A stretch of 64,000 nt of DNA from Methanolobus sp. ZRKC5 (GTDB lineage Archaea > Halobacteriota > Methanosarcinia > Methanosarcinales > Methanosarcinaceae): positions 1,302,001 to 1,366,000 of the forward strand of contig NZ_CP151792.1 of the NCBI RefSeq assembly GCF_038446525.1. The letters are read 5' to 3'. Shown here piece after piece: positions 1-64,000 of this stretch; position 1 is the first letter of the stretch, and each line of letters starts with the position of its first letter. Under the pieces are notes generated by a model. That model did not search any database. It saw nothing but the letters and a program-made list of their open reading frames with translations, and was not told the origin of the DNA. The position numbers were made by a program, and so were the translations under genes.

Positions 1-768
1 GTTGCAATGGGACAAAACAGAGAAGCACTTCAGGTATATGAACAACTTCAGGAAATGGAAACCACAAACATATACCTGCCTAAAATACTCAAACTGCTTG
101 AAAAGTTTAAAGTGTCAGCTGACACAAAGCAAGGGTCTGAGGAACTTGAAATGCTTGAATTCCTGCTTACAAAATATAACAAGCTGCTGGAAATGAATGG
201 AAACGATGTTTCGATCCATGCCAACCGTGCATCTGTTATTGAGAACATCGCACATGTCCTTTCTGAAAAAGGAGAAACTGAAGAATCCGGGTACATGTGC
301 AACTATGCCCTTGATGCATACAAAGTATTGGCTGAACTGGAACCGGAGAACATTTTCCCAATTGAAAGGGTTGCAGCCCTACATGCAAGAATAGCAGAGC
401 TTGCAACAAGTCAGAATAACGTTGATGAGGCAAAAGCCAGATATGAGATGTCTCTTCAAACTTACAGGTCATTGATGGATGCGAATCCTTCAAACACAGC
501 ACATCAGCTTGATTATGCAGGAGTTTTAGATGGAATTGGTTCCTTTTTCCTTAGCATGGAAATGCATACTGATGCAAAGAAAAGTTACGAAACTGCCCTG
601 AAGACCTATGCAGAAATTATGGAGATAGAACCTGATAACCCGGCATACCGCTCTAATGTGACCATTACACTGCAAAATCTTGGATATACCCTGGAACTAA
701 TGGGAAGAAAAGAAGATGCATTGTGGATGTATGAAACTGCCAGAAAGATAGATGAAGGTATTGAGTGA
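1..768 (+). CDS. TPR-repeat protein, 5' end outside window
   Basis: The frame is open from the first base, so the true start probably lies upstream; an ATG at base 7 is the first visible one. The 255 visible codons hold helical pairs typical of tetratricopeptide repeats, clearest in the last 90 residues (alanine/tyrosine spacing followed by EPDNPAYR). No signal peptide or membrane segment is visible in this part. TPR domains mediate protein-protein contacts; no catalytic domain is seen, so the partner and role are unknown. The gene ends with TGA and is followed by a 400-bp gap. Confidence 0.75.
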   Translation, partial: VAMGQNREALQVYEQLQEMETTNIYLPKILKLLEKFKVSADTKQGSEELEMLEFLLTKYNKLLEMNGNDVSIHANRASVIENIAHVLSEKGETEESGYMCNYALDAYKVLAELEPENIFPIERVAALHARIAELATSQNNVDEAKARYEMSLQTYRSLMDANPSNTAHQLDYAGVLDGIGSFFLSMEMHTDAKKSYETALKTYAEIMEIEPDNPAYRSNVTITLQNLGYTLELMGRKEDALWMYETARKIDEGIE

Positions 769-1175
769 AGTGAAATGACAATAACCCGCATTCCATGAAA
801 AACGGAATGCAAACCCTTCACAACTAATACTCCTCGCCTTTAACTCATACTCCACGCCAAATGAATTGACGGAGGAAATGTGAACGTACGCAAACATTTT
901 GTGGGAGATACTGAGGGGGAAGTACCTTAACGTTCACATTCCTGTGTAATCCAATTCCGTTTTTGGCGGGTTTTAATAATGTCCATATCGTACCATTTGG
1001 GACATTCAGTCACATTCCATCTTAGTATGTGACAACAATACCAACTATCAAATCATAATATATAAATATATCTATACTATGGCATATAATGATTATCATA
1101 ATGATGATGTCTGTTCGTTATGAAAAAAGATAACATCAGAAAACTAGAAATCATATCGTATCACCCTTTACAAAG
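769..1175. other. Intergenic region with two inverted repeats and a TATA-like box
   Basis: No coding sequence is supported here. An 11-base inverted repeat AATGTGAACGT / ACGTTCACATT lies at 877-887 and 930-940, with a 42-base loop. A second, GTCACAT...ATGTGAC, lies near 1010-1032. The string TATAAATATA at 1061-1070 is a plausible archaeal TATA box for the membrane protein that starts at 1176, although it would imply a long leader. The first repeat could form a 3' hairpin for the upstream TPR gene, but it has no T-run. Confidence 0.4.
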
Positions 1176-2015
1176 ATGGACATCAACAAAATAACTAATA
1201 TAGGTCGCCCTCTGAACCTCAATTATTTAACAAACAAATTGATAGCCATTATTGCACTGCTCACTTTTGCTGCTATTGTACTTGCCAGTGCAATTCACGG
1301 AGATACGAACCATGTAAGCCTGATAACAGGAATAAGGACAGGTTTACTAATATTTCTTCTATGGGCGATCTCAAGGGAACTTGACCCGGACAACAATTGG
1401 AGTGCTTTTGTAACTGTATTTCTGGCACTTGCAGTTATCATATTTTCAGAAATACCACCCTTACTTTCATTTGTTTGGCTCGTCATACTCCTAAGAACAA
1501 TTAATCATTCAACTGGCATGCCTGCGGGAATAATGGATTCTTTGTTAGTCGCTGTGGTTGGGATAATACTGGCATACCACACATCCTTCATTTACGGTAT
1601 TCTGACAGCTGCGGGACTTATACTAGACAGCAGACTGAAAGATCCGGCAAAACATCATCTTGCGGCAGGAATTATATTACTGGTAACTTCAATTGTTATT
1701 CTAATTGAAAAAAATGCAGTGGTATTTACATATCCATTGGAAAATATGTTGATTTTTGTATTTGGAACTGCACTGTTCCTGCCTGTAATCATGGGACCGA
1801 CTAAATTAGAAAGTGTCGGAGACAGAACTGGAAAAACTCTTGAAGCTGCAAGATTTAAATTGGCAAGGATAATGACAATCGTTCTCTTTTTTGCAATGGC
1901 CATCATGCCAGGTGAAATCAATGCTCAACTAGTTACATTCATGTTTTGTATATTTGCAGGAATTGGAATTTATCGCATAGTACTCAACACTTTGCCACAT
2001 ACATTCAAACACTAG
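1176..2015 (+). CDS. Polytopic membrane protein of unknown function
   Basis: The 279-residue protein is almost wholly hydrophobic, with about eight candidate membrane helices separated by short loops. A charged stretch (SRLKDPAKHH) near residue 155 and another (TKLESVGDRTGK) near residue 210 are probably cytoplasmic. I recognise no family motif. It has no close upstream partner and is followed by a decayed MscS gene on the same strand. It ends in TAG; the frame beyond it runs into unrelated sequence, so this TAG is taken as a true stop. Function unknown. Confidence 0.65.
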   Translation: MDINKITNIGRPLNLNYLTNKLIAIIALLTFAAIVLASAIHGDTNHVSLITGIRTGLLIFLLWAISRELDPDNNWSAFVTVFLALAVIIFSEIPPLLSFVWLVILLRTINHSTGMPAGIMDSLLVAVVGIILAYHTSFIYGILTAAGLILDSRLKDPAKHHLAAGIILLVTSIVILIEKNAVVFTYPLENMLIFVFGTALFLPVIMGPTKLESVGDRTGKTLEAARFKLARIMTIVLFFAMAIMPGEINAQLVTFMFCIFAGIGIYRIVLNTLPHTFKH

Positions 2016-2064
2016 TCCCAACTAACGGATGAAATTATTATAGTATCATGTTCAAGATTATTCT

Positions 2065-2650
2065 GTGAGTGGGAGGAACAATATTGGTATTTTATTCTTT
2101 ACTGCCCTTATTCTAATATTTTCTTACACCAATTACCTCACAGACTATGCTGAAAACTATGAGGCTTTGCTTGCAAAACTTATACAGGCGTCATTAATAA
2201 TTCTGCTTGCATACATCCTGAACACTACAGTGAAGAACTACACACATGACTTCTCGTTCATATGGGATGAGGTGACCATTATCCTGGCTCTTGGAAGTAA
2301 CTGGGAAAAAGCAAAAAAGATAGCATTGGATCCACGAGTGAGCTCATAAAAGATTACGTTGAATATTCCAAAAAAGAACTTTCCAATATGGAAGAGAAAT
2401 ACCTGTTAACAACTTACGATGTTGACACAAAGGCCTTTATGCAGATCGAGGGTGACAGAATAGAAATGCACCTTAGATACGTAGTTGACCCTAAAAAACG
2501 AAGACATGTAAGTAACATTATCACACATAGTCTTCTTGATGTCTTTACCAATGAGACTGATATCTTCATCGGGAGCGTATCAAGTATTGAAGTTACAAAA
2601 TGCCGAAAATGGAAATCAGGTCCTCTCAAGGTCCCTGACCACACCGCATA
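2065..2650 (+). pseudogene. Decayed MscS-type mechanosensitive channel gene
   Basis: Two fragments in different frames together resemble an MscS-family channel. The first (2065-2335) has membrane helices and then KNYTHDFSFIWDEV followed by a segment ending NWEKAKKIAL, typical of the start of the MscS C-terminal domain. The second, in another frame from about 2335, reads SELIKDYVEYSKKEL and continues into a beta-rich tail ending near KSGPLKVPD. The frameshift lies near 2335. The helix lining the pore and the beta domain that normally stand between the membrane helices and the NYTHDF-like motif are missing, so there is also an internal deletion. The downstream frame runs antisense into the next gene, so the original 3' end is gone too. 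Confidence 0.65.
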
Positions 2651-2652
2651 TC

Positions 2653-3144
2653 CTATTGTAAGTCCCCATTATCCTTCAGGAATTGAAGCCATTTGCGAGC
2701 TTCGACCACACGTTCCCTGGAAAATATGTCATGAAACTCCTTTTCTTTCTCCTTTGTAGTTCCGTCTTCAATCCCCCTCAGGTCCATTATTGCCCGCAGT
2801 AGCCCGGCAGTCTCATCAAAAAGAGTCTTTGCCTCCTTGTGTGAGAGTTTCTTTGTAGCTAACTCCAGTTCATCCTCTTTTTCCTTTTCTCTGAGGTAAG
2901 AAATGTACATATCAATATGCTTTGTGTCTTCAGTTGATAGCGTATCCTTGTTTAAGAGATTCCAGACAAGATCATGCAACTTACACTTACGTCCTTTTAT
3001 CTCGACTGAATAGGGTACTTCCTCGCCCACCCAGAAAAGCCGGACATGTAATGCTGCAAGAAGCTGTTTTCTTTCCCGCTCAGTGATCATATAATCCTTA
3101 GCTGATTCTCGCATCTGTGATAACTCCATGCAAATTAAGAACAA
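2653..3144 (-). CDS. Conserved hypothetical, charged cytoplasmic protein
   Basis: The 163-residue soluble protein is rich in Lys and Glu, with a long predicted helix around residues 75-105 (SYLREKEKEDELELATKK). The first part carries a compact motif ARLHVRLFW-like (AALHVRLFWVGEEVP), and the likely start may be the second or third Met, because the first ten residues look non-conserved. It resembles archaeal families of unknown function known from Methanosarcina (possibly DUF5788; not verified). It converges on the MscS remnant. No function is proposed. Confidence 0.6.
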   Translation of the reverse strand: MFLICMELSQMRESAKDYMITERERKQLLAALHVRLFWVGEEVPYSVEIKGRKCKLHDLVWNLLNKDTLSTEDTKHIDMYISYLREKEKEDELELATKKLSHKEAKTLFDETAGLLRAIMDLRGIEDGTTKEKEKEFHDIFSRERVVEARKWLQFLKDNGDLQ

Positions 3145-3359
3145 TTATATCGGATTCAATATGAGAACATACCCTATATTAAAAAATCGAATGAAGTGAG
3201 ATCAAGCATGCTTTAATAATGATTAACTTTGTTATTATTACAGAAGTTAAACAATAATACTGAAAAGTATGGATTGAAGCAGAGATGCAGTCAGGAGGCT
3301 TTGGCGGAGAAAATATTGACCACACCCGCTCTGTAAGCCAAAAAAAGAAGCATTCTTAA

Positions 3360-4232
3360 ATGGTAACCATAATGGAAGAACAGGCTATCTACGAAGAAAC
3401 AAGAAACGAGCGAAATTTATCCTGGCTTAAAGTATTCTCAGGCGGGTTACTCCTTTACGTATTCGGAGTGTTCGCACTTGCAGCAACCCGCAATACAAAC
3501 ATATTCCCCACGGTGGTCATGCTTGGCAACTTTCTTGTACCTATCACATATGTAGCCTTTTTCTACCAGAGAAGACACTTGAGCAAACTTGACATGCCAA
3601 CAACGGCATGGGCATTCTTTTACGGCGGACTTCTGGGAGTTCTGGCTGCAGCTACACTGGAACCGATATTCCTGTCACAACATGAATTACTCTATTCTTT
3701 TGAGGTCGGACTGATAGAAGAGTTTGCCAAGATATTAGGCGTTCTTATAATTGCCAAACGCTGCCTCCATGATTCTGAAATGGATGGACTTATCCTTGGT
3801 GCTGCCTCTGGTATGGGCTTTGCAGCGCTTGAAAGCACCGGTTACGCCTTCACGGCCTTTCTGGCAAGCGGCGGCAGCCTCTCCCAGACAGTTCTTATAA
3901 CCCTGATAAGAGGAGTTATCGCACCCATAGGACACGGTACATGGACAGCTATCCTTGTTAGTGTGATGTTCAGGGAAAGCGGACCACGAATGTTCCACAT
4001 CAATTACAAAGTCATCGGTGCATATCTGACAGTAGCGGCACTCCATGGACTATGGAACGGCCTGCCTGAAGTGTTAGCCATATTCCCGCAGTCAGTGGTA
4101 AATGTATTCATGGGTCAGGTAATTGTGGCAGTTATTGGTTTTTTCCTTCTATGGAGAAGATACAACGAAGCAAAGAAACTTCAGTTAGATAGACTGAGAC
4201 AGGGAATACCTGAAGCTTCATGCTGGAAATAA
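3360..4232 (+). CDS. PrsW-family intramembrane metalloprotease
   Basis: The 290-residue membrane protein has about eight helices. The PrsW hallmarks are present in order: EE-x2-K in GLIEEFAKILG (about residue 120), F-x3-E in GFAALES (about 155), H-x3-A in GHGTWTAIL (about 195) and a further His in LHGLWNG (about 225). These residues bind the metal and catalyse cleavage of membrane-spanning substrates in the family. Bacterial PrsW cleaves an anti-sigma factor; archaeal members have unknown substrates. Two starts (3360 and 3372) are equally possible. The gene stands alone, so neighbours do not suggest a substrate. Confidence 0.85.
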   Translation: MVTIMEEQAIYEETRNERNLSWLKVFSGGLLLYVFGVFALAATRNTNIFPTVVMLGNFLVPITYVAFFYQRRHLSKLDMPTTAWAFFYGGLLGVLAAATLEPIFLSQHELLYSFEVGLIEEFAKILGVLIIAKRCLHDSEMDGLILGAASGMGFAALESTGYAFTAFLASGGSLSQTVLITLIRGVIAPIGHGTWTAILVSVMFRESGPRMFHINYKVIGAYLTVAALHGLWNGLPEVLAIFPQSVVNVFMGQVIVAVIGFFLLWRRYNEAKKLQLDRLRQGIPEASCWK

Positions 4233-4590
4233 TTGAAATTATTTATGGGCTACAAATATAGCCCAGCCACATTTATTGAAATCAGCATTGAAAAAACAGA
4301 TTACAAATCGCAATTCCTGCATGCTCAGGTTTTACTTTGGAACGGCGATAATCTTGCTATTGCACACTTCCAGAAAAAGGAATGATGTTCTAAAAAGAAA
4401 CACCTCTACATCCACCATTATATAAAGGCATTTCTTTCCGAAACATTCCTTTTATGAGCCACTCTCCAACCCTTAATAATATTTACGATTAGTCAGTATT
4501 TAAATTAAACCTTGATTAAATTTTAAAGGCATGAAATTATTTAATGACATACTAATATTGAAAGCATATCAATGATATGTTAAGTTAAAT
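4233..4590. other. AT-rich intergenic region between convergent genes
   Basis: This stretch separates the 3' ends of the PrsW gene and a histidine kinase gene. I see no coding frame with a plausible start and no strong hairpin. Several T-runs occur, which would suffice as archaeal terminators for both genes. Confidence 0.4.
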
Positions 4591-5583
4591 TCATTGAAGG
4601 GGAATGTCAAATACAAAAATTGAACCTTCATCCACTACACTTTCAGCCCAGATACGCCCATCATGCAATTTAATGATTTTTTCAGTAATAGACAAACCAA
4701 GACCTGTACCATTATACTGTGCATTATTCGATGATTTAACCTGAATGAATGGGTCAAAAATTGCTTTAAGGTCATCCTTGTCCATTCCAATACCAGAATC
4801 CTTCACACTGAAATATAACTTTCCACCCTGTATTTCAAGATTAACATTTACAAATCCTTTTTCAGGAGTGAATTTAATCGCATTGCTTACCAGATTAAAA
4901 ATAGCCTGCTTGATCTTTAATTTATCAGCAGTTATAATAGTATTATTGTCTGAGACGTTAAATACCAGTTCGACACCTTTCTTATGTGCAAGCGTTTCCA
5001 AAATAGTTTTGACTTCATTTCCTATTTCTACCACAATGAAGTCTTCCAGAACGAGCTCCATTTTTCCGGCCTCTATTTTCGCAAGATCAAGTATTTGGTT
5101 GATCAGTTCAAGGAGATGAGACCCACTGTTTAGTATATGTTTAGCATACTTGTTTTGTTTATCATTAAGCTTACCAAACGTCTCTTCCAGAAGTAAGTCT
5201 GAAAATCCAATTATGGCATTTAGAAGTGTCCTTATTTCATGACTCATATTCACAAGGAATTCACTCTTGGATTGATCAGACCGTTCAGCTTCATCCTTTG
5301 CAATCATCAATTCCCTTTCAAGAATCTTTCTTTGCTTAATTTCCGCTTGTGCTTCAGACCATCTTCTAGCTGAGAAAATGGAGAGAGCTACGGACAAATA
5401 TATTCCGATAATGAAGAGTTCATCAAGCTCCCAGTTCTCATGCTGCTCAATAAAAAGGATTGTAAATTCAAAAATATCAAATAAACTGGCAACGAAAAGA
5501 ACTGCCAGCCCAACACCAACCAGAAAAATAAATTCTCTTTGAGCTGTGCTTTTTCTATATTGAACCATTCTTATTTCGCTCAT
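4591..5583 (-). CDS. Membrane histidine kinase (2 TM, HisKA, HATPase_c)
   Basis: The 330-residue protein has two N-terminal membrane helices (about residues 18-40 and 55-72), a short coiled coil, then the dimerisation/phosphoacceptor domain with SHEIRT (His near residue 115) and an ATPase domain with N box (LVSNAIKF), G1 (DSGIGM), F box (IFDPFIQ) and G2 (GTGLGLSI). The residue after the H-box threonine is Leu where Pro is usual (RTLLNAII); phosphorylation can tolerate this but it may affect phosphatase activity. There is no periplasmic or PAS sensor domain, so sensing may occur in the membrane. No response regulator is adjacent. Confidence 0.88.
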   Translation of the reverse strand: MSEIRMVQYRKSTAQREFIFLVGVGLAVLFVASLFDIFEFTILFIEQHENWELDELFIIGIYLSVALSIFSARRWSEAQAEIKQRKILERELMIAKDEAERSDQSKSEFLVNMSHEIRTLLNAIIGFSDLLLEETFGKLNDKQNKYAKHILNSGSHLLELINQILDLAKIEAGKMELVLEDFIVVEIGNEVKTILETLAHKKGVELVFNVSDNNTIITADKLKIKQAIFNLVSNAIKFTPEKGFVNVNLEIQGGKLYFSVKDSGIGMDKDDLKAIFDPFIQVKSSNNAQYNGTGLGLSITEKIIKLHDGRIWAESVVDEGSIFVFDIPLQ

Positions 5584-5812
5584 AAGATCACATTTTTTAC
5601 TAAAAGTAGACTAATTAATACATTGTTAATATAATATTTAGTAACATATATCCCTTGTATTTAAAATTGATTGGGTGTCTGAAGTTTAGTCCTTTAGTAA
5701 AATGTGTATTAATTGATCAGCAACTTTAATCATAAAGTAATAATCATTTTATAGAGTTTTACTATATTAGCATACGGTTTGACTACTAAGATACATTCAA
5801 CTCACTTAATGG

Positions 5813-6125
5813 TTGTTGACGGATATAGATACGAAAAATGAATTAAAATGGGACATTGACGTTTCAATACTTACTAACAAATATATCCAGAAGGAAATGC
5901 TTAAAGTACTTGGAATTGCAACTTTTGTCACAGCCACTATCGTACTTTTTGATATCACTTCCATCCATCCTCAGCGGTCACTTTTACTACAACAGCAGTA
6001 ACGTGAAAGATATGAAATACGTCTCAATGTTGATAGGATCGATGTTTCTGCTCACTGCATTGTTCTTTTTCGCATATTATGGCAACAAATACATGATTTC
6101 CTACGAAATGAACAGTAAGGTTTAA
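5813..6125 (+). pseudogene. Frameshifted small membrane protein remnant
   Basis: A frame from about 5813 encodes KWDIDVSILTNKYIQKEMLKV and a first membrane helix, and is lost near 5960-5990. A second frame continues with VKDMKYVSMLIGSMFLLTA, a second helix and GNKYMISYEMNSKV before stopping at 6125. The two halves together look like the N-terminal two-helix half of a membrane protein found in methanogens (N-terminal charged part, two helices, GN[KR]Y motif), but the soluble C-terminal domain is absent. Function unknown; the call as a pseudogene rests on the frame change and truncation. Confidence 0.5.
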
Positions 6126-6182
6126 GCACAATTACCAGAGAAGAACGACTGCAAAATAATTAAAAAAAGGGGCTTCCATTTG

Positions 6183-6983
6183 TTATGGAAAAACCCTACT
6201 TACAAGGCATTCTTTCAGAAGAGAGAACCTGTCCACAATACCTATGAGTTTCTTGTCTTCAGTGACACATATACGACCAACATCATAGTGAAGGAGGGTT
6301 TCGATGGCTTTGGATACCGTTGTACTGGAACTAATCGAATAAAGTGGGGTCGACATCAGTTTTTCCACTTTAGGAGCGTCTCCTGATCCGCTATCGTGAA
6401 AATCATTTGAACGGTTACCTGTTCTGGCAAATCCAGCTTTTATGATATCGCTCCTGGATATCATCCCCATGACCTCGTCATTGTGGGATATCACAGGTAT
6501 GCCCGTATAATCCCATTCCAGCATATTGCCCCATATCTTGGAAATACTGTCATCAGGATATGCGGTCTTTACCTTTTTGTTCATAATTTCCCCTACCTCT
6601 TTTGGTGGGAGTTTTGTGAGACGGACCTGATTCAGGAGGTTCGTATCGCTCACTATGCCTGCAATTGTTTTGTCCGTTGATGATCTTAGTACCGGAGCAC
6701 GGTGTTGCTGTGCATCAACAAGCGCTTTTGCCACGTCCCGTAGTTCCATATCAGGAAGTATCAATGGGAACTCACGTGCATAACCACCAACTGTTACTTC
6801 AGATTTGTTTGAGTGCAGACGCAGAATGTCCTGATCATCCAGCATCCCTACTACAGTGCTTTTATCATCCAGCACAGGAAGACCATGAAGGAAATTCTCA
6901 CGCAATAGTTTTCTGGCATGTGTCATCAGATCATTTTCTTTTATACATACCAGATTTGTAGTCATTATGTCCCCAACTATCAT
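6183..6983 (-). CDS. Protein with four CBS domains
   Basis: The 266 residues are made of two Bateman modules: CBS1 starts at IMTTNLVCIKEND (residue 6), CBS2 at VGGYAREFPLILPD (about 65), CBS3 at IMNKKVKTAYPDDS (about 130) and CBS4 at LMSTPLYSISSSTT (about 208). Each pair forms a pocket that binds adenine nucleotides or SAM in the family and senses energy state. There is no attached enzyme domain or HTH, so it is a stand-alone sensor. A second CBS protein of similar length lies at 22.6 kb. Confidence 0.88.
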   Translation of the reverse strand: MIVGDIMTTNLVCIKENDLMTHARKLLRENFLHGLPVLDDKSTVVGMLDDQDILRLHSNKSEVTVGGYAREFPLILPDMELRDVAKALVDAQQHRAPVLRSSTDKTIAGIVSDTNLLNQVRLTKLPPKEVGEIMNKKVKTAYPDDSISKIWGNMLEWDYTGIPVISHNDEVMGMISRSDIIKAGFARTGNRSNDFHDSGSGDAPKVEKLMSTPLYSISSSTTVSKAIETLLHYDVGRICVTEDKKLIGIVDRFSLLKECLVSRVFP

Positions 6984-7176
6984 TGTTTCACTCCTTTTAA
7001 GATGAGCCTGAAAACGGCTTGTTCCTGTATCTTCACCCCAATGAAAAAACAGGATATTATGTATTCCACTTTATATTACACATCACTAGTATTTGTAAAT
7101 CCCGCCAGTTACGTAAGGAACGGATAAAATCCCCCTGTCCGTAAACTATTAAGTAAAAGGACACAAAAGCAGACAC

Positions 7177-7554
7177 ATGGCATTTAATTTTGTTATGATC
7201 ATCATCCTTGTGTTACTCATTGCAGGACTTGTGATGTCACTATTCGCATTCAAACTCAAAAGAGAAGAGTACAAGAATACCGGAAAGTACCCCAGAGGTC
7301 ATTATATGGGACGGGGACTTGCAATCGGTATTGTAATAGGAATTCCCATTGCCATTGCACTTGGGAGTATCTTTGCAGGATATATGGTTGGTCTGGTCAT
7401 TGGTACTTTCATCGGATCGAACCTGGAAAAGAAACATGAGCACGAATTAAGACCTCTTACACAAAAAGAGAGAGAGCTGAGAAAAAAGACGATCATGATA
7501 TTCACAGCTTTGTTTGCAATCGGAATTATCGCATACGTATTAACCATCATCTGA
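7177..7554 (+). CDS. Small membrane protein, glycine-rich helices
   Basis: The 125-residue protein has three hydrophobic segments: residues 4-24, a long glycine/isoleucine-rich pair at about 48-80, and 104-124. Basic residues follow the first helix (KLKREEYK), suggesting a cytoplasmic loop, and a charged stretch KKHEHELRPLTQKERELRKK precedes the last helix. I do not recognise a family. It lies between a CBS gene on the other strand and the convergent gamma carbonic anhydrase-like gene. Confidence 0.6.
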   Translation: MAFNFVMIIILVLLIAGLVMSLFAFKLKREEYKNTGKYPRGHYMGRGLAIGIVIGIPIAIALGSIFAGYMVGLVIGTFIGSNLEKKHEHELRPLTQKERELRKKTIMIFTALFAIGIIAYVLTII

Positions 7555-7583
7555 CTTTGCCATAAGCATCTCAGCAGGAAAGG

Positions 7584-8099
7584 TCACTTATCCTGCATCT
7601 TTTTGTATTCTTTGAGCAATCCGACATATTCCGCCGCATTCTCAGTTATATGAGCGATGTCACCTTCTGTAAGCTGTCTCTGCACCTTCCCCGGTACACC
7701 TACAACCAGACTTCCCGCAGGTATCTTTTTTCCTGGTGGCACAAGTGCATTAGCCCCGATGATACAGTTCTCCCCTATCTCAACACCATTCAGCACCGTG
7801 GTGTTCATCCCGATTAGCACGTTGTTAGATATCCTGCACCCATGCAGCACAGCCCCATGACCGACCGTGACATCGTCCCCAATCTCAACCTTCTGCGGCG
7901 CATCCGTGTGAATGACAACATTGTCCTGTATGCTTGTTCTCTTCCCAATGCTTATCATGTCAGAATCACCCCGAATGACCGCATTGAACCAGACACTGGA
8001 ATCGTCTGATATGGTTACATTACCGATTACCGTTGCGTTGTCGGCTACAAAAGCAGTTGGAGAGATTGTAGGAGTTGTGGATTTGAATTTTATTAACAT
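7584..8099 (-). CDS. Gamma carbonic anhydrase-like hexapeptide-repeat protein
   Basis: From the Met at 8099 the protein has 171 residues built of left-handed beta-helix hexapeptides (for example ATVIGNVTIS, NVVIHT, VEIGENCIIGANALV), with a C-terminal helix (EYVGLLKEYKKMQ). Candidate zinc histidines are present: HTDAPQ (about residue 67) and GHGAVLHGC (about 84 and 89). This matches the YrdA/PaaY branch of gamma carbonic anhydrases; activity is not certain for that branch. The frame can be extended upstream to 8201, but that extension is entirely encoded by an inserted MITE plus its flank, so 8099 is the ancestral start. Confidence 0.85.
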   Translation of the reverse strand: MLIKFKSTTPTISPTAFVADNATVIGNVTISDDSSVWFNAVIRGDSDMISIGKRTSIQDNVVIHTDAPQKVEIGDDVTVGHGAVLHGCRISNNVLIGMNTTVLNGVEIGENCIIGANALVPPGKKIPAGSLVVGVPGKVQRQLTEGDIAHITENAAEYVGLLKEYKKMQDK

Positions 8100-8123
8100 A
8101 GAATCACTTTTGTTTAAATGAAG

Positions 8124-8317
8124 GTAACTATTCAGCCTGATAAAAACGCTATCAATAACAATCTTGACAAAAAGTTGAAACGTAAATTTCATTAGGATCA
8201 TTTATTTTGATTGTTGCTATTGATTGCTTTTTTGATTGTTAGATTGTTAGTGAGCAGACATCTCTATTTCGATGAAATCAGTATCAATAGGCAAATCGTG
8301 CCAGGCTGAATAGTTAC
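8124..8317 (+). mobile_element. 194-bp MITE, copy 1
   Basis: The element has 16-base perfect terminal inverted repeats (GTAACTATTCAGCCTG and its complement) and is flanked by an exact 8-bp duplication AAATGAAG (8116-8123 and 8318-8325). It encodes no protein. It sits 25 bases upstream of the start of the carbonic anhydrase-like gene, where it must replace or lengthen the promoter/leader. Two further copies of exactly 194 bp lie at 9855 and 51292. GTAA ends with 8-bp duplications are the pattern of the IS66 family, so an IS66-type transposase may mobilise it in trans (inference). Confidence 0.93.
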
Positions 8318-8345
8318 AAATGAAGAAGAAATATTCGTAATGAAA

Positions 8346-8477
8346 TTAGCTTTGACCATCTGATTTTTTAGCTTCATCCTTTTTTTCATCCGTATTCTCT
8401 TCCCTTTCACCAAAATCAATTACCAGATGATTGCATCTGCCACTTTTTGCTCCGCATATTTTACAATATCTTACCAT
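8346..8477 (-). CDS. 43-residue zinc-ribbon-like small protein
   Basis: An ATG at 8477 is preceded by a good ribosome site (GAGAGGAG, about six bases upstream). The protein starts MVRYCKICGAKSGRCNHLVI, giving C-x2-C...C-x-H, four potential zinc ligands, and continues into a charged Glu/Lys tail that looks disordered. The size, ribosome site and cysteine pattern support a real gene. It is caught between MITE copy 1 and the IS630 element. Function unknown; nucleic acid or protein binding is a guess. Confidence 0.6.
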   Translation of the reverse strand: MVRYCKICGAKSGRCNHLVIDFGEREENTDEKKDEAKKSDGQS

Positions 8478-8632
8478 GGTATTCTCCTCTCTATACAATT
8501 ATGTCATGTTTCTAAAAGAACTATGCGGCTGTTGAGAATGGCAAGTTTTTCGAATTCTTGCTGGACAATTAGTATTCTTATTCAGAATGGAAGAAAATAG
8601 GTTTCTACGAAGGTACTTTGCATTTATAGTTA

Positions 8633-9190
8633 CTAACTTAACATTTTTAACTTATCATCCAGAAATGTCTCAATCCATTTTCTTGCGAAGCTAATCTTTG
8701 ATGAACAATCAATAAACGCCTCAGCAATCAGATTTTTCATATGATCCAGATCTTTCACAAAATTGCGAGAAATAATTCTTTTGACACTTTTCCAGATGAA
8801 TTCGATTGGATTCAAGTCGGGTGAATATGGAGGTAAATAGACCAATTCAATATCATTTGCCTGTGCAAATTCCACTGTATATTTTGCTCGATGTGATCTA
8901 AAATTGTCGAGAATAATTACGATTCTCTCTCCCATGTTATTGTTTTTAACAGCTGATAAAAACGAACATACATCCTCCTTGGTTGAATGTTCTTTGAAAT
9001 CAATAACAGAATTACCATTCAATGCATAAAAACCGAAGGAGTTTGCTTTTATCCTGGTTGTGTTTTTGAAGATGGCAGGTTTATTGAAAGACCATAAACG
9101 AACCGTATTTGATGTTGTTTGGGGAGATGATTCATCAAGAAATCCGATAACGCAATCATCATCGATTAACGGTAAGTTTTTTTTAAACAA
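8633..9190 (-). CDS. IS630 transposase, C-terminal frame (DDE)
   Basis: This frame supplies the RNase H-like catalytic domain. The three acidic residues are visible: Asp in CVIGFLDESS, Asp in VIILDNFRSH and Glu in DLNPIEFIWKS. The frame overlaps the HTH frame by 25 bases; its nominal TTG start is unlikely to be used, because FKKNLPLIDDD continues the upstream domain after a -1 slip on AAAAAAAA. It is the last part of the IS, ending eight bases from the left inverted repeat. Confidence 0.88.
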   Translation of the reverse strand: MFKKNLPLIDDDCVIGFLDESSPQTTSNTVRLWSFNKPAIFKNTTRIKANSFGFYALNGNSVIDFKEHSTKEDVCSFLSAVKNNNMGERIVIILDNFRSHRAKYTVEFAQANDIELVYLPPYSPDLNPIEFIWKSVKRIISRNFVKDLDHMKNLIAEAFIDCSSKISFARKWIETFLDDKLKMLS

Positions 9191-9654
9191 TCTTCTGCAT
9201 TTTGTGGTCTTCGATAATCATGCGCATATGGTTTGGCATGATGCATGCCAAACTTCTTCAAGATCACTAGTATTTGCTTAATGGTGTATTGAACCTTAAA
9301 TTCATTATAAATGAGTTCCTGAACTTCTTTTGTAGACCAATCATCTCTTTCATGTAACATGTCCCTTAGTTTTTCTTTTTGATCATCAGTGAGTTTGGAA
9401 GGACATCCTCCTGAAAACCTAGGCTTTAATCCTTCATATCCGTCTTGATTCCACCGCTCTTGCCATTGATATGCAACGGGTTTTGATATCCCTACAAGTT
9501 TAGCTGCTTCATTAACAGAAGCTCCTTCATAACGATGTTTAACAAAATATAAACGTTGTAGAACTCGTGTGTCTTTCTCTAATGACTTAATATGTTTAAG
9601 CAATTCTTCTGATGAAAGATGATGCTTTATCGGAATTTGTTTGGGTTTAGCCAT
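9166..9654 (-). CDS. IS630 transposase, N-terminal frame (HTH)
   Basis: The 162-residue frame carries the DNA-binding half of the transposase: a helix-turn-helix in the segment NEAAKLVGISKPVAYQWQERW (about residues 52-72) and a second winged-helix part ending HDYRRPQNAED. It stops soon after a run of eight A residues in the coding strand. The catalytic half lies in the -1 frame, so a full transposase needs ribosomal slippage at the A-run (about 9174-9181). This arrangement is common in IS630 elements of methanogens and bacteria. Confidence 0.88.
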   Translation of the reverse strand: MAKPKQIPIKHHLSSEELLKHIKSLEKDTRVLQRLYFVKHRYEGASVNEAAKLVGISKPVAYQWQERWNQDGYEGLKPRFSGGCPSKLTDDQKEKLRDMLHERDDWSTKEVQELIYNEFKVQYTIKQILVILKKFGMHHAKPYAHDYRRPQNAEDCLKKTYR

Positions 9655-9811
9655 ACAGTATTGTTATACTCAATTAGTATTAATAGTTTGGTTAATAACT
9701 ATATATGAAAAATAGTGCTGAATCTATTAACTCTGAATGCTATGCGAGATAAAGACCATAGATGTAGAAAGGATGTTGATTAACCAAAGAGGAAACTTGA
9801 GCTTGAATAAC

Positions 9812-9833
9812 CTGGCGAAAAAGAAGACGCCAG
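9812..9833 (+). terminator. Hairpin plus T-run
   Basis: A perfect six-base stem CTGGCG / CGCCAG with a ten-base loop is followed by TATTTTTAT, the look of an intrinsic terminator on the plus strand. No gene on that strand now precedes it, so it is probably left over from a gene lost when the IS630 element or the MITE arrived. MITE copy 2 begins 22 bases later. Confidence 0.45.
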
Positions 9834-9854
9834 TATTTTTATAAATAAAAAATG

Positions 9855-10048
9855 GTAACTATTCAGCCTGATAAAAACACTATCAATAGCAATCTTGACA
9901 AAAAGTTGAGACCTACATTTTATTAGGATCATTAATTTTGATTGTTGCCATTGATTGCTTTTTTGATTCTTAGGTTGTTAGTGAGCAGACATCTCTATTT
10001 CGATGAAATCAGTACCAATAGGCAAATCGTGCCAGGCTGAATAGTTAC
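9855..10048 (+). mobile_element. 194-bp MITE, copy 2
   Basis: The same length and 16-base perfect terminal repeats as copy 1, in the same orientation. The flanks read TAAAAAAT at 9846-9853 and 10049-10056, an 8-bp duplication, with one additional G at 9854 between the left flank and the terminal repeat. Internally it is closer to the copy at 51292 than to copy 1 (for example ACACTATCAATAGC shared with the 51-kb copy versus ACGCTATCAATAAC in copy 1). It lies just downstream of the FAS1 gene and, with copy 1, brackets the IS630 element as direct repeats. Confidence 0.92.
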
Positions 10049-10078
10049 TAAAAAATAAAAAAAAGAGATGGAGACTTA

Positions 10079-10579
10079 TTAATTATTCGTAGACGGTGGC
10101 AATATAACCATATCTATTACATGGATGACTCCATTACTGGTTTCAATATCTGCCTGCACTACGTTTGCATCGCCAACCATTACATTCCCGTCGGTTATGT
10201 GCACGATAACCTCTTCACCCTGTACCGTTTCAAGAGCCATCATATCTGACAGATCTGTTGACATTGCTTCCCCTGCAACTACATGATAGGTAAGTATGGC
10301 TGTAAGTGCCTCCTCATCTTGCAACAATGAATCAAGAGTACCTTCGGGTAATGCATCAAATGCTTCATCAGTTGGTGCAAATACTGTAAATGGTCCTTCA
10401 CCACTTAAGGTTTCATCAAGTCCTGTTGCCTGAAGTGCAGTCACAAGAGTATTAAATGAACCAGCAGCTACCGCGGTCTCTACAATATCCATTTCTTCTG
10501 CTTGGGGTTGCTCTGCACAGCCTGATAAAAGAACAGTTGTTGCAACAAGCAAAGCCACTATTATTTTGTATAATTTCAT
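10079..10579 (-). CDS. FAS1 (fasciclin) domain lipoprotein
   Basis: The 166-residue protein begins with a lipoprotein signal (about residues 1-20, lipobox LLSGC with Cys at 21) and then one FAS1 domain. The H1 motif is seen in FTVFAPTDEAFDALP, then the YH element in ILTYHVVAGEAM, and H2 in SNGVIHVIDMVILPP. FAS1 domains mediate surface adhesion, so this protein is probably tethered outside the membrane. It is transcribed towards MITE copy 2, and its upstream side is a long AT-rich gap. Confidence 0.92.
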   Translation of the reverse strand: MKLYKIIVALLVATTVLLSGCAEQPQAEEMDIVETAVAAGSFNTLVTALQATGLDETLSGEGPFTVFAPTDEAFDALPEGTLDSLLQDEEALTAILTYHVVAGEAMSTDLSDMMALETVQGEEVIVHITDGNVMVGDANVVQADIETSNGVIHVIDMVILPPSTNN

Positions 10580-10866
10580 TTACTCCACTCCTCTAAATTT
10601 TTTATATTGAGTTCAATTGTGTTTTTTTTATGAACAAATAATGATGCTTTTCTATAGAATATATAGATTCTGTATTCTTTTGTGATGGTTTATTTTTTTC
10701 AGTATACTTCGATGCAAAAAAGCATTGCAGAAGCTCAATTATTATATCATGTGTTTGAAAGTAAGTTTACACACAAAAATACTGGTTTGTTATAAATTTT
10801 CATACAATTCTAATAAAAATAGATTAAAATGTTAATTGAGAAAATTCATCCATAATTTAATCATCC
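10580..10866. other. AT-rich region upstream of the FAS1 gene
   Basis: This is highly AT-rich sequence with no frame having a convincing start or family signature. It must contain the promoter for the FAS1 lipoprotein gene on the minus strand. Nothing else can be supported. Confidence 0.35.
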
Positions 10867-10870
10867 AGAA

Positions 10871-11062
10871 TCCAAATTTGATAGGGAAACAGAGGTACTT
10901 GAGAGGAAGCATGTTCAGGCTGATTCTGGTATCTATATTGGAAAGGAAGCAAACAATATTGATGAACAGGCTCTTGATGTGAAAAAAACTCAAGAGTTCA
11001 TCAATGAGAAAACTGCCTATGAACTCATTCTAAATCTAACTCCTGAAAGGCAAGAGAAATAG
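10871..11062 (+). pseudogene. 3' remnant of an unknown gene
   Basis: An open frame runs for about 60 codons to TAG at 11060, with composition of a normal charged protein (for example RETEVLERKHVQADSG, then DVKKTQEFINEKTAYELI). It follows an in-frame TAA and has no ATG, GTG or TTG with a ribosome site at its beginning, so it looks like the tail of a lost gene. I do not recognise a family. It lies between the FAS1 gene and a tRNA fragment. Confidence 0.3.
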
Positions 11063-11118
11063 GGGCGAAGCATAGGAGTGCTTTGACTTATTTGAAGAAA
11101 AAAGCAAAGGAAATCCCA

Positions 11119-11165
11119 TGCTACTGCCGGGACTCGAACCCGGATTCATGGCTTGAAAACCCACG
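11119..11165 (-). pseudogene. 3' half of a tRNA gene, degenerate
   Basis: Read on the minus strand, this contains a perfect T arm (CCGGG, loop TTCGAGT, CCCGG), a 3' acceptor strand CAGTAGC followed by A, and an anticodon-loop-like segment. It closely resembles the 3' half of the tRNA-Gly gene at 13243 (shared CAAGCCATGAA, CCGGGTTCGA). No matching 5' acceptor strand (GCTACTG) exists within the next 60 bases, and the anticodon stem has a mismatch, so it cannot fold as a whole tRNA. It is either a tRNA pseudogene or an old attachment-site scar. Confidence 0.6.
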
Positions 11166-11304
11166 AAGCAGATTAGCCATTCACTCTGAATGTTAATGTA
11201 AGAGAAGATTGGAACTGAAAGTTTCTTTTGTTGAATTACATAAAATGTTTCAGGGCGTACCGCTGGAACTGATATAATATAGATAACAAATTCTGCGAGC
11301 GATT

Positions 11305-11368
11305 AGTTGCGTCAGCAACTATATATCCATTAGGTGCATTACAAGCTATAATAGTTGCGTCTGCAACT
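11305..11368 (+). promoter_or_regulatory. Twin palindromic operators around a TATA region
   Basis: Two 16-base sites, AGTTGCGTCAGCAACT (11305-11320) and AGTTGCGTCTGCAACT (11353-11368), each have six-base inverted arms AGTTGC/GCAACT around four bases. They are 48 bases apart and flank an ATATAT stretch starting at 11321. The next gene downstream encodes a MarR-type repressor, so these are very probably its own operators, with occupancy blocking the basal promoter. Confidence 0.75.
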
Positions 11369-11436
11369 AATTGGGTGGATAATATAGTGAGATAATAAAA
11401 TGGACTGGATCAACGTTTGCAAAAAAAGGTGTACAA

Positions 11437-11874
11437 ATGTGCGAGAATGAATTCATTGGGAAGTTTATCTCATATCTTCACAGGTATGGACAAATCTATA
11501 TTGAAAAAAAAATGGAGCCATATAGTCTTGGAAGTGGACAGTTTTCTTTTCTTATGCGATTGTATCACGAGGATGGTGTCAATCAGGAATATCTTTCAAA
11601 CTATCTGAAGATGGATAAGGCCACTACTACAAGGGCTCTTAAGAAGCTTGTTGATGAAGGCTATGTTTTCAGGCAGGTTGATGAGGAAGACAGGCGATCA
11701 TACAGGATCTTTCTTAGCGAGAAAGGGAAAAAACTGGAACCTGAAATGAAAAAGATAGCTTCGGAGTGGGAGGACATTCTCTTATCCGGTTTTGATTACA
11801 GTCAAAGAAAAGATATCATGAACTCACTTGAAATGATGTTTAAAAACGTATCCCAAAGAATGCAGGATAAATAG
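11437..11874 (+). CDS. MarR-family transcriptional regulator
   Basis: The 145-residue protein has the MarR winged helix-turn-helix at about residues 48-95: QEYLSNYLKMDKATTTRAL is the recognition region and DEEDRRSYRIFLSEKGK the wing with its conserved D-x-R-D-R-R-like basic signature. N- and C-terminal helices for dimerisation frame it. The start at 11437 has AGGTG just upstream. It is the first gene of an operon with an MFS exporter eight bases downstream. MarR repressors usually bind small aromatic ligands, which release them and derepress the pump. Confidence 0.92.
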   Translation: MCENEFIGKFISYLHRYGQIYIEKKMEPYSLGSGQFSFLMRLYHEDGVNQEYLSNYLKMDKATTTRALKKLVDEGYVFRQVDEEDRRSYRIFLSEKGKKLEPEMKKIASEWEDILLSGFDYSQRKDIMNSLEMMFKNVSQRMQDK

Positions 11875-11882
11875 GTAAGATC

Positions 11883-13115
11883 ATGCAATTTAAAAATACT
11901 CATCTTCTAATGCTTTGTATTACTGCCTTTTTTGCAATGGCAGGAAGTGCTATTTTAGCACCAGTGTTGCCAGAGATGGTGACACCTCTGAATACAACAT
12001 CTCATGAAATCGGACTGTTGATATCGGTCTACACTATCTCAACAGCTATTTTCACACTGGTTATTGGACATTTCATTGACCGTGTGAACCGTAAAAGTAT
12101 ACTGGTCCCATGTCTTGTCATCTATGGCCTGATGGGACTTGTAAGTTATTTTGTCTCAGACCTACAATCACTTCTTGTCATGAGGTTCATACAGGGTATT
12201 GGCGTGGCAGGAATGATGTCTTTGACTATGCTGGTCATTGGGGATGTGTACAAAGGCCATGAAAGTGTACATGCAATGAGCAGGGTTAGTATGGCTTTTG
12301 CCATTGGAGCGGTATCTGCCCCCCTCATAGGTGGAGGACTAGCAATTTTGGGATGGAACTATCCGTTCCTTTTCTATGCACTTTCACTGCCATTCGCTTT
12401 TCTTGTAATATTTTTCCTTCCGGAAACAAAGGTTCAGAAGGAAAATGGCAGCCATAAAGGTATATTTAATGTGCTTCCAGCACTCAAGGATTTGCGAATA
12501 CTATATACGGTATTCCTGAGCTTTGCTATTTTCTTCCTATTATTTTCAGTGATTATCTACATGCCCTTTATGCTTAAGGCTGTATTTGGTTATACGGCAA
12601 AGCAAGCAGGACTTGTATTGGCATTCCAGGGACTAGCTGTTATTCTAATGGCATCCCGCGTAAAGGTCCTGGTCACTAAACATTCGATGATACAAGTGAT
12701 TGCCACTGGTTTTGCACTTGTCGGACTGGCAATACTATCTATTTCATTTGCGAATTCAATTGTCATAGTTCTTCTTTTAATGTTGCTGTTTGGAGCTGGT
12801 TATGGGCTTGCCCAAACCACAATTGATGCACAGATAATTCAGATATCCTCTTCAGAATCAAGAGGTGGGGTATTATCCATACACAACACCATGAAGTACA
12901 CTGGCCAGAGTCTTTCCCCCATAGTGTTTGGTATAGTCCTATTAAATTTTAACATTGACACGGTTTTTATGATATCAGGTTTCCTGGGGTTGCTCATTGC
13001 TCTGACAACGTATTTAATGAAGGCTATTTTTGAAAAAACATCTGATGTGCATGTAAAAAATAGAAAAACATCATTGCCGTATTCAGTCTCCCCTGAACCT
13101 TTAGATGATAGGTAG
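11883..13115 (+). CDS. MFS drug-efflux-type transporter
   Basis: The 410-residue protein has about twelve membrane helices. Motif A appears between helices 2 and 3 as GHFIDRVNRKSI (about residue 62), and helix 4 carries RFIQGIGVAGM, like motif B of drug/proton antiporters. The second half begins near residue 205 after a charged loop. Its place directly behind a MarR regulator, with shared operators, suggests a proton-driven exporter for a toxic compound; substrate unknown. The C-terminal tail is basic. Confidence 0.9.
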   Translation: MQFKNTHLLMLCITAFFAMAGSAILAPVLPEMVTPLNTTSHEIGLLISVYTISTAIFTLVIGHFIDRVNRKSILVPCLVIYGLMGLVSYFVSDLQSLLVMRFIQGIGVAGMMSLTMLVIGDVYKGHESVHAMSRVSMAFAIGAVSAPLIGGGLAILGWNYPFLFYALSLPFAFLVIFFLPETKVQKENGSHKGIFNVLPALKDLRILYTVFLSFAIFFLLFSVIIYMPFMLKAVFGYTAKQAGLVLAFQGLAVILMASRVKVLVTKHSMIQVIATGFALVGLAILSISFANSIVIVLLLMLLFGAGYGLAQTTIDAQIIQISSSESRGGVLSIHNTMKYTGQSLSPIVFGIVLLNFNIDTVFMISGFLGLLIALTTYLMKAIFEKTSDVHVKNRKTSLPYSVSPEPLDDR

Positions 13116-13242
13116 CCTGAATAAGAATTTATACTGAAATTCGAGATATACTTGCTTCAGGATATTTGACAGATATTTGGGTAATGCATCTACTCAACCA
13201 TGTATGCTTTTTACCCAATTCTGATATCCCACAAAATACAGA

Positions 13243-13313
13243 TGCGGCTGCCGGGACTCGAACCCGGGTTCATGGCTTGGGAAGCCACGGTCATACCACT
13301 AAACCACAGCCGC
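13243..13313 (-). tRNA. tRNA-Gly (CCC)
   Basis: On the minus strand the acceptor GCGGCTG pairs with CAGCCGC (discriminator A at 13243). The D arm contains TTTAGTGGTA, the anticodon stem GTGGC/GCCAT encloses loop TTCCCAA (anticodon CCC), and the T arm is CCGGG TTCGAAC CCCGG. The length is 71 nt, without CCA. Fragments resembling its 3' and 5' halves lie at 11119 and 16343 on the same strand. Confidence 0.95.
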
Positions 13314-13582
13314 ACATCAAAAAATTGTAATCTGTAATATTACGTTCGAGATTATAGATTTTGTGGTGATGGGAGCCTGCAATCTTTTTTTAATATTTAC
13401 TAAAGACATTGCTCCGATTCACTGAGCATTGCTGTAGATTTTGCAGAATTGTCCACTGGCAGATGAATAAGAAATTTCGGCCAGGACATATAATAAATAG
13501 TAATATATTAGTTATGTACATAGAAATATGATATCGATTTCTGCAAAACAAAATACCAGGATAGTAGAATAGGAGATACACT

Positions 13583-14797
13583 ATGAAATTAACAACAACA
13601 TTTATTTTAATCATTTTATTGATAGCAGGTTTTTCTGCGGGATGTATCGGCACCGAAGAGGATACACAGGTTCCCAACACAGGCGAACTTTACAAAGCAA
13701 GCATGTATGCTGAAGCAATTGCATCTGTTGATAACATACAGATGGACAACCCATACTACACCTATGCATTGAACTACAAAGGAGAATCCCTCAATGCACT
13801 TAGCAGGTATGATGAAGCAATAGAATGTTACAATGAGATTATAGAGATAGACCCCCAGAATAGTGAAGCATGGGTTAACAAGGGTGATTCTCTTCTCCAA
13901 CTTAATGAATATGATGAAGCAGACGTATGCTATAACAAATCAATAGAGATCGATCCGGAATTTGATGAGGCATGGTCTGGAAAAGGATGCGTACTGTACT
14001 ATCATGACAGGTATAACGAGTCAATGGATTACTTTGAAAAATCAATTGAATATTCCAACAAAACGATAAGTTCCGACCCGGATAACCTTGAAGCATGGTA
14101 TAACAAAGGAATATGCTACGCATATCTTGGAATGAACAACGAAACACTCGAATGCTGTGAGAAGGTAACGGAGATCAATCCTAAATTTGCAAGCGCATGG
14201 GAAGGGAAAGGGTATGCACTTAGTGAACTTGGCAGATATGACGAAGCAATCCAGTGTTACGATAAAGCAGTAGATATCAACCCTGAAAGTGCCTATGCAT
14301 GGGAATCAAAAGGGTATACTCTCACTGAACTTGAGAGATACGACGAGGCAATAGAATGCTACGATAAAGCAATAGAACTCAATCAGGAAGATGTTTATGC
14401 ATGGGAAGGAAAAGGGTATGCGCTTTACAAACTTGACAGATATGATGAAGCAATTGAATGCTATGATAAAGCAATAGAGCTCGAACCGGAATATGCCTAT
14501 TCATGGGGAGTAAAAGGGTATGCACTTGACAAACTTGGCAGATATGACGAAGCCATAGAGTGTTATGATAAAGCACTAGAAATCTATCCAGAATTTTCAG
14601 GCGTATGGGATGCAAATGGAGATGTGCTTAACGAACTTGGCAGATATGATGAAGCAATTGAATGCTACAATAAAGCAATAGAGCTCGAACCGGAATTTGC
14701 AGATGCATGGGAAGGAAAAGGAGATACGCTTAGCGAACTTGGCAGAACTGATGAAGCAAATGAATGCTATGATAAAGCAGAAGAACTTCGTACTTAA
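13583..14797 (+). CDS. TPR-repeat lipoprotein
   Basis: The 404-residue protein starts with a lipoprotein signal (lipobox FSAGC, Cys near residue 20) and is then composed of about eleven 34-residue TPR units. They are unusually uniform, with a core of RYDEAIECYDKAIEL and AWEGKGYALxxL recurring from about residue 55 to the end. It is probably anchored outside the membrane as a protein-binding scaffold. Codon-level similarity between repeats (gatatgacgaagca-type strings) makes repeat-number change by recombination likely. It is followed 27 bases later by a secreted protein gene, probably in the same transcript. Confidence 0.9.
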   Translation: MKLTTTFILIILLIAGFSAGCIGTEEDTQVPNTGELYKASMYAEAIASVDNIQMDNPYYTYALNYKGESLNALSRYDEAIECYNEIIEIDPQNSEAWVNKGDSLLQLNEYDEADVCYNKSIEIDPEFDEAWSGKGCVLYYHDRYNESMDYFEKSIEYSNKTISSDPDNLEAWYNKGICYAYLGMNNETLECCEKVTEINPKFASAWEGKGYALSELGRYDEAIQCYDKAVDINPESAYAWESKGYTLTELERYDEAIECYDKAIELNQEDVYAWEGKGYALYKLDRYDEAIECYDKAIELEPEYAYSWGVKGYALDKLGRYDEAIECYDKALEIYPEFSGVWDANGDVLNELGRYDEAIECYNKAIELEPEFADAWEGKGDTLSELGRTDEANECYDKAEELRT

Positions 14798-14824
14798 GCT
14801 AAAAGGATAAGTTAAAGGCAAAAA

Positions 14825-15568
14825 ATGAAAAACGGTAATTTATTGTTAGTATTATCCATATCTTTAGTCGCCATAGTATCTGCAGGATTTGTTCTTGATG
14901 AGCATTCAGGTTCATCTCCTGCTCAAGTGACAGACCTTGAACAAATGTACAGGGCTGCAATAGAAGATGCAATGGTGGCCGAAGATGATGAGATATACAG
15001 AGAACTTACTCCGATAACCGAATCAAATACTGAACTTCAATGGATGGAAGACTCTGGTGAAAAATATGTTCTTGTTGTCACATGGACCAAGTATCCTGAG
15101 AGTTACCCCGTCGATTCAAACGTGCTCACATGGTGGGGAGACACATGGGTGATGGTCATTCCTGAATTGAAAGGCTTCGTTGAGCAAAATGACATTCAGG
15201 ATGATGAGCTAACACTCAGACTGGAGCAGCTCATCGGCCTTCCTCTTGATGATGGGAATGAGTATTTTGTGGAAATGTGGGTAAAGCCGGATGACCTTTT
15301 CAGACCAAGTCCTGACCCTGAGATCACAGATACACAAACTCAACTTGATTTTAATGAGAACGTCTCACAGGAACATGTCGATTGGTTCAATTCCCTTAAC
15401 AGCAGCACCTACAATGAATATCCATGGAGCAGACTGGGATATACATACGACTGGGGAAATCCTGACAGTGATGTAGGGATGAGCGAATACGTCATCAGGA
15501 ATAATTCAGAAGTAATAGTAAATTCAGTCTCAACAACTCCTGACTATTTCAATCAGGACTCCGTTTGA
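14825..15568 (+). CDS. Secreted protein of unknown function
   Basis: The 247-residue protein has a signal peptide or N-terminal anchor (residues 5-22, SISLVAIVSAGFVL) and an extracytoplasmic part rich in Trp, Tyr, Asp and Glu. There are several conserved-looking blocks: YVLVVTWTKYPESYP, LTWWGDTWVMVIPEL, YFVEMWVKPDDLFRP and WSRLGYTYDWGN. The distribution suggests a single globular domain, perhaps a hydrolase or binding protein, but I cannot assign a family. Its position behind the TPR lipoprotein suggests a shared role at the cell surface. Confidence 0.6.
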   Translation: MKNGNLLLVLSISLVAIVSAGFVLDEHSGSSPAQVTDLEQMYRAAIEDAMVAEDDEIYRELTPITESNTELQWMEDSGEKYVLVVTWTKYPESYPVDSNVLTWWGDTWVMVIPELKGFVEQNDIQDDELTLRLEQLIGLPLDDGNEYFVEMWVKPDDLFRPSPDPEITDTQTQLDFNENVSQEHVDWFNSLNSSTYNEYPWSRLGYTYDWGNPDSDVGMSEYVIRNNSEVIVNSVSTTPDYFNQDSV

Positions 15569-15726
15569 ACATGTAAATGCTCACATAAACGGCATTCTTT
15601 TCTTTTTTCTATTGTGAAAATCATTGTATTGCAGGATTGAAAGGCAAAAACGGAAGAAAATAGAATATTACATGAAGTTATTGAAATTGTCAAACTTGAG
15701 TATTGATGTCTGGGTCTGAAGAGAGA

Positions 15727-16269
15727 TTATGTCAATTCTCTCTTCAATATCTTGTGTGCGACATTTAACTGCTTGAATTTCTCAAGATCCCCGGTTGGTT
15801 TGTCGGGGTGCAACTCTTTTGACAGCATCTTATACTTTTCATTGATGACTGTAAAATCAGTCTCATCGTGGTCGCAGCCAAAGAATTCTCGTGCATCCAG
15901 GCGTTTATTGAAAACATCTTTATCCTCTTTGAACTCTGAAATAAACTCGGATATTGTGTTTTCCTCTGAAAGAACCCGGCTTGCTTCGAGCTCAATTACC
16001 TTGGATAGGACATAGAGATTCTCTACATAATTCTTTTGCATACTATGGCTGTAATGCATGCGATGATCTGATATCCACCAGGTTGCAGAAGCTTTCGCTT
16101 TTTTCATTGCCATGCGCTCAAGAGGGATATCAATGTCATTTTCGTTAACACCGATCTTTCTTAAAACCGTAATAATATTATTCTGAAATTGTATGGCTCT
16201 TCTGTTACTGGCACCCTTAACAAGCACTGAACCAATTTCATGTCCTTTTATTTTAAGCATTTTATTCAC
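15727..16269 (-). CDS. Orphan protein with C-terminal J domain
   Basis: The 180-residue protein ends in a J domain: helix II around NEKYKMLSKEL, the HPD tripeptide at about residues 154-156 (KELHPDKPTGD) and helix III FKQLNVAHKIL. J domains stimulate the ATPase of an Hsp70 partner (DnaK). The N-terminal 115 residues are not a Gly/Phe or zinc-finger region, so it is not a standard DnaJ; they contain WWISDHRMHYSHSMQKNY and a long helix. It is probably a specialised co-chaperone that brings DnaK to a particular target, which is unknown. Confidence 0.7.
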   Translation of the reverse strand: MNKMLKIKGHEIGSVLVKGASNRRAIQFQNNIITVLRKIGVNENDIDIPLERMAMKKAKASATWWISDHRMHYSHSMQKNYVENLYVLSKVIELEASRVLSEENTISEFISEFKEDKDVFNKRLDAREFFGCDHDETDFTVINEKYKMLSKELHPDKPTGDLEKFKQLNVAHKILKRELT

Positions 16270-16574
16270 TCATTTTCGTTTTGGAGTCTCCACTAGTTCA
16301 TCCTCCCTTATATATCCATGCATATTCCGGAATACTTATTCCCGGTTGTAGTCACTAGAACACAGCCACACGTCAAAAATAGTAATAAATTGCATTGCGG
16401 CTGAAATTATTGAAAAGATATATATGTAATGGAGAAAATCGCACGAGGATATCAAATTGGAGTGGTTGGATGGAGGGATGTGGTTGGGGTAGTAAAGTGT
16501 TGATATCCTCATGCCTTATCATCTGAATGAAATCAAAACCGTGATTTCAGCCACGGTTTTATTGATTCCGGAAA
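16270..16574. other. Intergenic region with a tRNA-Gly 5' fragment
   Basis: The stretch lies between the J-domain gene and the broken flavoprotein gene. The only recognisable item is a fragment similar to the 5' part of the tRNA-Gly gene (listed separately). A TATATATGTAAT stretch near 16418-16430 may be promoter material. No coding frame is supported. Confidence 0.35.
16343..16369 (-). pseudogene. 5' fragment of tRNA-Gly
   Basis: On the minus strand GTGGCTGTGTTCTAGTG matches the acceptor and D arm of the tRNA-Gly gene at 13243 (GCGGCTGTGGTTTAGTG), and the similarity continues into the upstream flank (CACGTCAAAAAT here, CACATCAAAAAAT there). The anticodon and T arms are absent. It is a scrap of a second tRNA-Gly locus in the same orientation. 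Confidence 0.5.
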
Positions 16575-17221
16575 TTACTTCTTTGAGTTCAAGGATTCAG
16601 CTATATTCCTGCCGAGTTGTTTTGCGGCTTCCAATGGAATTTCCTGATCCTCAAAGTTGTTAATTCCTACGGAATCCACTGTTGCTTCAGGCCCGAAGAG
16701 CATTTTTACACCACTAAGCTCACAATCATCTGCGAGTTTACACATGGCGCATTTCCCAGTATCTTGGCATCGCCCACGATCTGCATACCTTCCTCCTCCA
16801 TGTATGCAGCAACAGAATTGGCCACACCCTCTGCAACCGGTGGTGCTTCAGGCATACATGGCACTGCAGATGTTGCAATAATTCCTTCGGGTTTACCCTG
16901 CATGTAACCATGCTTGTGTCTCAGGCAATAAAGACGCTCAAGAATAGTCTTTGTCCTAGCATCAATGGATGAGTAAGGAGTATAGGCTGCAACAATAAGT
17001 GCATCTGCCTCTTTTACTTCCTCTGCGATAGTATTACCATCATCACCGATAACACATACGTTCTTGTCAACGCATTTCATGCATGCCAAACATGGTTTGA
17101 CATTATGCTTGCTAAGTTTGATAAATTCGACATCCATACCCGTTTCTTCAAGTGCTGCCCTCAATGCTCTGTCGGTATTACTGTTTGGGATGGGCGATCA
17201 TGATATTCCTATTACTTTCAT
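16575..17221 (-). pseudogene. Broken iron-sulfur flavoprotein (FMN reductase family)
   Basis: The gene starts with MKVIGIS, then an in-frame TGA occupies the glycine position of the conserved GSP flavin motif, and the frame continues SPIPNSNTDRAL. A cysteine cluster KPCLACMKCVDKNVC follows (about residues 48-60), the 4Fe-4S signature of Isf-type flavoproteins, then flavodoxin-fold motifs PYSSIDARTKTILERL. Near 16745 one base has been lost: the natural tail (LADDCELSGVKMLFGPEAT..., ending NSKK) continues in another frame to TAA at 16575. Two independent lesions make this a pseudogene. An intact relative lies at 61236. Confidence 0.85.
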
Positions 17222-17483
17222 TTTTTAGCTCCCTTGATAGATATTTGCCCACTATTTTTAAGGCTGGGAATTAATCTTATACTTCCAGATAGGAAGTGTA
17301 GCTAAACATACTTAATAATTACTGCAGTATACAAGAATTGGTGTTGGTATAATGGAGTGACCATCTCAAAATATTGTGAAAAACACAGCTATCCTATTTT
17401 GATTTGGATTTTTATGGCACAACTACTCGTTTATCCTCATAACGTTGAACTCTTTTATATATGAAAAAATAAAATAGGAACGC

Positions 17484-18074
17484 ATGCCACCCAGTTCACT
17501 TCTTGATGAGATATTACGCAAGGGACTCCATCTGGCATCGGTCGCTATCGTGATTGTCTATGCCTTTTTCGGAAAACAGATAGTCCTGTATTTCATGACC
17601 GTCTACCTCATTCTTATACTCCTCATCGAACACATGAGACTGGACCATGGCTTCAAATTACCTTTCATACATTATCTGTTACGCCGGAAAGAGGAAACAT
17701 CAATAGCAGGACATGTTTATTTCACCCTTGCTGCCATAGTTGCAGTCTCCGTCTTCAGTGAGAACGTTGCCTATGCTGCTATCCTGATGGCCACTTTCGG
17801 AGACATGAGCGCAGCACTTATTGGTAAGAAATTTGGCAGGACAAGGATATTCAGGGGTGAAAAATCCCTGGAAGGATGTGTTTCCGAGTTCCTAGTGGAC
17901 CTTATTATAGGCTATGTTTTTCTTTCAAACTGGAGTATCGCAATTGCCATGGCGCTTGTTGCCACCCTTGCAGAAACAGGCTTTGAAAAAATAGATGATA
18001 ATCTTGCAATCCCCGTATTTTCAGGTTTTGTTGCCGAATTACTTTTGATAATCTCAACTTATGTCCACCTGTAG
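17484..18074 (+). CDS. CTP-dependent lipid kinase-like protein (dolichol/phytol kinase family)
   Basis: The 196-residue protein has about six membrane helices. It carries the family core FGDMSAALIGKKFGRTRI followed by GEKSLEGCVSEF (about residues 112-142), as in dolichol kinase, phytol kinase and CTP-diacylglycerol kinase; the N-terminal RKGLHLASV element is also typical. The expected reaction is phosphorylation of an isoprenoid alcohol or lipid with CTP, here perhaps an archaeal polyprenol or geranylgeraniol. The exact substrate cannot be read from sequence. It stands alone. Confidence 0.8.
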   Translation: MPPSSLLDEILRKGLHLASVAIVIVYAFFGKQIVLYFMTVYLILILLIEHMRLDHGFKLPFIHYLLRRKEETSIAGHVYFTLAAIVAVSVFSENVAYAAILMATFGDMSAALIGKKFGRTRIFRGEKSLEGCVSEFLVDLIIGYVFLSNWSIAIAMALVATLAETGFEKIDDNLAIPVFSGFVAELLLIISTYVHL

Positions 18075-18095
18075 AAGAAAAGGCAGGTAGCTGTT

Positions 18096-18752
18096 TCAGA
18101 GTTGTTTCCTGACACTTCTCACATAATCCAGAGCTGGATCTTTAATTCGAATCTCATTATTCTTCAATCCCAGAGTATCATTGAACAGCTTTTCGCTGAA
18201 ATCCAGCAACTCCTCATATTCTTCAAGTACTGTCACTTCATCTGAAAAAATACAAGCTCTTGACCTATCAAGAACTTGCATTAGTTCCCTTGTCCAAAGT
18301 CCTGCAAGTATCTTTGGATATTGAACTTCGAATACTTCCCCTTCATTTCCTTTCAGAATCAACTGTTCATAGAGTTTAGTTGTAACCTTTTCAAAATCGT
18401 CTGCTATTTTTTTGATGATAATATGATTGCCACTGAATGAATACAACTTTGTCATTTTCGGCCACTCTTCAACCTGATCGACCTTGTACCGGGTAATCTT
18501 AATGAAGACATCGTTTATCGCGTCTATAACCGAAGAATCACTTAGAAGTATCTCATCATAGTACTCCAGAAGTTCCTGCATATAACCCAGGGTAATCGCT
18601 TCAAGAACCTCATCCTTCGATCTGAAGTGATGGTAAAAGCCACCTTTAGAACTATCTGCCTTTTTAATTATGTCCGCAACAGTAGTCTTATCATACCCTT
18701 TCTCGGAAAACAATTCATGTGCCGAGTTGATGATCCTGTCTTTCAATTCCAT
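18096..18752 (-). CDS. TetR-family repressor of the ABC exporter operon
   Basis: The 218-residue protein has the TetR HTH at residues 20-50 (KTTVADIIKKADSSKGGFYHHF) and a helical ligand-binding domain. It is the last gene of the minus-strand operon ATPase - permease - broken permease - TetR. A perfect 21-bp palindrome of the kind TetR proteins bind lies upstream of the first gene, so the repressor likely controls its own operon and is released by a substrate of the exporter. Confidence 0.92.
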   Translation of the reverse strand: MELKDRIINSAHELFSEKGYDKTTVADIIKKADSSKGGFYHHFRSKDEVLEAITLGYMQELLEYYDEILLSDSSVIDAINDVFIKITRYKVDQVEEWPKMTKLYSFSGNHIIIKKIADDFEKVTTKLYEQLILKGNEGEVFEVQYPKILAGLWTRELMQVLDRSRACIFSDEVTVLEEYEELLDFSEKLFNDTLGLKNNEIRIKDPALDYVRSVRKQL

Positions 18753-18788
18753 ATTCTGTTCTTTTTCAGGGGTAAAGAGATTATTAAT

Positions 18789-19206
18789 CTAGCGATATGC
18801 AGCCCTATTGAAACGTCTGATCAGCACCATAATCAAAGCAAACTCTAAGATGACACCGATCAATAATACGATCCACCATAGACCATTGCCCGCGTATGCC
18901 ATCCAGTAGGCTTTGCTGACCCAGTAAGGAGGAAACAAAACCAAAGACAGCACCCACAAGCAGTGTTCCATCAAAAAGTGCAAAGAAAGCCACAAGCATT
19001 GGATATAGAACAGTGAGGCTTGCAGCAATGCCTTTCATCGGAAGCAAACCGGTTTCAGCCAGATAGATGTTCATCCACGGAAGACCAAAATGCAGCACAG
19101 ATGCAATTATCGCAGCGAAAAGGAACATAAACAGCAGAAAACGGTCCCTACCAATGAGCTTCACATCATTACGTCCAAGTCTGTGTACTAATTTTGTGAT
19201 CTGCAT
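18789..19206 (-). pseudogene. Second ABC-2 permease, internally deleted and frameshifted
   Basis: The N-terminal part (about 85 codons from 19206) has two membrane helices and reads AFFALFDGTLLVGAVFGFV, as in complete fluoroquinolone-type ABC-2 permeases. The C-terminal part is in another frame (FPPYWVSKAYWMAYAGN, then a helix and LIRRFNRAAYR, ending at 18789). About 100 residues that should stand between them are missing and the joint near 18930 shifts the frame. Neither frame alone gives a working permease. The first permease may function as a homodimer instead. Confidence 0.75.
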
Positions 19207-19208
19207 GT

Positions 19209-19934
19209 TTAGTTCACCTTCAAAATGATGTGTGTTTTAAAGGCACGGGAAGCCCAGACCGAGAGAACAGCAATTTGTATGCCTGTGTAAACTGTGGCAT
19301 AGGTCCACTGCCATGATGTCAGCTGAACGTATGCACCCAGCATCAGCATCGCCGGTGCACTTGTTGGAATTATGAGGAATAAAGGATGGACGATCCAGCC
19401 CAGAAAATACAGGAACGGGAGTTGAAGCAGTACTGCGACTACGGACATGGGAATGAGAAAATCGGTGATCCTGTCAAAACGTACTATGAGAATTATACCG
19501 ATGAGCGTATAGATTACCCCGATAGCAATAATACCAATCAAAAGAAGGGGAATATTAGGGAAACTAACACTGTCCTGGAAACTCATTATAAGCATCGTAC
19601 CACCTATCATCACGAAAGATTCTAATGTTGCCAGTGCGGTAAGGGTAATCACCTTGGACAGGAGATATTCCGATGTTCTAAGAGGTGAAACGATTATCGC
19701 GTTCAGTGTGCCTTCATCCTTTTCAAAGATTATCATGCCTGCAACATAAAGCAATGTGGAACCGCCTGCAACCATGAGCATCAAAGCTGGAACGATGGAT
19801 TGTAACTGGTCTGGACCTGCCACCTGAGATATCGCCACCGCAACGAGTATCCCTGCGATTATTCCGATGGTGTAGAGGTTGTTGCGTAGCTGCACGGTCA
19901 CATCGGTCCTGACAGCTGAAAACAGACGGTTCAT
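19209..19934 (-). CDS. ABC-2 type permease
   Basis: The 241-residue protein has six membrane helices, with the cytoplasmic coupling segment KDEGTLNAIIVSPLRTSEYLLSK (about residues 72-94) typical of ABC-2 exporters. Its start overlaps the stop of the ATPase gene by four bases (ATGA), so the two are translationally coupled. With the ATPase it should export a drug or lipid-like molecule under TetR control. The partner permease gene downstream is broken. Confidence 0.88.
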   Translation of the reverse strand: MNRLFSAVRTDVTVQLRNNLYTIGIIAGILVAVAISQVAGPDQLQSIVPALMLMVAGGSTLLYVAGMIIFEKDEGTLNAIIVSPLRTSEYLLSKVITLTALATLESFVMIGGTMLIMSFQDSVSFPNIPLLLIGIIAIGVIYTLIGIILIVRFDRITDFLIPMSVVAVLLQLPFLYFLGWIVHPLFLIIPTSAPAMLMLGAYVQLTSWQWTYATVYTGIQIAVLSVWASRAFKTHIILKVN

Positions 19935-20827
19935 GTGTGCAGCTCCTTGCCGGTGACCTCGATGAAGATATTCTCCAGAGTGGTCTCCTGTGTATGAATA
20001 CTCTCGACATGGCCAGCAGATTTTAGCAAGTTTGCGAACTCATTGTTATCACCAAGGCCGTCAAGTGGAAATTCCTTGCACTGGATTTTTTGTGTAGCCA
20101 GACCGTCGAAATATTCTACCCGAACATTGCGTTTGCCATACTGTTTTTTAAGAATGGACGGCGAGTCAATGACACTTATATTCCCGTCTACGATGAACGC
20201 TACACGGTCGCATAGTTCATCAGCCACCATCATATCGTGAGTGGTTATGAAAACAGTCGTACCATGACTGCGAAGTTCCAGCACCAGATCTTTGACCTTA
20301 CGTGCATTCACAGGATCAAGACCGCTTGTAGGCTCGTCTAAAAAAAGTATCTTCGGTTTGTGAATAAGACTACGTGCAACATTCAGGCGAACTTTCATAC
20401 CCTTGCTGAAGTCGGAGACTTTTTTATTGGCATCCTCTTTGAGTCCTACCCATTCCAGCACTTCCATTGAATCTGATGTTTCTCCCTCGTAAAGCGAGCG
20501 GAAATACTCCAGATTCTCCAGTGCTGTGAGCTTAAGATAGTGGTTCGGTAGCTCAAATGAGACACCTACATGTTCGTAATAATCCTGTCCCCATTCACTA
20601 ACCTCCCGTCCCATTACCTCAATGCTGCCCTTGTATTCCTTCAGCAATCCGATGATTATGTTCTGTGTGGTGGATTTGCCAGCCCCTGAAGGACCCAGGA
20701 AACCAAATATCTCTCCTCTGGCAATTTCAAAATCCAGACCATGCAGTGTTTCATCCTCCGAATCTGGGTAGGTATAAGTTAGGTTCTTAACAGAAATCAT
20801 TTTGGACTGCTCCTCTTGAATAGGCAA
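19931..20827 (-). CDS. ABC exporter ATP-binding protein
   Basis: The 298-residue protein has Walker A GPSGAGKST (about residue 45), Q-loop region, signature VSDFSKGMKVRL (about 140), Walker B KILFLDEP and the switch His in FITTHD. The C-terminal extension (about 80 residues after the NBD) is seen in DrrA/ABC-2-type ATPases. It is the first gene of the operon, and the TetR operator ends only a few bases upstream of the start. The real start may be the Met at residue 10 (MISVKNLTYTYPDS). Confidence 0.92.
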   Translation of the reverse strand: MPIQEEQSKMISVKNLTYTYPDSEDETLHGLDFEIARGEIFGFLGPSGAGKSTTQNIIIGLLKEYKGSIEVMGREVSEWGQDYYEHVGVSFELPNHYLKLTALENLEYFRSLYEGETSDSMEVLEWVGLKEDANKKVSDFSKGMKVRLNVARSLIHKPKILFLDEPTSGLDPVNARKVKDLVLELRSHGTTVFITTHDMMVADELCDRVAFIVDGNISVIDSPSILKKQYGKRNVRVEYFDGLATQKIQCKEFPLDGLGDNNEFANLLKSAGHVESIHTQETTLENIFIEVTGKELHT

Positions 20828-20832
20828 ACGTT

Positions 20833-20853
20833 ACAGACCGACGGTCGGTCTGT
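20833..20853. promoter_or_regulatory. TetR operator palindrome
   Basis: Ten-base perfect arms ACAGACCGAC and GTCGGTCTGT surround a single central G. The site lies immediately upstream (within six bases) of the ATPase gene start on the minus strand, and the operon ends in a TetR gene. A repressor here would block transcription start or elongation. The GC-rich arms stand out from the AT-rich surroundings. Confidence 0.88.
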
Positions 20854-21021
20854 TGATTAGAAATAATTAACTTTTTGTATTTATGGTTTTGCATGAAAAT
20901 ATCAAACATAACCGAATTTACTGAGGACTTTAAAAATTGCAATAGCTAGGACTATCGCATCCCCAATAGCCAAATCATTTTTAAAATGCTTATAAACAAT
21001 AAAGTCCATAAAGAAGTAGCC

Positions 21022-22122
21022 ATGTCATGCGAACAGACGATACACGGTAAAATAATATACGGGCCTGAAGCAGAGGTCATCGAAGGTTATATCGTAATAG
21101 AGGATGGCATCGTCAAGGAAGTTCACGAAAAAAAGAATGATTCCGGAAATATCATTGCGCCCTGTTTTGTTAACGCTCATACTCACATTGGAGATTCGGT
21201 CTGTAAAGACCCTGTGCTTGGAAATTTGCATGGACATTATGTCGAAAGAGACCTTAGCCAGCTGGTTCAACCACCACACGGACTGAAACACCGGATATTA
21301 AATACGACACCACACTGGAAAATTGTGGATGCAATGATGAACTCCATCCAGGACATGAACGACACCGGCACATATGCATTTGCGGATTTCAGGGAAAGTG
21401 GCACAAAAGGAGTGCTTGCACTAAAAGAAGCACTGGAATCATCAGACGTACTTGCCAGGATATTTGGAAGACCAGCGAACAATGTCGGAGAAAAAAACAT
21501 ATCAAGGGAGTTGGAAGAGCTGCTTGACAAAGCAGACGGATTTGGTATGAGTGGTACGAATGACATAGACATGGAAATCCTGAAAACTGCAAGGCAGTAT
21601 TCTCTAAAAATGGACAAAACCTTTGCAGTACATGCAGGCGAAAGCAGTCGAAGTGACATAAACAAAGCATTATCTCTTGACCCGGATATTCTGATACATA
21701 TGACCCAGGCAACCCAAAAAGACCTTCAGGAAGTTGCTGATATGGACATACCTATTGTAGTTTGTCCAAGATCGAACTTTATAACCGGAGTAGGGATGGC
21801 ACCTATTGTAAAAATGCTGGATATGGGAATTAAAGTCGCAGTCGGAACCGACAACGTGATGCTGAATTCAGTCAACATGTTTTCTGAAATGGAGCTTTTA
21901 TCTAAAATTTTTGGAATAGATGACAGACAAGTATTTATGATGTGTACGCTTATGGGTGCAACAATATTGGGACTGGAAGCACCCGGCTATATTCAGGAAG
22001 GAAATATAGCAAAAATAATGATCATTAATGGTAATTCAAATAATCTCACAGGTATAAAAGACCCGATCAGTGGCATTGTAAGGAGAGGGCGACCTGATGA
22101 TATATTATCTGTGATGATATAA
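21022..22122 (+). CDS. Amidohydrolase-superfamily metal-dependent deaminase/hydrolase
   Basis: From the ATG at 21022 the protein has 366 residues; an earlier in-frame ATG at 20986 adds twelve unlikely residues. Metal ligands are visible: HTH in VNAHTHIGDS (about residue 50), His in FAVHAGES (about 200), His in LIHMTQ (about 222) and Asp in VGTDNVML (about 275). The pattern and the N- and C-terminal beta strands fit the cytosine/adenosine/guanine deaminase-like group. Substrate unknown; archaeal relatives deaminate nucleosides such as 5'-deoxyadenosine. It is followed 30 bases later by a Usp gene, probably in one operon. Confidence 0.82.
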   Translation: MSCEQTIHGKIIYGPEAEVIEGYIVIEDGIVKEVHEKKNDSGNIIAPCFVNAHTHIGDSVCKDPVLGNLHGHYVERDLSQLVQPPHGLKHRILNTTPHWKIVDAMMNSIQDMNDTGTYAFADFRESGTKGVLALKEALESSDVLARIFGRPANNVGEKNISRELEELLDKADGFGMSGTNDIDMEILKTARQYSLKMDKTFAVHAGESSRSDINKALSLDPDILIHMTQATQKDLQEVADMDIPIVVCPRSNFITGVGMAPIVKMLDMGIKVAVGTDNVMLNSVNMFSEMELLSKIFGIDDRQVFMMCTLMGATILGLEAPGYIQEGNIAKIMIINGNSNNLTGIKDPISGIVRRGRPDDILSVMI

Positions 22123-22152
22123 ATAGGGATATATTCACAACGGAGAGGGACA

Positions 22153-22611
22153 ATGACAAGTGCTTTGTACAAAAATATTTTTATTGCGACTGATGGATCC
22201 GCACAAAACAGGAAAGCAATCCATCACAGTATCGAACTTGCAAAATTGAGTGGTGCAAAATTATATGCAGGATATGTTGTCGATACTGCAGCTTTTGCCT
22301 CTATTCCTATGGATTCAGGATGGGAAATGATGTATGAGCTCCTTGAACAGGAAGCAAGTGTTGCAACCGAATCTGTTCAAAAAATGGCAGAAGATGTTGG
22401 TATTACTTTTGAAACGGTGACCCTTGAAGGCAACCCGAGTCATGAGATCATTGAATTTGCTGACAATAACAACATAGACCTGATAGTAATGGGAACCCTC
22501 GGAAAGAGCGGATTAGATAGATTTTTGCTCGGTAGCGTAGCAGAAAAAGTTACAAGAAACTCAAAGGTACCTGTACTTATAGTACGGGGCGACTCCGATG
22601 AGGAAAAGTAG
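22153..22611 (+). CDS. Universal stress protein (UspA family), ATP-binding type
   Basis: The 152-residue protein has the Rossmann-like Usp fold. It opens [16 protein letters not shown] and closes with the ATP-binding pattern G-x2-G-x9-GS ([20 protein letters not shown], about residues 117-136), then VPVLIVRG. Dimeric Usp proteins bind ATP and modulate stress responses. It precedes a CBS-domain gene by eleven bases, a common pairing of nucleotide sensors. Confidence 0.93.
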
Positions 22612-22622
22612 GGAGTTTAAAC

Positions 22623-23477
22623 ATGCCAAAAAACATCAAAGTCTCAGAGATAATGAAGACAAACGTTGCATATGCAACTCTTCCAGGCTCAAGGGACGAA
22701 GTCCATACTCTTCTGAAAGATAAAAAAGTATCAGGAGTACCTGTATTAAAAGATGGAAAGATTGTGGGAATTGTCAGCAGGGCAAATCTTCTAAAAAATC
22801 CGGAAGAGGAGCAATTAGCACTTTTAATGACACGCAATCCTATAGTAATAGACCCTGACTCAGATATAACAACTGTATCAAAGATTCTTCTGGACAACAA
22901 TATCAGAAGGCTTCCTGTAGTGAAGGATGATAAATTACTTGGAATTGTTTCCGTTGCAGATATTGTTGCAGCTATTGCAGAGATGGACATTGATGATCAT
23001 GTTGGGCAGTACCTCAATCCAACTGTTGTTCCAGTATGGACAGATACACCATTAAATGTTGCAGCCAGAATAATGGAACTTGCAAAATCAAAGGCAGCTC
23101 CTGTAATAGACAGTAACCTTGAGGTAGTAGGCATAATTACAGACAGGGACATCATAAATGCCAGTGTAATTGAAGATTCTGTGGAAATGTCTGATATGTC
23201 CAATGGTTCAGATGATGATGAATGGACATGGGAATCCATGAGAGATACCATGAGTATTTATTACAGTGTTTCAAGAGTAAAGGTTCCTAACATACCTGTA
23301 AAGGACATAATGGTCGCAGATCTTGTAAAAGCCGCCTATATATCAGGTGTGAGCGAATGCGCATTGAAGATGAAGAGGAGCAAAATAGACCAGATACCAA
23401 TTGTCAATGCTAACCAAAAATTCCTTGGACTTCTACGTGATCGTAATATCATACAGGCTATTGCAAATTTGAATTAA
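22623..23477 (+). CDS. Protein with four CBS domains
   Basis: The 284-residue protein has two Bateman modules. CBS1 begins at IMKTNVAYATLPG (residue 10) and CBS2 at LMTRNPIVIDPDSD (about 67). CBS3 begins near YLNPTVVPVWTDTP (about 127) and CBS4 at IMVADLVKAAYISG (about 228), after a loop rich in Asp/Ser (SDMSNGSDDDEW). It is probably a nucleotide sensor working with the adjacent Usp protein. It is similar in plan to the CBS protein at 6.2 kb but not an obvious recent duplicate. Confidence 0.9.
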   Translation: MPKNIKVSEIMKTNVAYATLPGSRDEVHTLLKDKKVSGVPVLKDGKIVGIVSRANLLKNPEEEQLALLMTRNPIVIDPDSDITTVSKILLDNNIRRLPVVKDDKLLGIVSVADIVAAIAEMDIDDHVGQYLNPTVVPVWTDTPLNVAARIMELAKSKAAPVIDSNLEVVGIITDRDIINASVIEDSVEMSDMSNGSDDDEWTWESMRDTMSIYYSVSRVKVPNIPVKDIMVADLVKAAYISGVSECALKMKRSKIDQIPIVNANQKFLGLLRDRNIIQAIANLN

Positions 23478-23534
23478 AATACAATTTTTTCGGGTATTGA
23501 TTACCCACAATTCTTTTTTATTTAAGTGGTTCTT

Positions 23535-24215
23535 ATGGAACGTCCATTCATATTCATAAATTCAGCAATGTCTGCTGACGGTAAGATTTCTACAAAGGAA
23601 AGAAAACAGGTTAAAATATCCGGTAATATTGATTTTAACCGCATGGACCAACTACGCGCAGGGTCTGATGCCATCATGGTAGGTATTGGAACGGTACTTG
23701 CAGATGATCCAAGCCTGACTGTAAAATCTCCCGAACTTCAGGATAAAAGGATAAAAGCAGGCCTTGATGAGAATCCTGTGAGAATTATTGTAGATAGCAA
23801 TGCCAGAACACCCATTGATGCGGATATTTTCACAAAGGGAAAAGGAAAGCGAATCATAATAGTTTCGGAATCAGCCTCTCTTAAAAAAATAGCTGAACTT
23901 AAAGAAAAAGCCGATATAATTGTAGCCGGAAAGAAGAAAGTACATCTTCCTGAAGCCATGCAAAAACTTAGGGAGCAAGGTATCAAACAGTTAATGGTAG
24001 AAGGTGGTGCAACACTTAACTGGGGAATGATTTCCAGTGGCCTTGTTGACGAGATATATACCTTCGTAGGAAACTTGATAATCGGAGGGAAAAACTCTCC
24101 TACTTTTGTTGACGGAGTGGGATTCCCGGAAAAAGAGCTTTTGAAACTTGAGCTAATGGATGCTGAAAAAATAGAAGACGGAATCTTGCTTAAGTGGAAA
24201 GTTCTTCAAAAATAA
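23535..24215 (+). CDS. 2,5-diamino-6-ribosylamino-pyrimidinone 5'-phosphate reductase
   Basis: The 226-residue protein matches the archaeal Rib7/RibD reductase family: FINSAMSADGKISTKER at the N-terminus, DAIMVGIGTVLADDPSLTV (about residues 47-65), PVRIIVDSNARTP and VEGGATLNWGMI (about 160). It reduces the ribose of the pyrimidine intermediate in riboflavin synthesis with NAD(P)H, a step that also feeds coenzyme F420. Both cofactors are essential to a methanogen. Start chosen at ATG 23535; GTG 23526 is an alternative. No other riboflavin gene is adjacent. Confidence 0.9.
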   Translation: MERPFIFINSAMSADGKISTKERKQVKISGNIDFNRMDQLRAGSDAIMVGIGTVLADDPSLTVKSPELQDKRIKAGLDENPVRIIVDSNARTPIDADIFTKGKGKRIIIVSESASLKKIAELKEKADIIVAGKKKVHLPEAMQKLREQGIKQLMVEGGATLNWGMISSGLVDEIYTFVGNLIIGGKNSPTFVDGVGFPEKELLKLELMDAEKIEDGILLKWKVLQK

Positions 24216-24318
24216 CAAATCAATTAAATTTTTGACACATGGTTTTGTATGCATGTCCCAACATAATACACAAACACAAAACAATATCGTTTTATATTAG
24301 ACGAACAAATGAGATACC

Positions 24319-24789
24319 ATGAATAAAATAATCCTGCCTGCAGTAGCGATCATCGCAGTACTTTTTATCGTTGTAGGACTCGTAGGAGACAATAAAGCTG
24401 CAGAAGATAGTGCAATTATTACTGTAACCAATATCCAACAATTGAACGATGCACTCGCTGAAGGCCCGGTTCTGGTAGAAATTGGTTCGGACATCTGCCC
24501 CGCATGTATTGCATTGAAACCCATTATTGCAGACATCGCAAATGACTATGAAGGCACAGCTACCGTTATGTATATAAATACAAAAGAAACCGGAGCTATT
24601 GCAGCTAGTTTCAATATATACTCCATTCCTGACTCGTTTGTCATCGCTGAAAGAAGTGATAACGGTTACATCTACATGGGAGTAAACGGACAGACAACTA
24701 CAGATAGAAATAGAGCAAGATTTATAGGCCTGACCACCAAGAAAACACTAAAAAGTGTACTTGATGCAGCAATCGAATACAGGCAGTAA
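24319..24789 (+). CDS. Membrane-anchored thioredoxin-like protein
   Basis: The 156-residue protein has an N-terminal signal anchor (residues 4-22) and a thioredoxin fold with the redox motif CPAC (SDICPACIALKP, about residue 56) and the cis-proline region YSIPDSFV (about 97). It probably faces outside the cell and keeps surface protein thiols reduced. The next gene, 17 bases downstream, encodes CcdA, which passes electrons across the membrane to such proteins, so the two form a transmembrane thiol-redox pair. Confidence 0.88.
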   Translation: MNKIILPAVAIIAVLFIVVGLVGDNKAAEDSAIITVTNIQQLNDALAEGPVLVEIGSDICPACIALKPIIADIANDYEGTATVMYINTKETGAIAASFNIYSIPDSFVIAERSDNGYIYMGVNGQTTTDRNRARFIGLTTKKTLKSVLDAAIEYRQ

Positions 24790-24806
24790 CTATCAGGTAC
24801 AACAAA

Positions 24807-25460
24807 ATGCTGGAAGCTACTTCACTCACACCTATCGCCGCTTTTTTTGCAGGAATCGTGAGTGTGCTCTCACCATGTGTGCTTCCATTACTTCCGATCG
24901 TTCTCGCTTACTCTACAGGAGAAAGCAAGCTTAGGCCCCTTGCAATCATCGCAGGGCTTACAATATCATTCACGACCATGGGCATTGCTGCTTCTGCCTT
25001 TGGAGAATACTTATTGCCCCATCTCAATGAGCTCAGAATACTGGCCGAACTCATAATAATCTTCATGGGACTTTCAATGCTAATGGAAAAGGACACGCTC
25101 GCGTTCCTTTCACAATACACCGGAAAGATCCACGCTGAAGGAAAAGGACTGTTTGGCGGGCTTGCAATAGGTATTTCTCTTGGAATTGTATGGATCCCAT
25201 GTGTAGGACCGATCCTTGCTTCCATACTCACATTAGTCGCGCTTGAAAGTGATGTATTATACGGCATTACCCTTCTTTTCACATATTCCATGGGCTTTGC
25301 TGTCCCAATGACCATCATTGCTTATTCAGCAAAACTGTCCGGTAACATGCTTGGCAAACTATCAGAATATGACATTGAACTTAAAAAAGTGGCAGGAATA
25401 ATACTAATAGTTGTTGGACTATGGATGGTCTACACTAACCACATTGTTGGCTACGTATGA
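24807..25460 (+). CDS. ccdA: CcdA-type thiol-disulfide electron transporter
   Basis: The 217-residue protein has six membrane helices and the two conserved cysteines of the family: SVLSPCVLPLLP in helix 1 (about residue 23) and IVWIPCVGPILA in helix 4 (about 135). It carries reducing equivalents from cytoplasmic thioredoxin to the outside, here to the CPAC protein encoded just upstream. In bacteria CcdA supports cytochrome c maturation by keeping the heme-binding cysteines reduced; this genome region has a multiheme cytochrome at 59.6 kb that would need it (inference). Confidence 0.93.
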   Translation: MLEATSLTPIAAFFAGIVSVLSPCVLPLLPIVLAYSTGESKLRPLAIIAGLTISFTTMGIAASAFGEYLLPHLNELRILAELIIIFMGLSMLMEKDTLAFLSQYTGKIHAEGKGLFGGLAIGISLGIVWIPCVGPILASILTLVALESDVLYGITLLFTYSMGFAVPMTIIAYSAKLSGNMLGKLSEYDIELKKVAGIILIVVGLWMVYTNHIVGYV

Positions 25461-25567
25461 TGCAGTAAATACAACTAATAATTTCATAAGGATTAAATAT
25501 CAACCAACTATTGTTTTTATTAAAGTCAATTAAGATGAATTGACATAAAGAATTTGTTGGTGGTACT

Positions 25568-27337
25568 GTGAAATTTAGAAAAGTGATATTAACTGGAATT
25601 ATTGTTATAATTTATACTTGTATGATAACTACATCGTTGGCTGCCATCCCGGATACGACAGGAGATTTTTACTCCCCTGACATAAGTTCACTGGATGTTT
25701 TAAATAATGGAAACAATCTCAATATAATCATAACATGTACAGAGGATATTGCAGATTATAGTTTTTATGGAGCTGTTTTCATTGACACAGACCAGAACAT
25801 TCTGACAGGGTACGCTGAAAATGGTGCTGATTATGTATATCAGTTCAGTTATATGAGCATAATCTACTCTGACCCCATGATAACCACGACACTTAATGAT
25901 GACATGGTAGACTCAGGCACACTTCAGGCACAGAGCAATACTATATACATCACACTGCCCTTCTGGATGCTTGGCAATGATGACGGAAATGCCGATGTTT
26001 TTGTTGCAGTCCATGACCAGATGGTAAAAGCTCTTGATTTTGACAGGGCACCTGATTATGGAGTAATTGACACCAGCACAGGTGGTGTCAAAATACAGCA
26101 AACTGCTTCAAGCAATGCACGCATCTTTGACAGAGTTGGAGACGGCGGTGCTGCAGATATAGAAAATATTGATGCAACCGTCGGAAATGGGATGTTGAAC
26201 CTTGTAATAACCTATGCCAATAATGTTGAGCCAAGCTCCTTTTCATATGGAGATGATATCACCGGCTGGGTGAACATTGATATTGACCAACAGCTTGCCA
26301 CAGGTTTCACAAATACGGAACAGGCACCACCGACATTTGGAGTGGATTACAGAATAGAGTACGCAGCAGGAAGCCTGACAGGTACAGACGCAGCCATCAA
26401 AATGATAAATACAGATTCTGAATTGGCGAAACTGGGATATTCAGATACAACGACGAGGTCTCTTGGAGTCCCCTATAATGATGGTACTTTCAAAGTATCA
26501 GGAAATACGGTTTACCTTGGAATACCACTTACGTTACTTGGTAATGATGACGGAAATATGTACATCACCGTTGATTCCTTCACATTACAGGATTCCCTTG
26601 GAGGAGACATTGACAGCTTACCTGACAACGGTAATGGAGCCATTGATACTTCGGACGGATCCATTAAAGCATTGCTCAGTTATGGAAATGACAGGATGAC
26701 ATTCACAGACTCTGAATCTGATTCCACAGGGTTCGGGCATGACGGAGATGAGATCGTTTCCATAGAAACAGGATTCGATGAAAATAACATGCTGATAACT
26801 GTCACTTATAGCAGTCTGAACCTAGATGATGGTGCGATCACAAACATTTTCTTTGACATGGATCAGGATAACACAGAAGACTATTCATTGATCTATAGTC
26901 TGCAAAATGGAAAGCTGTCTGCCAGTATGATTGGAACGTTTGCCGGAAAATTCGAAGTAAAGGAAGTAACCCACCTGATCACCATGCAAGGAAACAAAAT
27001 GTACCTGAGTATTCCATCAGTATTTCTGGGTAACGATGATGGGAATATGAACTTACATGCTGAAACAGCCCTCGTCAACTACGGAGCTAAGATTAGGAAT
27101 TTTGAAACCGGAATAGTACAATTGAATCCGGATGAGGATGCCCGTACACTTTATGACAGAGCCCCGGATACAGGTTCATACACCATTGGAAGAAGCAAGG
27201 ATTTCCAGGCTGCTGCAGAAAATGCAAATGTTCCACAGGCAGCACAGGAAGAAGAATCACCAGGATTTTCAGGACTCATAGCTTTTATTGCCCTGATAAC
27301 CTGTTTGTATATCGCAGTCGGGAAAAAGAAACTGTAA
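25568..27337 (+). CDS. Large surface protein with three repeats and PGF-type anchor
   Basis: The 589-residue protein starts at GTG with a signal peptide (residues 1-26, ending SLAA). It contains three similar domains of about 150-180 residues. Each has a strand with the pattern LxNDDGN preceded by a hydrophobic run: WMLGNDDGNADVFV (about 137), LTLLGNDDGNMYITV (about 322) and VFLGNDDGNMNLHA (about 480). Asp/Asn-rich loops (DTDQN, DIDQQ, DMDQDN) suggest calcium binding. The tail PGFSGLIAF, a helix and KKKL resemble a PGF-CTERM sorting signal processed by an archaeosortase. It probably belongs to the cell envelope; exact role unknown. Confidence 0.75.
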   Translation: MKFRKVILTGIIVIIYTCMITTSLAAIPDTTGDFYSPDISSLDVLNNGNNLNIIITCTEDIADYSFYGAVFIDTDQNILTGYAENGADYVYQFSYMSIIYSDPMITTTLNDDMVDSGTLQAQSNTIYITLPFWMLGNDDGNADVFVAVHDQMVKALDFDRAPDYGVIDTSTGGVKIQQTASSNARIFDRVGDGGAADIENIDATVGNGMLNLVITYANNVEPSSFSYGDDITGWVNIDIDQQLATGFTNTEQAPPTFGVDYRIEYAAGSLTGTDAAIKMINTDSELAKLGYSDTTTRSLGVPYNDGTFKVSGNTVYLGIPLTLLGNDDGNMYITVDSFTLQDSLGGDIDSLPDNGNGAIDTSDGSIKALLSYGNDRMTFTDSESDSTGFGHDGDEIVSIETGFDENNMLITVTYSSLNLDDGAITNIFFDMDQDNTEDYSLIYSLQNGKLSASMIGTFAGKFEVKEVTHLITMQGNKMYLSIPSVFLGNDDGNMNLHAETALVNYGAKIRNFETGIVQLNPDEDARTLYDRAPDTGSYTIGRSKDFQAAAENANVPQAAQEEESPGFSGLIAFIALITCLYIAVGKKKL

Positions 27338-27399
27338 TATTAATATAAAGCAGAAATGTAAGAAAAGTAGGAATTCAAAATTAGAAAAGGTGAATGTGT

Positions 27400-28119
27400 T
27401 CAGTCAATGACACATTCATCATCATTTGCTATTGCTACAAGTTCATTGACACATGCAACTGCCATTGGAGTTCCGCCACGTGTTCCAACACATGTGATGG
27501 AAGGTACCGCTGCACCTCTGACAACTTCTTTTGACTCTGCTGCATTGACGAATCCTACAGGAGTACCAACAACAATTGCCGGTTTGATGCCATGCTCGAT
27601 CATCCTGCAAACTGCAAAAGCAGCTGATGGTGCATTACCAATAGCCACAATTGAACCTTCCAGTATGTCTTTGCATTTCAGGAAACCTGCTGCGGTTCTT
27701 GTAATTCCATGCTTGCGTGCAAGTTCTGCATCCTCATCCTTGTCGAGTACACATATAATCTCACAGTTATGACCTCTCTTGGTGATACCTGCCTTGACCA
27801 TATTGATATCAACAAGAATAGGAGCACCTTTTTTTATAGCTTCCACGCCTGCTTTGATAGGATCATTTACAAAACGCATGAGGTCTGCAACCGCAGGGTC
27901 ACCTGTTGAGGTAACACATCTCTGTCTTACCTTATCCTCAATGGTATCATCGCCAACGAGTTTTTTAGCAATATTACGACTGGTCATGTAAATTGCCTTT
28001 GCCTCATCGGTTTGTGACCCAAGGTCGGTACAGATACCAACAAGCTCAGGATCGATCTCGGTGGTCATCTCCACAAGTTCTTCGATACTTGTGTCTGTCT
28101 TTTTGGATTCAGTAGTCAT
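27400..28119 (-). CDS. cbiC: Cobalt-precorrin-8 methylmutase CbiC
   Basis: The 239-residue protein moves the C-11 methyl group to C-12 in anaerobic corrin-ring synthesis. Family landmarks are TGDPAVADLMRF, PILVDINMVKAGI with the catalytic His in KRGHNCEIICVL (about residue 117), and the C-terminal GTPVGFVNAAESK and TRGGTPMAVACVNEL. It is the last gene of the minus-strand cobamide operon and overlaps the end of cbiH by 11 bases. Confidence 0.95.
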   Translation of the reverse strand: MTTESKKTDTSIEELVEMTTEIDPELVGICTDLGSQTDEAKAIYMTSRNIAKKLVGDDTIEDKVRQRCVTSTGDPAVADLMRFVNDPIKAGVEAIKKGAPILVDINMVKAGITKRGHNCEIICVLDKDEDAELARKHGITRTAAGFLKCKDILEGSIVAIGNAPSAAFAVCRMIEHGIKPAIVVGTPVGFVNAAESKEVVRGAAVPSITCVGTRGGTPMAVACVNELVAIANDDECVID

Positions 28120-28906
28120 ATTTCCTATGATACCCCCTTGGTGTAATTATCCTCTTGCCATATTCGGACTCCCATATGCGGGAATCATTGGTAGTGATAA
28201 GAATGGTAGTGCTCATGTCCACCCAGTCATTGTGCTCCATGACCTCGCCAAGGGTGGTGACTATGTAGTCCTGATCCTTGTCCCTCAGGGCATTCTTCAC
28301 AAGACCAACAGGGACTGAATCATCCTTGTGACGCCTGATAATCTCGATAGCCTTTGAGAAATTGGATTTGCGCTGACGGCTCTTGGGGTTGTACAGTGAC
28401 ATAACAAAGTCTGCAGATGCTGCTGCATCAAGTCTTTTCTCAATTACTCCCCATGGAGTCAGAAGATCACTGAGACTTACGGTACACATGTCATTAACGA
28501 TAGGTGCACCAAGCACACTTGCTGCTGCCGTAATAGCTGTGACACCTGGGAGTACCTCTATCTCAACATTCAGACCTGCATGTTCTGCCACTTCAAGGAC
28601 AAGACCTGCCATGCCGTAAATGTTTGCATCTCCACCGCTTATCATGGAAACAACGTTCTCCTGTGCAAGTTCCACTGCCTTGCGTGAACGGTCAACTTCC
28701 TTACCCATGGCACTGCGAACGATCTCCTGTTTGTCCAGCAGACTTGCCATCTGGTCGAGATAGGTACCGTTTCCGACGATGTAATCTGAAGTAAGGATAA
28801 CATCTCTTGCCTTAACGGTTAGCTGTTCGACTGAACCCGGACCTATACCAATAATGTAAAGCTTTCCTTTTGCTTCACTCTGCGATTGCGATTGTGACCC
28901 TACCAT
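28109..28906 (-). CDS. cbiH: Cobalt-precorrin-3B C17-methyltransferase CbiH
   Basis: The 265-residue SAM-dependent tetrapyrrole methyltransferase contracts the ring while methylating C-17. It has the class III motif LYIIGIGPGS (about residue 16), VSMISGGDANIYGMAG (about 85) and VLPGVTAITAAASVLGAP (about 120). The first 14 residues (GSQSQSQSEAKG) are low complexity, and the gene overlaps its upstream neighbour by 32 bases, so a later start is possible. It is in the cobamide operon. Confidence 0.94.
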   Translation of the reverse strand: MVGSQSQSQSEAKGKLYIIGIGPGSVEQLTVKARDVILTSDYIVGNGTYLDQMASLLDKQEIVRSAMGKEVDRSRKAVELAQENVVSMISGGDANIYGMAGLVLEVAEHAGLNVEIEVLPGVTAITAAASVLGAPIVNDMCTVSLSDLLTPWGVIEKRLDAAASADFVMSLYNPKSRQRKSNFSKAIEIIRRHKDDSVPVGLVKNALRDKDQDYIVTTLGEVMEHNDWVDMSTTILITTNDSRIWESEYGKRIITPRGYHRKYDY

Positions 28907-29228
28907 ATACTTTCTTCCTTAGTATCAATTCTTTTTTATCCGACAACGCCAGTGCAGCAGGCTCTGCCACACCTCTAAGCCCGAAGCGTTTTGCCTGCGA
29001 AGCTGACGGCGCATCATAAGTATTCAATTCATCGTGATCAATGAAAGTAATTCCAATTCCAAGAATTTCTGCTGCCTCATGGAGACCCGCTTCGTTCTCT
29101 TTTAATTTAGCAGATGCCAGAGCATGCACGTCATCGATACTTCTACCTGCTTCAGCAAGTGCATTATTGATAGCATCGATTGCTTCCTGGCTGTTGATGC
29201 CCCTTCGGGCTCCGATACCTATGATCAT
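28875..29228 (-). CDS. CbiG C-terminal (CobE-like) domain as a separate protein
   Basis: The 117-residue protein is the C-terminal domain of cobalt-precorrin-5A hydrolase (CbiG), equal to CobE of the aerobic pathway. Signature parts are [11 protein letters not shown] at the start, ALASAKLKENEAGL (about 40), the TFIDHDELNTYDAPSASQAK strand and GLRGVAEPAAL. Many organisms have this fused to the N-terminal CbiG domain; here it starts with an ATG that overlaps the stop of the N-terminal part by four bases (ATGA), so the two are made together as separate chains. Confidence 0.88.
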   Translation of the reverse strand: MIIGIGARRGINSQEAIDAINNALAEAGRSIDDVHALASAKLKENEAGLHEAAEILGIGITFIDHDELNTYDAPSASQAKRFGLRGVAEPAALALSDKKELILRKKVYGRVTIAIAE

Positions 29229-29764
29229 GCGTTTTCTGCCTTTTCTTTTTTCAGGACCGAAACATCGTCCCCGACAATGACTATTTTAGGACCCTTTATT
29301 TCAAGGACCTCAACATCCTCATCAAGCAAAGCACAGTTCACCTGCACAGTGGAAGGTTTGTTGACAATGTCACAACCAAGGGATTTGGCAATGCCCTCAA
29401 CAGAATTTCTATGATGGACTTCCGTGGCTGTTGTGACAACCGGAACAGGACCAATTTCAGCTATCTTCCTGACGATCTCATTGCCTCCATGATGACCACC
29501 AAGCAGGGGAATTGCGAAATTCATATTCGAATCCACTACAATAACTGCAGGATCTTTCCATTTATCTTCAATAAGTGGCGCAATCTCACGCACAACAATG
29601 CCCGTGGCGAATACTGCCACGATGGCATCATACTGCTCGAAGGCCTTTTTGAAGACGCTTTTATCGTACATCAGGACATCAGCGTTCAGATGTCCTGCCA
29701 GACGCTCTGCAACCTCAAGATTTCTCTCAAAGGTTATGATAGCGGTTCTTGTGCCACTCCGTAT
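29225..29764 (-). CDS. cbiG: CbiG N-terminal/central part, non-canonical start
   Basis: This is the lactone-opening part of cobalt-precorrin-5A hydrolase. Core motifs are [38 protein letters not shown] and [10 protein letters not shown]. The first in-frame ATG (29671) would remove the first beta strand TAIITFERN and its following helix, which the family needs. Homology runs up to about 29764 where the frame offers no ATG, GTG or TTG; an ATA lies eight bases after a strong GGGAGG site (29773-29778), so I place the start there. The upstream end overlaps cbiF by 31 bases. Confidence 0.8.
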
Positions 29765-30477
29765 AAGTAAGACCTCCCGTAATTTCCATAGTCCACAGGA
29801 TCAACAACTCCACCAATAAGGATCATCGCAGAGCGTATAATGCCTGCTTCCTTGACCTTTCCGGCGATATCTGCCACAGTGCCTTTTATGATCTTCTGGT
29901 CTGGCCATGATGCATGGAAAACCACTGCAACCGGGGTGTCAGGTGCATATTCCACCTTTTCCATGATCTGCTCGATCTTCTGGGTTCCCAGGAAAACAGC
30001 CATGGTTGCGTTGTGCCTTGAGAGTTCCTTTATCTGATCCTTTTCAAGGGTCTTGCCAGCAGGGCGTGTAATAATAAGGGTTTCTGAAACTTCATTTAAG
30101 GTAAGTTGTGTCTGCAATGCAGCTGCAGTTGCAAATACTGAAGAAACACCAGGTATGATCTCAACCACTACATCGAATTTCTTAAGTTCCTCGATCTGCT
30201 CAACGATGGAACCATAGAGTGAAGGATCACCGCTGTGTAGCCTTACAACTTTCTTGCCTGCTTCAAGATTATCAACAATAAGCTTGTTAGTTTCATCAAG
30301 GGTAAGTCCGTAACTGTCGATCTTTTCCCCTTTTGAGTAATTGAGCACTTCAGGGTTCACAAGGGAACCTGCATATATTACAAGGTCCGCTCCTTCAAGA
30401 AGCTCTTTGCCCATTACGGTTATATATTTCGCATTTCCCGGGCCTGACCCTACAAAATAGACTTTCTTGTTTGTCAT
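29734..30477 (-). CDS. cbiF: Cobalt-precorrin-4 C11-methyltransferase CbiF
   Basis: The 247-residue protein has the tetrapyrrole methylase motifs [18 protein letters not shown] (residue 5), [15 protein letters not shown] (about 31), [13 protein letters not shown] (about 79) and [16 protein letters not shown] (about 106). It methylates C-11 of cobalt-precorrin-4. It lies in the middle of the operon; its 3' end contains the ribosome site for cbiG. Confidence 0.96.
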
Positions 30478-30494
30478 CTGGATTCTCCTTGTGA

Positions 30495-31106
30495 CTATTC
30501 TTTCTCTGCGAAGATTATACTGAAATAGTTGCCCTTTTCAGGAATCTTCTCTCTTTCTGTAATAATGACTTCCTTATCACTGAAAAGGCGTTCACAGAAA
30601 GTGAATTTGTTAAAACCTTCCTTTTCAAATGTATCGATTATTTCAAGCGGCTTACTTGCCTTCAACCTGATCTTGTATTTACTGTCTGAACCATCACTGA
30701 CCTCAAAGGATGAATCCACTTCTGCACCTGTCTGCGCAGCAAAGGAAGTGATCGAGCTGATACCTGGAATAGTTGCTGTTTCCACATCAGGATAGAATTT
30801 TTTCATAACACGTTTTAAGTGAGTGAATGTTGAGAAAAAGTTAGGATCACCGATGAGACCAAAAACAACAAGATTGTCCTTTGATTCTTCAGCAAGCATG
30901 TCAGCATTCTTTTTCCAGATGGCATTTAGCACATCATAATCTGTCAACATGGGGAATTCAAGAATCTCTGATTCTGCATAAGGAGCTACCAGATTCGCAG
31001 CCATGGGACCGGGAACGTATACCTTATATGCATTTTTCAGGCTTTCAACAGCTTTCAATGTAAGAAGCTCCGGATCTCCCGGACCAAGTCCAACTCCAAT
31101 AAGCAT
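30495..31106 (-). CDS. cbiL: Cobalt-precorrin-2 C20-methyltransferase CbiL
   Basis: The 203-residue protein has class III motifs [19 protein letters not shown] (residue 2), [15 protein letters not shown] (about 81) and [16 protein letters not shown] (about 115). It adds the C-20 methyl group, an early step. The start has a reasonable site in the 25-base spacer from cbiT. It is second in the operon. Confidence 0.95.
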
Positions 31107-31131
31107 TTTTTATCACCATCAAGATTTAAGA

Positions 31132-31686
31132 TTAATTCTTACCTGATCTGCCGACAACAACATATACCGGGTTTTCAGGTTTGAACATGGTTTCACCGGT
31201 AATCGGTGCACCACGCGAAACAATTAAATGCAGTACCTCATCGAATAAGTCAAGTTCTTTCATCTTATTTATTACGTTTACGACCGTTTCGATCCTGACT
31301 GCGTTCACCACAATACTCTTTGCCTTCTTTTCAGCAAGCACTTCAAGCACACGGGAAATGTTTTTTGTGCCACCTATAAATGCACAATCAATTGACCCAA
31401 CATCCTGCTTTTCCAGGATCTCAGATGATTCACCGGAAAACACATGTGCATTGGTAATCTTAAATGCTTCGAAATTTTTCTTCGTTACATCAATTGCCTG
31501 TTCCCTTGCATCAATAGCACATATGCTAATATCGCGTACCATTTTTGAAGCTTCTATAGACACGGCTCCCGTACCACAACCAATGTCGAAAAATCTGCAA
31601 TTATCCGTTAAATCAAGTTTTGATAGGGCAACTGCAATAATCTCCGGTTTTGTTGGACCGCCACTTACGTGCATAAGTTCTGTCAT
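31132..31686 (-). CDS. cbiT: Cobalt-precorrin-6B C15-methyltransferase (decarboxylating) CbiT
   Basis: The 184-residue class I methyltransferase has the SAM-binding loop FFDIGCGTGAVSIEAS (about residue 33) and GGPTKPEI at the N-terminus, both typical of CbiT. It methylates C-15 and decarboxylates the C-12 acetate. It is the first gene of the minus-strand cobamide operon, divergent from cbiP with a 113-base shared promoter region. I see no cobalamin riboswitch there. Confidence 0.95.
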   Translation of the reverse strand: MTELMHVSGGPTKPEIIAVALSKLDLTDNCRFFDIGCGTGAVSIEASKMVRDISICAIDAREQAIDVTKKNFEAFKITNAHVFSGESSEILEKQDVGSIDCAFIGGTKNISRVLEVLAEKKAKSIVVNAVRIETVVNVINKMKELDLFDEVLHLIVSRGAPITGETMFKPENPVYVVVGRSGKN

Positions 31687-31799
31687 GTTCCACCTTAACT
31701 AAGATAAACTGGAGTTAAGTAGATATAAGTTGTCCTTCATAAAACTGTTGCATTATTACGAAATAGTATAGCAATTCAAAAATATTTAGGGCGGTTGCA

Positions 31800-33284
31800 A
31801 TGGAAAACAAGAAAAAAGCTAAGAAACTACTGGTATTGGGTACTGCATCAGATGTAGGCAAGAGCATAATGGTCACTGGCCTTTGCAAGATCCTTTCCAG
31901 AAAATATAAGGTTGCACCATTTAAGGCCCAGAACATGAGTCTCAACTCATGGATCACAAAAGACGGAAAAGAGATTGGAATTGCTCAGGCAATACAGGCC
32001 AAAGCTGCCGGAGTTGAGCCCACTGCTGACATGAATCCAGTTCTTCTCAAACCCAAAGGAGATAGAACATCACAGGTTATCGTACTTGGTGAACCCTATG
32101 CCGATAAGACCGCTGGCAATTATTACGATTCCATAGAGGAAATGCATGGCGTGCTCAGGGGAGCCCTTGAAAGACTTGAGTCTGAATATGATCTGATAGT
32201 CATGGAAGGAGCAGGTGGAGCTGCCGAGATCAACCTGTATGACAGGGATATCGTCAATATTGGAACCGCACGTATAACACAAGCACCCATCATACTTGTG
32301 GGAGATATCGAATCAGGCGGTGTTTTTGCAAGTCTCTACGGAACTAAAGAGCTTCTTCCTGAAGACGTCAGCAAGAACCTCAAAGGTTTCGTCATCAATA
32401 AGTTCAGAGGCGATCCTGCAATACTTGAACCCGGATTAAAGCAGTTGGAAGACCTGACAGGTGTACCCGTTCTTGGAGTTCTTCCATATTACAAGCTCAA
32501 TATACCTTCTGAGGATTCAATGGCGATCAGGAAGAAAAAGGGAAGGGAAGAAAATGAAGATATCAACGATATTGACATTGCTGTAGTGCGCCTTCCAAGG
32601 ATCTCCAATTTTACTGATTTCGAACCGCTAGAGAGGATTGCAAACGTCAGGTATGTTGATCTTGATGAAAATCTGGGAACACCCGATTGCGTGATAATCC
32701 CCGGTACGAAAAATACTGTCAGTGACTTGCAAGACCTTCAGAAAAGCGGTATGGACATCCAGATACGCAACCTCAAAGGAAAAGCAGCCATCTTTGGAAT
32801 TTGTGGCGGTTATCAGATGCTTGGTAAAGTTATCCACGATTCCGGCATAGAGAACGGAGTTGAAGCAGACTATGAAGGACTTGGTTTGCTTGATATCGAA
32901 ACATCATTCGGTGAATACAAGAAAAAGACCATTCAGGTCCAAAAAGAAATAGTAGCCGATGGCCCAATTTTCAAAAACATCAAAGGTGACGAGATATGTG
33001 GCTACGAGATACACATGGGCATAACCAAAACACCAAGAACTGTTTTTGGTGATGACGGTAGTACTGACGAGAGCGGCACTGTGGTGGGTACATACCTTCA
33101 TGGACTTTTCGAAAACGAGAACATACGCCATGCACTCATGATATATCTTGCCGAAAAGAAAGGCGTAGAGTACCATCCTGAAAAAGTCACAACTGAAGAT
33201 GAGGCATATGAAGAACTTGCAGAGATAATTGAGAGCTGCCTTGACATGAATAAGATATACAAACTCATCGAAAACCAGGAATAA
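31800..33284 (+). CDS. cbiP: Cobyric acid synthase CbiP
   Basis: The 494-residue amidotransferase has an N-terminal dethiobiotin-synthase-like ATP domain (LVLGTASDVGKSIMVTGL, about residue 10, then KAQNMSLNSWIT) and a C-terminal glutaminase with the nucleophile Cys in FGICGGYQML (about 339) and His in GTYLHGLFE (about 441). It amidates four side chains of adenosyl-cobyrinate diamide. It is transcribed away from the cbi operon, so both sides of corrin synthesis share one control region. Cobamides are needed by the methyltransferases encoded at 48-53 kb. Confidence 0.96.
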   Translation: MENKKKAKKLLVLGTASDVGKSIMVTGLCKILSRKYKVAPFKAQNMSLNSWITKDGKEIGIAQAIQAKAAGVEPTADMNPVLLKPKGDRTSQVIVLGEPYADKTAGNYYDSIEEMHGVLRGALERLESEYDLIVMEGAGGAAEINLYDRDIVNIGTARITQAPIILVGDIESGGVFASLYGTKELLPEDVSKNLKGFVINKFRGDPAILEPGLKQLEDLTGVPVLGVLPYYKLNIPSEDSMAIRKKKGREENEDINDIDIAVVRLPRISNFTDFEPLERIANVRYVDLDENLGTPDCVIIPGTKNTVSDLQDLQKSGMDIQIRNLKGKAAIFGICGGYQMLGKVIHDSGIENGVEADYEGLGLLDIETSFGEYKKKTIQVQKEIVADGPIFKNIKGDEICGYEIHMGITKTPRTVFGDDGSTDESGTVVGTYLHGLFENENIRHALMIYLAEKKGVEYHPEKVTTEDEAYEELAEIIESCLDMNKIYKLIENQE

Positions 33285-33408
33285 ATACCCCTATTTTTTA
33301 AATCAGCAGCATCTGACTGTTGTTTTCTTTTTTTGCACCGAACTTTCAATTTCAAACATGTAGCCTTGGCCATCTTTTTTGAATCCACCCTGAAAGGCCT
33401 TTTGTTAC

Positions 33409-33450
33409 TTATTTACAAGCAATGTTTGCACACAGAGACATTGTAAATAA
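33409..33450. promoter_or_regulatory. Inverted repeat upstream of the feo operon
   Basis: Perfect ten-base arms TTATTTACAA (33409-33418) and TTGTAAATAA (33441-33450) are separated by 22 bases. The site lies about 90 bases before feoA, upstream of the likely TATA element (ATATATACAT, near 33479). It could be an operator for an iron-dependent repressor of the DtxR type or simply part of the cbiP 3' region; the sequence does not decide. Confidence 0.4.
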
Positions 33451-33541
33451 CACTACTTATGTAAGCCAATGGAAAATAATATATACATAGTTACACATTG
33501 TAGGCCCACCTATAAAAAATAAGAGAACAAAAGGTTACAAA

Positions 33542-33778
33542 ATGAACGAAAAAACACTGGATTTCATCGAACCTGAAACATCCGTGAAGGTTCTGAAAGT
33601 AGCAGGGCAAAAGTCCTCAAGAAAAAGAATTCTTGACATGGGGCTCACTCCCGGAACAAGGGTGGACGTTATTCGCAGGGCACCCCTGGGTGACCCGGTG
33701 GAGTTCAAGCTTAAAGGCTACAATCTCTCTCTCAGAAAAAGAGAGGCTGGAACCATCATGGTCGAAATACTTGAGTAA
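33542..33778 (+). CDS. feoA: Ferrous iron transport protein FeoA
   Basis: The 78-residue SH3-like protein contains RKRILDMGLTPGTRVDVIRRAPLGDPVEFKLKGYNLSLRKREA, the complete core of the family (first 20 residues of this core at about 30-49). FeoA supports FeoB in Fe(II) uptake at the cytoplasmic face. It is the first gene of a four-gene operon. Confidence 0.95.
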   Translation: MNEKTLDFIEPETSVKVLKVAGQKSSRKRILDMGLTPGTRVDVIRRAPLGDPVEFKLKGYNLSLRKREAGTIMVEILE

Positions 33779-33813
33779 TTGGAAAATCTGATCCAAACCA
33801 GAGTGGTGACAGA

Positions 33814-35835
33814 ATGACAGAAAAAATAACGGTAGCCATTACCGGCAACCCCAATGTTGGAAAGACCTCCATATTCAATGCAATAACAGATTCAAAACAA
33901 CACGTTGGAAACTGGCCCGGAGTAACCGTTGAGAGAAAGATAGGAAAAAGAGTCCACAATGACATTGAAATGGAAATTGTAGACCTTCCCGGAACCTATA
34001 GTCTTACAGCTTATTCACTTGACGAGATAATAGCACGTGATTTCATTATTGAAGAAAAGCCGGACATTGTAGTGCAGGTTATAGATGCAACAAATCTTGA
34101 AAGGAACCTTTACCTCACGACCCAGTTGATGGAACTGGGAGTGAAAATGATCATCGCACTCAATATGACCGACCTTGCACTAGCAAAAGGTGACAGCATT
34201 GATGCGGAGAATATGCAGGAATTCCTCGAAATACCCGTAGTATCCACAATCGGAAGTAAAGGAAATGGGATAGAAGGTCTTCTTGATGCAGTTGCAGGAG
34301 AGATAGATAAGACGCAGTTCACAGAGAGCGTGTTCACCTACGAAGAAGAAATAGAGAACAATGCTGATGAACTTGGATCGATCCTTGGAACTGATCCTTA
34401 TTTTGCACATTATCCGTTACGATGGTTCAGCATGAAGTTGCTTGAGGGCGACGAGAATATAATTAAAAAAGCAAGGGAAAGCGATAGCTATACCCGTATA
34501 AATGAGATACTCAGCAAAATAGATGCTGATAGTTTAGAGGCAAAAATAGCAGACCAGAGATACAAGACCATACAGGCCATGCTAAGGCAGGTTTGTGACA
34601 TCAACACTGAACATCTTAGCGGTTCGGACATGGTTGACCGCGTGGTGACAAACAGAGTTCTTGGAATACCTATATTTCTGTCTTTGATGTGGGCAGCTTT
34701 TGAGATTACCTTCACTTTTGCCACACCCTTCATGAATATAATAGACATATTCTTCGGATGGCTCGCAGAAACTGCCACAAATGTCATTAATATCCCATGG
34801 CTGGCATCCCTTGTAGGAGAAGGAATGATAGCAGGTGTCGGGTCGGTACTGATATTCCTGCCCAACATCCTCTTGCTCTTCTTCATGCTCTCCCTGATGG
34901 AAGACAGCGGATACATGTCAAGAGCTGCATTCATCATGGACAAACTGATGAGCAAGATCGGATTGCACGGCAAGTCATTCATTCCCCTTATAATGGGATT
35001 CGGATGTAACGTTCCTGCCATAATGGCAACACGTACCATCGAAGACACCAGAGACAGGCTCATTACCATACTTATCACACCTTTCATGTCATGCGGAGCA
35101 AGGCTGCCGGTCTATGTGTTGTTGGCAGGTGCCTTCTTCGGAAGAGATGCAGGTGTTGTGATCTTCAGTTTGTATGCTTTTGGAATACTTGTCGCGATAG
35201 TAAGTGCAAAACTCATGCGAAGTACAATACTAAGAGGTGAAGATGCACCTTTCATTATGGAACTCCCTTCATACAAGATACCTACACTCAAAGGAAGTAC
35301 CATCCACATGTGGGAAAGAGGCAAGATATACCTCAAAAAAGCAGGAACTATCATACTCATAGGTGTTGTTGGAGTATGGTTACTTGCATCAATTCCGGCA
35401 CCTGGAAGTGGAGGGATCTTTGCTTCCGAGGAAATTTATGGCAGCACAAATTCCGTAATAGGCGTCATTGGAGTAATGTTAGAACCCCTTGTAGCGCCCC
35501 TTGGATTTGACTGGAGAATTGCTGTAGCATTATTGTTCGGCGTTGTTGCAAAAGAAATAGTCGTTGGTTCCATGGGTGTACTCTATGGAGTAGGCGAGAA
35601 TGAAGCAAGTCTTTCAGCCGTACTTGCAGCTGGAGCAATGACACCCCTTGCAGGTCTGGGGCTAATGGTGTTCACTCTTCTGTACGCACCATGTTTTGCC
35701 TGTATAGGAGTTATCAAAAGAGAAACAGGTTCATGGAAATGGACCATGTTCCAATTACTTTACGGCACAGGACTTGCATGGGGAAGTGCATTTGTTGTGT
35801 ACCAGGTTGGCAGCAGAATGGGACTACTTGCCTGA
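33814..35835 (+). CDS. feoB: Ferrous iron transporter FeoB
   Basis: The 673-residue protein has an N-terminal G domain (G1 GNPNVGKTSIF at residue 11, G3 DLPGTYSLT at about 54, G4 NMTD at about 115), a helical insertion domain and a C-terminal membrane part with two Gate motifs around GCNVPAIMATRT (about 396) and PCFACIGVIKRE (about 629). The cysteines in these segments line the iron path. It imports Fe(II), which a methanogen needs for its many Fe-S proteins. The spacing to feoA is 35 bases. Confidence 0.97.
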   Translation: MTEKITVAITGNPNVGKTSIFNAITDSKQHVGNWPGVTVERKIGKRVHNDIEMEIVDLPGTYSLTAYSLDEIIARDFIIEEKPDIVVQVIDATNLERNLYLTTQLMELGVKMIIALNMTDLALAKGDSIDAENMQEFLEIPVVSTIGSKGNGIEGLLDAVAGEIDKTQFTESVFTYEEEIENNADELGSILGTDPYFAHYPLRWFSMKLLEGDENIIKKARESDSYTRINEILSKIDADSLEAKIADQRYKTIQAMLRQVCDINTEHLSGSDMVDRVVTNRVLGIPIFLSLMWAAFEITFTFATPFMNIIDIFFGWLAETATNVINIPWLASLVGEGMIAGVGSVLIFLPNILLLFFMLSLMEDSGYMSRAAFIMDKLMSKIGLHGKSFIPLIMGFGCNVPAIMATRTIEDTRDRLITILITPFMSCGARLPVYVLLAGAFFGRDAGVVIFSLYAFGILVAIVSAKLMRSTILRGEDAPFIMELPSYKIPTLKGSTIHMWERGKIYLKKAGTIILIGVVGVWLLASIPAPGSGGIFASEEIYGSTNSVIGVIGVMLEPLVAPLGFDWRIAVALLFGVVAKEIVVGSMGVLYGVGENEASLSAVLAAGAMTPLAGLGLMVFTLLYAPCFACIGVIKRETGSWKWTMFQLLYGTGLAWGSAFVVYQVGSRMGLLA

Positions 35836-35856
35836 ACTACAAAGGAGATGATGTAG

Positions 35857-36318
35857 ATGAAACAAAATCATGAAAATAAAGAATTAATATTTGCAGCACT
35901 TGCAGGAGCGCTGTACACCATCTTTGGAATATTCCACATTGCAGAAGGACTTGGAATAAATACCGCAACAGCAAGTCAACTATTCGTCCCGGGCGACATC
36001 CTCGGCGGGTTCTGCCTTGTGGTCATAGGAGCAGTATTCCTTTACGGCCTAAAGGAAATGAAACAGGGAATTAACGCAGGTGTCTCCTTCGTTTATGTAG
36101 GGATATTGATGTCACTTGTATTCATGGGAGCATACCTGTTGATAATGGGCGGCACTCTGCTTGATTCCTTTATAGTCCCCGATGACTACGAAGGATGGAG
36201 TATAATGGAGACTTTCAGACCGGGAATCTACCTTGGACTACTTTCACTTGCAGGAATACTGCACTGGAAAGACAGGTTTTCCCTTAATGAAGTACTTGTA
36301 TTCAGGGAGGGAGCATAA
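35857..36318 (+). CDS. Small membrane protein in the feo operon
   Basis: The 153-residue protein has four membrane helices and no known motif that I can name. It starts after a strong AAGGAG site (seven-base spacing region before 35857) 21 bases behind feoB, and its stop overlaps the next start (TAATG), so it belongs to the iron-transport operon. A role as an accessory FeoB subunit is plausible but unproven. Confidence 0.7.
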   Translation: MKQNHENKELIFAALAGALYTIFGIFHIAEGLGINTATASQLFVPGDILGGFCLVVIGAVFLYGLKEMKQGINAGVSFVYVGILMSLVFMGAYLLIMGGTLLDSFIVPDDYEGWSIMETFRPGIYLGLLSLAGILHWKDRFSLNEVLVFREGA

Positions 36319-36623
36319 TGGTAGTCGGTTACAAATTTTTCCTGAAAAGAATAGCCACAATAATGGACTCCAAAGAGAATCTCATCATCTGGACCATTGC
36401 TGGTAGGCTCAACCTCAGGCAAGATGAATTCAGGAACCTCCTGAACATCATGGAAAAAAAAGGAGATATAGAGTGTACAGCTGAAGGAGAAATTAGCTGC
36501 GGCGGGAACTGTCCAGGGTGTTCAAAGCTCTGCGCAGGCCCTGAACTATCTGCAGGGAACAGTAAAATAAAATCCTACAGGCTGACGGAAAAAGGCAGGA
36601 AAAATTGCGGAAGAGTGTCCTGA
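36318..36623 (+). CDS. FeoC-like winged-helix protein with cysteine cluster
   Basis: The 101-residue protein has a winged-helix segment (SKENLIIWTIAGRLNLRQDE, about residues 18-37) and then CGGNCPGCSKLC (about 61-72), a cysteine group able to hold an Fe-S cluster, as in FeoC proteins. The helix-turn-helix end (YRLTEKGRKNCG) is typical of archaeal regulators. As last gene of the feo operon it could sense iron and act on FeoB or on transcription. The start at 36318 is coupled to the preceding stop. Confidence 0.65.
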   Translation: MVVGYKFFLKRIATIMDSKENLIIWTIAGRLNLRQDEFRNLLNIMEKKGDIECTAEGEISCGGNCPGCSKLCAGPELSAGNSKIKSYRLTEKGRKNCGRVS

Positions 36624-36827
36624 TACCTTTGATATTATTTTCCGTTACATTGCTTTTTTACTGTCAATTTCTGTTTTATGCTTTTTTGAACTTTCTGATC
36701 TCTGGCTCCGTTTAATTTTGTCTTTTTTGTTTTTTGCTTTTGACAAAGCCATAAGTATTAAATACAATTAGTCATCTTTAATCACTATTGTATAGATATA
36801 TACATCAATGCGTTCAAAGGTGCTCAC
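36624..36827. other. feo terminator region and trp promoter
   Basis: The first half holds long T-rich runs (TTTTTTGTTTTTTGCTTTTG near 36722-36741) suited to archaeal termination of the feo transcript. The second half has TATAGATATATACAT at about 36791, a good TATA box for trpD. I see no leader peptide rich in Trp codons, so attenuation is not supported. Confidence 0.5.
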
Positions 36828-37889
36828 ATGAAGGACTACATAAAGAAAGTAAGTGAAAAGCAGAACCTCACAATAATGGAAGCAGAGGACGCTATCACAC
36901 AGATATTCACAGAGGCCACTGATGCACAAATTGCCGGCCTCCTCATAGGCCTGAAAATGAAAGGGGAGACTCCTGAAGAGATCGCAGGTTTTGCCACCGG
37001 GATGAAAAAAGCCGCAAATACAATTGCACCGGAAGTTACCGGTGTGCTCGTGGATGTCGTGGGCACCGGTGGTGACAGGCACAATACCATCAATGTTTCG
37101 ACTGCAGCAGCCATCGTAACTGCAGCAGCCGGTGTAGCCGTTGCAAAACACGGTAACCGTTCTATAACCTCTCTTTCAGGAAGTGCTGACGTGCTGAAGG
37201 AACTCGGTATAAAGGTGGACAAATCACCTGAAGAAGTAAAAGCATCGATCGAAAAAGATGGCATCGGTTTCATGTTTGCACCAATATTCCATCCTGCGAT
37301 GAAAAGGGTCGGACCCATTAGACAGGAAATGGGAGTCAGGACCGTGTTCAATATGCTCGGGCCCCTTACAAATCCTGCAAATGCAAAAACTCAGCTTGTT
37401 GGTGTTTTTGACAAGAAGCTATGCGAACCATTTGCCCAGGTAATGAAAAAGCTCGGTGTTGAAAGAGCAATGATAGTTCACGGAGACGGCATGGATGAGA
37501 TATCCAATATATCCGAAACATATGTTGCCGAACTCAAGGACGGAAAGATCAGCACCTATACACTCACTCCTGAAGAGCTTGGGATCAAGAGAGCAAAAGC
37601 AAATGATATTGTAGGCGGCACACCGAAAGAGAACGCACTTGACATAATATACATCCTCAAAGGTGAAAAAGGACCTAAGAGAGATATTATAGTAATGAAC
37701 TCCGCCGCGGCCCTTTATGTTGCTGGCAAAGCTGGCTCCGTAAAAGAAGCCATTCCAATGATCGAAGAGATACTTGATAGTGGTAGAGCCATGGAGAAAC
37801 TACTGGAATTCAGTGATAACAACAACATCCAAGAGGTTATACATGAAGCAGCTTCCAAGAGTGAAGATATGCGGAATGCAGTCTGCTGA
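36828..37889 (+). CDS. trpD: Anthranilate phosphoribosyltransferase
   Basis: The 353-residue enzyme joins anthranilate to PRPP. Motifs are DVVGTGGDRHNTINVSTAAA (PRPP loop, about residue 77), VAKHGNRSITSLSGSADVLKELG (first part at about 104), FAPIFHPAMKRVGPIRQEMGVRT (about 149, start) and FNMLGPLTNPA. It is the first gene of the trp cluster and its 3' end overlaps trpF by 47 bases. Confidence 0.97.
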   Translation: MKDYIKKVSEKQNLTIMEAEDAITQIFTEATDAQIAGLLIGLKMKGETPEEIAGFATGMKKAANTIAPEVTGVLVDVVGTGGDRHNTINVSTAAAIVTAAAGVAVAKHGNRSITSLSGSADVLKELGIKVDKSPEEVKASIEKDGIGFMFAPIFHPAMKRVGPIRQEMGVRTVFNMLGPLTNPANAKTQLVGVFDKKLCEPFAQVMKKLGVERAMIVHGDGMDEISNISETYVAELKDGKISTYTLTPEELGIKRAKANDIVGGTPKENALDIIYILKGEKGPKRDIIVMNSAAALYVAGKAGSVKEAIPMIEEILDSGRAMEKLLEFSDNNNIQEVIHEAASKSEDMRNAVC

Positions 37890-38520
37890 AGACATAGAAC
37901 TGGCAGTAAGCTATGGAGCTGATGCTGTTGGTTTTATCACAGAGGTTCCTGTGAACACACACAGAAAACTGGATGTACAAACAGCAGCAGAGCTTGTAAA
38001 ATCAGTACCCTTCTTCGTGGACTCAGTACTTGTGATAATGCCATCTGACGGTCAACAGGCACTGGAACTTATAGAGAAGGTAAAACCAGATGTTGTACAG
38101 CTTCACAATGAGCTCAGCCCTGAAGAAATAGAGATCATACGCAACGGCACGCACCAGAAGATCATAAGGACATTTACCATACCTGTAGAAAGCAAAGAAT
38201 TGCCTGCAAAGCTTGTGACTGAACTGGATGCACTACTTGACAATGACCTGATAGACGGCATACTTCTGGATTCGGGCAAAGCAGGAACCAGTGGTGGCAC
38301 AGGCGCGGTGCATGACTGGTCAATAAGCAGGCAGGTAGTGGAAAATACAAATATCCCGGTAATACTTGCCGGTGGACTTAATCCTGAAAATGTGCGGGAT
38401 GCCGTAAAAGAGGTCAGGCCATTTGCCGTGGACACTGCCTCAGGTGTAGAGACAAATAAAATAAAAGACCCTGCAAAAATACGCAGGTTCATAAAAGAGG
38501 TCAGGTGTATCAATGGTTGA
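37843..38520 (+). CDS. trpF: Phosphoribosylanthranilate isomerase
   Basis: The 225-residue TIM-barrel protein begins MKQLPRVKICGMQSAEDIEL, with the catalytic Cys in KICGM, and has VQLHNELSPEE (about 83), DGILLDSGKAGTSGGTGAVHDWS (Asp acid, about 143) and VILAGGLNPENV (phosphate site, about 172). The ATG at 37843 is preceded by AAGAGG and lies inside trpD. An earlier in-frame start at 37774 would add residues foreign to the family. Confidence 0.95.
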   Translation: MKQLPRVKICGMQSAEDIELAVSYGADAVGFITEVPVNTHRKLDVQTAAELVKSVPFFVDSVLVIMPSDGQQALELIEKVKPDVVQLHNELSPEEIEIIRNGTHQKIIRTFTIPVESKELPAKLVTELDALLDNDLIDGILLDSGKAGTSGGTGAVHDWSISRQVVENTNIPVILAGGLNPENVRDAVKEVRPFAVDTASGVETNKIKDPAKIRRFIKEVRCING

Positions 38521-40081
38521 TTTTGATCTTACTAAAGATGATTTTACATCCCTTATTGAAAATTCACAGAAGCCTGCAATCGTGCAGCTTATGACAAAAG
38601 TGGATAGCATATGTACGCCCCTGCAGTTGTACGCAACCTTGCAGAATGCAAGTCATTCCTATCTGCTTGAATCTGTCGAAAAGGAAAAAAGACATGCAAG
38701 ATATTCATTTGTAGGTTATGAACCGGAGATGGTAGTATCTATAAAGGACAACTACCTGACAATCGAATGCCAGATGAACTCCGAGCTTACAAAACATATC
38801 TATAGCAAACTAAAGTCCATGGGAAACATTGAATCCCTTATTGGTGGCAAGTTCAGGTTAAAGATCAGCGAAGATGAAGATGCACTTGCAGCTTTTAGAA
38901 AAATATACCCCACCAGTACCGATACAACGCTACTTAACCAGAAACGCTTTGACAGGCAGACCTTCCTGGGAGGTGCAATCGGTTACAACAGTTACGACCT
39001 TGTTTACGATTCCTGGTTAGACATCGACAAAAAACCTGATGCTGACACACCGGACATGCATTTTGCCATCATGTCGAAGACCTTTGTCTTTGACCACATA
39101 ACCAACGAAACCTACATAGTGATCACACCTTTCGTGACAGAAACAAGTGACTTGGATGCTGTTTACGAGCATGCATACTCCGAGGCACTGTTGATGGAAA
39201 GGTCACTGCAGATGGCATCCGTAATAGGAATAAGTGAAGATATTCCTGCGGTAGATTCTGAAAAACCTGTTGCCAATACTGATCAGGCAGCTTACGAGGA
39301 TGCAGTACTAAAGGCAAAACAGCACATTATTGATGGTGATATTTTCCAGGTCGTGATCTCCCGAAGATACACTGTCAAAATGAAACAAACACCCCTGCAA
39401 CTCTACATCAGGCTCAGGAACATCAACCCAAGTCCTTACATGTATATCTTCAACTTCAAGGACATTGGAATAGTGGGTGCAAGCCCTGAAACACTCATGA
39501 CAGTGTACGACAGGAAAGTAATAACAAATCCGATAGCAGGTACATGTCCACGAGGAAAGGATGAAGAAGAGGATAAAGTACTTGCCGCTGAAATGCTAGA
39601 GGACAAGAAAGAATGTGCTGAGCATGTAATGCTCGTAGACCTCGGACGCAATGATGTCAGGATGGTCTCTAAAGGTGGAACTGTTAAAGTCGATGACCTT
39701 ATGAGTGTTGTGAAATACTCACATCTGCAACATATCGAGAGCACGGTGAGCGGGGATCTAAGGGATGAATGCGACCAGTTCGATGCCACAAGAGCGATAT
39801 TCCCTGCCGGAACATTGTCCGGTGCACCGAAAATAAGGGCAATGGAAATAATAGATAACCTTGAGCCTGAATCAAGAGGAATATACGGCGGTGGCGTGGG
39901 ATATTATTCATGGAATGGCGATGCTGATTTTGCAATTGTCATAAGGACTGTGATGATAAAGAACAACACAGCCTATGTACAGGCAGGGGCAGGCATCGTG
40001 GCTGACTCTGACCCGACATACGAATATAATGAAACGGAAAGAAAAATGGCTGCAATGATAAAGGCGATAGGAGGAAAATAA
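38513..40081 (+). CDS. trpE: Anthranilate synthase component I
   Basis: The 522-residue chorismate-using enzyme has the N-terminal Trp-binding region (LLESVEKEKRHARYSFVGY, about residue 49, containing the ESV element of feedback control), FQVVISRRYTVKM (about 280), NPSPYMYIFNF (about 305) and the catalytic stretch PIAGTCPRGKDEEED (about 344), with LVDLGRNDV and GAPKIRAMEI. Overlap of eight bases with trpF and one with trpG points to one transcript. Confidence 0.97.
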   Translation: MVDFDLTKDDFTSLIENSQKPAIVQLMTKVDSICTPLQLYATLQNASHSYLLESVEKEKRHARYSFVGYEPEMVVSIKDNYLTIECQMNSELTKHIYSKLKSMGNIESLIGGKFRLKISEDEDALAAFRKIYPTSTDTTLLNQKRFDRQTFLGGAIGYNSYDLVYDSWLDIDKKPDADTPDMHFAIMSKTFVFDHITNETYIVITPFVTETSDLDAVYEHAYSEALLMERSLQMASVIGISEDIPAVDSEKPVANTDQAAYEDAVLKAKQHIIDGDIFQVVISRRYTVKMKQTPLQLYIRLRNINPSPYMYIFNFKDIGIVGASPETLMTVYDRKVITNPIAGTCPRGKDEEEDKVLAAEMLEDKKECAEHVMLVDLGRNDVRMVSKGGTVKVDDLMSVVKYSHLQHIESTVSGDLRDECDQFDATRAIFPAGTLSGAPKIRAMEIIDNLEPESRGIYGGGVGYYSWNGDADFAIVIRTVMIKNNTAYVQAGAGIVADSDPTYEYNETERKMAAMIKAIGGK

Positions 40082-40671
40082 TGAAAATATTGTTCATCGA
40101 CAATAAAGACTCCTTCGTATGGAACCTTGTAGATTTTGTTTCCATATTCGAGCCGGACACAGTAGTCGTTACCAACACGATTACCATTGAAGAGGTTAAG
40201 GACATGAAACCAGATGGAATCATCATTTCACCCGGACCCGGCACACCTCACAAAGCAGAAGATGTCGGAACATGTATTGACATTATCAGAGAATTTGGAG
40301 CAGAGATTCCCATACTTGGAGTATGTTTTGGACACCAGGCCATAAATACTGCATTTGGAGGGACCATCGACCATGCAATTGGAGGACCGATACATGGTAA
40401 AACGTCCGATATAAGCCATGACAATTCAACGCTCTTTGCTAACCTAAAAGGTGGTTTCAAGGGCGGAAGATATCACTCCCTTGCCATAAAGGAACTAGCT
40501 GCTGACCTGAAAGTTACCGCGAAGACAGATGATGACATCATCATGGCCGTTGAGCACAATGAATATCCGATCTATGGAGTGCAGTTCCATCCGGAATCCA
40601 TCCTTACCGATGAAGGAGTTAAGATCATCAGAAACTTCCTCAGGGTAATCGAGGGGATGCACAAGGATTAA
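40081..40671 (+). CDS. trpG: Anthranilate synthase component II (glutaminase)
   Basis: The 196-residue class I amidotransferase has GIIISPGPGTP (about residue 43), nucleophile Cys in ILGVCFGHQAI (about 83) and the His/Glu pair in YGVQFHPESIL (about 171). It supplies ammonia to TrpE. The order trpD-F-E-G is complete here, but trpC, trpB and trpA are not in the window. Confidence 0.96.
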   Translation: MKILFIDNKDSFVWNLVDFVSIFEPDTVVVTNTITIEEVKDMKPDGIIISPGPGTPHKAEDVGTCIDIIREFGAEIPILGVCFGHQAINTAFGGTIDHAIGGPIHGKTSDISHDNSTLFANLKGGFKGGRYHSLAIKELAADLKVTAKTDDDIIMAVEHNEYPIYGVQFHPESILTDEGVKIIRNFLRVIEGMHKD

Positions 40672-40695
40672 GCGTTTGCAGGCTTATTAGTAACC

Positions 40696-41247
40696 ATGCT
40701 TATCGGTATCACAGGAACACCGGGAACAGGGAAGACATCTGTTACAAAACTAATGGAAAATGACCCATCATATCAGGTTATCCACCTCAACGAGCTCATC
40801 AAAGAAGAGAAGCTCTACTGCGAAGTGGATACAGAAAGGGACTGCGTCGTTGCTGACATGGACCTGGTATATAACAGGGTTCTGGAACTGCAGGATAAAT
40901 TATATCCTGTCACCATAGTTGACAGCCATCTCTCACACCATATTGCTGATATCGTTATTGTGCTGAGGACATCGCCTGAAAAACTGAAAGAAAGATTGGA
41001 AAAAAGGAAGTATTCAGTTGAAAAAGTACGGGAAAACCTCGAAGCAGAAGCCCTGGACATCATCCTGGCGGAAGCGGTGGACTGGTGCGAGAAGGTCTTT
41101 GAACTTAATACGACAGGAGGAACTGTGGATGGAACCTTCAAGGATATCGGGAAAATAATAAAGGCACTTAAGAGAGGAGAAACAGAAGAAATCGAACAGG
41201 CTTACAGACCAGGGTCTGTGGACTGGAGCGATTACTTATTTGATTAG
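40696..41247 (+). CDS. AK6/Fap7-type adenylate kinase
   Basis: The 183-residue P-loop kinase starts MLIGITGTPGTGKTSVTK (Walker A GTPGTGKT) and has VDSHLSHHIAD (about residue 75), the lid RKYSVEKVRENLEAEALDII and a C-terminal helix. This is the archaeal/eukaryal AK6 (Fap7, hCINAP) family that acts on adenine nucleotides and helps 40S/30S ribosome maturation with uS11. It is 24 bases downstream of trpG; the association may be only transcriptional. Confidence 0.88.
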   Translation: MLIGITGTPGTGKTSVTKLMENDPSYQVIHLNELIKEEKLYCEVDTERDCVVADMDLVYNRVLELQDKLYPVTIVDSHLSHHIADIVIVLRTSPEKLKERLEKRKYSVEKVRENLEAEALDIILAEAVDWCEKVFELNTTGGTVDGTFKDIGKIIKALKRGETEEIEQAYRPGSVDWSDYLFD

Positions 41248-41269
41248 CTTCCATCCCCTATTTTTTATG

Positions 41270-42829
41270 CTAAGGTAACGCCTTTAAAGTATCCACATAT
41301 AAAGGTAATTTCAGTGTGAAAGTACTGCCACTACCATATTCACTTTCAACTTGTACCTCACCGTTATGCATTTTTGCATACTCCCTTACAAGCATAAGAC
41401 CCAGACCTGCGCCTCCGTGTTTGCGACTTGTCGAGCCATCCGCCTGCACAAAAGGTTCAAATATTCGATCCATATCAGCTTCTTTTATTCCAATTCCACT
41501 ATCTGAAACAGATATGCATATGCTATCATCCACCTTTTTTACATCTATTGATATTGCACCACCTGCGCGTGTGAATTTCAGGGAATTTTCAACCAGATTA
41601 TAAAGCATTTCTGTGGTCTTAATGGCATCTGCTGTTATCTCCCCAACATCAGAATCTATCTTTGTACTAATAGTAATGTTCTTTTTAGAGGCCATTGCAC
41701 CCGTTCTGTTGAGAACTACAGATAAGACATACTCCGGATGAAAGCTTTCAATCAAAAGAGACATTTTTCCAGACTCTATCCCGGACAGGTCCAGCATCCT
41801 GTTAATGAGCTCGAGTAATTTATTTCCACTTGTATTAATAATTGATAACTGTTCTTTTTGTACCGTATTGAAACTACCCGATAAACCTTCGAGTAAAACA
41901 TCAGAAAAACCAATTATAGAACTCAAAGGAGTCCTTAACTCATGGCTGATGTTACCCAACAACTCATCTTTATAGCGATTAGCCTCTTCAGCAGCTATCC
42001 TTGCACGCAACATTTGTTCTTCAGCAAGCTTTCTGTTGGTTATATCTACACATGTACCAATTGCCCGATGAGGAACACCATTTTGATCGATCTCAAAAGG
42101 CTTTCCATGGCCTGTAACCCATATCCACTCCCCTGACCGGGAACGCATTCTGAAATCCATTTGAAAAGTTTCCAGTTTTTGTAGATCCCCCAGTAATTTT
42201 GAGCTTATAAACTCACTTTCGTCAGGGTGCAAAAGGGAAGTAAATGTTTCAAATGAACGGGAAAGTTCATGTGGTTCATATCCAAACATTTTGTACCAGC
42301 CAGAACTGAAATACGCGGCATTGGTATCCATATCCCAGTCCCAGAAACCAGATTCTGAAACCTCCATTGCAAGCTTGAGCCTTTCCTCACTTTTACGAAG
42401 AGAGGACTCTGCTTTTTCTTTTTCCATGAGAACAGCTTTACTATCAAGGGCTTCCCTTACAGAAAATGGAAGTCTTTTCATGCGATCCTTAAGCACATAA
42501 TCTGTTGCTCCTGCCTTCATGCATGAAACAGCAGTTTCCTCATTCAGAGAACCTGTTAAAACGATGAAAGGAATACGGTTGTCGAACTCTAGCAGTATTT
42601 TAAGTGCCTGCATGCCGTCAAACGTTGGAAGACTATAATCAGATATTACAATATCAGGGGCAAATTCTTCAAGTGCTCTTGAAAAATCTTCACTTGTTTC
42701 AACTCTCAATGACTGGAAATGCACCCCATTTTTTACAAGCATCCTCTCTGCCAATTCTGTATCAAAGGGAACATCCTCTACAAACAATATATGCAGAATA
42801 GAATCGTTTTCCATCTTTTTGGGCCTCAC
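41270..42829 (-). CDS. Hybrid sensor: receiver-PAS-histidine kinase
   Basis: The 519-residue soluble protein has an N-terminal receiver (acid pair in LFVEDVPFD, phospho-acceptor Asp in IVISDYSLP near residue 57, Lys in YVLKDRM). A PAS domain with PAC follows (KLAMEVSESGFWDWDMDTNA, then GEWIWVTGHGKP), then HisKA SHELRTPLSSIIGF (about 293) and HATPase (LVENSLKF, DSGIGIKEADM, GGAGLGLMLV). The start is GTG overlapping the preceding receiver gene's TAG (TAGTG), so both are translated together. It probably passes signals within the adjacent kinase/receiver set; no output domain is present. Confidence 0.9.
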   Translation of the reverse strand: MRPKKMENDSILHILFVEDVPFDTELAERMLVKNGVHFQSLRVETSEDFSRALEEFAPDIVISDYSLPTFDGMQALKILLEFDNRIPFIVLTGSLNEETAVSCMKAGATDYVLKDRMKRLPFSVREALDSKAVLMEKEKAESSLRKSEERLKLAMEVSESGFWDWDMDTNAAYFSSGWYKMFGYEPHELSRSFETFTSLLHPDESEFISSKLLGDLQKLETFQMDFRMRSRSGEWIWVTGHGKPFEIDQNGVPHRAIGTCVDITNRKLAEEQMLRARIAAEEANRYKDELLGNISHELRTPLSSIIGFSDVLLEGLSGSFNTVQKEQLSIINTSGNKLLELINRMLDLSGIESGKMSLLIESFHPEYVLSVVLNRTGAMASKKNITISTKIDSDVGEITADAIKTTEMLYNLVENSLKFTRAGGAISIDVKKVDDSICISVSDSGIGIKEADMDRIFEPFVQADGSTSRKHGGAGLGLMLVREYAKMHNGEVQVESEYGSGSTFTLKLPLYVDTLKALP

Positions 42830-43272
42830 TATCTTTTGAACTCATTCATTAGCAACCAATAAAAACCGATCTTCCTTATGGCCTCCACAAAGTTGTCAAA
42901 ATCCACTGGTTTTACTATGTAACTGTTAACACCAAGGCGATAACTCTCTACAACGTCACATTCTTCCTTTGAGGATGTCAACATGACAACAGGAATCACC
43001 ATTGTTTCCGGGTCACTTTTTATTGCTTTCAGCACCTCCAGACCATCAAGTTTTGGAAGTTTCAGATCAAGAAGAATCAAACGGGGTTGTGTTTTAATGT
43101 CCCTGTCTTTAAACTCCCCGTGCCCATAGATAAAATCAAGAGCTTGCTCACCATCTCCAAGGACAACTATATTGTTTACAATGTTGTTCTTTTTCAAAGC
43201 CCTAAGAGCTAATTCCACATCATTAAGGTTGTCTTCCACAAGTAGGATCTCTACTTCATTCTCCACACACAT
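42829..43272 (-). CDS. Single-domain response regulator (Rcp1-like)
   Basis: The 147-residue protein is one receiver domain. It has the acid pair in [10 protein letters not shown] (about residue 10), the acceptor Asp in [13 protein letters not shown] (about 66), Thr in VMLTSSKEE and Lys in [11 protein letters not shown]. The long insertion before the acceptor ([15 protein letters not shown]) is typical of the Rcp1 type that pairs with phytochrome-like or PAS kinases. It sits between two kinases and overlaps both, so it is the likely phosphorelay link between them. Confidence 0.93.
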
Positions 43273-46200
43273 GATCTTCTCCTATAGGTAATGAAAAGTA
43301 AAATGTCGCTCCTTCATTGACCTTTCCCTCAGCCCATACCTTGCCACCATGCCTGCCCACTATACGTTGAACGATAGCAAGGCCAACACCTGTCCCCTCA
43401 AACTCTTTTTCGTTATGAAGACGTTGGAATATTCCAAATAGTTTGTGACTGTAACGGGGATCAAAACCCACACCATTATCCCTGACATAATAAACATTCA
43501 TACCGTCCTCAGTGTAAGTTCCGACATCAATTATGTTCTCTTCCCTGTGCATACTGTACTTCACAGCATTGGACAAAAGATTAATCCACAACTGCTTTAT
43601 TAAAGTAGGGTCTGCAAAACAAACAGGAAGATCGGATACTGTAAACACAAAACTCTTTTCATTTTCGCTTGCTACAAGATCATTAAAGACCGACTTGACC
43701 ATGGCATTCATATCAATGGCAACATGATTAATTTCATTCCTCCCAATCTTGGAAAGGGCCAGCAAGTCTGTGATGAGCTTATCCATCTTTTGAGTGTTTG
43801 TCCTGATCACATTGAACAGGCGCTCACCCTCTTCATCAAATTGGTCCTCATAGTCTTCCATTATTATCTTCGAAAAACCATCAATCGCTCTCAGGGGAGC
43901 ACGCAGGTCATGGGATACAGAATAAGCGAATGCCTCAAGCTCCTTGTTAGCTTCCTCCAATTGGAATGTACGTTCTACAACACGTTGTTCAAGTTCAGCA
44001 TTGAGCTTCCGAATTTCTTCCTCTGCCTGTTTACGTTTGTCGATGTCCTCTATCATGCCTATGAAGTACAAAGGTTTACCATCAGGAGAGTGCACCATCG
44101 TAACGGCTAAATTCACCCATACAGTCCTGCCATCCCTGCAAATGTACCTTTTCTCCATTGAATAGTCATTAATCTCTCCGGCAAGAACTTCTTCTACATA
44201 AGGAAGCTCTTTTTGGAGGTCCTCAGGATAGCTAATATCAGAAAAATTCATTTCAAGCAATTCTTGAGAATCATAACCTATGATATCACACAACCGCTGA
44301 TTGACCTGAATGAAACCACCATCCATATTACATTGACAAACGCCTACTGCCGCTTGCTCAAAAGTGGCACGGAAACGCTCCTCACTTTCACGCAGTTTAT
44401 CAGCGGCAAGTTTTCGCTCTGTGATATCTTGCATGGAACCGGTCAACTGTGCAACCTTGCCATCTTTCATGATTGTACGGGCAAGTGTGCGCACCCATTT
44501 GTGTATCCCTTTAGCTGATATAAGTTCCAGCTCAAGGTCATATGGTTCACCCTTTTCAATAGCATCGTGTATTGCTTTTTCGAGGATAACTTTTGAATCC
44601 AGAGAATAGAAACTCAATCCTATCTCTCTATTCGTTTCATCGTCAGGGTCAAGGTCATGAATATGGGCAACTTCAGGAGTCCATGTACCCTCGCCCGTGG
44701 AAACATCAAATTCCCAGCCACCAATCTTCGCGATGCTTCCTACTTCATTCAGCAGACGGTCCCTCTCATGAAGAGTTATCTCTATAGTCTTACGCTCAGT
44801 GATGTCCCTGAATATGGTAAGCTGCAGATTATCGTTGTCTGCTGTAATTATGTCACCGGAAACGAGAACATGTTTTTTTTCTTCGGCCTTTGTAATGACC
44901 TCAGCTTCAAAATTCCTTACAAACCCTTGATTCTGAAGCTGAGCGATATATTGCTCCCTTTTTGCAGGATCCAGCCAGAATTCTACATCTAGAGTGGTTC
45001 TACCAATAAGCTCTTCCCTGTCAAAGCCCATGTTCCTGAAGAAACTCTCGTTGACGTTGATAATTTTCTCATTGGATGTCGTCAATATCATGCCCTCCGG
45101 TACGGTGTTAAATATTCTGGAGAACATTTCCTCTGACTTTATAAGAGCTTCTTCAGCCTTTTTGCTTGCAGTTACGTCCCTCACACTAGCAAGAATACAT
45201 TTTTGGTCGTTCAACATCAAAGGCCGGGCATTTATCTCTACCGGAAATTCGGTTTCATCCTTGCGGACATGGACCCACTGGAATTGCATACCATAATCAA
45301 GAATTTCTTTTATAGGTGAAACTGAATTGTCACGCAAATTTGGAGCTGACAGGTCACAGGCAACCATCTCCAATAATTCTTCCTTCGAATAGCCATAACG
45401 TTCCAAAGCAACATTATTGGCATCCAATATCTGTCCACTTTCATCAATTAAGAACAACGCATCAGAATTGTTATCAAACAATTGATGATAACGGTTTTGA
45501 GACTCGGTCAAAGAAAACGTACGTTCCTTTACTTTCTTTTTAAGAGAAGTAGCATAACTAAGAAGAACATAGGCCATTGCCTACAGAAGAAAAACAATAA
45601 CAAGTCCGCTTTTTTTGAAAATATCCAATGGTTCTTCAATGGAAGCCGACCATCCCCCTACAGGAACAGCGGCGAGTTCCCATCCACCTTCAGGCAGGTC
45701 CACGAAATAGGTCATTGGAACCATCAGAAGCGTATCGTTGGAACCAACCAGAATCTGACCGGAGCCGTCACTTAGAACCATATTCAAGTTTTCAGATGAA
45801 GTATCCAATCCTGCTTCATGTAACAAAGGATGGACATCAAAAACAAGCACTGCCATCCCCCAGAGTGAATCGTTAAGGTAAACGGACTGTCGGAATACCA
45901 TACCAAAGCCACCCTGTCGCAATTCATAAGGGCCACTGATTGCTACCTCTTGCGTCTGAATGGTTCTTTGTACATCAATACGAACCTGTGGACGCTCATC
46001 GTTGATCAGATCATCAAGGTTTCTTCCTACAACAGCCTCATTGCCTGAAACAGGATAGACATACACTTCAGTGAACGTTGGAAATAACTGAATTGACCTG
46101 ACAACTGATGTACCGAAATACAAACCGGAGGCAAAACTTTCAAAATTTGCATCCAATTCATTTTCAGTAGGGTTTGCCTGAGCAAATGCTTCCAGTCCTT

Positions 46201-46438
46201 TAAGATGAGACAGATGCAGATTTACCTGATTTGTCAATGCAGCCCCATAAGAGATCAATTGCATTTCAACTTGAGCTTGCTGACCTTCCAACAAATGGTC
46301 CTGATATACAAGACTGGCCTGCCACCACACAAATAACAATAATACCAAAATTACTACTGCACCTAACAATGCTATGTGACTCTGGCCAATGCGTGACAAG
46401 ACATCAGATATCTTATGAGGTTTCCCGGACATCACCAT
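43256..46438 (-). CDS. CHASE/multi-PAS histidine kinase interrupted by one amber codon
   Basis: Read as one frame of 1,060 codons, the protein has TM1 (about residues 18-38), an extracellular CHASE-type sensor ([37 protein letters not shown]), TM2, four PAS domains with PACs, HisKA ([16 protein letters not shown]) and HATPase ([28 protein letters not shown]). One TAG at 45583-45581 falls inside TM2, between FLL and [10 protein letters not shown], in an otherwise uninterrupted frame. The organism carries a pyrrolysine-type gene, so the codon may be read as pyrrolysine; otherwise the gene is split into a sensor fragment and a cytoplasmic kinase that could restart at the ATG at 45577. Confidence 0.75.
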
Positions 46439-46808
46439 AATTGCGCCCCTCCGCCTACTTTCTCTTTTTACTTAGTCTTAAAATATCCATTTATCAGGAA
46501 CCATCCAAATCAATATGGTTACAGAATTCCCCTGTCAATTGCATTAACCCAAAACAATGGATACGAGCATATATGCTTTATTACTTAGTTAATGAAATAT
46601 TGAATGCTTTCATAAATAAATTTTTGGTTTAGTGAATAACAAAAACTATGATTACGATTTTGTATTTATTATATAAGAGCACAGATATGACAAAGAGACT
46701 GTAATAAACATCATAAGCAAATTTTTCCACTTGTCTTTAGTATTGATAATAACAGATAAATAGAGAAAACTGACAATAATAAGTTGTAATGATTTTTTGC
46801 GTCTTTAT
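46439..46808. other. Intergenic region before tRNA-Cys
   Basis: The stretch divides the kinase gene (minus) from the tRNA-Cys gene (plus). It is AT-rich; TTATATAAGAGC near 46668 could be a promoter element for one of them. No coding frame is convincing. Confidence 0.35.
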
Positions 46809-46881
46809 GCCGAGGTGACAGAGTGGCTAATGTGACCGCCTGCAAAGCGGTTTTTCGGGAGTTCGAATCTCTCCCTCGGCA
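46809..46881 (+). tRNA. tRNA-Cys (GCA)
   Basis: Acceptor GCCGAGG pairs with CCTCGGC (46874-46880). The anticodon stem ACCGC/GCGGT encloses CTGCAAA (anticodon GCA), and the T arm is GGGAG TTCGAAT CTCTC with one G-T pair. Length 73 nt. The discriminator read from the sequence is A (46881), while U is the common identity base of tRNA-Cys. The gene lies 24 bases before cysS. Confidence 0.93.
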
Positions 46882-46905
46882 TCCTATATATAAGGAAGTT
46901 TTACT

Positions 46906-48342
46906 GTGACACTAAATGTTTACAATACATTAACGAGAAGTATAGAGGAATTTATCCCCTTTCACGGAAAAAAAGTGAATATGTATGTTTGCGGCCCCAC
47001 AGTATATGACCACTGCCACCTGGGACATGCAAGAAGTTACGTTTCTTTTGATGTCATAAGAAAATATCTTATTTACAGAGGATATGATGTCAACTACATC
47101 TCCAACATAACAGATGTCGATGACAAGGTGATAAACAGGGCAAGAGAAACAGGCGAAGACCCCTTTGTGCTGTCCCGCAAGTTCACTGAATCCTTCATAG
47201 AGGACATGGAAACCCTCTCAGTGCTGGCTCCTGACACTCAGCCAAAGGTCACAGAACACATTCCCGAGATCATCGAAACTGTTGGAACATTAATAGAAAA
47301 CGGTACAGCGTACGTGACCCACAAAGGCAATGTGTATTATGATCTGACAAAATCAATGGACAAGATAGGCATACTGAGCCATCAGACCGTGGAAGGACTT
47401 ATGGAAGGCTCAGGGAACAGGATCGATGTGGAAAATGACAAGAGCTATCAGCTTGATTTCGTTCTCTGGAAATCTGCCTCTGAAAATGAACCCGGATGGG
47501 AAAGCCCGTGGGGGTGGGGACGCCCGGGATGGCACATCGAGTGTTCCTTCATGTCAATGAAATACGGTTCAGAGCAATTGGACATACACGGCGGCGGTAT
47601 GGACCTTATTTTTCCGCATCATGAAGCGGAAATACATCAATCTGAAAGCTGCAGCGGAGAACATCCATTCAGCAAGTACTGGTTGCATAATGGGTTCCTG
47701 ACCATCCATAAAGAAAAAATGTCGAAATCCCTTGGTAATTTCTTCACAATTAAAGAGGTGCTCAGTAAATTCTCCCCCGGAACTATAAGGTTCTTCATAG
47801 TCTATACACAATACAGAAGTACTATAGATTTCAGCGAGGAGACCCTGAAAGAAGCTGGCAGGGCAAGAAAGAGATTACTAAATACGATATCAAACGTAAA
47901 ACATGCCCTGAAAAAAGCCCATGAAGATGGAAATGATAACGGACTTACGGATTTAATAAGTGAAACCAGGGATGCATTCATCAATTCCATGGATGATGAT
48001 TTCAACACAAGAGAAGCAATTGGAAATCTTTTTGTGTTCTCTCGTAAGATAAATTCTATAATTACCAGTGAAAAACCAGGCCGCTTATCACTTGAAAAAA
48101 TACTGGAATTCTATTCAGAGATCAACGAAGTACTTGGAATACTTACAGAGGATGAAAAACCAGCTTCCGAAGATGTTGCAAATGGTCTGTCAGAGGAAGA
48201 TATTACGGAAATGATAGGACTCCGGGAAAAGGCACGTGAAGAAAAAGACTGGGCAAAATCCGATGCAATCCGGGATAACCTTAAGGAAAAAGGAATTTTT
48301 ATCGAGGATAGGAAAGATGGTATCCGGTGGAAACGGATGTAA
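46906..48342 (+). CDS. cysS: Cysteinyl-tRNA synthetase
   Basis: The 478-residue class I synthetase has the HIGH-type motif CHLGHARSYVSFD (about residue 37), zinc ligands CGPTVYDHC, ECSFMSMKYG and HHEAEIHQSE, and KMSKSLGN (about 268). It starts at GTG with AAGGAAG upstream and immediately follows tRNA-Cys, so enzyme and substrate are probably co-transcribed. Some Methanosarcinales have both this enzyme and the SepRS route to Cys-tRNA. Confidence 0.97.
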   Translation: MTLNVYNTLTRSIEEFIPFHGKKVNMYVCGPTVYDHCHLGHARSYVSFDVIRKYLIYRGYDVNYISNITDVDDKVINRARETGEDPFVLSRKFTESFIEDMETLSVLAPDTQPKVTEHIPEIIETVGTLIENGTAYVTHKGNVYYDLTKSMDKIGILSHQTVEGLMEGSGNRIDVENDKSYQLDFVLWKSASENEPGWESPWGWGRPGWHIECSFMSMKYGSEQLDIHGGGMDLIFPHHEAEIHQSESCSGEHPFSKYWLHNGFLTIHKEKMSKSLGNFFTIKEVLSKFSPGTIRFFIVYTQYRSTIDFSEETLKEAGRARKRLLNTISNVKHALKKAHEDGNDNGLTDLISETRDAFINSMDDDFNTREAIGNLFVFSRKINSIITSEKPGRLSLEKILEFYSEINEVLGILTEDEKPASEDVANGLSEEDITEMIGLREKAREEKDWAKSDAIRDNLKEKGIFIEDRKDGIRWKRM

Positions 48343-48442
48343 GACTTAAAGCAAAAGCATACGTTACAACCTCATATTGCAAGCATCTAATCATTTAGGA
48401 TAAAAATCTATTTTTTGAGTTATTGATGGTAATGAAAGTTGA

Positions 48443-49114
48443 TTATAGATCCAACACTTTTTTATCCTTGAGCGAGGCAGTGATCTTGTCCACAGCATCT
48501 CCTGCATTCTCTGCATAAATGTCGGCTCCGATATTGTAAGCCCACTCTTTAGTTACAGGTGCGCCGCCAACCATTGTTTTGACGTTGCGCCTGAAACCTG
48601 CCTCATTTAGTTCCTCCTCTATACGTCTCTGATTGATCATCGTAATGGTCATAAGTGCTGACGAAGCTACAACATCTGCTTTAACTTCCTTTGCCTTTAT
48701 TACATAATTCTCTATAGGCACGTCCCTGCCAAGGTCCACGACATTATAACCTGCAATCTTGAGCGCTGTTACAACAATGTCCTTTCCTATGGAATGGATA
48801 TCACCTTCAATTGTGCCTATAACAACTGTGCCTTTTGACTTGGGTTTAGAGCCCGTCCTGTCCAGTTCAGGTAACAGTATGTCAATTGCTGCCTGCATTG
48901 CATCAACCGCTGCACTAACATGAGGAAGGAATACTTTGCCTGCTGCAAACTGTTCACCCACAGCTGTCATTGCCGCTGTGAACCCTTCTTCAATGAGTTC
49001 GGAAGGGTCCATACCTGCATCAAGGGCTTCGGTAGCAATCTTTTTTGCTGCTTTATCATCAAATTCCATGACAGCTTTTTTTGCCTTGGCAATAATCTCT
49101 TGCTTTTTAAGCAT
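48443..49114 (-). CDS. Methyltransferase corrinoid protein (MttC/MtbC class)
   Basis: The 223-residue protein has the N-terminal helical cap (EEGFTAAMTAVGEQFAAGKVFLPHV) and the B12-binding domain with D-x-H-x2-G in EGDIHSIGKD (His ligand, about residue 108), SALMTITMINQRR and TMVGGAPVTKEWA. It accepts a methyl group from a substrate-specific methyltransferase and hands it to CoM through MtbA or a relative. It is intact, unlike the MttC copy 2 kb away, and is transcribed in the same direction as mtbA. The substrate could be a methylamine or a quaternary amine such as glycine betaine; the sequence does not settle it. Confidence 0.9.
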   Translation of the reverse strand: MLKKQEIIAKAKKAVMEFDDKAAKKIATEALDAGMDPSELIEEGFTAAMTAVGEQFAAGKVFLPHVSAAVDAMQAAIDILLPELDRTGSKPKSKGTVVIGTIEGDIHSIGKDIVVTALKIAGYNVVDLGRDVPIENYVIKAKEVKADVVASSALMTITMINQRRIEEELNEAGFRRNVKTMVGGAPVTKEWAYNIGADIYAENAGDAVDKITASLKDKKVLDL

Positions 49115-49549
49115 TGGAATTTCCTTTTTACTCTAGTCTGCAACCTTCTTAATGAAAAAGAGGTGTAGAAACAATCAATAAAATTACTAGAAAGATAAGT
49201 TATATAGAATAAACTGAGTGCAATGTGTCTATTGCATATGAATGTAGAAAAGAGAAAGTAATATGCAATTATCCTTGCAATATTACAGCGTGCTTGTAAT
49301 ACTAGAGTTGAATATTGTACATCTCAGATTAGAAAAATACATCCCTTACAAGTTCAGAAGAGAAAATCGGTTTTTAGAATTCCAAACGCCTTTGCTTAGT
49401 ACAGAGGAGTGTGGAGATGGAATTCTATAGAGGCCATTGGATGGATATAGACACTTTATGTTTAAGAAAGGACTATTCTTCAGCCCCGAATTCTAACTAC
49501 ATAAACTAATACAATGGACCTGATCATAACCTAATAACTGAATAAATGA
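49115..49549. other. Intergenic region upstream of the corrinoid gene
   Basis: About 430 bases separate the mtbA 3' end from the corrinoid gene start (minus strand). It is AT-rich and should hold the promoter and a long leader of the corrinoid gene, as is usual for methyltransferase operons. I see no coding frame and no clear operator. Confidence 0.35.
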
Positions 49550-49603
49550 TTTCTCCGGGAAGATATGTTATGACTACTCACATGAAGGATTCACCCGGAG
49601 AAA
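49550..49603 (-). terminator. Hairpin at the 3' end of mtbA
   Basis: Ten-base perfect arms TTTCTCCGGG (49550-49559) and CCCGGAGAAA (49594-49603) lie eleven bases beyond the mtbA stop on the minus strand. The 34-base loop is long for an intrinsic terminator and there is little T-run, so it may serve as a 3' end or stability element. Confidence 0.5.
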
Positions 49604-49613
49604 CTGTCGACTA

Positions 49614-50633
49614 TCAATATTTGTGGCTCTTTGCCATCTCTACCATTGACTGGAGGTTCTCGGTTGGAGTCTTGCTCACAATACCGCATCCAGGTGCCAG
49701 CAGACCAATTCCTGCATCCAGAACCTTCTGTGACTCTTCCTTGATCTCCTCAGGTGTTCTGTTCCAGAGCATGTTAACAGGATCGAGGTTACCGACGATG
49801 ACAGCATTTTTCACATTTCCGACAGCTGTTGCAGCATCTACGTTCTGGTCAACACTGATACCGTCCACACCACATGTTTCCATGACTCCAAGACCCTGGG
49901 TTGTGTCACCACAAACGTGCAGTACTGTTGGAACATTCAGCTCACGCATAGCATCACAGACCTTCTTGTGGAAAGGTACCACGAACTTCTCGTAGAACTC
50001 ATTACCGATAAGCTGTGGACTTGCAGTTGGGTCTATGAGAACCATTGTGTCTGCACCGCTCTCTACCATCTTCTTTGCATATGCAACACTGAACTCAGTT
50101 GTGAATTCCATGAGCGCAAGACCAAATTCTTCCTTTGTCATAATAGCCATGAACCACTCGTCACCATTGATGTGCTGAGCAAGGGAGAAAGGACCGATCA
50201 TACTACCCATAATAGGGAGTTCGTCTCCATATTTGTCTGCAAGGATCTTGATAGCATCACATACGACATTAATCCTGCCGTTGTCAAGTGTGTAGCCTTT
50301 GAGCTTTTCGATGTCTTCCATACTACTTACAACGTGACCAATCACGGATGGCTGCTGTACCTCTGTACCATCTTTGATCTCACAGCCAAAGAACTCAGCT
50401 TCTGCGGTGATATCGAAAGGCACGCGTACAGCTTCAAAGCCTACTACGGTGTGACCTGCTTCGGCAAGTGTTGCCATCTTTTGAGCGTCATAGTTTGCTT
50501 CAGGCCAGGCAGCGCCACAGGCTTCCATCTGATCTACAGTTCCGGTCTGAGTTACGGATACTGCAGGCATCCTGTCAACTGACTGACCGGTTAATGCACG
50601 TGCTAATCTTTCTTTTGGTGTATATTCTGTCAT
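49614..50633 (-). CDS. mtbA: Methylcobamide:CoM methyltransferase MtbA
   Basis: The 339-residue protein of the UroD fold begins [16 protein letters not shown] and has the zinc ligands His and Cys in [11 protein letters not shown] (about residue 237) and Cys in [12 protein letters not shown] (about 314), which activate coenzyme M. It moves methyl from methylated corrinoid proteins to CoM, the entry point of methylamine methanogenesis. Its sequence resembles MtbA (methylamine type) more than MtaA (methanol type). The upstream spacing to a small gene and the broken mttC suggests it was part of a trimethylamine gene group. Confidence 0.88.
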
Positions 50634-50808
50634 AGATAGGTGCTCCTATTATTGGTATTGATTTTCCATTCTGAATAGATAATTAGTATTGGAATTATGT
50701 AAAAGTTGTAATTGGTGAATACAATGAATCCCGTATCTGCACTCTTTGAAGACTCAATTGATTACAGATTCACATGCCTGCTGTGAATAAAAGTATTCAA
50801 AATCCACT

Positions 50809-50943
50809 TTATCGTACATGCCCTCTAACCAAATGAATAGCATTTTCATAAGCGTGAGACATTTCATGCATCTTGAATTCCCGTGACATCTTTAGCAACA
50901 ATGATAGGTTTTCAAGTAATTCCTTAGATTCAATAAGAACCAT
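50809..50943 (-). CDS. 44-residue small protein in the methylamine cluster
   Basis: ATG at 50943 is preceded by TAAGGAGTATCAAA, a strong ribosome site. The product (MVLIESKELLENLSLLLKMS at the start) is a helical, amphipathic peptide with Met, His and Glu (FKMHEMSHAYENAIH). No family is recognised. It lies between mtbA and the broken mttC, on the same strand. The 175 bases to mtbA and 110 bases to mttC hold no other frame. Confidence 0.55.
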   Translation of the reverse strand: MVLIESKELLENLSLLLKMSREFKMHEMSHAYENAIHLVRGHVR

Positions 50944-51053
50944 TTTGATACTCCTTAGATAGGTTCTTTTTCATATTTGTGTACTTAGATTGAATATGTA
51001 TTGAGAATCAGAGGGGGTACTTAGTACCCCTCTGAAAAATACTCTCATTAATC

Positions 51054-51903
51054 TCAGAACATTGCACTCATTTTTGCTACTGTATCTGTTGCATTCTCTC
51101 CGTAGATATCTGCACCGATCTTGGTTGCCCAGTCCTGCGTAACAGGAGCAACGCCAACCATTGTCTTAATAGATTCGCGAATGCCTGCTTCTTTAAGCTG
51201 TTCCTCTATCTGGATCTGGCTGACCATTGTAGTAGTCATAAGAGCTGAAGAAGCTACTACATCTGCACCGACTTCTTTTGCTTTTTCAACAGTAACTATT
51301 CAGCCTACCACAATTAGCCTATTGATACTGATTTAATCAAAACGGAGATGTTTGCTCACTAACAACCTAAGAATCAAAAAAGCAATCAATGGCAACAATC
51401 AAAATTAATGATCCTAATAAAATGTAGGTCTCAACTTTTTGTCAAGATTGCTATTGATAGTGTTTTTATCAGGCTGAATAGTTACTTTCAACATAGTTTT
51501 TGATAGCAACATCTCTTCCAAGGTTAATGACCTGGAATCCAGCTATCTTGAGCATTGTTGCGACGATATCCTTTCCTATTGAGTGAATGTCTCCCTCAAT
51601 AGTACCGATGACGACCTTGCCCTTACTTTTTGTTTCTGAACCTCTCTTTTCAAGTTCAGGAGTAAGGACAGCTACACCAGCACTCATTGCTTCTGATGCT
51701 GCTATTACATGAGGAAGGAAAAGTGTACCTGCTTCAAATTGGTCCCCTACATTATTCATTGCAGCAGTGAAGCCATCATTGATGAGATCAACAGGATCAA
51801 CATCTGCATCCAGAGATTCCTGTGCAACTGCTGCAGCTAATTCACCATCAAATTCCATAATCGCTTCTTTTGCTTTCGCAATAATTTCTTCTTTTGTTAC
51901 CAT
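51054..51903 (-). pseudogene. mttC: mttC corrinoid protein gene split by a MITE
   Basis: The two coding parts, 51903-51486 (MVTKEEIIAKAKEAIMEFDG to AIKNYVE) and 51291-51054 (VEKAKEVGADVVASSA to SAMF), join perfectly when the 194-bp MITE and one copy of its 8-bp duplication are removed, giving a full corrinoid protein with EGDIHSIGKD. The N-terminal half keeps the cobalt-ligand His but loses the end of the B12 domain, so no functional product is expected. A V replaces the second G of the common MVGGAP motif (MVGVAP). It lies 33 bases downstream of mttB. Confidence 0.92.
51292..51485 (-). mobile_element. 194-bp MITE, copy 3, inside mttC
   Basis: This copy lies in inverse orientation to the other two. 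Its ends GTAACTATTCAGCCT and AGGCTGAATAGTTAC are inverted repeats (15 bases), and the flanks are a perfect 8-bp duplication TTTCAACA (51284-51291 and 51486-51493). The end at 51292 has drifted slightly inside the repeat (CTACC instead of CTGGC). The element is non-coding and adds stops to mttC in all relevant frames. Confidence 0.95.
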
Positions 51904-51936
51904 AATATTGCCTCTTATTATCAATAAATTAATCAA

Positions 51937-53010
51937 TTATTCTTCTGCTTCCTTTTCATCAACTTTTGCAACGACTGCCTTCATCTCTTTGAGAATATCA
52001 GCATCAATTGGCTTGACCTGATGATTCTCCAGTATGTCTGTTACTTTTTCATGTGCCACAGTTGCAAGGTCCTTAGAACCTGCTCTTTCCCAGTCTCCAG
52101 ACATCTGCCTGTTAATAAGATCAGGATGTGAAGGTAGATTGATATTTTTCATCGTGCTTTTGTGAGCAAGGAAGTGACCACCAAATCCTGTATCCTTGAT
52201 CGCATCATATGCGAGTGTGTCTTCTGTAATAGGAACACCGTTCCTGGATTTCATGATCATGCTTATGAAATCATTATCCATCACAAGCTGTTCAAGTGAA
52301 AAGGTCATACCGAGCTCAAGCATACCTGCACCATATATTACGCTGGCACCTGCATACGCAGGGATCATAGCAGTAATGGTTTTCTCATGCCCAGCCTGAG
52401 CATCAGGTATCTTGGCATCTCCCTACGAGCCTGCAACGATACATGGAAGATTATAGTACTGCGCCAGCTTTGCAGCTCCTGCGCTTATAACTCCAAGTTC
52501 CGGAGATCCAACAGGTGCTGATCCACCTTTTATGTCAAAAGTAGTTGTGGAACTGCCATAGAAAGTAGGATGTCCTGGCTTGAAAAGCTGGGTTAGAACC
52601 ACACCAGCGAGGACTTCAGCATTATGAGTTACAAGTGTTCCTGCCAGATGTACAGGTGATGATGCTGCACTCATTGCCATACTCAGAACCATCATTGGCA
52701 TACCATGCTTAGTAGCCTGGAGCGCCATTTCACAAATTACAAAATCCAGCTCAAGAGGACTTGTAGGACATCCACCCAGTGTGAACAAAGGTTTATTGAG
52801 AGCTGCTGCTTCGTCTCCGCCATAGAATGCCTTGGTCAACTCAAAATAATCTGGTACTTTGTCAAACTCCGGGTCCAGAAGAAGGTGTTTTGAAGTATTC
52901 TCCATAAGTGTAATTACTTCATGCATTGTCCTGGAAACCGGTTCACCAGCCAGATCCATTGCAGAGACAGGAGAACAAAGGAAACTGATGTTAGATGCCC
53001 AGTCTGCGAT
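51937..53010 (-). pseudogene. mttB: Trimethylamine methyltransferase mttB, 5'-deleted, with amber codon
   Basis: The remaining frame codes for the C-terminal two thirds of MttB: ADWASNISFLCSPVSAMDLAG, GGCPTSPLELDFVICEMALQ, AGTLVTHNAEVLAGVVL, KGGSAPVGSPELGVI and LPCIVAGS (each the start of a longer block). It then meets TAG at 52425-52423 and continues [15 protein letters not shown] to the normal end ([11 protein letters not shown]). The amber stands exactly where MttB proteins carry pyrrolysine. About 150 N-terminal residues are missing: homology ends at about 53010 and the frame hits a stop just beyond. No start codon or ribosome site remains, so it is a pseudogene despite the intact pyrrolysine context. 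Confidence 0.92.
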
Positions 53011-53019
53011 GGAAATGTT

Positions 53020-53184
53020 CTACGACCAATGATAATATCAATGGATAATTTTTTGCTGTTAGGGTTTTTCAAGCATAATGGGATCTACGGAAACAAAGAG
53101 CTGATGAGCTATGACAAAAAAGCTATTGACTGGGGTAGAGAGTTGTGTCAGCATTACATAAACATTTCAGAACCTGTTCAGTAG
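53020..53184 (+). pseudogene. Tail of a methyltransferase regulator gene
   Basis: The plus-strand frame RPMIISMDNFLLLGFF, KHNGIYGNKELMSYDKKAI and WGRELCQHYINIS aligns well with the last 50 residues of the next gene (PEIIINDGEMAIIFF, NQNGKYDYREL, WGSELFEYYKGIS). The rest of the gene, including the DNA-binding domain, is gone, and the frame begins right at the point where mttB homology ends on the other strand. This is a deletion joint between two divergent genes. Confidence 0.85.
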
Positions 53185-53206
53185 ATATAAGAAAGGAAGA
53201 AGCAAA

Positions 53207-54013
53207 ATGGAAACGTCGATAATTGATTCATTAATGCTATCTGAAAAAAGAAGAGACATAATGATCCTGCTGTCCATTGAATCAAAATCTCGTGATGAAA
53301 TGGCAGAAGCTCTTGATATGCCCTGGCAATTACTAAAACAGCCAATTAAAGAATTAAAAAATGTAGGGATGATCTTTCAAAAAGAAAATGTGTATAGCTT
53401 ATCAAATAACGGTCGACTGATGATAACTGCTTTGATGCCCTTATTGACAATGGTAGATGCATTCTCATCTGATATTGACTATTGGAAAAGCAGGGATTTG
53501 CAACCAATACCTCACCACCTCACAAAAAGAATGGGAGAGCTTGGAAAATCCAGCCTGAACACACTTTCACTAGACTACATGTTCGAACCACTCAAGCATT
53601 TTATAGAAAATGCAACTCAAACCAGATATTTGAATATTGTTCTTTCCCTTTTCGATCCGGAAGCCCCTTCACTTCTTAAGGAAATTGCCGACAAGGATAT
53701 TGAAATATCACTGGTGTTTGAACGCAATACTTATGGTAAGATGAATGAGAATTTCAGGGATGAGCTTGATGAGCTTAATAACTATAAAAACATCAGTTTT
53801 TACTGCATAGATTCCGAGGTCAATCCTCCCGAAATAATCATCAATGATGGTGAAATGGCTATTATATTCTTCAATCAGAATGGCAAATACGACTATAGAG
53901 AACTGCTCAGTTCCGATGAAAATGCTATTGCGTGGGGAAGCGAGCTTTTCGAATATTACAAAGGTATCTCAAAGCCTTGTTCGAAAAATAATGCTATTAC
54001 ACCTAAACCGTGA
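53207..54013 (+). CDS. HTH regulator of methyltransferase genes (Msr-like)
   Basis: The 268-residue protein has an N-terminal winged helix (SRDEMAEALDMPWQLLKQPI, about residues 28-47) and a C-terminal domain ending in NQNGKYDYRELLSSDENAIA (about 224). This plan is that of the methanogen regulators called Msr, which control methyltransferase operons in Methanosarcina. It lies next to the mttB locus, behind the tail of a paralogue, so it probably controlled methylamine genes; its targets here may now be mtbA and the intact corrinoid gene. Confidence 0.82.
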   Translation: METSIIDSLMLSEKRRDIMILLSIESKSRDEMAEALDMPWQLLKQPIKELKNVGMIFQKENVYSLSNNGRLMITALMPLLTMVDAFSSDIDYWKSRDLQPIPHHLTKRMGELGKSSLNTLSLDYMFEPLKHFIENATQTRYLNIVLSLFDPEAPSLLKEIADKDIEISLVFERNTYGKMNENFRDELDELNNYKNISFYCIDSEVNPPEIIINDGEMAIIFFNQNGKYDYRELLSSDENAIAWGSELFEYYKGISKPCSKNNAITPKP

Positions 54014-54085
54014 AAAGCAGTAACTTTTCTTGAATGACTCTGCTGGCCAGATAAGATTGCAAATACAAATGTGTCTTGCAATACT

Positions 54086-54109
54086 ATATATGCATGAATG
54101 TGCATATAT
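54086..54109. promoter_or_regulatory. ArsR-type operator overlapping a TATA box
   Basis: Nine-base arms ATATATGCA (54086-54094) and TGCATATAT (54101-54109) surround six bases. The left arm contains the only good TATA element, about 28 bases before the start codon at 54118, so the transcript would be nearly leaderless. The following gene begins with an ArsR DNA-binding domain, which very probably binds here and blocks its own promoter until arsenite is present. Confidence 0.8.
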
Positions 54110-54117
54110 GCAATTAT

Positions 54118-55152
54118 ATGCAAGAGAACAAAGCCAAGTTCTTCAAAGCACTGGGAGACAAAACCAGGCTTACTATCGTAGGATGTCTTTTGAAGCAGGA
54201 CCGCTGTGCTTGTGACTTCTCTGCAACCACAGGAAAGGACCAGACCACTGTATCCCGGCATCTGAAAATACTCTGTGAAGCAGGCATCCTCAGATATGAA
54301 AAGGATGGAAGATACGTAATTTACAGCATAAAGGATGAGAATATGAAAGAAACACTTGAAAAATGCGGAGTCGAAAAAGTAGAATCGTGCTGTCCGGGAA
54401 GCGTAATGGATTCGGATACGAAGAAGAATATTGTGAAGAAAGGTTATAGTCAAATCGCATTGGGTGTTGCACAATGTGGATGCTGTGGAGACCTTACAAA
54501 TGAACAAGTGGCAACATCCATCGGATATTCCACTGAAGAAACACAGTCATTTTCTGAAGCAAACCTTGGTATTGGATGCGGAAATCCAACAGCACTTGGC
54601 GAGATAAAAGAAGGTGATACTGTTCTTGACCTGGGTTCCGGAGCAGGATTTGACAGTTTTCTGGCTGTTGAGAAAGTAGGCGATAGCGGAAAAGTCATCG
54701 GTGTGGATATGACAGATGAAATGCTTGCAAAGGCCAGGAATAATGCCGAAAATTATGGATTTGAAAATGTAGAGTTCAGGAAAGGAGACATTGAAGAGCT
54801 GCCCGTTGAAAGTGATTCTATTGACGTCATCATAAGCAACTGTGTTATAAATCTGACACCTGACAAATCCCGGGTATTCAGGGAAGCATACAGAGTGCTC
54901 AGAAAAGGCGGCAGGATGTTCATATCTGATATGGTCCTGTCGAAGGATCTTACGGAAGAGGAAAAAAATAACGAAGAACTCATTTGTGCCTGTGTTGGTG
55001 GAGCTTTGCTAAAAGATGACTACCTGAGCAAAATAAAGCAAGCCGGATTCTCTATAAAAATAGTAGGAGAAGATACCGACATCAGTAAAAGGCAGTATTC
55101 AGGATACCCGGTTGAGAGCCTTAAACTGGAACTGATAAAAACGGATGTATAA
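54118..55152 (+). CDS. arsM: ArsR repressor fused to arsenite methyltransferase
   Basis: The 344-residue protein starts [20 protein letters not shown] with an ArsR winged helix ([18 protein letters not shown], about residue 42; metal-site cysteines in DRCACD). It is joined to an ArsM domain with SAM loop [15 protein letters not shown] (about 180), [18 protein letters not shown] and the conserved Cys in IISNCVINL and [10 protein letters not shown]. It should methylate As(III) to volatile or less toxic forms and repress its own gene. Upstream in-frame ATGs (54076, 54094) lie inside the operator and are not used in my view. Confidence 0.92.
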
Positions 55153-55155
55153 GCA

Positions 55156-55623
55156 GTGAATAACAAACAGATTCCCGTTCTAAAAATCACAGCTGGTTTG
55201 GTCGCATGTCCAGCCTGTAAAAAAATCGGAGTTACTGTAAAGAATGTCACAGTCAGGCATATAGTCGAAAAAGAGCAGATGGAAAGAGTTGGAAAGGGAG
55301 ATTACCATCTTTGCATGGACCCTGAATGTGATATTGCTTACTACGATGAGAAAGGTACTATTTTTGATAAGAGAGCTATCAAAGTTCCATTGTGGTTCAA
55401 GAAAGATGCAAGTCCCAAATATGCCTGCTACTGCAGCCGTATAACAGAGAATGATGTTATCAAAGCGGTCCTTGAACACGGAATGCAGGACATGGGAACC
55501 ATTAGGAAATTCTATGACAAGGATGAAAAATGCCAGTGCAAAATAAAGAACCCAACAGGCAACTGCTGCACAAAAGCATTCAACAAAGCTATCCGCAAAG
55601 GTATCGAATCAAAAAACAGTTAA
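55156..55623 (+). CDS. CopZ-like [2Fe-2S]/zinc protein
   Basis: The 155-residue protein matches the N-terminal domain of Archaeoglobus CopZ: a zinc-binding part (LVACPACKKIG and YHLCMDPECDIAYYD) and a BFD-like part with cysteines in KYACYCSRITENDVIK, CQCKIKNPTGNCC. Such domains hold a [2Fe-2S] cluster and zinc. The copper-binding C-terminal domain of CopZ is absent. It starts at GTG three bases after arsM, so it is in the arsenic operon and may supply electrons for As(V) reduction or metal handling (inference). Confidence 0.85.
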   Translation: MNNKQIPVLKITAGLVACPACKKIGVTVKNVTVRHIVEKEQMERVGKGDYHLCMDPECDIAYYDEKGTIFDKRAIKVPLWFKKDASPKYACYCSRITENDVIKAVLEHGMQDMGTIRKFYDKDEKCQCKIKNPTGNCCTKAFNKAIRKGIESKNS

Positions 55624-55681
55624 ATGGCATGGATTTCCGTGCCTGAAATTTCTTTTTATCAGGGAATATTCTGAAAAATAA

Positions 55682-56212
<531 letters not shown>

Positions 56213-57244
56213 TCAGTGGATGCCACATTCATTGAATGTGAACTTCTCACACACTTCCAAGTAGTGTCCTGAGTTGTTATCGTGTTTCATCTTTGCAAGT
56301 TTCTGCACCAGGTCGATTCCAGGTTTAGGATCTTCCATAATTTCAACCTTGTCTTTTATAAGATCAAAGACCTTTCTGCCTTCTTCTGTGCGTATAAGTA
56401 CACTATTCCATCCTTCCGGTGCACCGACTGATCCAAGTGATATGTCAGCAGACACGGAAGTATAGTCACAGCAGTGGTGACATGGATTCCTTGCGTATGG
56501 AGCAACTTCAGGAATCTTTACAGAGTGTTCTTCGCCATCCTTTGTAATATTCCAAAACTTACCTTTATTGAAATTCATCTTGACGACATCTTCAAGGTTA
56601 AGTCCCATTACTTCAGGAACAATCTTCTCGGTCATGGTATCATGATGGAAACTCTCCATGCATAACAAACCGAGGATAACAACGATCTTGTCACTTGCAT
56701 TCTCTGCAATAAGACGTGCACCGTGTGCCTGGCAGGGTACGCCAATAACACCTATCTTATCGTATTTCTCAAAAGGTTCCTTAAGGGCTGAAAGAACTGA
56801 ATCATAGGTATACTTGGTACCTGTTGTCCTGTCAACATCCTCCGGCTTGGTCATAACTATAAGCTCAGTACCCCATTTATCATCCTTGGCAATACCGACA
56901 ATACAATCTACCGTACCAGTTTCGAGCAAAGCCTTTGCAAGTATTGAGGTGATACCCCCATCCTGCTGACCTGGAATGCTACTCTTTGCTCCAAAGAACT
57001 CTTTTACATTTGCAAATTCATCTTCTACATATCCATCGATAACAGGACATAATCTGCCGCATGTGAGACATCCCTCACATACATCAGGTGCTGCTCCCTG
57101 GACATATAGTTCTAAATTATCTGGGTCACGGACTTCTGCATGCTTGTTCATAATAATAGCACCAGCAGGACATGTTGATACACATGCCCCACAAGCAGTA
57201 CAGACGTCGTGCTCAATGACCTCTAATATTTTTGGATGGGCCAT
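56213..57244 (-). CDS. fpoF: F420H2 dehydrogenase subunit FpoF
   Basis: The 343-residue protein has two 4Fe-4S motifs at the N-terminus (CTACGACVSTCPAG at residue 15 and CEGCLTCGRLCPV at about 55) and an FrhB-type domain that binds FAD and F420 (GGITSILAKALLETG, VGVPCQAHG-like IGVPCQAHGARL, CHHCCDYTSVSADIS). FpoF is the electron-input subunit that oxidises F420H2 and passes electrons to the membrane Fpo complex. In Methanosarcina it is encoded next to mer, as here. Confidence 0.93.
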   Translation of the reverse strand: MAHPKILEVIEHDVCTACGACVSTCPAGAIIMNKHAEVRDPDNLELYVQGAAPDVCEGCLTCGRLCPVIDGYVEDEFANVKEFFGAKSSIPGQQDGGITSILAKALLETGTVDCIVGIAKDDKWGTELIVMTKPEDVDRTTGTKYTYDSVLSALKEPFEKYDKIGVIGVPCQAHGARLIAENASDKIVVILGLLCMESFHHDTMTEKIVPEVMGLNLEDVVKMNFNKGKFWNITKDGEEHSVKIPEVAPYARNPCHHCCDYTSVSADISLGSVGAPEGWNSVLIRTEEGRKVFDLIKDKVEIMEDPKPGIDLVQKLAKMKHDNNSGHYLEVCEKFTFNECGIH

Positions 57245-57274
57245 TAACTGCCTCCGACGTTCTCTTATTTTTGT

Positions 57275-58267
<993 letters not shown>

Positions 58268-58482
58268 CTAAAGAGTGTTGCTATTCAGGTATCTATACAT
58301 ATTTAAAACTTTGTTGGTTTGATTTTGCAACTGCATATAAAAACAATCCGCAAAGAGCAGTATAAAATTAATACGCACACATAAATAATTCAATCAGAAC
58401 CAAACGAATAAAGAAAAACTGTAGAAAGACAACACTGTGTAAAATATGGATATGTATTTACCGTTACAGATATATTCAGTAA

Positions 58483-58620
58483 ATGTCAGATGAAATATTG
58501 TTCATATTTGCAGGAGGTGACGCACCGGGAGTTATTGAGTCATTACCTGGAGGAGTATTTGCCTATCTGCAAGAATATGAATTGAATATGAGAATCGTTT
58601 ACAAACAAATTAATTTTTGA
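58483..58620 (+). CDS. Possible 45-residue protein before the redox cluster
   Basis: An ATG frame codes for SDEILFIFAGGDAPGVIESL and a further 25 residues, ending 14 bases before the first zinc protein gene. The composition is protein-like (hydrophobic strand, glycine turn), but the ribosome site is weak and I know no relative. It may be a remnant or a real small gene leading the cluster. The rest of the 58256-58482 gap holds nothing visible except the mer promoter region. Confidence 0.3.
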   Translation: MSDEILFIFAGGDAPGVIESLPGGVFAYLQEYELNMRIVYKQINF

Positions 58621-58634
58621 GTAGAGTGATCATC

Positions 58635-58874
58635 ATGAAATGCTATGAATGTTCAAAAGAAGGAAAAGATAGCGATACCTTGGCTATCTGCATAATTTGT
58701 GGGAGAGGTGTCTGTAAGGAACACCTGGTCAGGGAAGAAACACCTGTATGGGAAGGTGAATACAGCATAAAACTGAAGTGCGGCATGGGAATTGCCTGTG
58801 ACTACAAAGATGTCCAGCACTGGAAGAAAGTGCTCTGCATGCCTTGTCATAAAGCACTGGTGGAGAACTTTTAG
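58635..58874 (+). CDS. DUF2180-like zinc protein 1
   Basis: The 79-residue protein begins MKCYECSKEGKDSDTLAICI and has C-x2-C spaced pairs: CYEC, CIICGRGVCKEH, CDY and CMPC. The ligands resemble the treble-clef zinc proteins known as DUF2180 in methanogens. An adjacent paralogue follows after eight bases. It could bind nucleic acid, protein or serve as metal store. It is first of the tightly packed plus-strand redox genes. Confidence 0.75.
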   Translation: MKCYECSKEGKDSDTLAICIICGRGVCKEHLVREETPVWEGEYSIKLKCGMGIACDYKDVQHWKKVLCMPCHKALVENF

Positions 58875-58882
58875 GTGATATT

Positions 58883-59101
58883 ATGATGAAATGTTATGAC
58901 TGCATGGAAGAAGGAAAAGACGCAGAAGCAACATGTGTCTGTATAGCTTGCGGAAAAGGGCTTTGCACCGACCACACAAAGGAACTCGAACTCCCGGTGT
59001 CAGTAGGCCAGCCACCTCATGTTCAAAGGCTTCCAAACGGATTGCCAAGAATTCTGTGCCACTACTGCTTTGGCCAGACCATCGAAGACGGATTTGACTG
59101 A
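58883..59101 (+). CDS. DUF2180-like zinc protein 2
   Basis: The 72-residue protein starts MMKCYDCMEEGKDAEATCVC, with CYDC, CIACGKGLCTDH and CHYC as probable zinc ligands, matching the neighbour upstream in plan but shorter. The second Met is the equivalent of the neighbour's start. The tandem pair was made by an old duplication, as the two are only moderately similar outside the ligands. Confidence 0.78.
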   Translation: MMKCYDCMEEGKDAEATCVCIACGKGLCTDHTKELELPVSVGQPPHVQRLPNGLPRILCHYCFGQTIEDGFD

Positions 59102-59137
59102 TTATAATTGATTAATTAATAACACGGAGGATAAATT

Positions 59138-59512
59138 ATGTGCGGAGAGAATAAAGGAAAAGGATGCGGTGGACACAGAGAGATCATTGACGACATGTCA
59201 GACAAATTAGGGTTCACACCTCAGATACTGGAAACACTTGGAGAGCTTGAACCTGAGTTCCTGCACAAATACAACATGTGCAACAACAAGATACTCAGTG
59301 ACGGTGCACTGCCTGCTAAAACAAAGATATTAATGGCTCTTGCAGTCGTTGCATCAAAGCAGTGTGAACGTTGTGTTGCATCACAGATGAAGAGTGCTTT
59401 GAAGAACGGGGCAACAAAAGAAGAGATTATGGAGACAATGGATGTCATTTTCATTACATCCGGAGCCCCCGCAGTTGCTGCATGCAGAGATGCATTGAAG
59501 CTGCTCAAATAA
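59138..59512 (+). CDS. AhpD-like / carboxymuconolactone decarboxylase family protein
   Basis: The 124-residue helical protein has the redox motif CERC at residues 76-79 ([20 protein letters not shown]) followed by the A-G-A-T-K-E-E-I helix typical of the AhpD core. The His after the second Cys of true AhpD is not seen. Such proteins are thiol-disulfide enzymes that act on peroxiredoxins. The ribosome site is CGGAGG and the gene is inside the redox cluster, so a role in oxidative defence is likely. Confidence 0.88.
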
Positions 59513-59597
59513 AAATATCATGAGGGGGGGGGACCAATCTGGTTCCTTTTCATCATTCAATTTATCACATAATATTATACTATTGAGAGGATTGGAA

Positions 59598-61007
59598 ATG
59601 AGGGGGACTGTTGTAAGATGCAGCCTGTTTTTTGTGGCAGCCATTGTTTTATTATCTATTAGCAATGGATTTGCAGCCGCAGAAGAGGCCACTAAATTCG
59701 GAGAATTATCTGCTGATGACTTCACTTATGAAAGCAGGTGTAGACAATGCCATGCGATCATTTACGGAGAATGGGAAGGTACAATGCATTTCAATGCATA
59801 TCTTGACCCTTTTTATCTGGAAGAGGTAAAGGTTGCGAGCGCTGATACTGACGGATTAGTAGATGAATTCTGTTCCCGTTGTCACACACCCATAGGCGTG
59901 GTGTCCGGTGAGATACCGCCTGTAGATGGATCTGAAATGAGTGACATATCAAAACTTGGAGTTCAGTGTGATTTCTGCCATGTGGTATCAGGAAGCAATG
60001 GAACAGGCAACGCCCAGTTCATAGTCACCCCTGGAGATACTAAATGGGGGCCTCTTAGTGACGCAAAGTCAGCCTATCATGAATCCGAATACCTCGAGCT
60101 TTACACCCAATCAGAATATTGTGGAATGTGTCACGAAGTTATACACCCAGTAAACGGACTTGTAATAGACGACACATATCCAGCATGGAAAGACAGCCAG
60201 TACGCCGAAGACAATGTAGTATGTCAGGATTGCCATATGACAGAGGGTATCACAGAGTTCAAGGCGAATCCTGGTCGTGCAGGATCAGGTGCCCCTAAAA
60301 GAGACCATATATCCACACATGAGATAACCGGTGGAAATGCATTTGTCACAGCAATGTTTGGTGCTGAAAATGTCGGAGAGATGGCCATTGAAAGACTTCA
60401 GAACGCTGCGACACTGGACATAACTGTACCTGAAATAGCAGCCACAGGTGAAGAAGTCACAATCGAAGCAGCTATCACCAACTCTGGTGCCGGACACAAT
60501 CTACCAACCGGTGTTTCCGAAATAAGGCAAATATGGCTTGAAGTAATGGTCACTGATAGCGAAGATAAAGAGATATACAGTGCCGGAACCCTTGACACGG
60601 AAGGGAATATAGAATCTGCAAAGATAATTTACAATAATGTGTTGGGTGACAGTGAAGGCAATGCGACTGATAGTTTCTGGCTTGCCGACAGGGTACTGGA
60701 AGACAACAGGATCGGACCAAAGGAAACTGTGAAAGAAGAACACACATTCATCCTGCCTGACAATGTTGTTTATCCACTTAAAGTGGAAACCAGCCTCAAT
60801 TACAGGTCAGCACCTCAGGATACGATCGACCACCTGTTTGGAGAGGGAATGTATGAGGTACCTGTAATCAATATGAATGAGGTATCCAATACAATATATG
60901 ATCCGGACACATCCCCGGAAGAGAGAAACGAATCAACGCCAGGTTTCAGTATATTCACTGCTTGCATGGCTTTTATGTTGATGATGTACATATTCAAAAG
61001 AAAATAA
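59598..61007 (+). CDS. Five-heme cytochrome c with surface anchor
   Basis: From the ATG at 59598 the protein has 469 residues: a signal peptide (to about 27), then five CXXCH heme sites at Cys 48 (CRQCH), 92 (CSRCH), 124 (CDFCH), 175 (CGMCH) and 209 (CQDCH). A beta-rich domain follows (NSGAGHNLPTGVSEIRQIW, about 300) and the tail STPGFSIFTA, a helix and FKRK resembles a PGF-CTERM anchor. The order of hemes is close to cytochrome c554-type proteins. It should lie outside the membrane and could pass electrons to external acceptors, or reduce nitrogen or sulfur compounds. It is rare for a methanogen to have one in such a cluster. Confidence 0.92.
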   Translation: MRGTVVRCSLFFVAAIVLLSISNGFAAAEEATKFGELSADDFTYESRCRQCHAIIYGEWEGTMHFNAYLDPFYLEEVKVASADTDGLVDEFCSRCHTPIGVVSGEIPPVDGSEMSDISKLGVQCDFCHVVSGSNGTGNAQFIVTPGDTKWGPLSDAKSAYHESEYLELYTQSEYCGMCHEVIHPVNGLVIDDTYPAWKDSQYAEDNVVCQDCHMTEGITEFKANPGRAGSGAPKRDHISTHEITGGNAFVTAMFGAENVGEMAIERLQNAATLDITVPEIAATGEEVTIEAAITNSGAGHNLPTGVSEIRQIWLEVMVTDSEDKEIYSAGTLDTEGNIESAKIIYNNVLGDSEGNATDSFWLADRVLEDNRIGPKETVKEEHTFILPDNVVYPLKVETSLNYRSAPQDTIDHLFGEGMYEVPVINMNEVSNTIYDPDTSPEERNESTPGFSIFTACMAFMLMMYIFKRK

Positions 61008-61023
61008 TCGGAGAAAATAAAAA

Positions 61024-61215
61024 ATGCCACCTAAAGTAGACAAGAACAAATGTGAAGGAATTGGAGCATGTGCAGAATCATGCCCTACTGATGTGATAGA
61101 CATTGAGGCAGATGAGAACGGAAACCTCAAATCCGTAATTGCACGTCCGGATGACTGTGTGGAATGTGGTAACTGTGTTGACGCCTGTCCCACTGAATCA
61201 ATAACATTAGATTAA
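61024..61215 (+). CDS. Ferredoxin, 2[4Fe-4S]
   Basis: The 63-residue protein has two cluster motifs, CEGIGACAESCP (first site, spacing C-x4-C-x3-C in place of the usual C-x2-C-x2-C) and CVECGNCVDACP. The first cluster's extra residues are seen in some archaeal ferredoxins. It lies 16 bases after the cytochrome gene and would donate electrons to or from the flavoproteins encoded next. Confidence 0.93.
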   Translation: MPPKVDKNKCEGIGACAESCPTDVIDIEADENGNLKSVIARPDDCVECGNCVDACPTESITLD

Positions 61216-61235
61216 AAACAAAAAGGAGTGCCATA

Positions 61236-61856
61236 ATGTCCGATGACACATGCATTCGATTACTGGGAATCTCAGGCAGCCCCAGGAAGAAATCTACAGA
61301 CTATGTTGTCAATGAAGCCCTGAGATACGCACAAGAGAAATACGGTGCAGAAGTAGAGTATTTTTCCGCCAGTGGTCAAAATATGAAATTCTGCATTCAT
61401 TGTGATTACTGTGTCCGTAAAAAGGAAGGATGTATTCACAAGGATGACCTTGTTGAACTCTATGACAAAATGCTCTGGGCTGATGCGTGGATCATCGGCA
61501 CTCCGGTATACCAAGGCACACTGAGTGCCCAGACAAAAACGATAATGGACAGGTGCCGCGCAGTCGTTGCCCGTGACCCAAAAGCCTTTATGAACAAAGT
61601 AGGCGCTGCAGCTGCAGTTGGCGGGGACAGGATAGGCGGACAGGAACCAGCCATACAGACTATTTTGAACTTCTATGTCATCAGTGAAATGATACCCGTT
61701 GCAGGCGGTTCTTTCGGATCGAACCTTGGCGGAACATTCTGGTCAAAGGACAAAGGCGCTGAAGGAGTTGCTGAGGATTCGGAAGGAATACGAAGTCTTC
61801 ACAGGACCGTTAATAAGATGATGAAGACGGCCATGGCAATGAAGACTCTCAAATAA
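61236..61856 (+). CDS. Iron-sulfur flavoprotein (Isf-like)
   Basis: The 206-residue flavodoxin-fold protein has the FMN loop GISGSPRKKSTDYVVNEAL (about residue 10), the cysteine group CIHCDYCVRKKEGC (about 50) for a 4Fe-4S cluster, GTPVYQGTLSAQTKTIMDRC (about 87) and GGSFGSNLGGTFW. Isf of Methanosarcina takes electrons from ferredoxin; members reduce oxygen or peroxide in vitro. It is an intact homologue of the broken gene at 16.6 kb. Confidence 0.92.
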   Translation: MSDDTCIRLLGISGSPRKKSTDYVVNEALRYAQEKYGAEVEYFSASGQNMKFCIHCDYCVRKKEGCIHKDDLVELYDKMLWADAWIIGTPVYQGTLSAQTKTIMDRCRAVVARDPKAFMNKVGAAAAVGGDRIGGQEPAIQTILNFYVISEMIPVAGGSFGSNLGGTFWSKDKGAEGVAEDSEGIRSLHRTVNKMMKTAMAMKTLK

Positions 61857-61860
61857 AGGT

Positions 61861-62565
61861 GTGAACTTGAAATTCGAAGAACCTGTAATCGAGGTAATCA
61901 AACGGGCACATAATGTGAAAAGTTTCAGGTTCAAAAAACCGGAGGCTTTTGATTACAAAGCCGGGCAGTACGTCACAGTGACACTTAATTCCAATGGGAA
62001 GAAGCTTAGCAGGGCTTTCAGCCTGTCAAGCAGCCCTACGGAAAAAAACCATCTCGAATTTACAAAGAAACTTACAGGTCATGAATTTTCCAATATGCTG
62101 GATGCCATGGTGGTAGGAGATACTGCACTTATAAGTGGCCCATTCGGAAAAATGACCTTTGAAGGCGAGTATGAAAAAATGGCGCTACTTAGCGGAGGCA
62201 TAGGCATTACCCCGATGATCAGTATCTGTAAGTATTGCACTGACATGAAGCTCAGTACGAATATCATACTGCTATGCAGTGACAAGGCTGAACAGGATAT
62301 GATATTTACAGAAGAACTTGAAGAAATGCAAAAACAAAATCCGAATCTTACCGTTTTCAATACACTAACAAGGGCTTCAGAAAACTGGAAAGGGTGCAGA
62401 GAGCGCATATGTGAAAGCATGATCTTAAGAGAACTTCCTGACTACGCAGAGAGAATTTTCTACGTATGCGGACCGCCTCCTATGGTGGACTCAATGATGG
62501 AGATGCTCCACGACATGAAAATACCTGACAGCATGATAAGCAAGGAAGCACTGATTGGATATTGA
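61861..62565 (+). CDS. FAD/NAD(P) oxidoreductase, FNR-like
   Basis: The 234-residue protein starts at GTG and has the flavin-binding RAFSLSSSP (R-x-Y/F-S-x2-S, about residue 44), the pyridine-nucleotide loop LLSGGIGITPMISI (about 103) and YVCGPPPMVDSMMEML at the C-terminus. It moves electrons between NAD(P)H and ferredoxin or a flavoprotein. No 2Fe-2S domain is attached, so the adjacent ferredoxin is the probable partner. It follows the Isf gene with four bases. Confidence 0.93.
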   Translation: MNLKFEEPVIEVIKRAHNVKSFRFKKPEAFDYKAGQYVTVTLNSNGKKLSRAFSLSSSPTEKNHLEFTKKLTGHEFSNMLDAMVVGDTALISGPFGKMTFEGEYEKMALLSGGIGITPMISICKYCTDMKLSTNIILLCSDKAEQDMIFTEELEEMQKQNPNLTVFNTLTRASENWKGCRERICESMILRELPDYAERIFYVCGPPPMVDSMMEMLHDMKIPDSMISKEALIGY

Positions 62566-62602
62566 GCCAGTTTTTAAAGAACAAAAGGAGGCAGCAAAAA
62601 TC

Positions 62603-63148
62603 ATGAAGAGGATAGCATGGGGAATTACCGGATCAGGAGACCTGATCAAAGAGACATATGATGCAATGGTTGACATCAAGCAGAAAAGCAATATCGAGAT
62701 CATGGTCTTCTTATCCAAAGAAGGCGAGACAGTTATGAAATGGTACCGTATGTGGAATGATATCCAGAGGGATTTCCCTAATTTCAAGACCGGCGCAGGA
62801 CCAAATTCACCCTTTATAGCAGGACCACTGCAGGTAGGACACTACGATGCACTTATTATTGCCCCTTGTACTGCAAATACCGTTGCCAAAATAGTATACG
62901 GCATTGCCGACACACTTGTCACAAACGCTGTTGCACAGACTGCTAAAGGAAAAACTCCAATTTACATCCTTCCTGTGGACCAGAAGAAAGGCACTGTAAA
63001 AACAGCATCACCTGAAGGCCGCATTATGGAACTGAAAATGCGCGATGTTGATGTTTCCAACACGGAAAAGCTGGGACAGATGGAAAATATAACCCTACTC
63101 GAAAAACCAGATGATCTATACGATCTTCTTGGAATAAGTAAGGATTAA
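62603..63148 (+). CDS. afpA: Archaeoflavoprotein AfpA
   Basis: The 181-residue protein begins MKRIAWGITGSGDLIKETYD and has NSPFIAGPLQVGHYDALIIA and APCTANTVAKIVYGIADTL (Cys/Thr loop typical of flavin-binding PPC-decarboxylase fold). This matches archaeoflavoproteins (AfpA), which take electrons from ferredoxin in Archaeoglobus and are encoded near Isf genes. The start at 62603 has AAAGGAGG upstream, so the longer frame from 62555 is not used. It ends the redox cluster and overlaps the next gene tail to tail by four bases. Confidence 0.9.
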   Translation: MKRIAWGITGSGDLIKETYDAMVDIKQKSNIEIMVFLSKEGETVMKWYRMWNDIQRDFPNFKTGAGPNSPFIAGPLQVGHYDALIIAPCTANTVAKIVYGIADTLVTNAVAQTAKGKTPIYILPVDQKKGTVKTASPEGRIMELKMRDVDVSNTEKLGQMENITLLEKPDDLYDLLGISKD

Positions 63149-63972
63149 AAGAAGGTATAACCTTCCCGGAGATAAATATCAGGCAAGTTGCCAATTATAT
63201 CATCCAGATTCCTGACAGACCGGAATGTAGCATATGCTGCAATGAAACTGTCCAGGGCATCTCCATCCTTATTGTCTATTATTTTTTCCCGGATCTCATC
63301 CGGGACAGTTATTCCTTTATGAAGCATTTCATCCAGGATGTGTTTCCGGGTTTGCCTCTCTTTTTCTGTCCTTCCCTTATAGCTAATGTAAAGGTCTTCA
63401 CTCTTCAGTGTTGATGCCGGACATGTTTCCATAATCCATGGATTATCTTCCTTTGGTTTCTGCATTGGGAGTGCGCAAGCTTCTCCCGACATTACAAGAG
63501 GGCGTACAACATCACGAATTCCGTAGTATGTCTGTTTGTATACCCAGAGATTGTAAATGCTAAACGGAGCTTTGACCTCGATATCTGTAAGACGCTTGAG
63601 TTCAGTTTTCCCACCGGCAATTCGCATCGCCTTTTTAAATTCGTCGGCAGATTGATATTCATGAGGAAAATCAGATACAAAAGAATACCAGTCTTTCCCG
63701 GACATCAGTTTGTGAGGAAGACTAAAAGGGAAATCCATCCCGAAAACAGAGTGTTTATTTGAGATTATCAAATCACGAAGGGCAGAAAGACATGCGTGTC
63801 GTTCCTTGCTATTATTAGCTACAATATCCGATATGGGATAACATTTGAGAACTGTAAGCACATCATCTTCTGCAACACCCTCACTTATCCATATCTTGCG
63901 ACCTGCATCTTTTGCACCACTGAAGTCAACACCATAAACCCTGCGTTTCCTTCCAGTGGCAGCAAATATCAT
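63145..63972 (-). CDS. DUF429-like protein of unknown function
   Basis: The 275-residue soluble protein begins with VYGVDFSGAKDAGRKIWIS (about residue 12) and VFGMDFPFSLPH (about 76), two acidic strand motifs of the RNase-H-like DUF429 family, and has DALDSFIAAYATFRS (about 238) near the C-terminus, the third acidic motif. The fold suggests a nuclease; the function is not known. It is convergent with afpA. The last 28 bases of the window carry no further gene. Confidence 0.75.
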   Translation of the reverse strand: MIFAATGRKRRVYGVDFSGAKDAGRKIWISEGVAEDDVLTVLKCYPISDIVANNSKERHACLSALRDLIISNKHSVFGMDFPFSLPHKLMSGKDWYSFVSDFPHEYQSADEFKKAMRIAGGKTELKRLTDIEVKAPFSIYNLWVYKQTYYGIRDVVRPLVMSGEACALPMQKPKEDNPWIMETCPASTLKSEDLYISYKGRTEKERQTRKHILDEMLHKGITVPDEIREKIIDNKDGDALDSFIAAYATFRSVRNLDDIIGNLPDIYLREGYTFF

Positions 63973-64000
63973 GTATAATTCCGATTCAGTTGTCCCGCAG

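What the first reader, a model, noticed from the sequence alone, without database searches (positions are those of the whole stretch)
51284..51493. MITE insertion has split mttC, with a perfect 8-bp target duplication
Seen: the 194-bp element lies between two halves of a corrinoid protein frame; TTTCAACA flanks both ends, and removing the element and one duplication restores the frame exactly (AIKNYVE to EKAKEVGAD). This documents a loss-of-function insertion in a methanogenesis gene.
Basis: seen in the sequence. Interest (0 to 1): 0.7.

Follow-up and report, generated by a model that had tools for sequence, protein, structure and literature searches.

The report
Mobile DNA split a spare gene
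A short hitch-hiking DNA element, one of more than a hundred near-identical copies in this methane-making archaeon, has broken a corrinoid protein gene, but that gene was a second, already damaged copy, so the organism probably loses nothing.

Summary
A 194-bp element (51292-51485) splits mttC, flanked by the perfect duplication TTTCAACA; leaving out the element and one repeat gives a 215-aa frame, 87% identical to and exactly as long as an intact mttC elsewhere in the genome. The element is a MITE: at least 120 copies with exact 14-nt ends in this 3.05-Mb Methanolobus genome, in two subfamilies. Its ends and 8-bp duplications match 31 intact copies of a 1,622-bp IS66-family (ISBst12-type) insertion sequence, the likely source of transposase. 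Homologues 191-197 bp long occur across Methanosarcinaceae (model hits in 55 of 111 genomes). This mttC is a spare. Its mttB has lost the N-terminus to a roughly 6.8-kb deletion that fused it to a regulator fragment; a relative keeps the whole cluster. The mttC also carries Gly-to-Val in the cobalamin-binding GG motif, found in no other of 33 proteins compared. An intact mttB(TAG)-mttC pair and pylS are elsewhere. So it is a hit on a dying accessory operon, not evidence of lost trimethylamine methanogenesis. Only 18 of 88 MITE insertions with duplications lie in restored frames, against 78% of random flank positions.

The parts
51292..51485 (+). 194-bp MITE, subfamily A (33 identical copies in the genome)
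51284..51291 (.). left 8-bp target site duplication TTTCAACA
51486..51493 (.). right 8-bp target site duplication TTTCAACA
51292..51306 (+). left terminal inverted repeat GTAACTATTCAGCCT, shared with the IS66-family element
51471..51485 (-). right terminal inverted repeat
51486..51903 (-). mttC 5' part (N-terminal 140 residues; frame then runs a few codons into the element and stops at 51469)
51054..51291 (-). mttC 3' part (C-terminal residues and stop); carries MVGV where the others have MVGG
51937..53004 (-). 5'-truncated mttB paralogue (profile positions 120-469 of 469; in-frame TAG at 52423-52425, pyrrolysine by inference)
53003..53004 (.). deletion junction: mttB homology ends at 53004, regulator homology begins at 53003
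   Evidence: against L241 6219 and 13026
53003..53184 (+). 3' remnant of a FilR1-type regulator gene
53207..54013 (+). intact FilR1-type regulator gene
49614..50633 (-). mtbA, methylcobamide:CoM methyltransferase (intact)
   Evidence: NF041608, 659.9 bits
48443..49114 (-). second corrinoid protein gene, intact frame
8124..8317 (.). further MITE copy in the window (subfamily B), duplication AAATGAAG
9855..10048 (.). further MITE copy in the window (subfamily A, 184 of 194 identical), duplication not intact

Best explanation
A non-autonomous 194-bp MITE inserted recently into an accessory mttC of a Methanolobus genome. By inference it was moved in trans by the transposase of the resident 1,622-bp IS66-family (ISBst12-type) insertion sequence, which has the same ends and the same 8-bp duplications. 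The hit gene belonged to a second methylamine operon that is dying independently: a roughly 6.8-kb deletion removed (judged from the intact cluster of a relative) a dimethylamine methyltransferase and corrinoid gene pair, two transporter-like genes, the 5' part of mttB and most of a regulator gene, and mttC gained a Gly-to-Val change in its cobalamin-binding motif. With an intact mttB-mttC pair elsewhere, the insertion is tolerated because the gene was redundant or already useless. Shown here: insertion, frame, duplication, copy number, shared ends, deletion junction, intact second pair. Inferred: trans-mobilisation, operon silence, lack of phenotype, and that decay came before the insertion.
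For: Element, ends and duplication; 33 identical copies; 120 copies with exact 14-nt ends at the set spacing; 80 of 104 with perfect duplications and 88 of 104 with at most one mismatch. IS66 partner: NF033517 312 bits and PF03050, 31 full-length copies, 1,622 bp, same ends, perfect 8-bp duplication in 23 of 28, copies differing at 0-9 positions. In the genus, genomes with strong MITE hits mostly carry the IS: of 27 genomes, 7 have a MITE hit with E below 1e-20; 5 of those 7, and 1 of the other 20, have an IS66 match over 300 bits. Decay of the operon: mttB truncated, junction and intact cluster in G005, GG to GV in 1 of 33. Redundancy: second mttB with TAG, 716 bits, and mttC, 283.7 bits, side by side; pylS 382 bits. 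Genes are rarely hit: 18 of 88 against 1375 of 1760 random positions.
Against: Movement in trans was not observed. Beyond the terminal 15-24 nt the MITE has no clear homology to the IS, so the parent could be another element with the same ends. Two MITE-bearing genus genomes (G011, G015) show no IS66 match. The order of deletion, point change and insertion is not fixed by the data. The mttC codon differences from the intact copy include more synonymous than nonsynonymous codons (45 against 29), so most of its history was under selection; the decay is recent.
Confidence: 0.88

Rival explanations
1. One reading: the insertion is a consequential loss of function in a methanogenesis gene and impairs trimethylamine use.
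For: The frame is truly split, and the motif-bearing N-terminal part is cut off from the rest of the B12-binding fold.
Against: Complete mttB-mttC pair elsewhere; the local mttB is truncated; GV in place of GG.
Confidence: 0.04
2. The MITE came first, into a working accessory operon, and the 6.8-kb deletion and the Gly-to-Val change followed under relaxed selection.
For: Nothing in the sequence dates the deletion; apart from the start truncation the mttB remnant has no stop but the TAG. In the related G005 the cluster is intact.
Against: The element is identical to 32 others, so it is young. Two independent lesions besides it make it more likely to be the latest, but not certainly.
Confidence: 0.3
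3. The two mttC parts still work as a split protein.
For: The N-terminal part keeps the helical cap and the DxHxxG motif.
Against: The break lies inside the B12-binding domain, 43 of 121 profile positions in; the C-terminal part lacks its own start near the break (first ORF start at 51239); GG is lost.
Confidence: 0.02
4. Assembly artefact.
For: High-copy repeats are where assemblies err.
Against: Unique flanks with a perfect duplication; the genome is one contig at 99.99% completeness.
Confidence: 0.01

Closest known systems
IS66 family, ISBst12 group (for example ISDge4 of Deinococcus geothermalis, PMC12898284, passages read)
   Same: Single transposase gene, about 450 aa (here 438-495 aa by the start chosen); ends GTAACTATTCAGCC here against GTGACTACTCAGCA and GTAACTGCTCAGCA there; 8-bp duplications.
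   Different: The MITE has no transposase gene and shares only the terminal 15-24 nt with the IS.
MITEs of methanogenic archaea listed in PMC3852290 (passages of the text and tables read)
   Same: Short, multi-copy, inverted repeats, partner IS in the same genome; Methanosarcina species are among the hosts.
   Different: None of the rows seen in its table of new archaeal MITEs is assigned to IS66; listed copy numbers seen are 2-34, here at least 120. The elements already known to that paper were not seen.
MITEAba12 (PMC6382973; abstract and outline seen)
   Same: A MITE spread over a whole family of organisms and caught disrupting a gene (hns).
   Different: Bacterial; proposed parent is ISAba12; there the disruption was recorded as a recent event, here it is only inferred from sequence.
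MttC, trimethylamine corrinoid protein (TIGR02370)
   Same: The joined frame is 215 aa and 87% identical to the intact paralogue.
   Different: Split by the MITE and GG to GV.

Membership tests
MITE | Short (under about 500 bp), no transposase gene, terminal inverted repeats | tested here: met
   194 bp, 15-nt perfect inverted repeats; no conserved open frame, median longest stop-free run 21-26 codons in 39 homologues
MITE | Target duplication flanking the copies | tested here: met
   80 of 104 perfect, 88 of 104 with at most one mismatch
MITE | Many copies with a full-length IS of matching ends in the genome | tested here: met
   120 exact-end copies; 31 full-length IS66 transposase matches with the same ends
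MITE | Mobilised in trans by that IS | not testable with these tools
   inferred from matching ends and duplications
MITE derived from IS66/ISBst12 by internal deletion | Interior homologous to parts of the IS | tested here: not met
   blastn finds only the terminal 15-24 nt and chance-level matches
IS66 family, ISBst12 group (the 1,622-bp partner) | IS66 DDE transposase | tested here: met
   NF033517 312.4 bits, cut-off 180; PF03050 170.5 bits
IS66 family, ISBst12 group (the 1,622-bp partner) | Single gene, ends starting GTAAC, 8-bp duplication | tested here: met
   one long frame; ends and perfect duplication in 23 of 28 copies of 1,622 bp; group features from PMC12898284
MttC (TIGR02370 corrinoid protein) | Score over the family cut-off (215.3 bits) | tested here: not met
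   parts score 176 and 98.4 bits apart; the joined frame was not scanned, but is 87% identical to a copy scoring 283.7
MttC (TIGR02370 corrinoid protein) | Cobalamin motif DxHxxG ... GG (motif name recalled) | tested here: not met
   DIHSIG kept, GG is GV; GG in the 32 others of 33
Conserved structured RNA | Covarying internal helices | tested here: not met
   18-sequence alignments: on one strand only the inverted-repeat stem, 0 compensatory pairs; on the other two weak extra stems (2 and 4 pairs), with 2 pairs showing double changes; the only Rfam match is far below its gathering score

The most novel reading that the evidence does not exclude
The 194-bp element is not a decayed IS66 but an old, separately evolving parasite of IS66/ISBst12 transposases that has persisted across the Methanosarcinaceae with its length held near 191-197 bp while its sequence drifted to as little as 53% identity, suggesting that length itself is selected for transposition.
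Probability: 0.3. Interest if true: 0.55.

Novelty: new member of a known kind. Interest (0 to 1): 0.35.

Why it matters
It corrects a tempting reading: a split methanogenesis gene does not mean lost methanogenesis when a spare copy exists. It also gives a clean, recently amplified archaeal MITE-IS66 pair (at least 120 MITEs, 31 intact IS copies), with relatives through a whole family of methanogens, useful for studying how IS66 elements and their parasites move, and as a source of gene disruptions and inversions in Methanolobus.

Tried and rejected
RNA or riboswitch-like function of the element: a single-sequence fold looked strong (z -5.6 and -4.6), but that is mostly the inverted repeats and a hairpin of this copy; 18 divergent copies show no conserved internal helix of note, and Rfam gives nothing over its gathering score. 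Rejected.

Conserved internal motif or small protein in the element: the best interior 10-column window is no better than shuffled columns (876 of 2000 shuffles reach it) and no frame stays open. Rejected.

Deletion derivative of the resident IS66: interior not homologous. Not supported, though an extinct parent cannot be excluded.

Element on plasmids or phages: no match in either collection. A paper search for the end sequence found none, and so did Methanolobus with MITE; other searches listed no paper on this element as far as titles and abstract starts show. Subscription papers and ISfinder were not searched, so it may be catalogued there.

Window mttC as an orthologue of the G005 mttC: the tree puts it beside the own intact mttC with support 93/88, not starred, while its mttB neighbour matches G005 best (81% against 58-63% for the other TAG-bearing mttB copies). 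Gene conversion is possible; not pursued.

Length constancy as evidence of selection: the divergent homologues were found with a model of that length and only the best were read (39 elements), so the range 191-197 is biased; L339 (no end pair) and L340 (215 bp) were left out of that count.

Limits of the counts: one search listed 100 of its 120 places; with other loci 104 elements were in hand, so at least 16 were not examined. Of the 104, 88 with at most one mismatch in the duplication entered the gene test; 16 were dropped. Two of the 18 hits are in one histidine kinase gene, and several lie near frame ends or in doubtful frames. Searches scored only a limited number of candidates a genome, so copy numbers there are lower bounds. 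The host species was not identified; Methanolobus is inferred from the nearest named mttC records.

Full report
What was checked. The sequence at 51284-51493 is as described: TTTCAACA, a 194-bp element with perfect inverted ends, TTTCAACA. On the minus strand the frame starts at 51903, and in the present sequence stops at 51469, inside the element. Leaving out the element and one duplication gives a single 215-aa frame. The intact mttC in the same genome is 215 aa and 87% identical, and none of the 32 other corrinoid proteins compared is interrupted there.

What the element is. The genome (one contig, 3,053,834 bases) holds 33 copies identical to it over all 194 bases, and 120 elements that have both exact 14-nt ends at the set spacing; all 100 listed are 194 bp. 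In 104 elements examined, 40 belong to its subfamily A and 64 to a second subfamily B, about 90% identical to A. Eighty of the 104 have a perfect 8-bp duplication and eight more have one mismatch. The duplications are AT-rich.

What moves it. The same end sequence occurs 324 times in the genome (160 on one strand, 164 on the other), so more than the MITEs carry it. It also bounds a 1,622-bp insertion sequence with one transposase gene of the IS66 family. There are 31 full-length matches; 28 read out as exactly 1,622 bp, 23 of them with a perfect 8-bp duplication, differing from each other at 0-9 positions. The ends and duplication length agree with the ISBst12 group as described for ISDge4 (PMC12898284, passages). 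Mobilisation in trans is inferred from this. The interior of the MITE is not a piece of this IS.

How wide it is. A 194-base search in 60 genomes (own and relatives) found matches in 13. A sequence-only model of 18 copies matched 55 of 111 Methanosarcinaceae genomes. Thirty-nine homologues read from end to end are 191-197 bp, pairwise identity 53% at least and 68% at the median; many have 8-bp duplications too. This range is biased by how they were found. No RNA structure or open frame is conserved inside.

What was hit. The gene that follows the truncated mttB is a corrinoid protein gene of the mttC type. But the mttB before it is cut: only profile positions 120-469 of 469 remain, with one in-frame TAG. 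In an unnamed Methanolobus genome, G005, the best relative of this mttB (81%) is full length and sits in a cluster that encodes a dimethylamine-type corrinoid protein and methyltransferase, two transporter-like proteins, mttB, mttC, and two divergently placed FilR1-type regulators. Aligned to that cluster, the window jumps at 53003-53004 from position 6219 to position 13026. So about 6.8 kb, including the 5' part of mttB and most of the first regulator gene, has been lost here (size measured in G005). It is a deletion in the window's lineage, because both genes at the junction are truncated.

Further damage. In the cobalamin-binding motif the window's mttC reads MVGV; the other 32 of 33 proteins have GG. 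Its end branch in the tree is longer than that of the intact paralogue (0.12 against 0.044). Compared with the intact copy, 45 codons differ synonymously and 29 not, so loss of constraint is recent.

Redundancy. The genome has one other mttB, complete, with its TAG (716 bits), directly followed by an intact mttC (283.7 bits), and a pylS gene (382 bits). mtbA, 0.4 kb downstream of the split gene, is intact. Loss of trimethylamine use is therefore not to be expected.

How it most likely came about. An accessory methylamine operon lost its head to a deletion and began to decay; a MITE from a recent burst then landed in mttC and was tolerated. The burst mostly spares genes: 18 of 88 insertions lie in a restored frame of at least 120 aa, against 1375 of 1760 random positions in the same flanks. 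That pattern fits selection against, or avoidance of, insertions in useful genes, and AT-rich targeting can contribute. The order of the three lesions is inferred, not shown.

Novelty. A MITE with an IS partner is a known kind of thing. In the passages read of a survey of 30 archaeal genomes, the table of new MITEs shows none assigned to IS66 (PMC3852290), and my paper searches found no description of this element, but ISfinder and subscription papers were out of reach. I file it as a new member of a known kind, with modest interest.

Noticed in passing
G000:C1:728871-729064 and 739011-739204 (L279, L280): Two inverted B copies carry swapped duplications (AAAGAAAG/CTTGATTT and CTTTCTTT/AAATCAAG), as expected if recombination between them inverted the 10 kb in between.
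   Followed up: partly
G000:C1 at 256463, 1073963, 1591381, 1736129, 2539306, 2908282: Six of nine end-to-start neighbours (MITE or IS) in the loci in hand are exactly 7 bp apart, as if insertion prefers the end of an existing element, one base off the 8-bp duplication. Unexplained.
   Followed up: partly
L046 1501-1896; L003 1094-1906: MITEs nested in or stacked on other MITEs.
   Followed up: no
L033 1501-3014 and L191 96-2868: One IS66 copy carries an IS5-family transposase gene inside it (2,773 bp in all).
   Followed up: no
window 51937-53004 and L241 5152-6612; also L242 821-1876, L243 4717-5772: Divergent TAG-containing mttB types only 58-63% identical to the common Methanolobus mttB; the window/G005 type was found in 2 of 27 genus genomes. 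Substrate unknown; could be another methylated amine.
   Followed up: partly
window 51054-51903: The split mttC is closest to the intact mttC of its own genome although its mttB neighbour is an old separate type, which may mean gene conversion.
   Followed up: no
G000:C1:749836 and 751204: Two MITEs of different subfamilies lie in one histidine kinase-like gene (gene named by eye).
   Followed up: no
window 8124-10048: Two more MITE copies flank what looks like a transposase gene in two frames (8633-9190 and 9166-9654; identified by eye only).
   Followed up: no

Follow-up and report, generated by a model that had tools for sequence, protein, structure and literature searches.

A predicted surface-anchored multiheme cytochrome that is encoded among flavoproteins and iron-sulfur proteins in a Methanolobus-like methanogen raises the question of which process such an assembly of redox proteins would serve. 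The original prediction had proposed a ferredoxin- and NAD(P)H-linked electron path used for oxidative defence, for a nitrogen or sulfur oxyanion or for extracellular electron transfer. In the following, the window refers to the whole stretch of 64,000 nucleotides that was analysed.

Gene content and organization of the cluster

The predicted cluster (window positions 58635-63148) encompasses eight genes on the plus strand, which are separated by spacers of 4-85 bp and encode, in this order, two DUF2180 proteins, an MdrA-type CxxC protein, the cytochrome, a ferredoxin, an iron-sulfur flavoprotein (Isf), an FNR-like flavoprotein and the archaeoflavoprotein AfpA. The assignment of eight closely spaced genes is thus confirmed by family matches in Pfam and NCBIfam, whereas some aspects of the earlier description require revision. 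The conserved genes begin at 58635 and not at 58483, since the frame at 58483-58617 is interrupted even in a close relative, and the cluster does not end in or around the cytochrome, which is the fourth of the eight genes.

Both proteins previously described as cysteine-rich and zinc-type match DUF2180 (PF09947, cut-off 22.2 bits), with 81.7 bits for copy a (58635-58874, plus strand), which is syntenic across the family, and 74.9 bits for copy b (58883-59101, plus strand). The third gene (59138-59512, plus strand), rightly described as encoding an AhpD-like CxxC protein, contains a CMD/AhpD core (PF02627) with the motif C76xxC79 and two further cysteines, C48 and C116, all four of which are invariant in 35 sequences and are located at positions 39, 67, 70 and 107 in the M. 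acetivorans copy (MA3736). The cysteines of the disulfide reductase MdrA are reportedly C67xxC70 together with C39 and C107, and the same pattern in the Methanolobus protein would identify it as a putative MdrA-type disulfide reductase. We have rejected an identity as AhpD peroxidase, in which a histidine three residues past the second cysteine of the CxxC motif has a catalytic role, as this residue is absent and replaced by an invariant Gln83.

The ferredoxin (61024-61215, plus strand, Fer4 families) had been proposed to bind two [4Fe-4S] clusters. It contains seven instead of eight cysteines, as do 18/18 of its relatives, and the second cysteine of its first motif is missing (CxxIxxCxxxCP), which suggests a [3Fe-4S][4Fe-4S] composition. 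The identities of the remaining three proteins hold. Isf (61236-61856, plus strand) matches FMN_red with 115 bits, and the compact CX2CX2CX4-7C cluster motif that characterizes this protein, together with a flavodoxin-like fold, is found in 39/39 relatives. The FNR-like FAD/NAD(P)H reductase (61861-62565, plus strand, GTG start) matches FAD_binding_6 and NAD_binding_1 above the cut-off, with NADH-cytochrome b5 reductases as closest PDB entries. AfpA (62603-63148, plus strand, in a frame open from 62555) scores 269.6 bits against TIGR02699 (cut-off 192.45).

In the leader upstream of the first gene, we find a conserved promoter-like element of the sequence ACCG(T/A)TACAGATATAT (58460-58475, plus strand), which occupies a matching position in nearly all Methanolobus-type loci and may act as promoter. 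Its copy at this site is the only exact one in the entire 3.05-Mb genome, and a search for a regulon on this basis found none. Together with the short spacers, the presence of a single conserved upstream element is at most suggestive of co-transcription of the eight genes.

Features of the five-heme cytochrome

The cytochrome (59598-61007, plus strand, with an alternative upstream start at 59520), the ortholog of MA3739 of M. acetivorans, contains a Cytochrome_C554 domain, as defined by Pfam and NCBIfam, with exactly five CXXCH motifs, and Ccm genes are present in all genomes that encode it. Its C-terminal tail (60936-61004, plus strand) consists of a TPGF motif, a hydrophobic helix and a basic KRK end, the features of a PGF-CTERM protein, and the genome encodes an archaeosortase (TIGR04125, 268 bits). 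No NCBIfam PGF-CTERM profile matches the protein at E-values up to 1, although such short profiles are easily missed. The tail is kept in archaeal orthologs and missing from bacterial homologs. The recurrence of the five CXXCH motifs and the PGF tail across archaeal orthologs indicates that both did not arise by chance and bears out the original description of a secreted, PGF-tailed cytochrome.

An AlphaFold2 model of the protein (pLDDT 90.6) resembles the penta-heme cytochrome c552 from Thermochromatium tepidum (PDB 5ze8) over the entire fold, from the five-heme part to a C-terminal domain of the Ig-like type, with a Z-score of 31.4 and an rmsd of 2.7 over 337 residues (model residues 40-433). 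The two proteins stem from different organisms and share 20% sequence identity, and the relationship is also detected in a sequence profile match (E 1.1e-22). Structural alignment rows (VIA-align) below 5ze8 span the Ig-like domain alone and were set aside. Candidate distal ligands include H161, H241 and H300, which are found in 46/46 sequences, and H64, H183 and H237, which are found in 45, 41 and 39, respectively. These conserved histidines are predicted to suffice for the ligation of every heme, which speaks against a catalytic heme with an open site and in favour of electron transfer, and the cytochrome thus probably carries electrons at the cell surface.

Two known families were considered and rejected as identities of the protein. 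Part of its sequence, with the GHxxPxG motif in the C-terminal domain among the shared features, matches the multiheme cytochrome selenoproteins ExtKL and MccSep (NF040886; PDB 9wt8), but the score of 63.1 is below the cut-off of 250 and the selenocysteine position contains neither Sec nor Cys but Val306. MmcA of M. acetivorans, an OTR-related protein with seven hemes and a link to Rnf genes, is likewise a multiheme c-type cytochrome from the same organisms, whereas intact orthologs of the cluster cytochrome contain five CXXCH motifs in a Cytochrome_C554-type protein, no Rnf genes are seen in the neighbourhood, and the deletion phenotype is different.

Conservation of the cluster and its genomic neighbourhood

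A search of the neighbourhood in other methanogens, as suggested by the original prediction, finds the cluster kept throughout Methanosarcinaceae. The order DUF2180-DUF2180-MdrA-cytochrome-Isf-AfpA is preserved in the loci compared, and the cytochrome and AfpA are separated by 1.3-6.9 kb, thus within 7 kb, in 68/68 genomes carrying both on one contig. The Methanolobus cluster is the ortholog of MA4664/MA3734-3743 of M. acetivorans, which is described in the literature as a putative oxidative-stress operon (Lessner and Ferry, 2007, cited in PMC3729527). Both share the DUF2180 pair, MdrA, the cytochrome, Isf and AfpA in the same order and a flavodiiron gene further downstream (MA3743 in M. acetivorans). 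They differ in the ferredoxin and FNR genes, which are added in Methanolobus and absent from the Methanosarcina version, and in the gene of a desulfoferrodoxin-type superoxide reductase (SOR), which in M. acetivorans is located between MdrA and the cytochrome. The ferritin-like and flavodiiron genes, which in M. acetivorans follow AfpA, are in Methanolobus separated from the cluster by two genes on the minus strand, the next of which had carried a DUF429 label that finds no support in Pfam. The cluster thus extends beyond the window, where ferritin/rubrerythrin-like, flavodiiron and ferredoxin:thioredoxin reductase genes are found on the same strand about 2.2 to 4.2 kb downstream, with the flavodiiron gene at about 2.7 kb. 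Clusters of other relatives contain inserted rubrerythrin or TusA/DsrE/IscS/IscU-TrxR genes.

A similar company surrounds the cytochrome in more distant archaea. Loci of the ANME-1/Methanolliviera type encode, in a row, Fur, a small rubrerythrin, the cytochrome, SOR, catalase, peroxiredoxin and a flavodiiron protein, and in Methanoperedens the flavodiiron gene adjoins the cytochrome. In 8/9 SOR-bearing genomes checked, SOR, usually the sole copy of the genome, is found at a distance of no more than 2.3 kb from the cytochrome.

Functional interpretation

The SOR, rubrerythrin, flavodiiron and Fe-S repair genes of relatives and the neighbours in ANME-1-type loci make defence against oxygen and reactive oxygen species the best reading, and the oxidative option of the original prediction is strongly supported by these neighbourhoods and by the published putative operon of M. 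acetivorans. We thus consider it likely that the cluster is the Methanolobus form of a Methanosarcinaceae oxidative-stress cluster, with the cytochrome as extracytoplasmic electron carrier towards O2 or superoxide. Inside the cell, NAD(P)H, via the FNR-like protein, and ferredoxin would donate electrons to Isf and AfpA; Isf could reduce O2 or H2O2, MdrA may restore oxidised protein thiols, and the flavodiiron, ferritin-like and ferredoxin:thioredoxin reductase proteins encoded downstream would round off the cytoplasmic defence. At the surface, the PGF-anchored, presumably all-His-ligated cytochrome would most likely connect the membrane pool with O2 or superoxide through an exchange of electrons. 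For the genus, the proposed path from ferredoxin and NAD(P)H is plausible but not essential, since the Methanosarcina version lacks both ferredoxin and FNR, and the remark that a membrane link between cytoplasmic ferredoxin and the outside cytochrome is missing from the locus is correct.

Whereas the cluster itself is a variant of one already suspected of oxygen protection, the link of the cytochrome to oxygen defence across archaea is new. More tentatively, and with the odds somewhat against it, the cytochrome might define a branch of penta-heme proteins of the c552 type that is specific to archaea and handles oxygen or superoxide outside the cytoplasm. It would take electrons from superoxide or deliver them to O2, and in methanogens, ANME-1 and Methanoperedens would represent the outward-facing part of islands for oxidative defence.

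Several observations were counted against oxygen defence. The redox-sensitive repressor MsvR shows no binding to upstream regions of the M. acetivorans operon (PMC3729527), in agreement with our search of the window, where its operator TTCG-N7-CGAA was not found. Several Methanosarcina retain the cluster without the cytochrome, which is thus dispensable to the cluster core, and the SOR genes of the Methanolobus genome are located away from it. The inspected neighbours of bacterial cytochrome homologs include no steady oxidative ones, with one exception (L172).

The strongest competitor, which we nevertheless regard as unlikely, views the cytochrome as a conduit through which electrons from ferredoxin, supplied via Rnf or methanophenazine, would reach minerals, humics or partner cells, with the flavoproteins balancing ferredoxin. 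Such a role would suit a surface-anchored multiheme protein, and the MA3739 transcript rises 4.1-fold with AQDS, is higher in DIET and increases by about 80% in a Δ-mmcA strain, indicating that oxidative conditions are not the sole influence on its regulation. Extracellular electron transfer is disfavoured by the deletion of MA3739, which left AQDS reduction, DIET with syntrophic partners and Fe(0) uptake intact, although redundancy with MmcA is conceivable, and by cluster neighbours that are ROS genes instead of Rnf or MmcA. While repeated tests of MA3739-type cytochromes as wires to the outside have given negative results in deletion strains, the conserved company of SOR, catalase, rubrerythrin and flavodiiron genes around these cytochromes offers another, directly testable role in surface oxygen defence of anaerobic methane-cycling archaea, for which a deletion strain of M. 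acetivorans already exists.

There is little to recommend a general set for redox balancing or cofactor repair, such as AfpA/DmrB-type dihydromethanopterin reduction, placed beside the cytochrome by chance. AfpA shares 40% identity with a further AfpA/DmrB-like protein encoded in the genome, and the closest structure in the PDB carries the name putative dihydromethanopterin reductase (AfpA), but AfpA scores 146.8 against the DmrB model TIGR02700 (cut-off 251.35), a separate relative of 242 amino acids is encoded elsewhere in the genome, and ROS genes are its neighbours across genera. Least probable of all is a c554-, HAO- or NrfA-related oxidoreductase of nitrite, NO, hydroxylamine or tetrathionate, to which the Cytochrome_C554 domain and weak NrfH/ExtKL profile matches below the cut-off might point, given that no nitrogen or sulfur oxyanion genes are found near the cluster, that all five hemes are of the CXXCH type with sufficient additional conserved histidines predicted for each of them, and that the top structural match is a penta-heme c552 protein.

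Organization and conservation of the cluster

The cluster is part of a complete 3.05-Mb genome, whose closest named relatives are Methanolobus species. As originally predicted, it encompasses eight genes on the plus strand (58635-63148) with spacers of 4-85 bp, which encode two DUF2180 proteins, an MdrA-type protein, a five-heme cytochrome, a ferredoxin, Isf, an FNR-like flavoprotein and AfpA, all domain assignments being upheld. Other details had to be revised. The cluster does not start at 58483, as the frame 58483-58617 is not conserved; the cytochrome (59598-61007), presumed to lie at or near its end, is the product of the fourth out of eight genes, and the protein assigned as 2[4Fe-4S] ferredoxin contains seven cysteines in 18 of 18 relatives, its first motif carrying Ile, Val or Ser in place of the second cysteine.

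In a survey of 112 Methanosarcinaceae genomes, we found matches to the cytochrome in 75 and to AfpA in 108. Both genes are 1.3-6.9 kb apart in all 68 genomes carrying them on one contig, and located on separate contigs of draft assemblies in the remaining five. The proposed comparison with other methanogens, conducted on forty loci drawn from across the genera of this family, revealed a preserved one-strand order DUF2180-DUF2180-MdrA-cytochrome-(Fd)-Isf-(FNR)-AfpA, mostly downstream of a shared set of minus-strand genes. Methanosarcina-type clusters contain neither ferredoxin nor FNR, the ferredoxin is likewise missing in several other genera, and some genomes keep the rest of the cluster with the cytochrome being absent or a heme-less remnant. 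In two Methanolobus-group loci (L066 of genome G044 and L067 of G050), it has shrunk to a frame of 99 or 131 residues that has lost all hemes while retaining a signal-like helix and the PGF tail, with the remaining cluster intact. Methanosarcina genomes frequently encode MdrA a second time, outside the cluster (e.g. G074:C1:3913116-3913460).

Association with oxidative defence genes

A role in oxidative stress has previously been proposed for a cluster of which this one is a variant. In genome G074 (5,751,492 bp), which we take to be M. acetivorans C2A, the order is DUF2180, DUF2180, MdrA, a desulfoferrodoxin-type superoxide reductase (SOR), cytochrome, Isf, AfpA, a ferritin-like protein and a flavodiiron protein. 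Some other genera contain a rubrerythrin between FNR and AfpA, others TusA, DsrE, the cysteine desulfurase IscS and an IscU-thioredoxin reductase fusion following the cytochrome, an insert (as at L084:6382-9616) suggesting Fe-S repair inside the cluster. In the genome of ZRKC5 itself, genes for rubrerythrin/ferritin-like, flavodiiron and ferredoxin:thioredoxin reductase catalytic chain proteins lie past the window, about 2.2-4.2 kb downstream of AfpA and in the same orientation.

A search with a profile of the cytochrome extended its distribution to ANME-1, Methanolliviera, Methanoperedens and several bacterial phyla, the relatives there being 38-49% identical. ANME-1-type loci (L145:4726-12924 and similar) form a compact oxidative-defence island with the order Fur, small rubrerythrin, cytochrome, SOR, catalase, peroxiredoxin, flavodoxin and flavodiiron protein, of which one Methanolliviera assembly holds three related copies (L143, L148, L151). 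In Methanoperedens, a flavodiiron gene adjoins the cytochrome. SOR (PF01880), single-copy in most of these genomes from outside the family, is located within 2.3 kb of the cytochrome in 8 of the 9 genomes possessing it, a closeness far above chance given genome sizes of 1.7-3.2 Mb, although these genomes are related and not independent. In the bacterial homologues, neither a PGF tail nor steady neighbours were found. We found no prior report of this archaea-wide link to SOR and flavodiiron genes in the literature searched; it recasts a cytochrome so far tested there only as a wire.

Features of the cytochrome

Five CXXCH motifs are common to the intact orthologues, and Ccm heme-attachment genes are present in every genome with a cytochrome match. 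In an alignment of 46 sequences, H161, H241 and H300 are invariant, while H64 is found in 45, H183 in 41 and H237 in 39, and these conserved histidines would suffice to ligate all five hemes. A heme-free AlphaFold2 model (mean pLDDT 90.6) matches the penta-heme cytochrome c552 (5ze8) with a Z-score of 31.4 over 337 residues, other matches being far lower. An assignment as ExtKL was rejected, the score falling under the ExtKL cut-off, and MccSep differs by a selenocysteine at the position of Val306. The predicted PGF tail was recovered, with archaeal members ending in a PGF motif, a helix and basic residues; since the genome also encodes an archaeosortase, surface anchoring is likely.

Proposed function

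Isf reduces O2 and H2O2, ferredoxin is the electron donor to AfpA, MdrA is a reductase of protein disulfides and FprA-type flavodiiron proteins reduce O2 with F420H2. In light of these established family roles, a cytoplasmic arm of the defence comprising Isf, AfpA, MdrA and the flavodiiron protein is well founded. In an outer arm, the cytochrome would react with superoxide or O2 and exchange electrons with the membrane pool, which we consider the most economical idea, as hemes all ligated by histidine are well suited to outer-sphere electron transfer.

Alternatively, the cytochrome could primarily serve extracellular electron transfer. Its M. acetivorans orthologue MA3739 is upregulated 4.1-fold with AQDS (PMC6703419) and by about 80% in a ΔmmcA strain (PMC11024163). 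However, deletion of MA3739 leaves transfer to AQDS unaffected (PMC8546582) and the gene is dispensable for DIET and for Fe(0) uptake (PMC10989991), which disfavours such a main role, although MmcA could be redundant with MA3739. An oxygen-tolerance test of the MA3739 mutant was not found in the literature searched.

Sequences within and around the cluster

The region 58460-58634 contains a conserved element, of which no other exact copy was found in the whole genome, followed by an untranslated leader of about 150 nt, within which GGAGGTG is conserved. In the mdrA-cytochrome spacer, nine consecutive G (59524-59532) lie at a possible upstream start (59520); not shared at this position by the relatives checked, they may stem from sequencing or mark a site of slippage. 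The luciferase-like (PF00296) and FrhB/FdhB-type genes on the minus strand (56213-58255), which border the cluster in the majority of Methanosarcinaceae, are probably mer and fpoF of methanogenesis.
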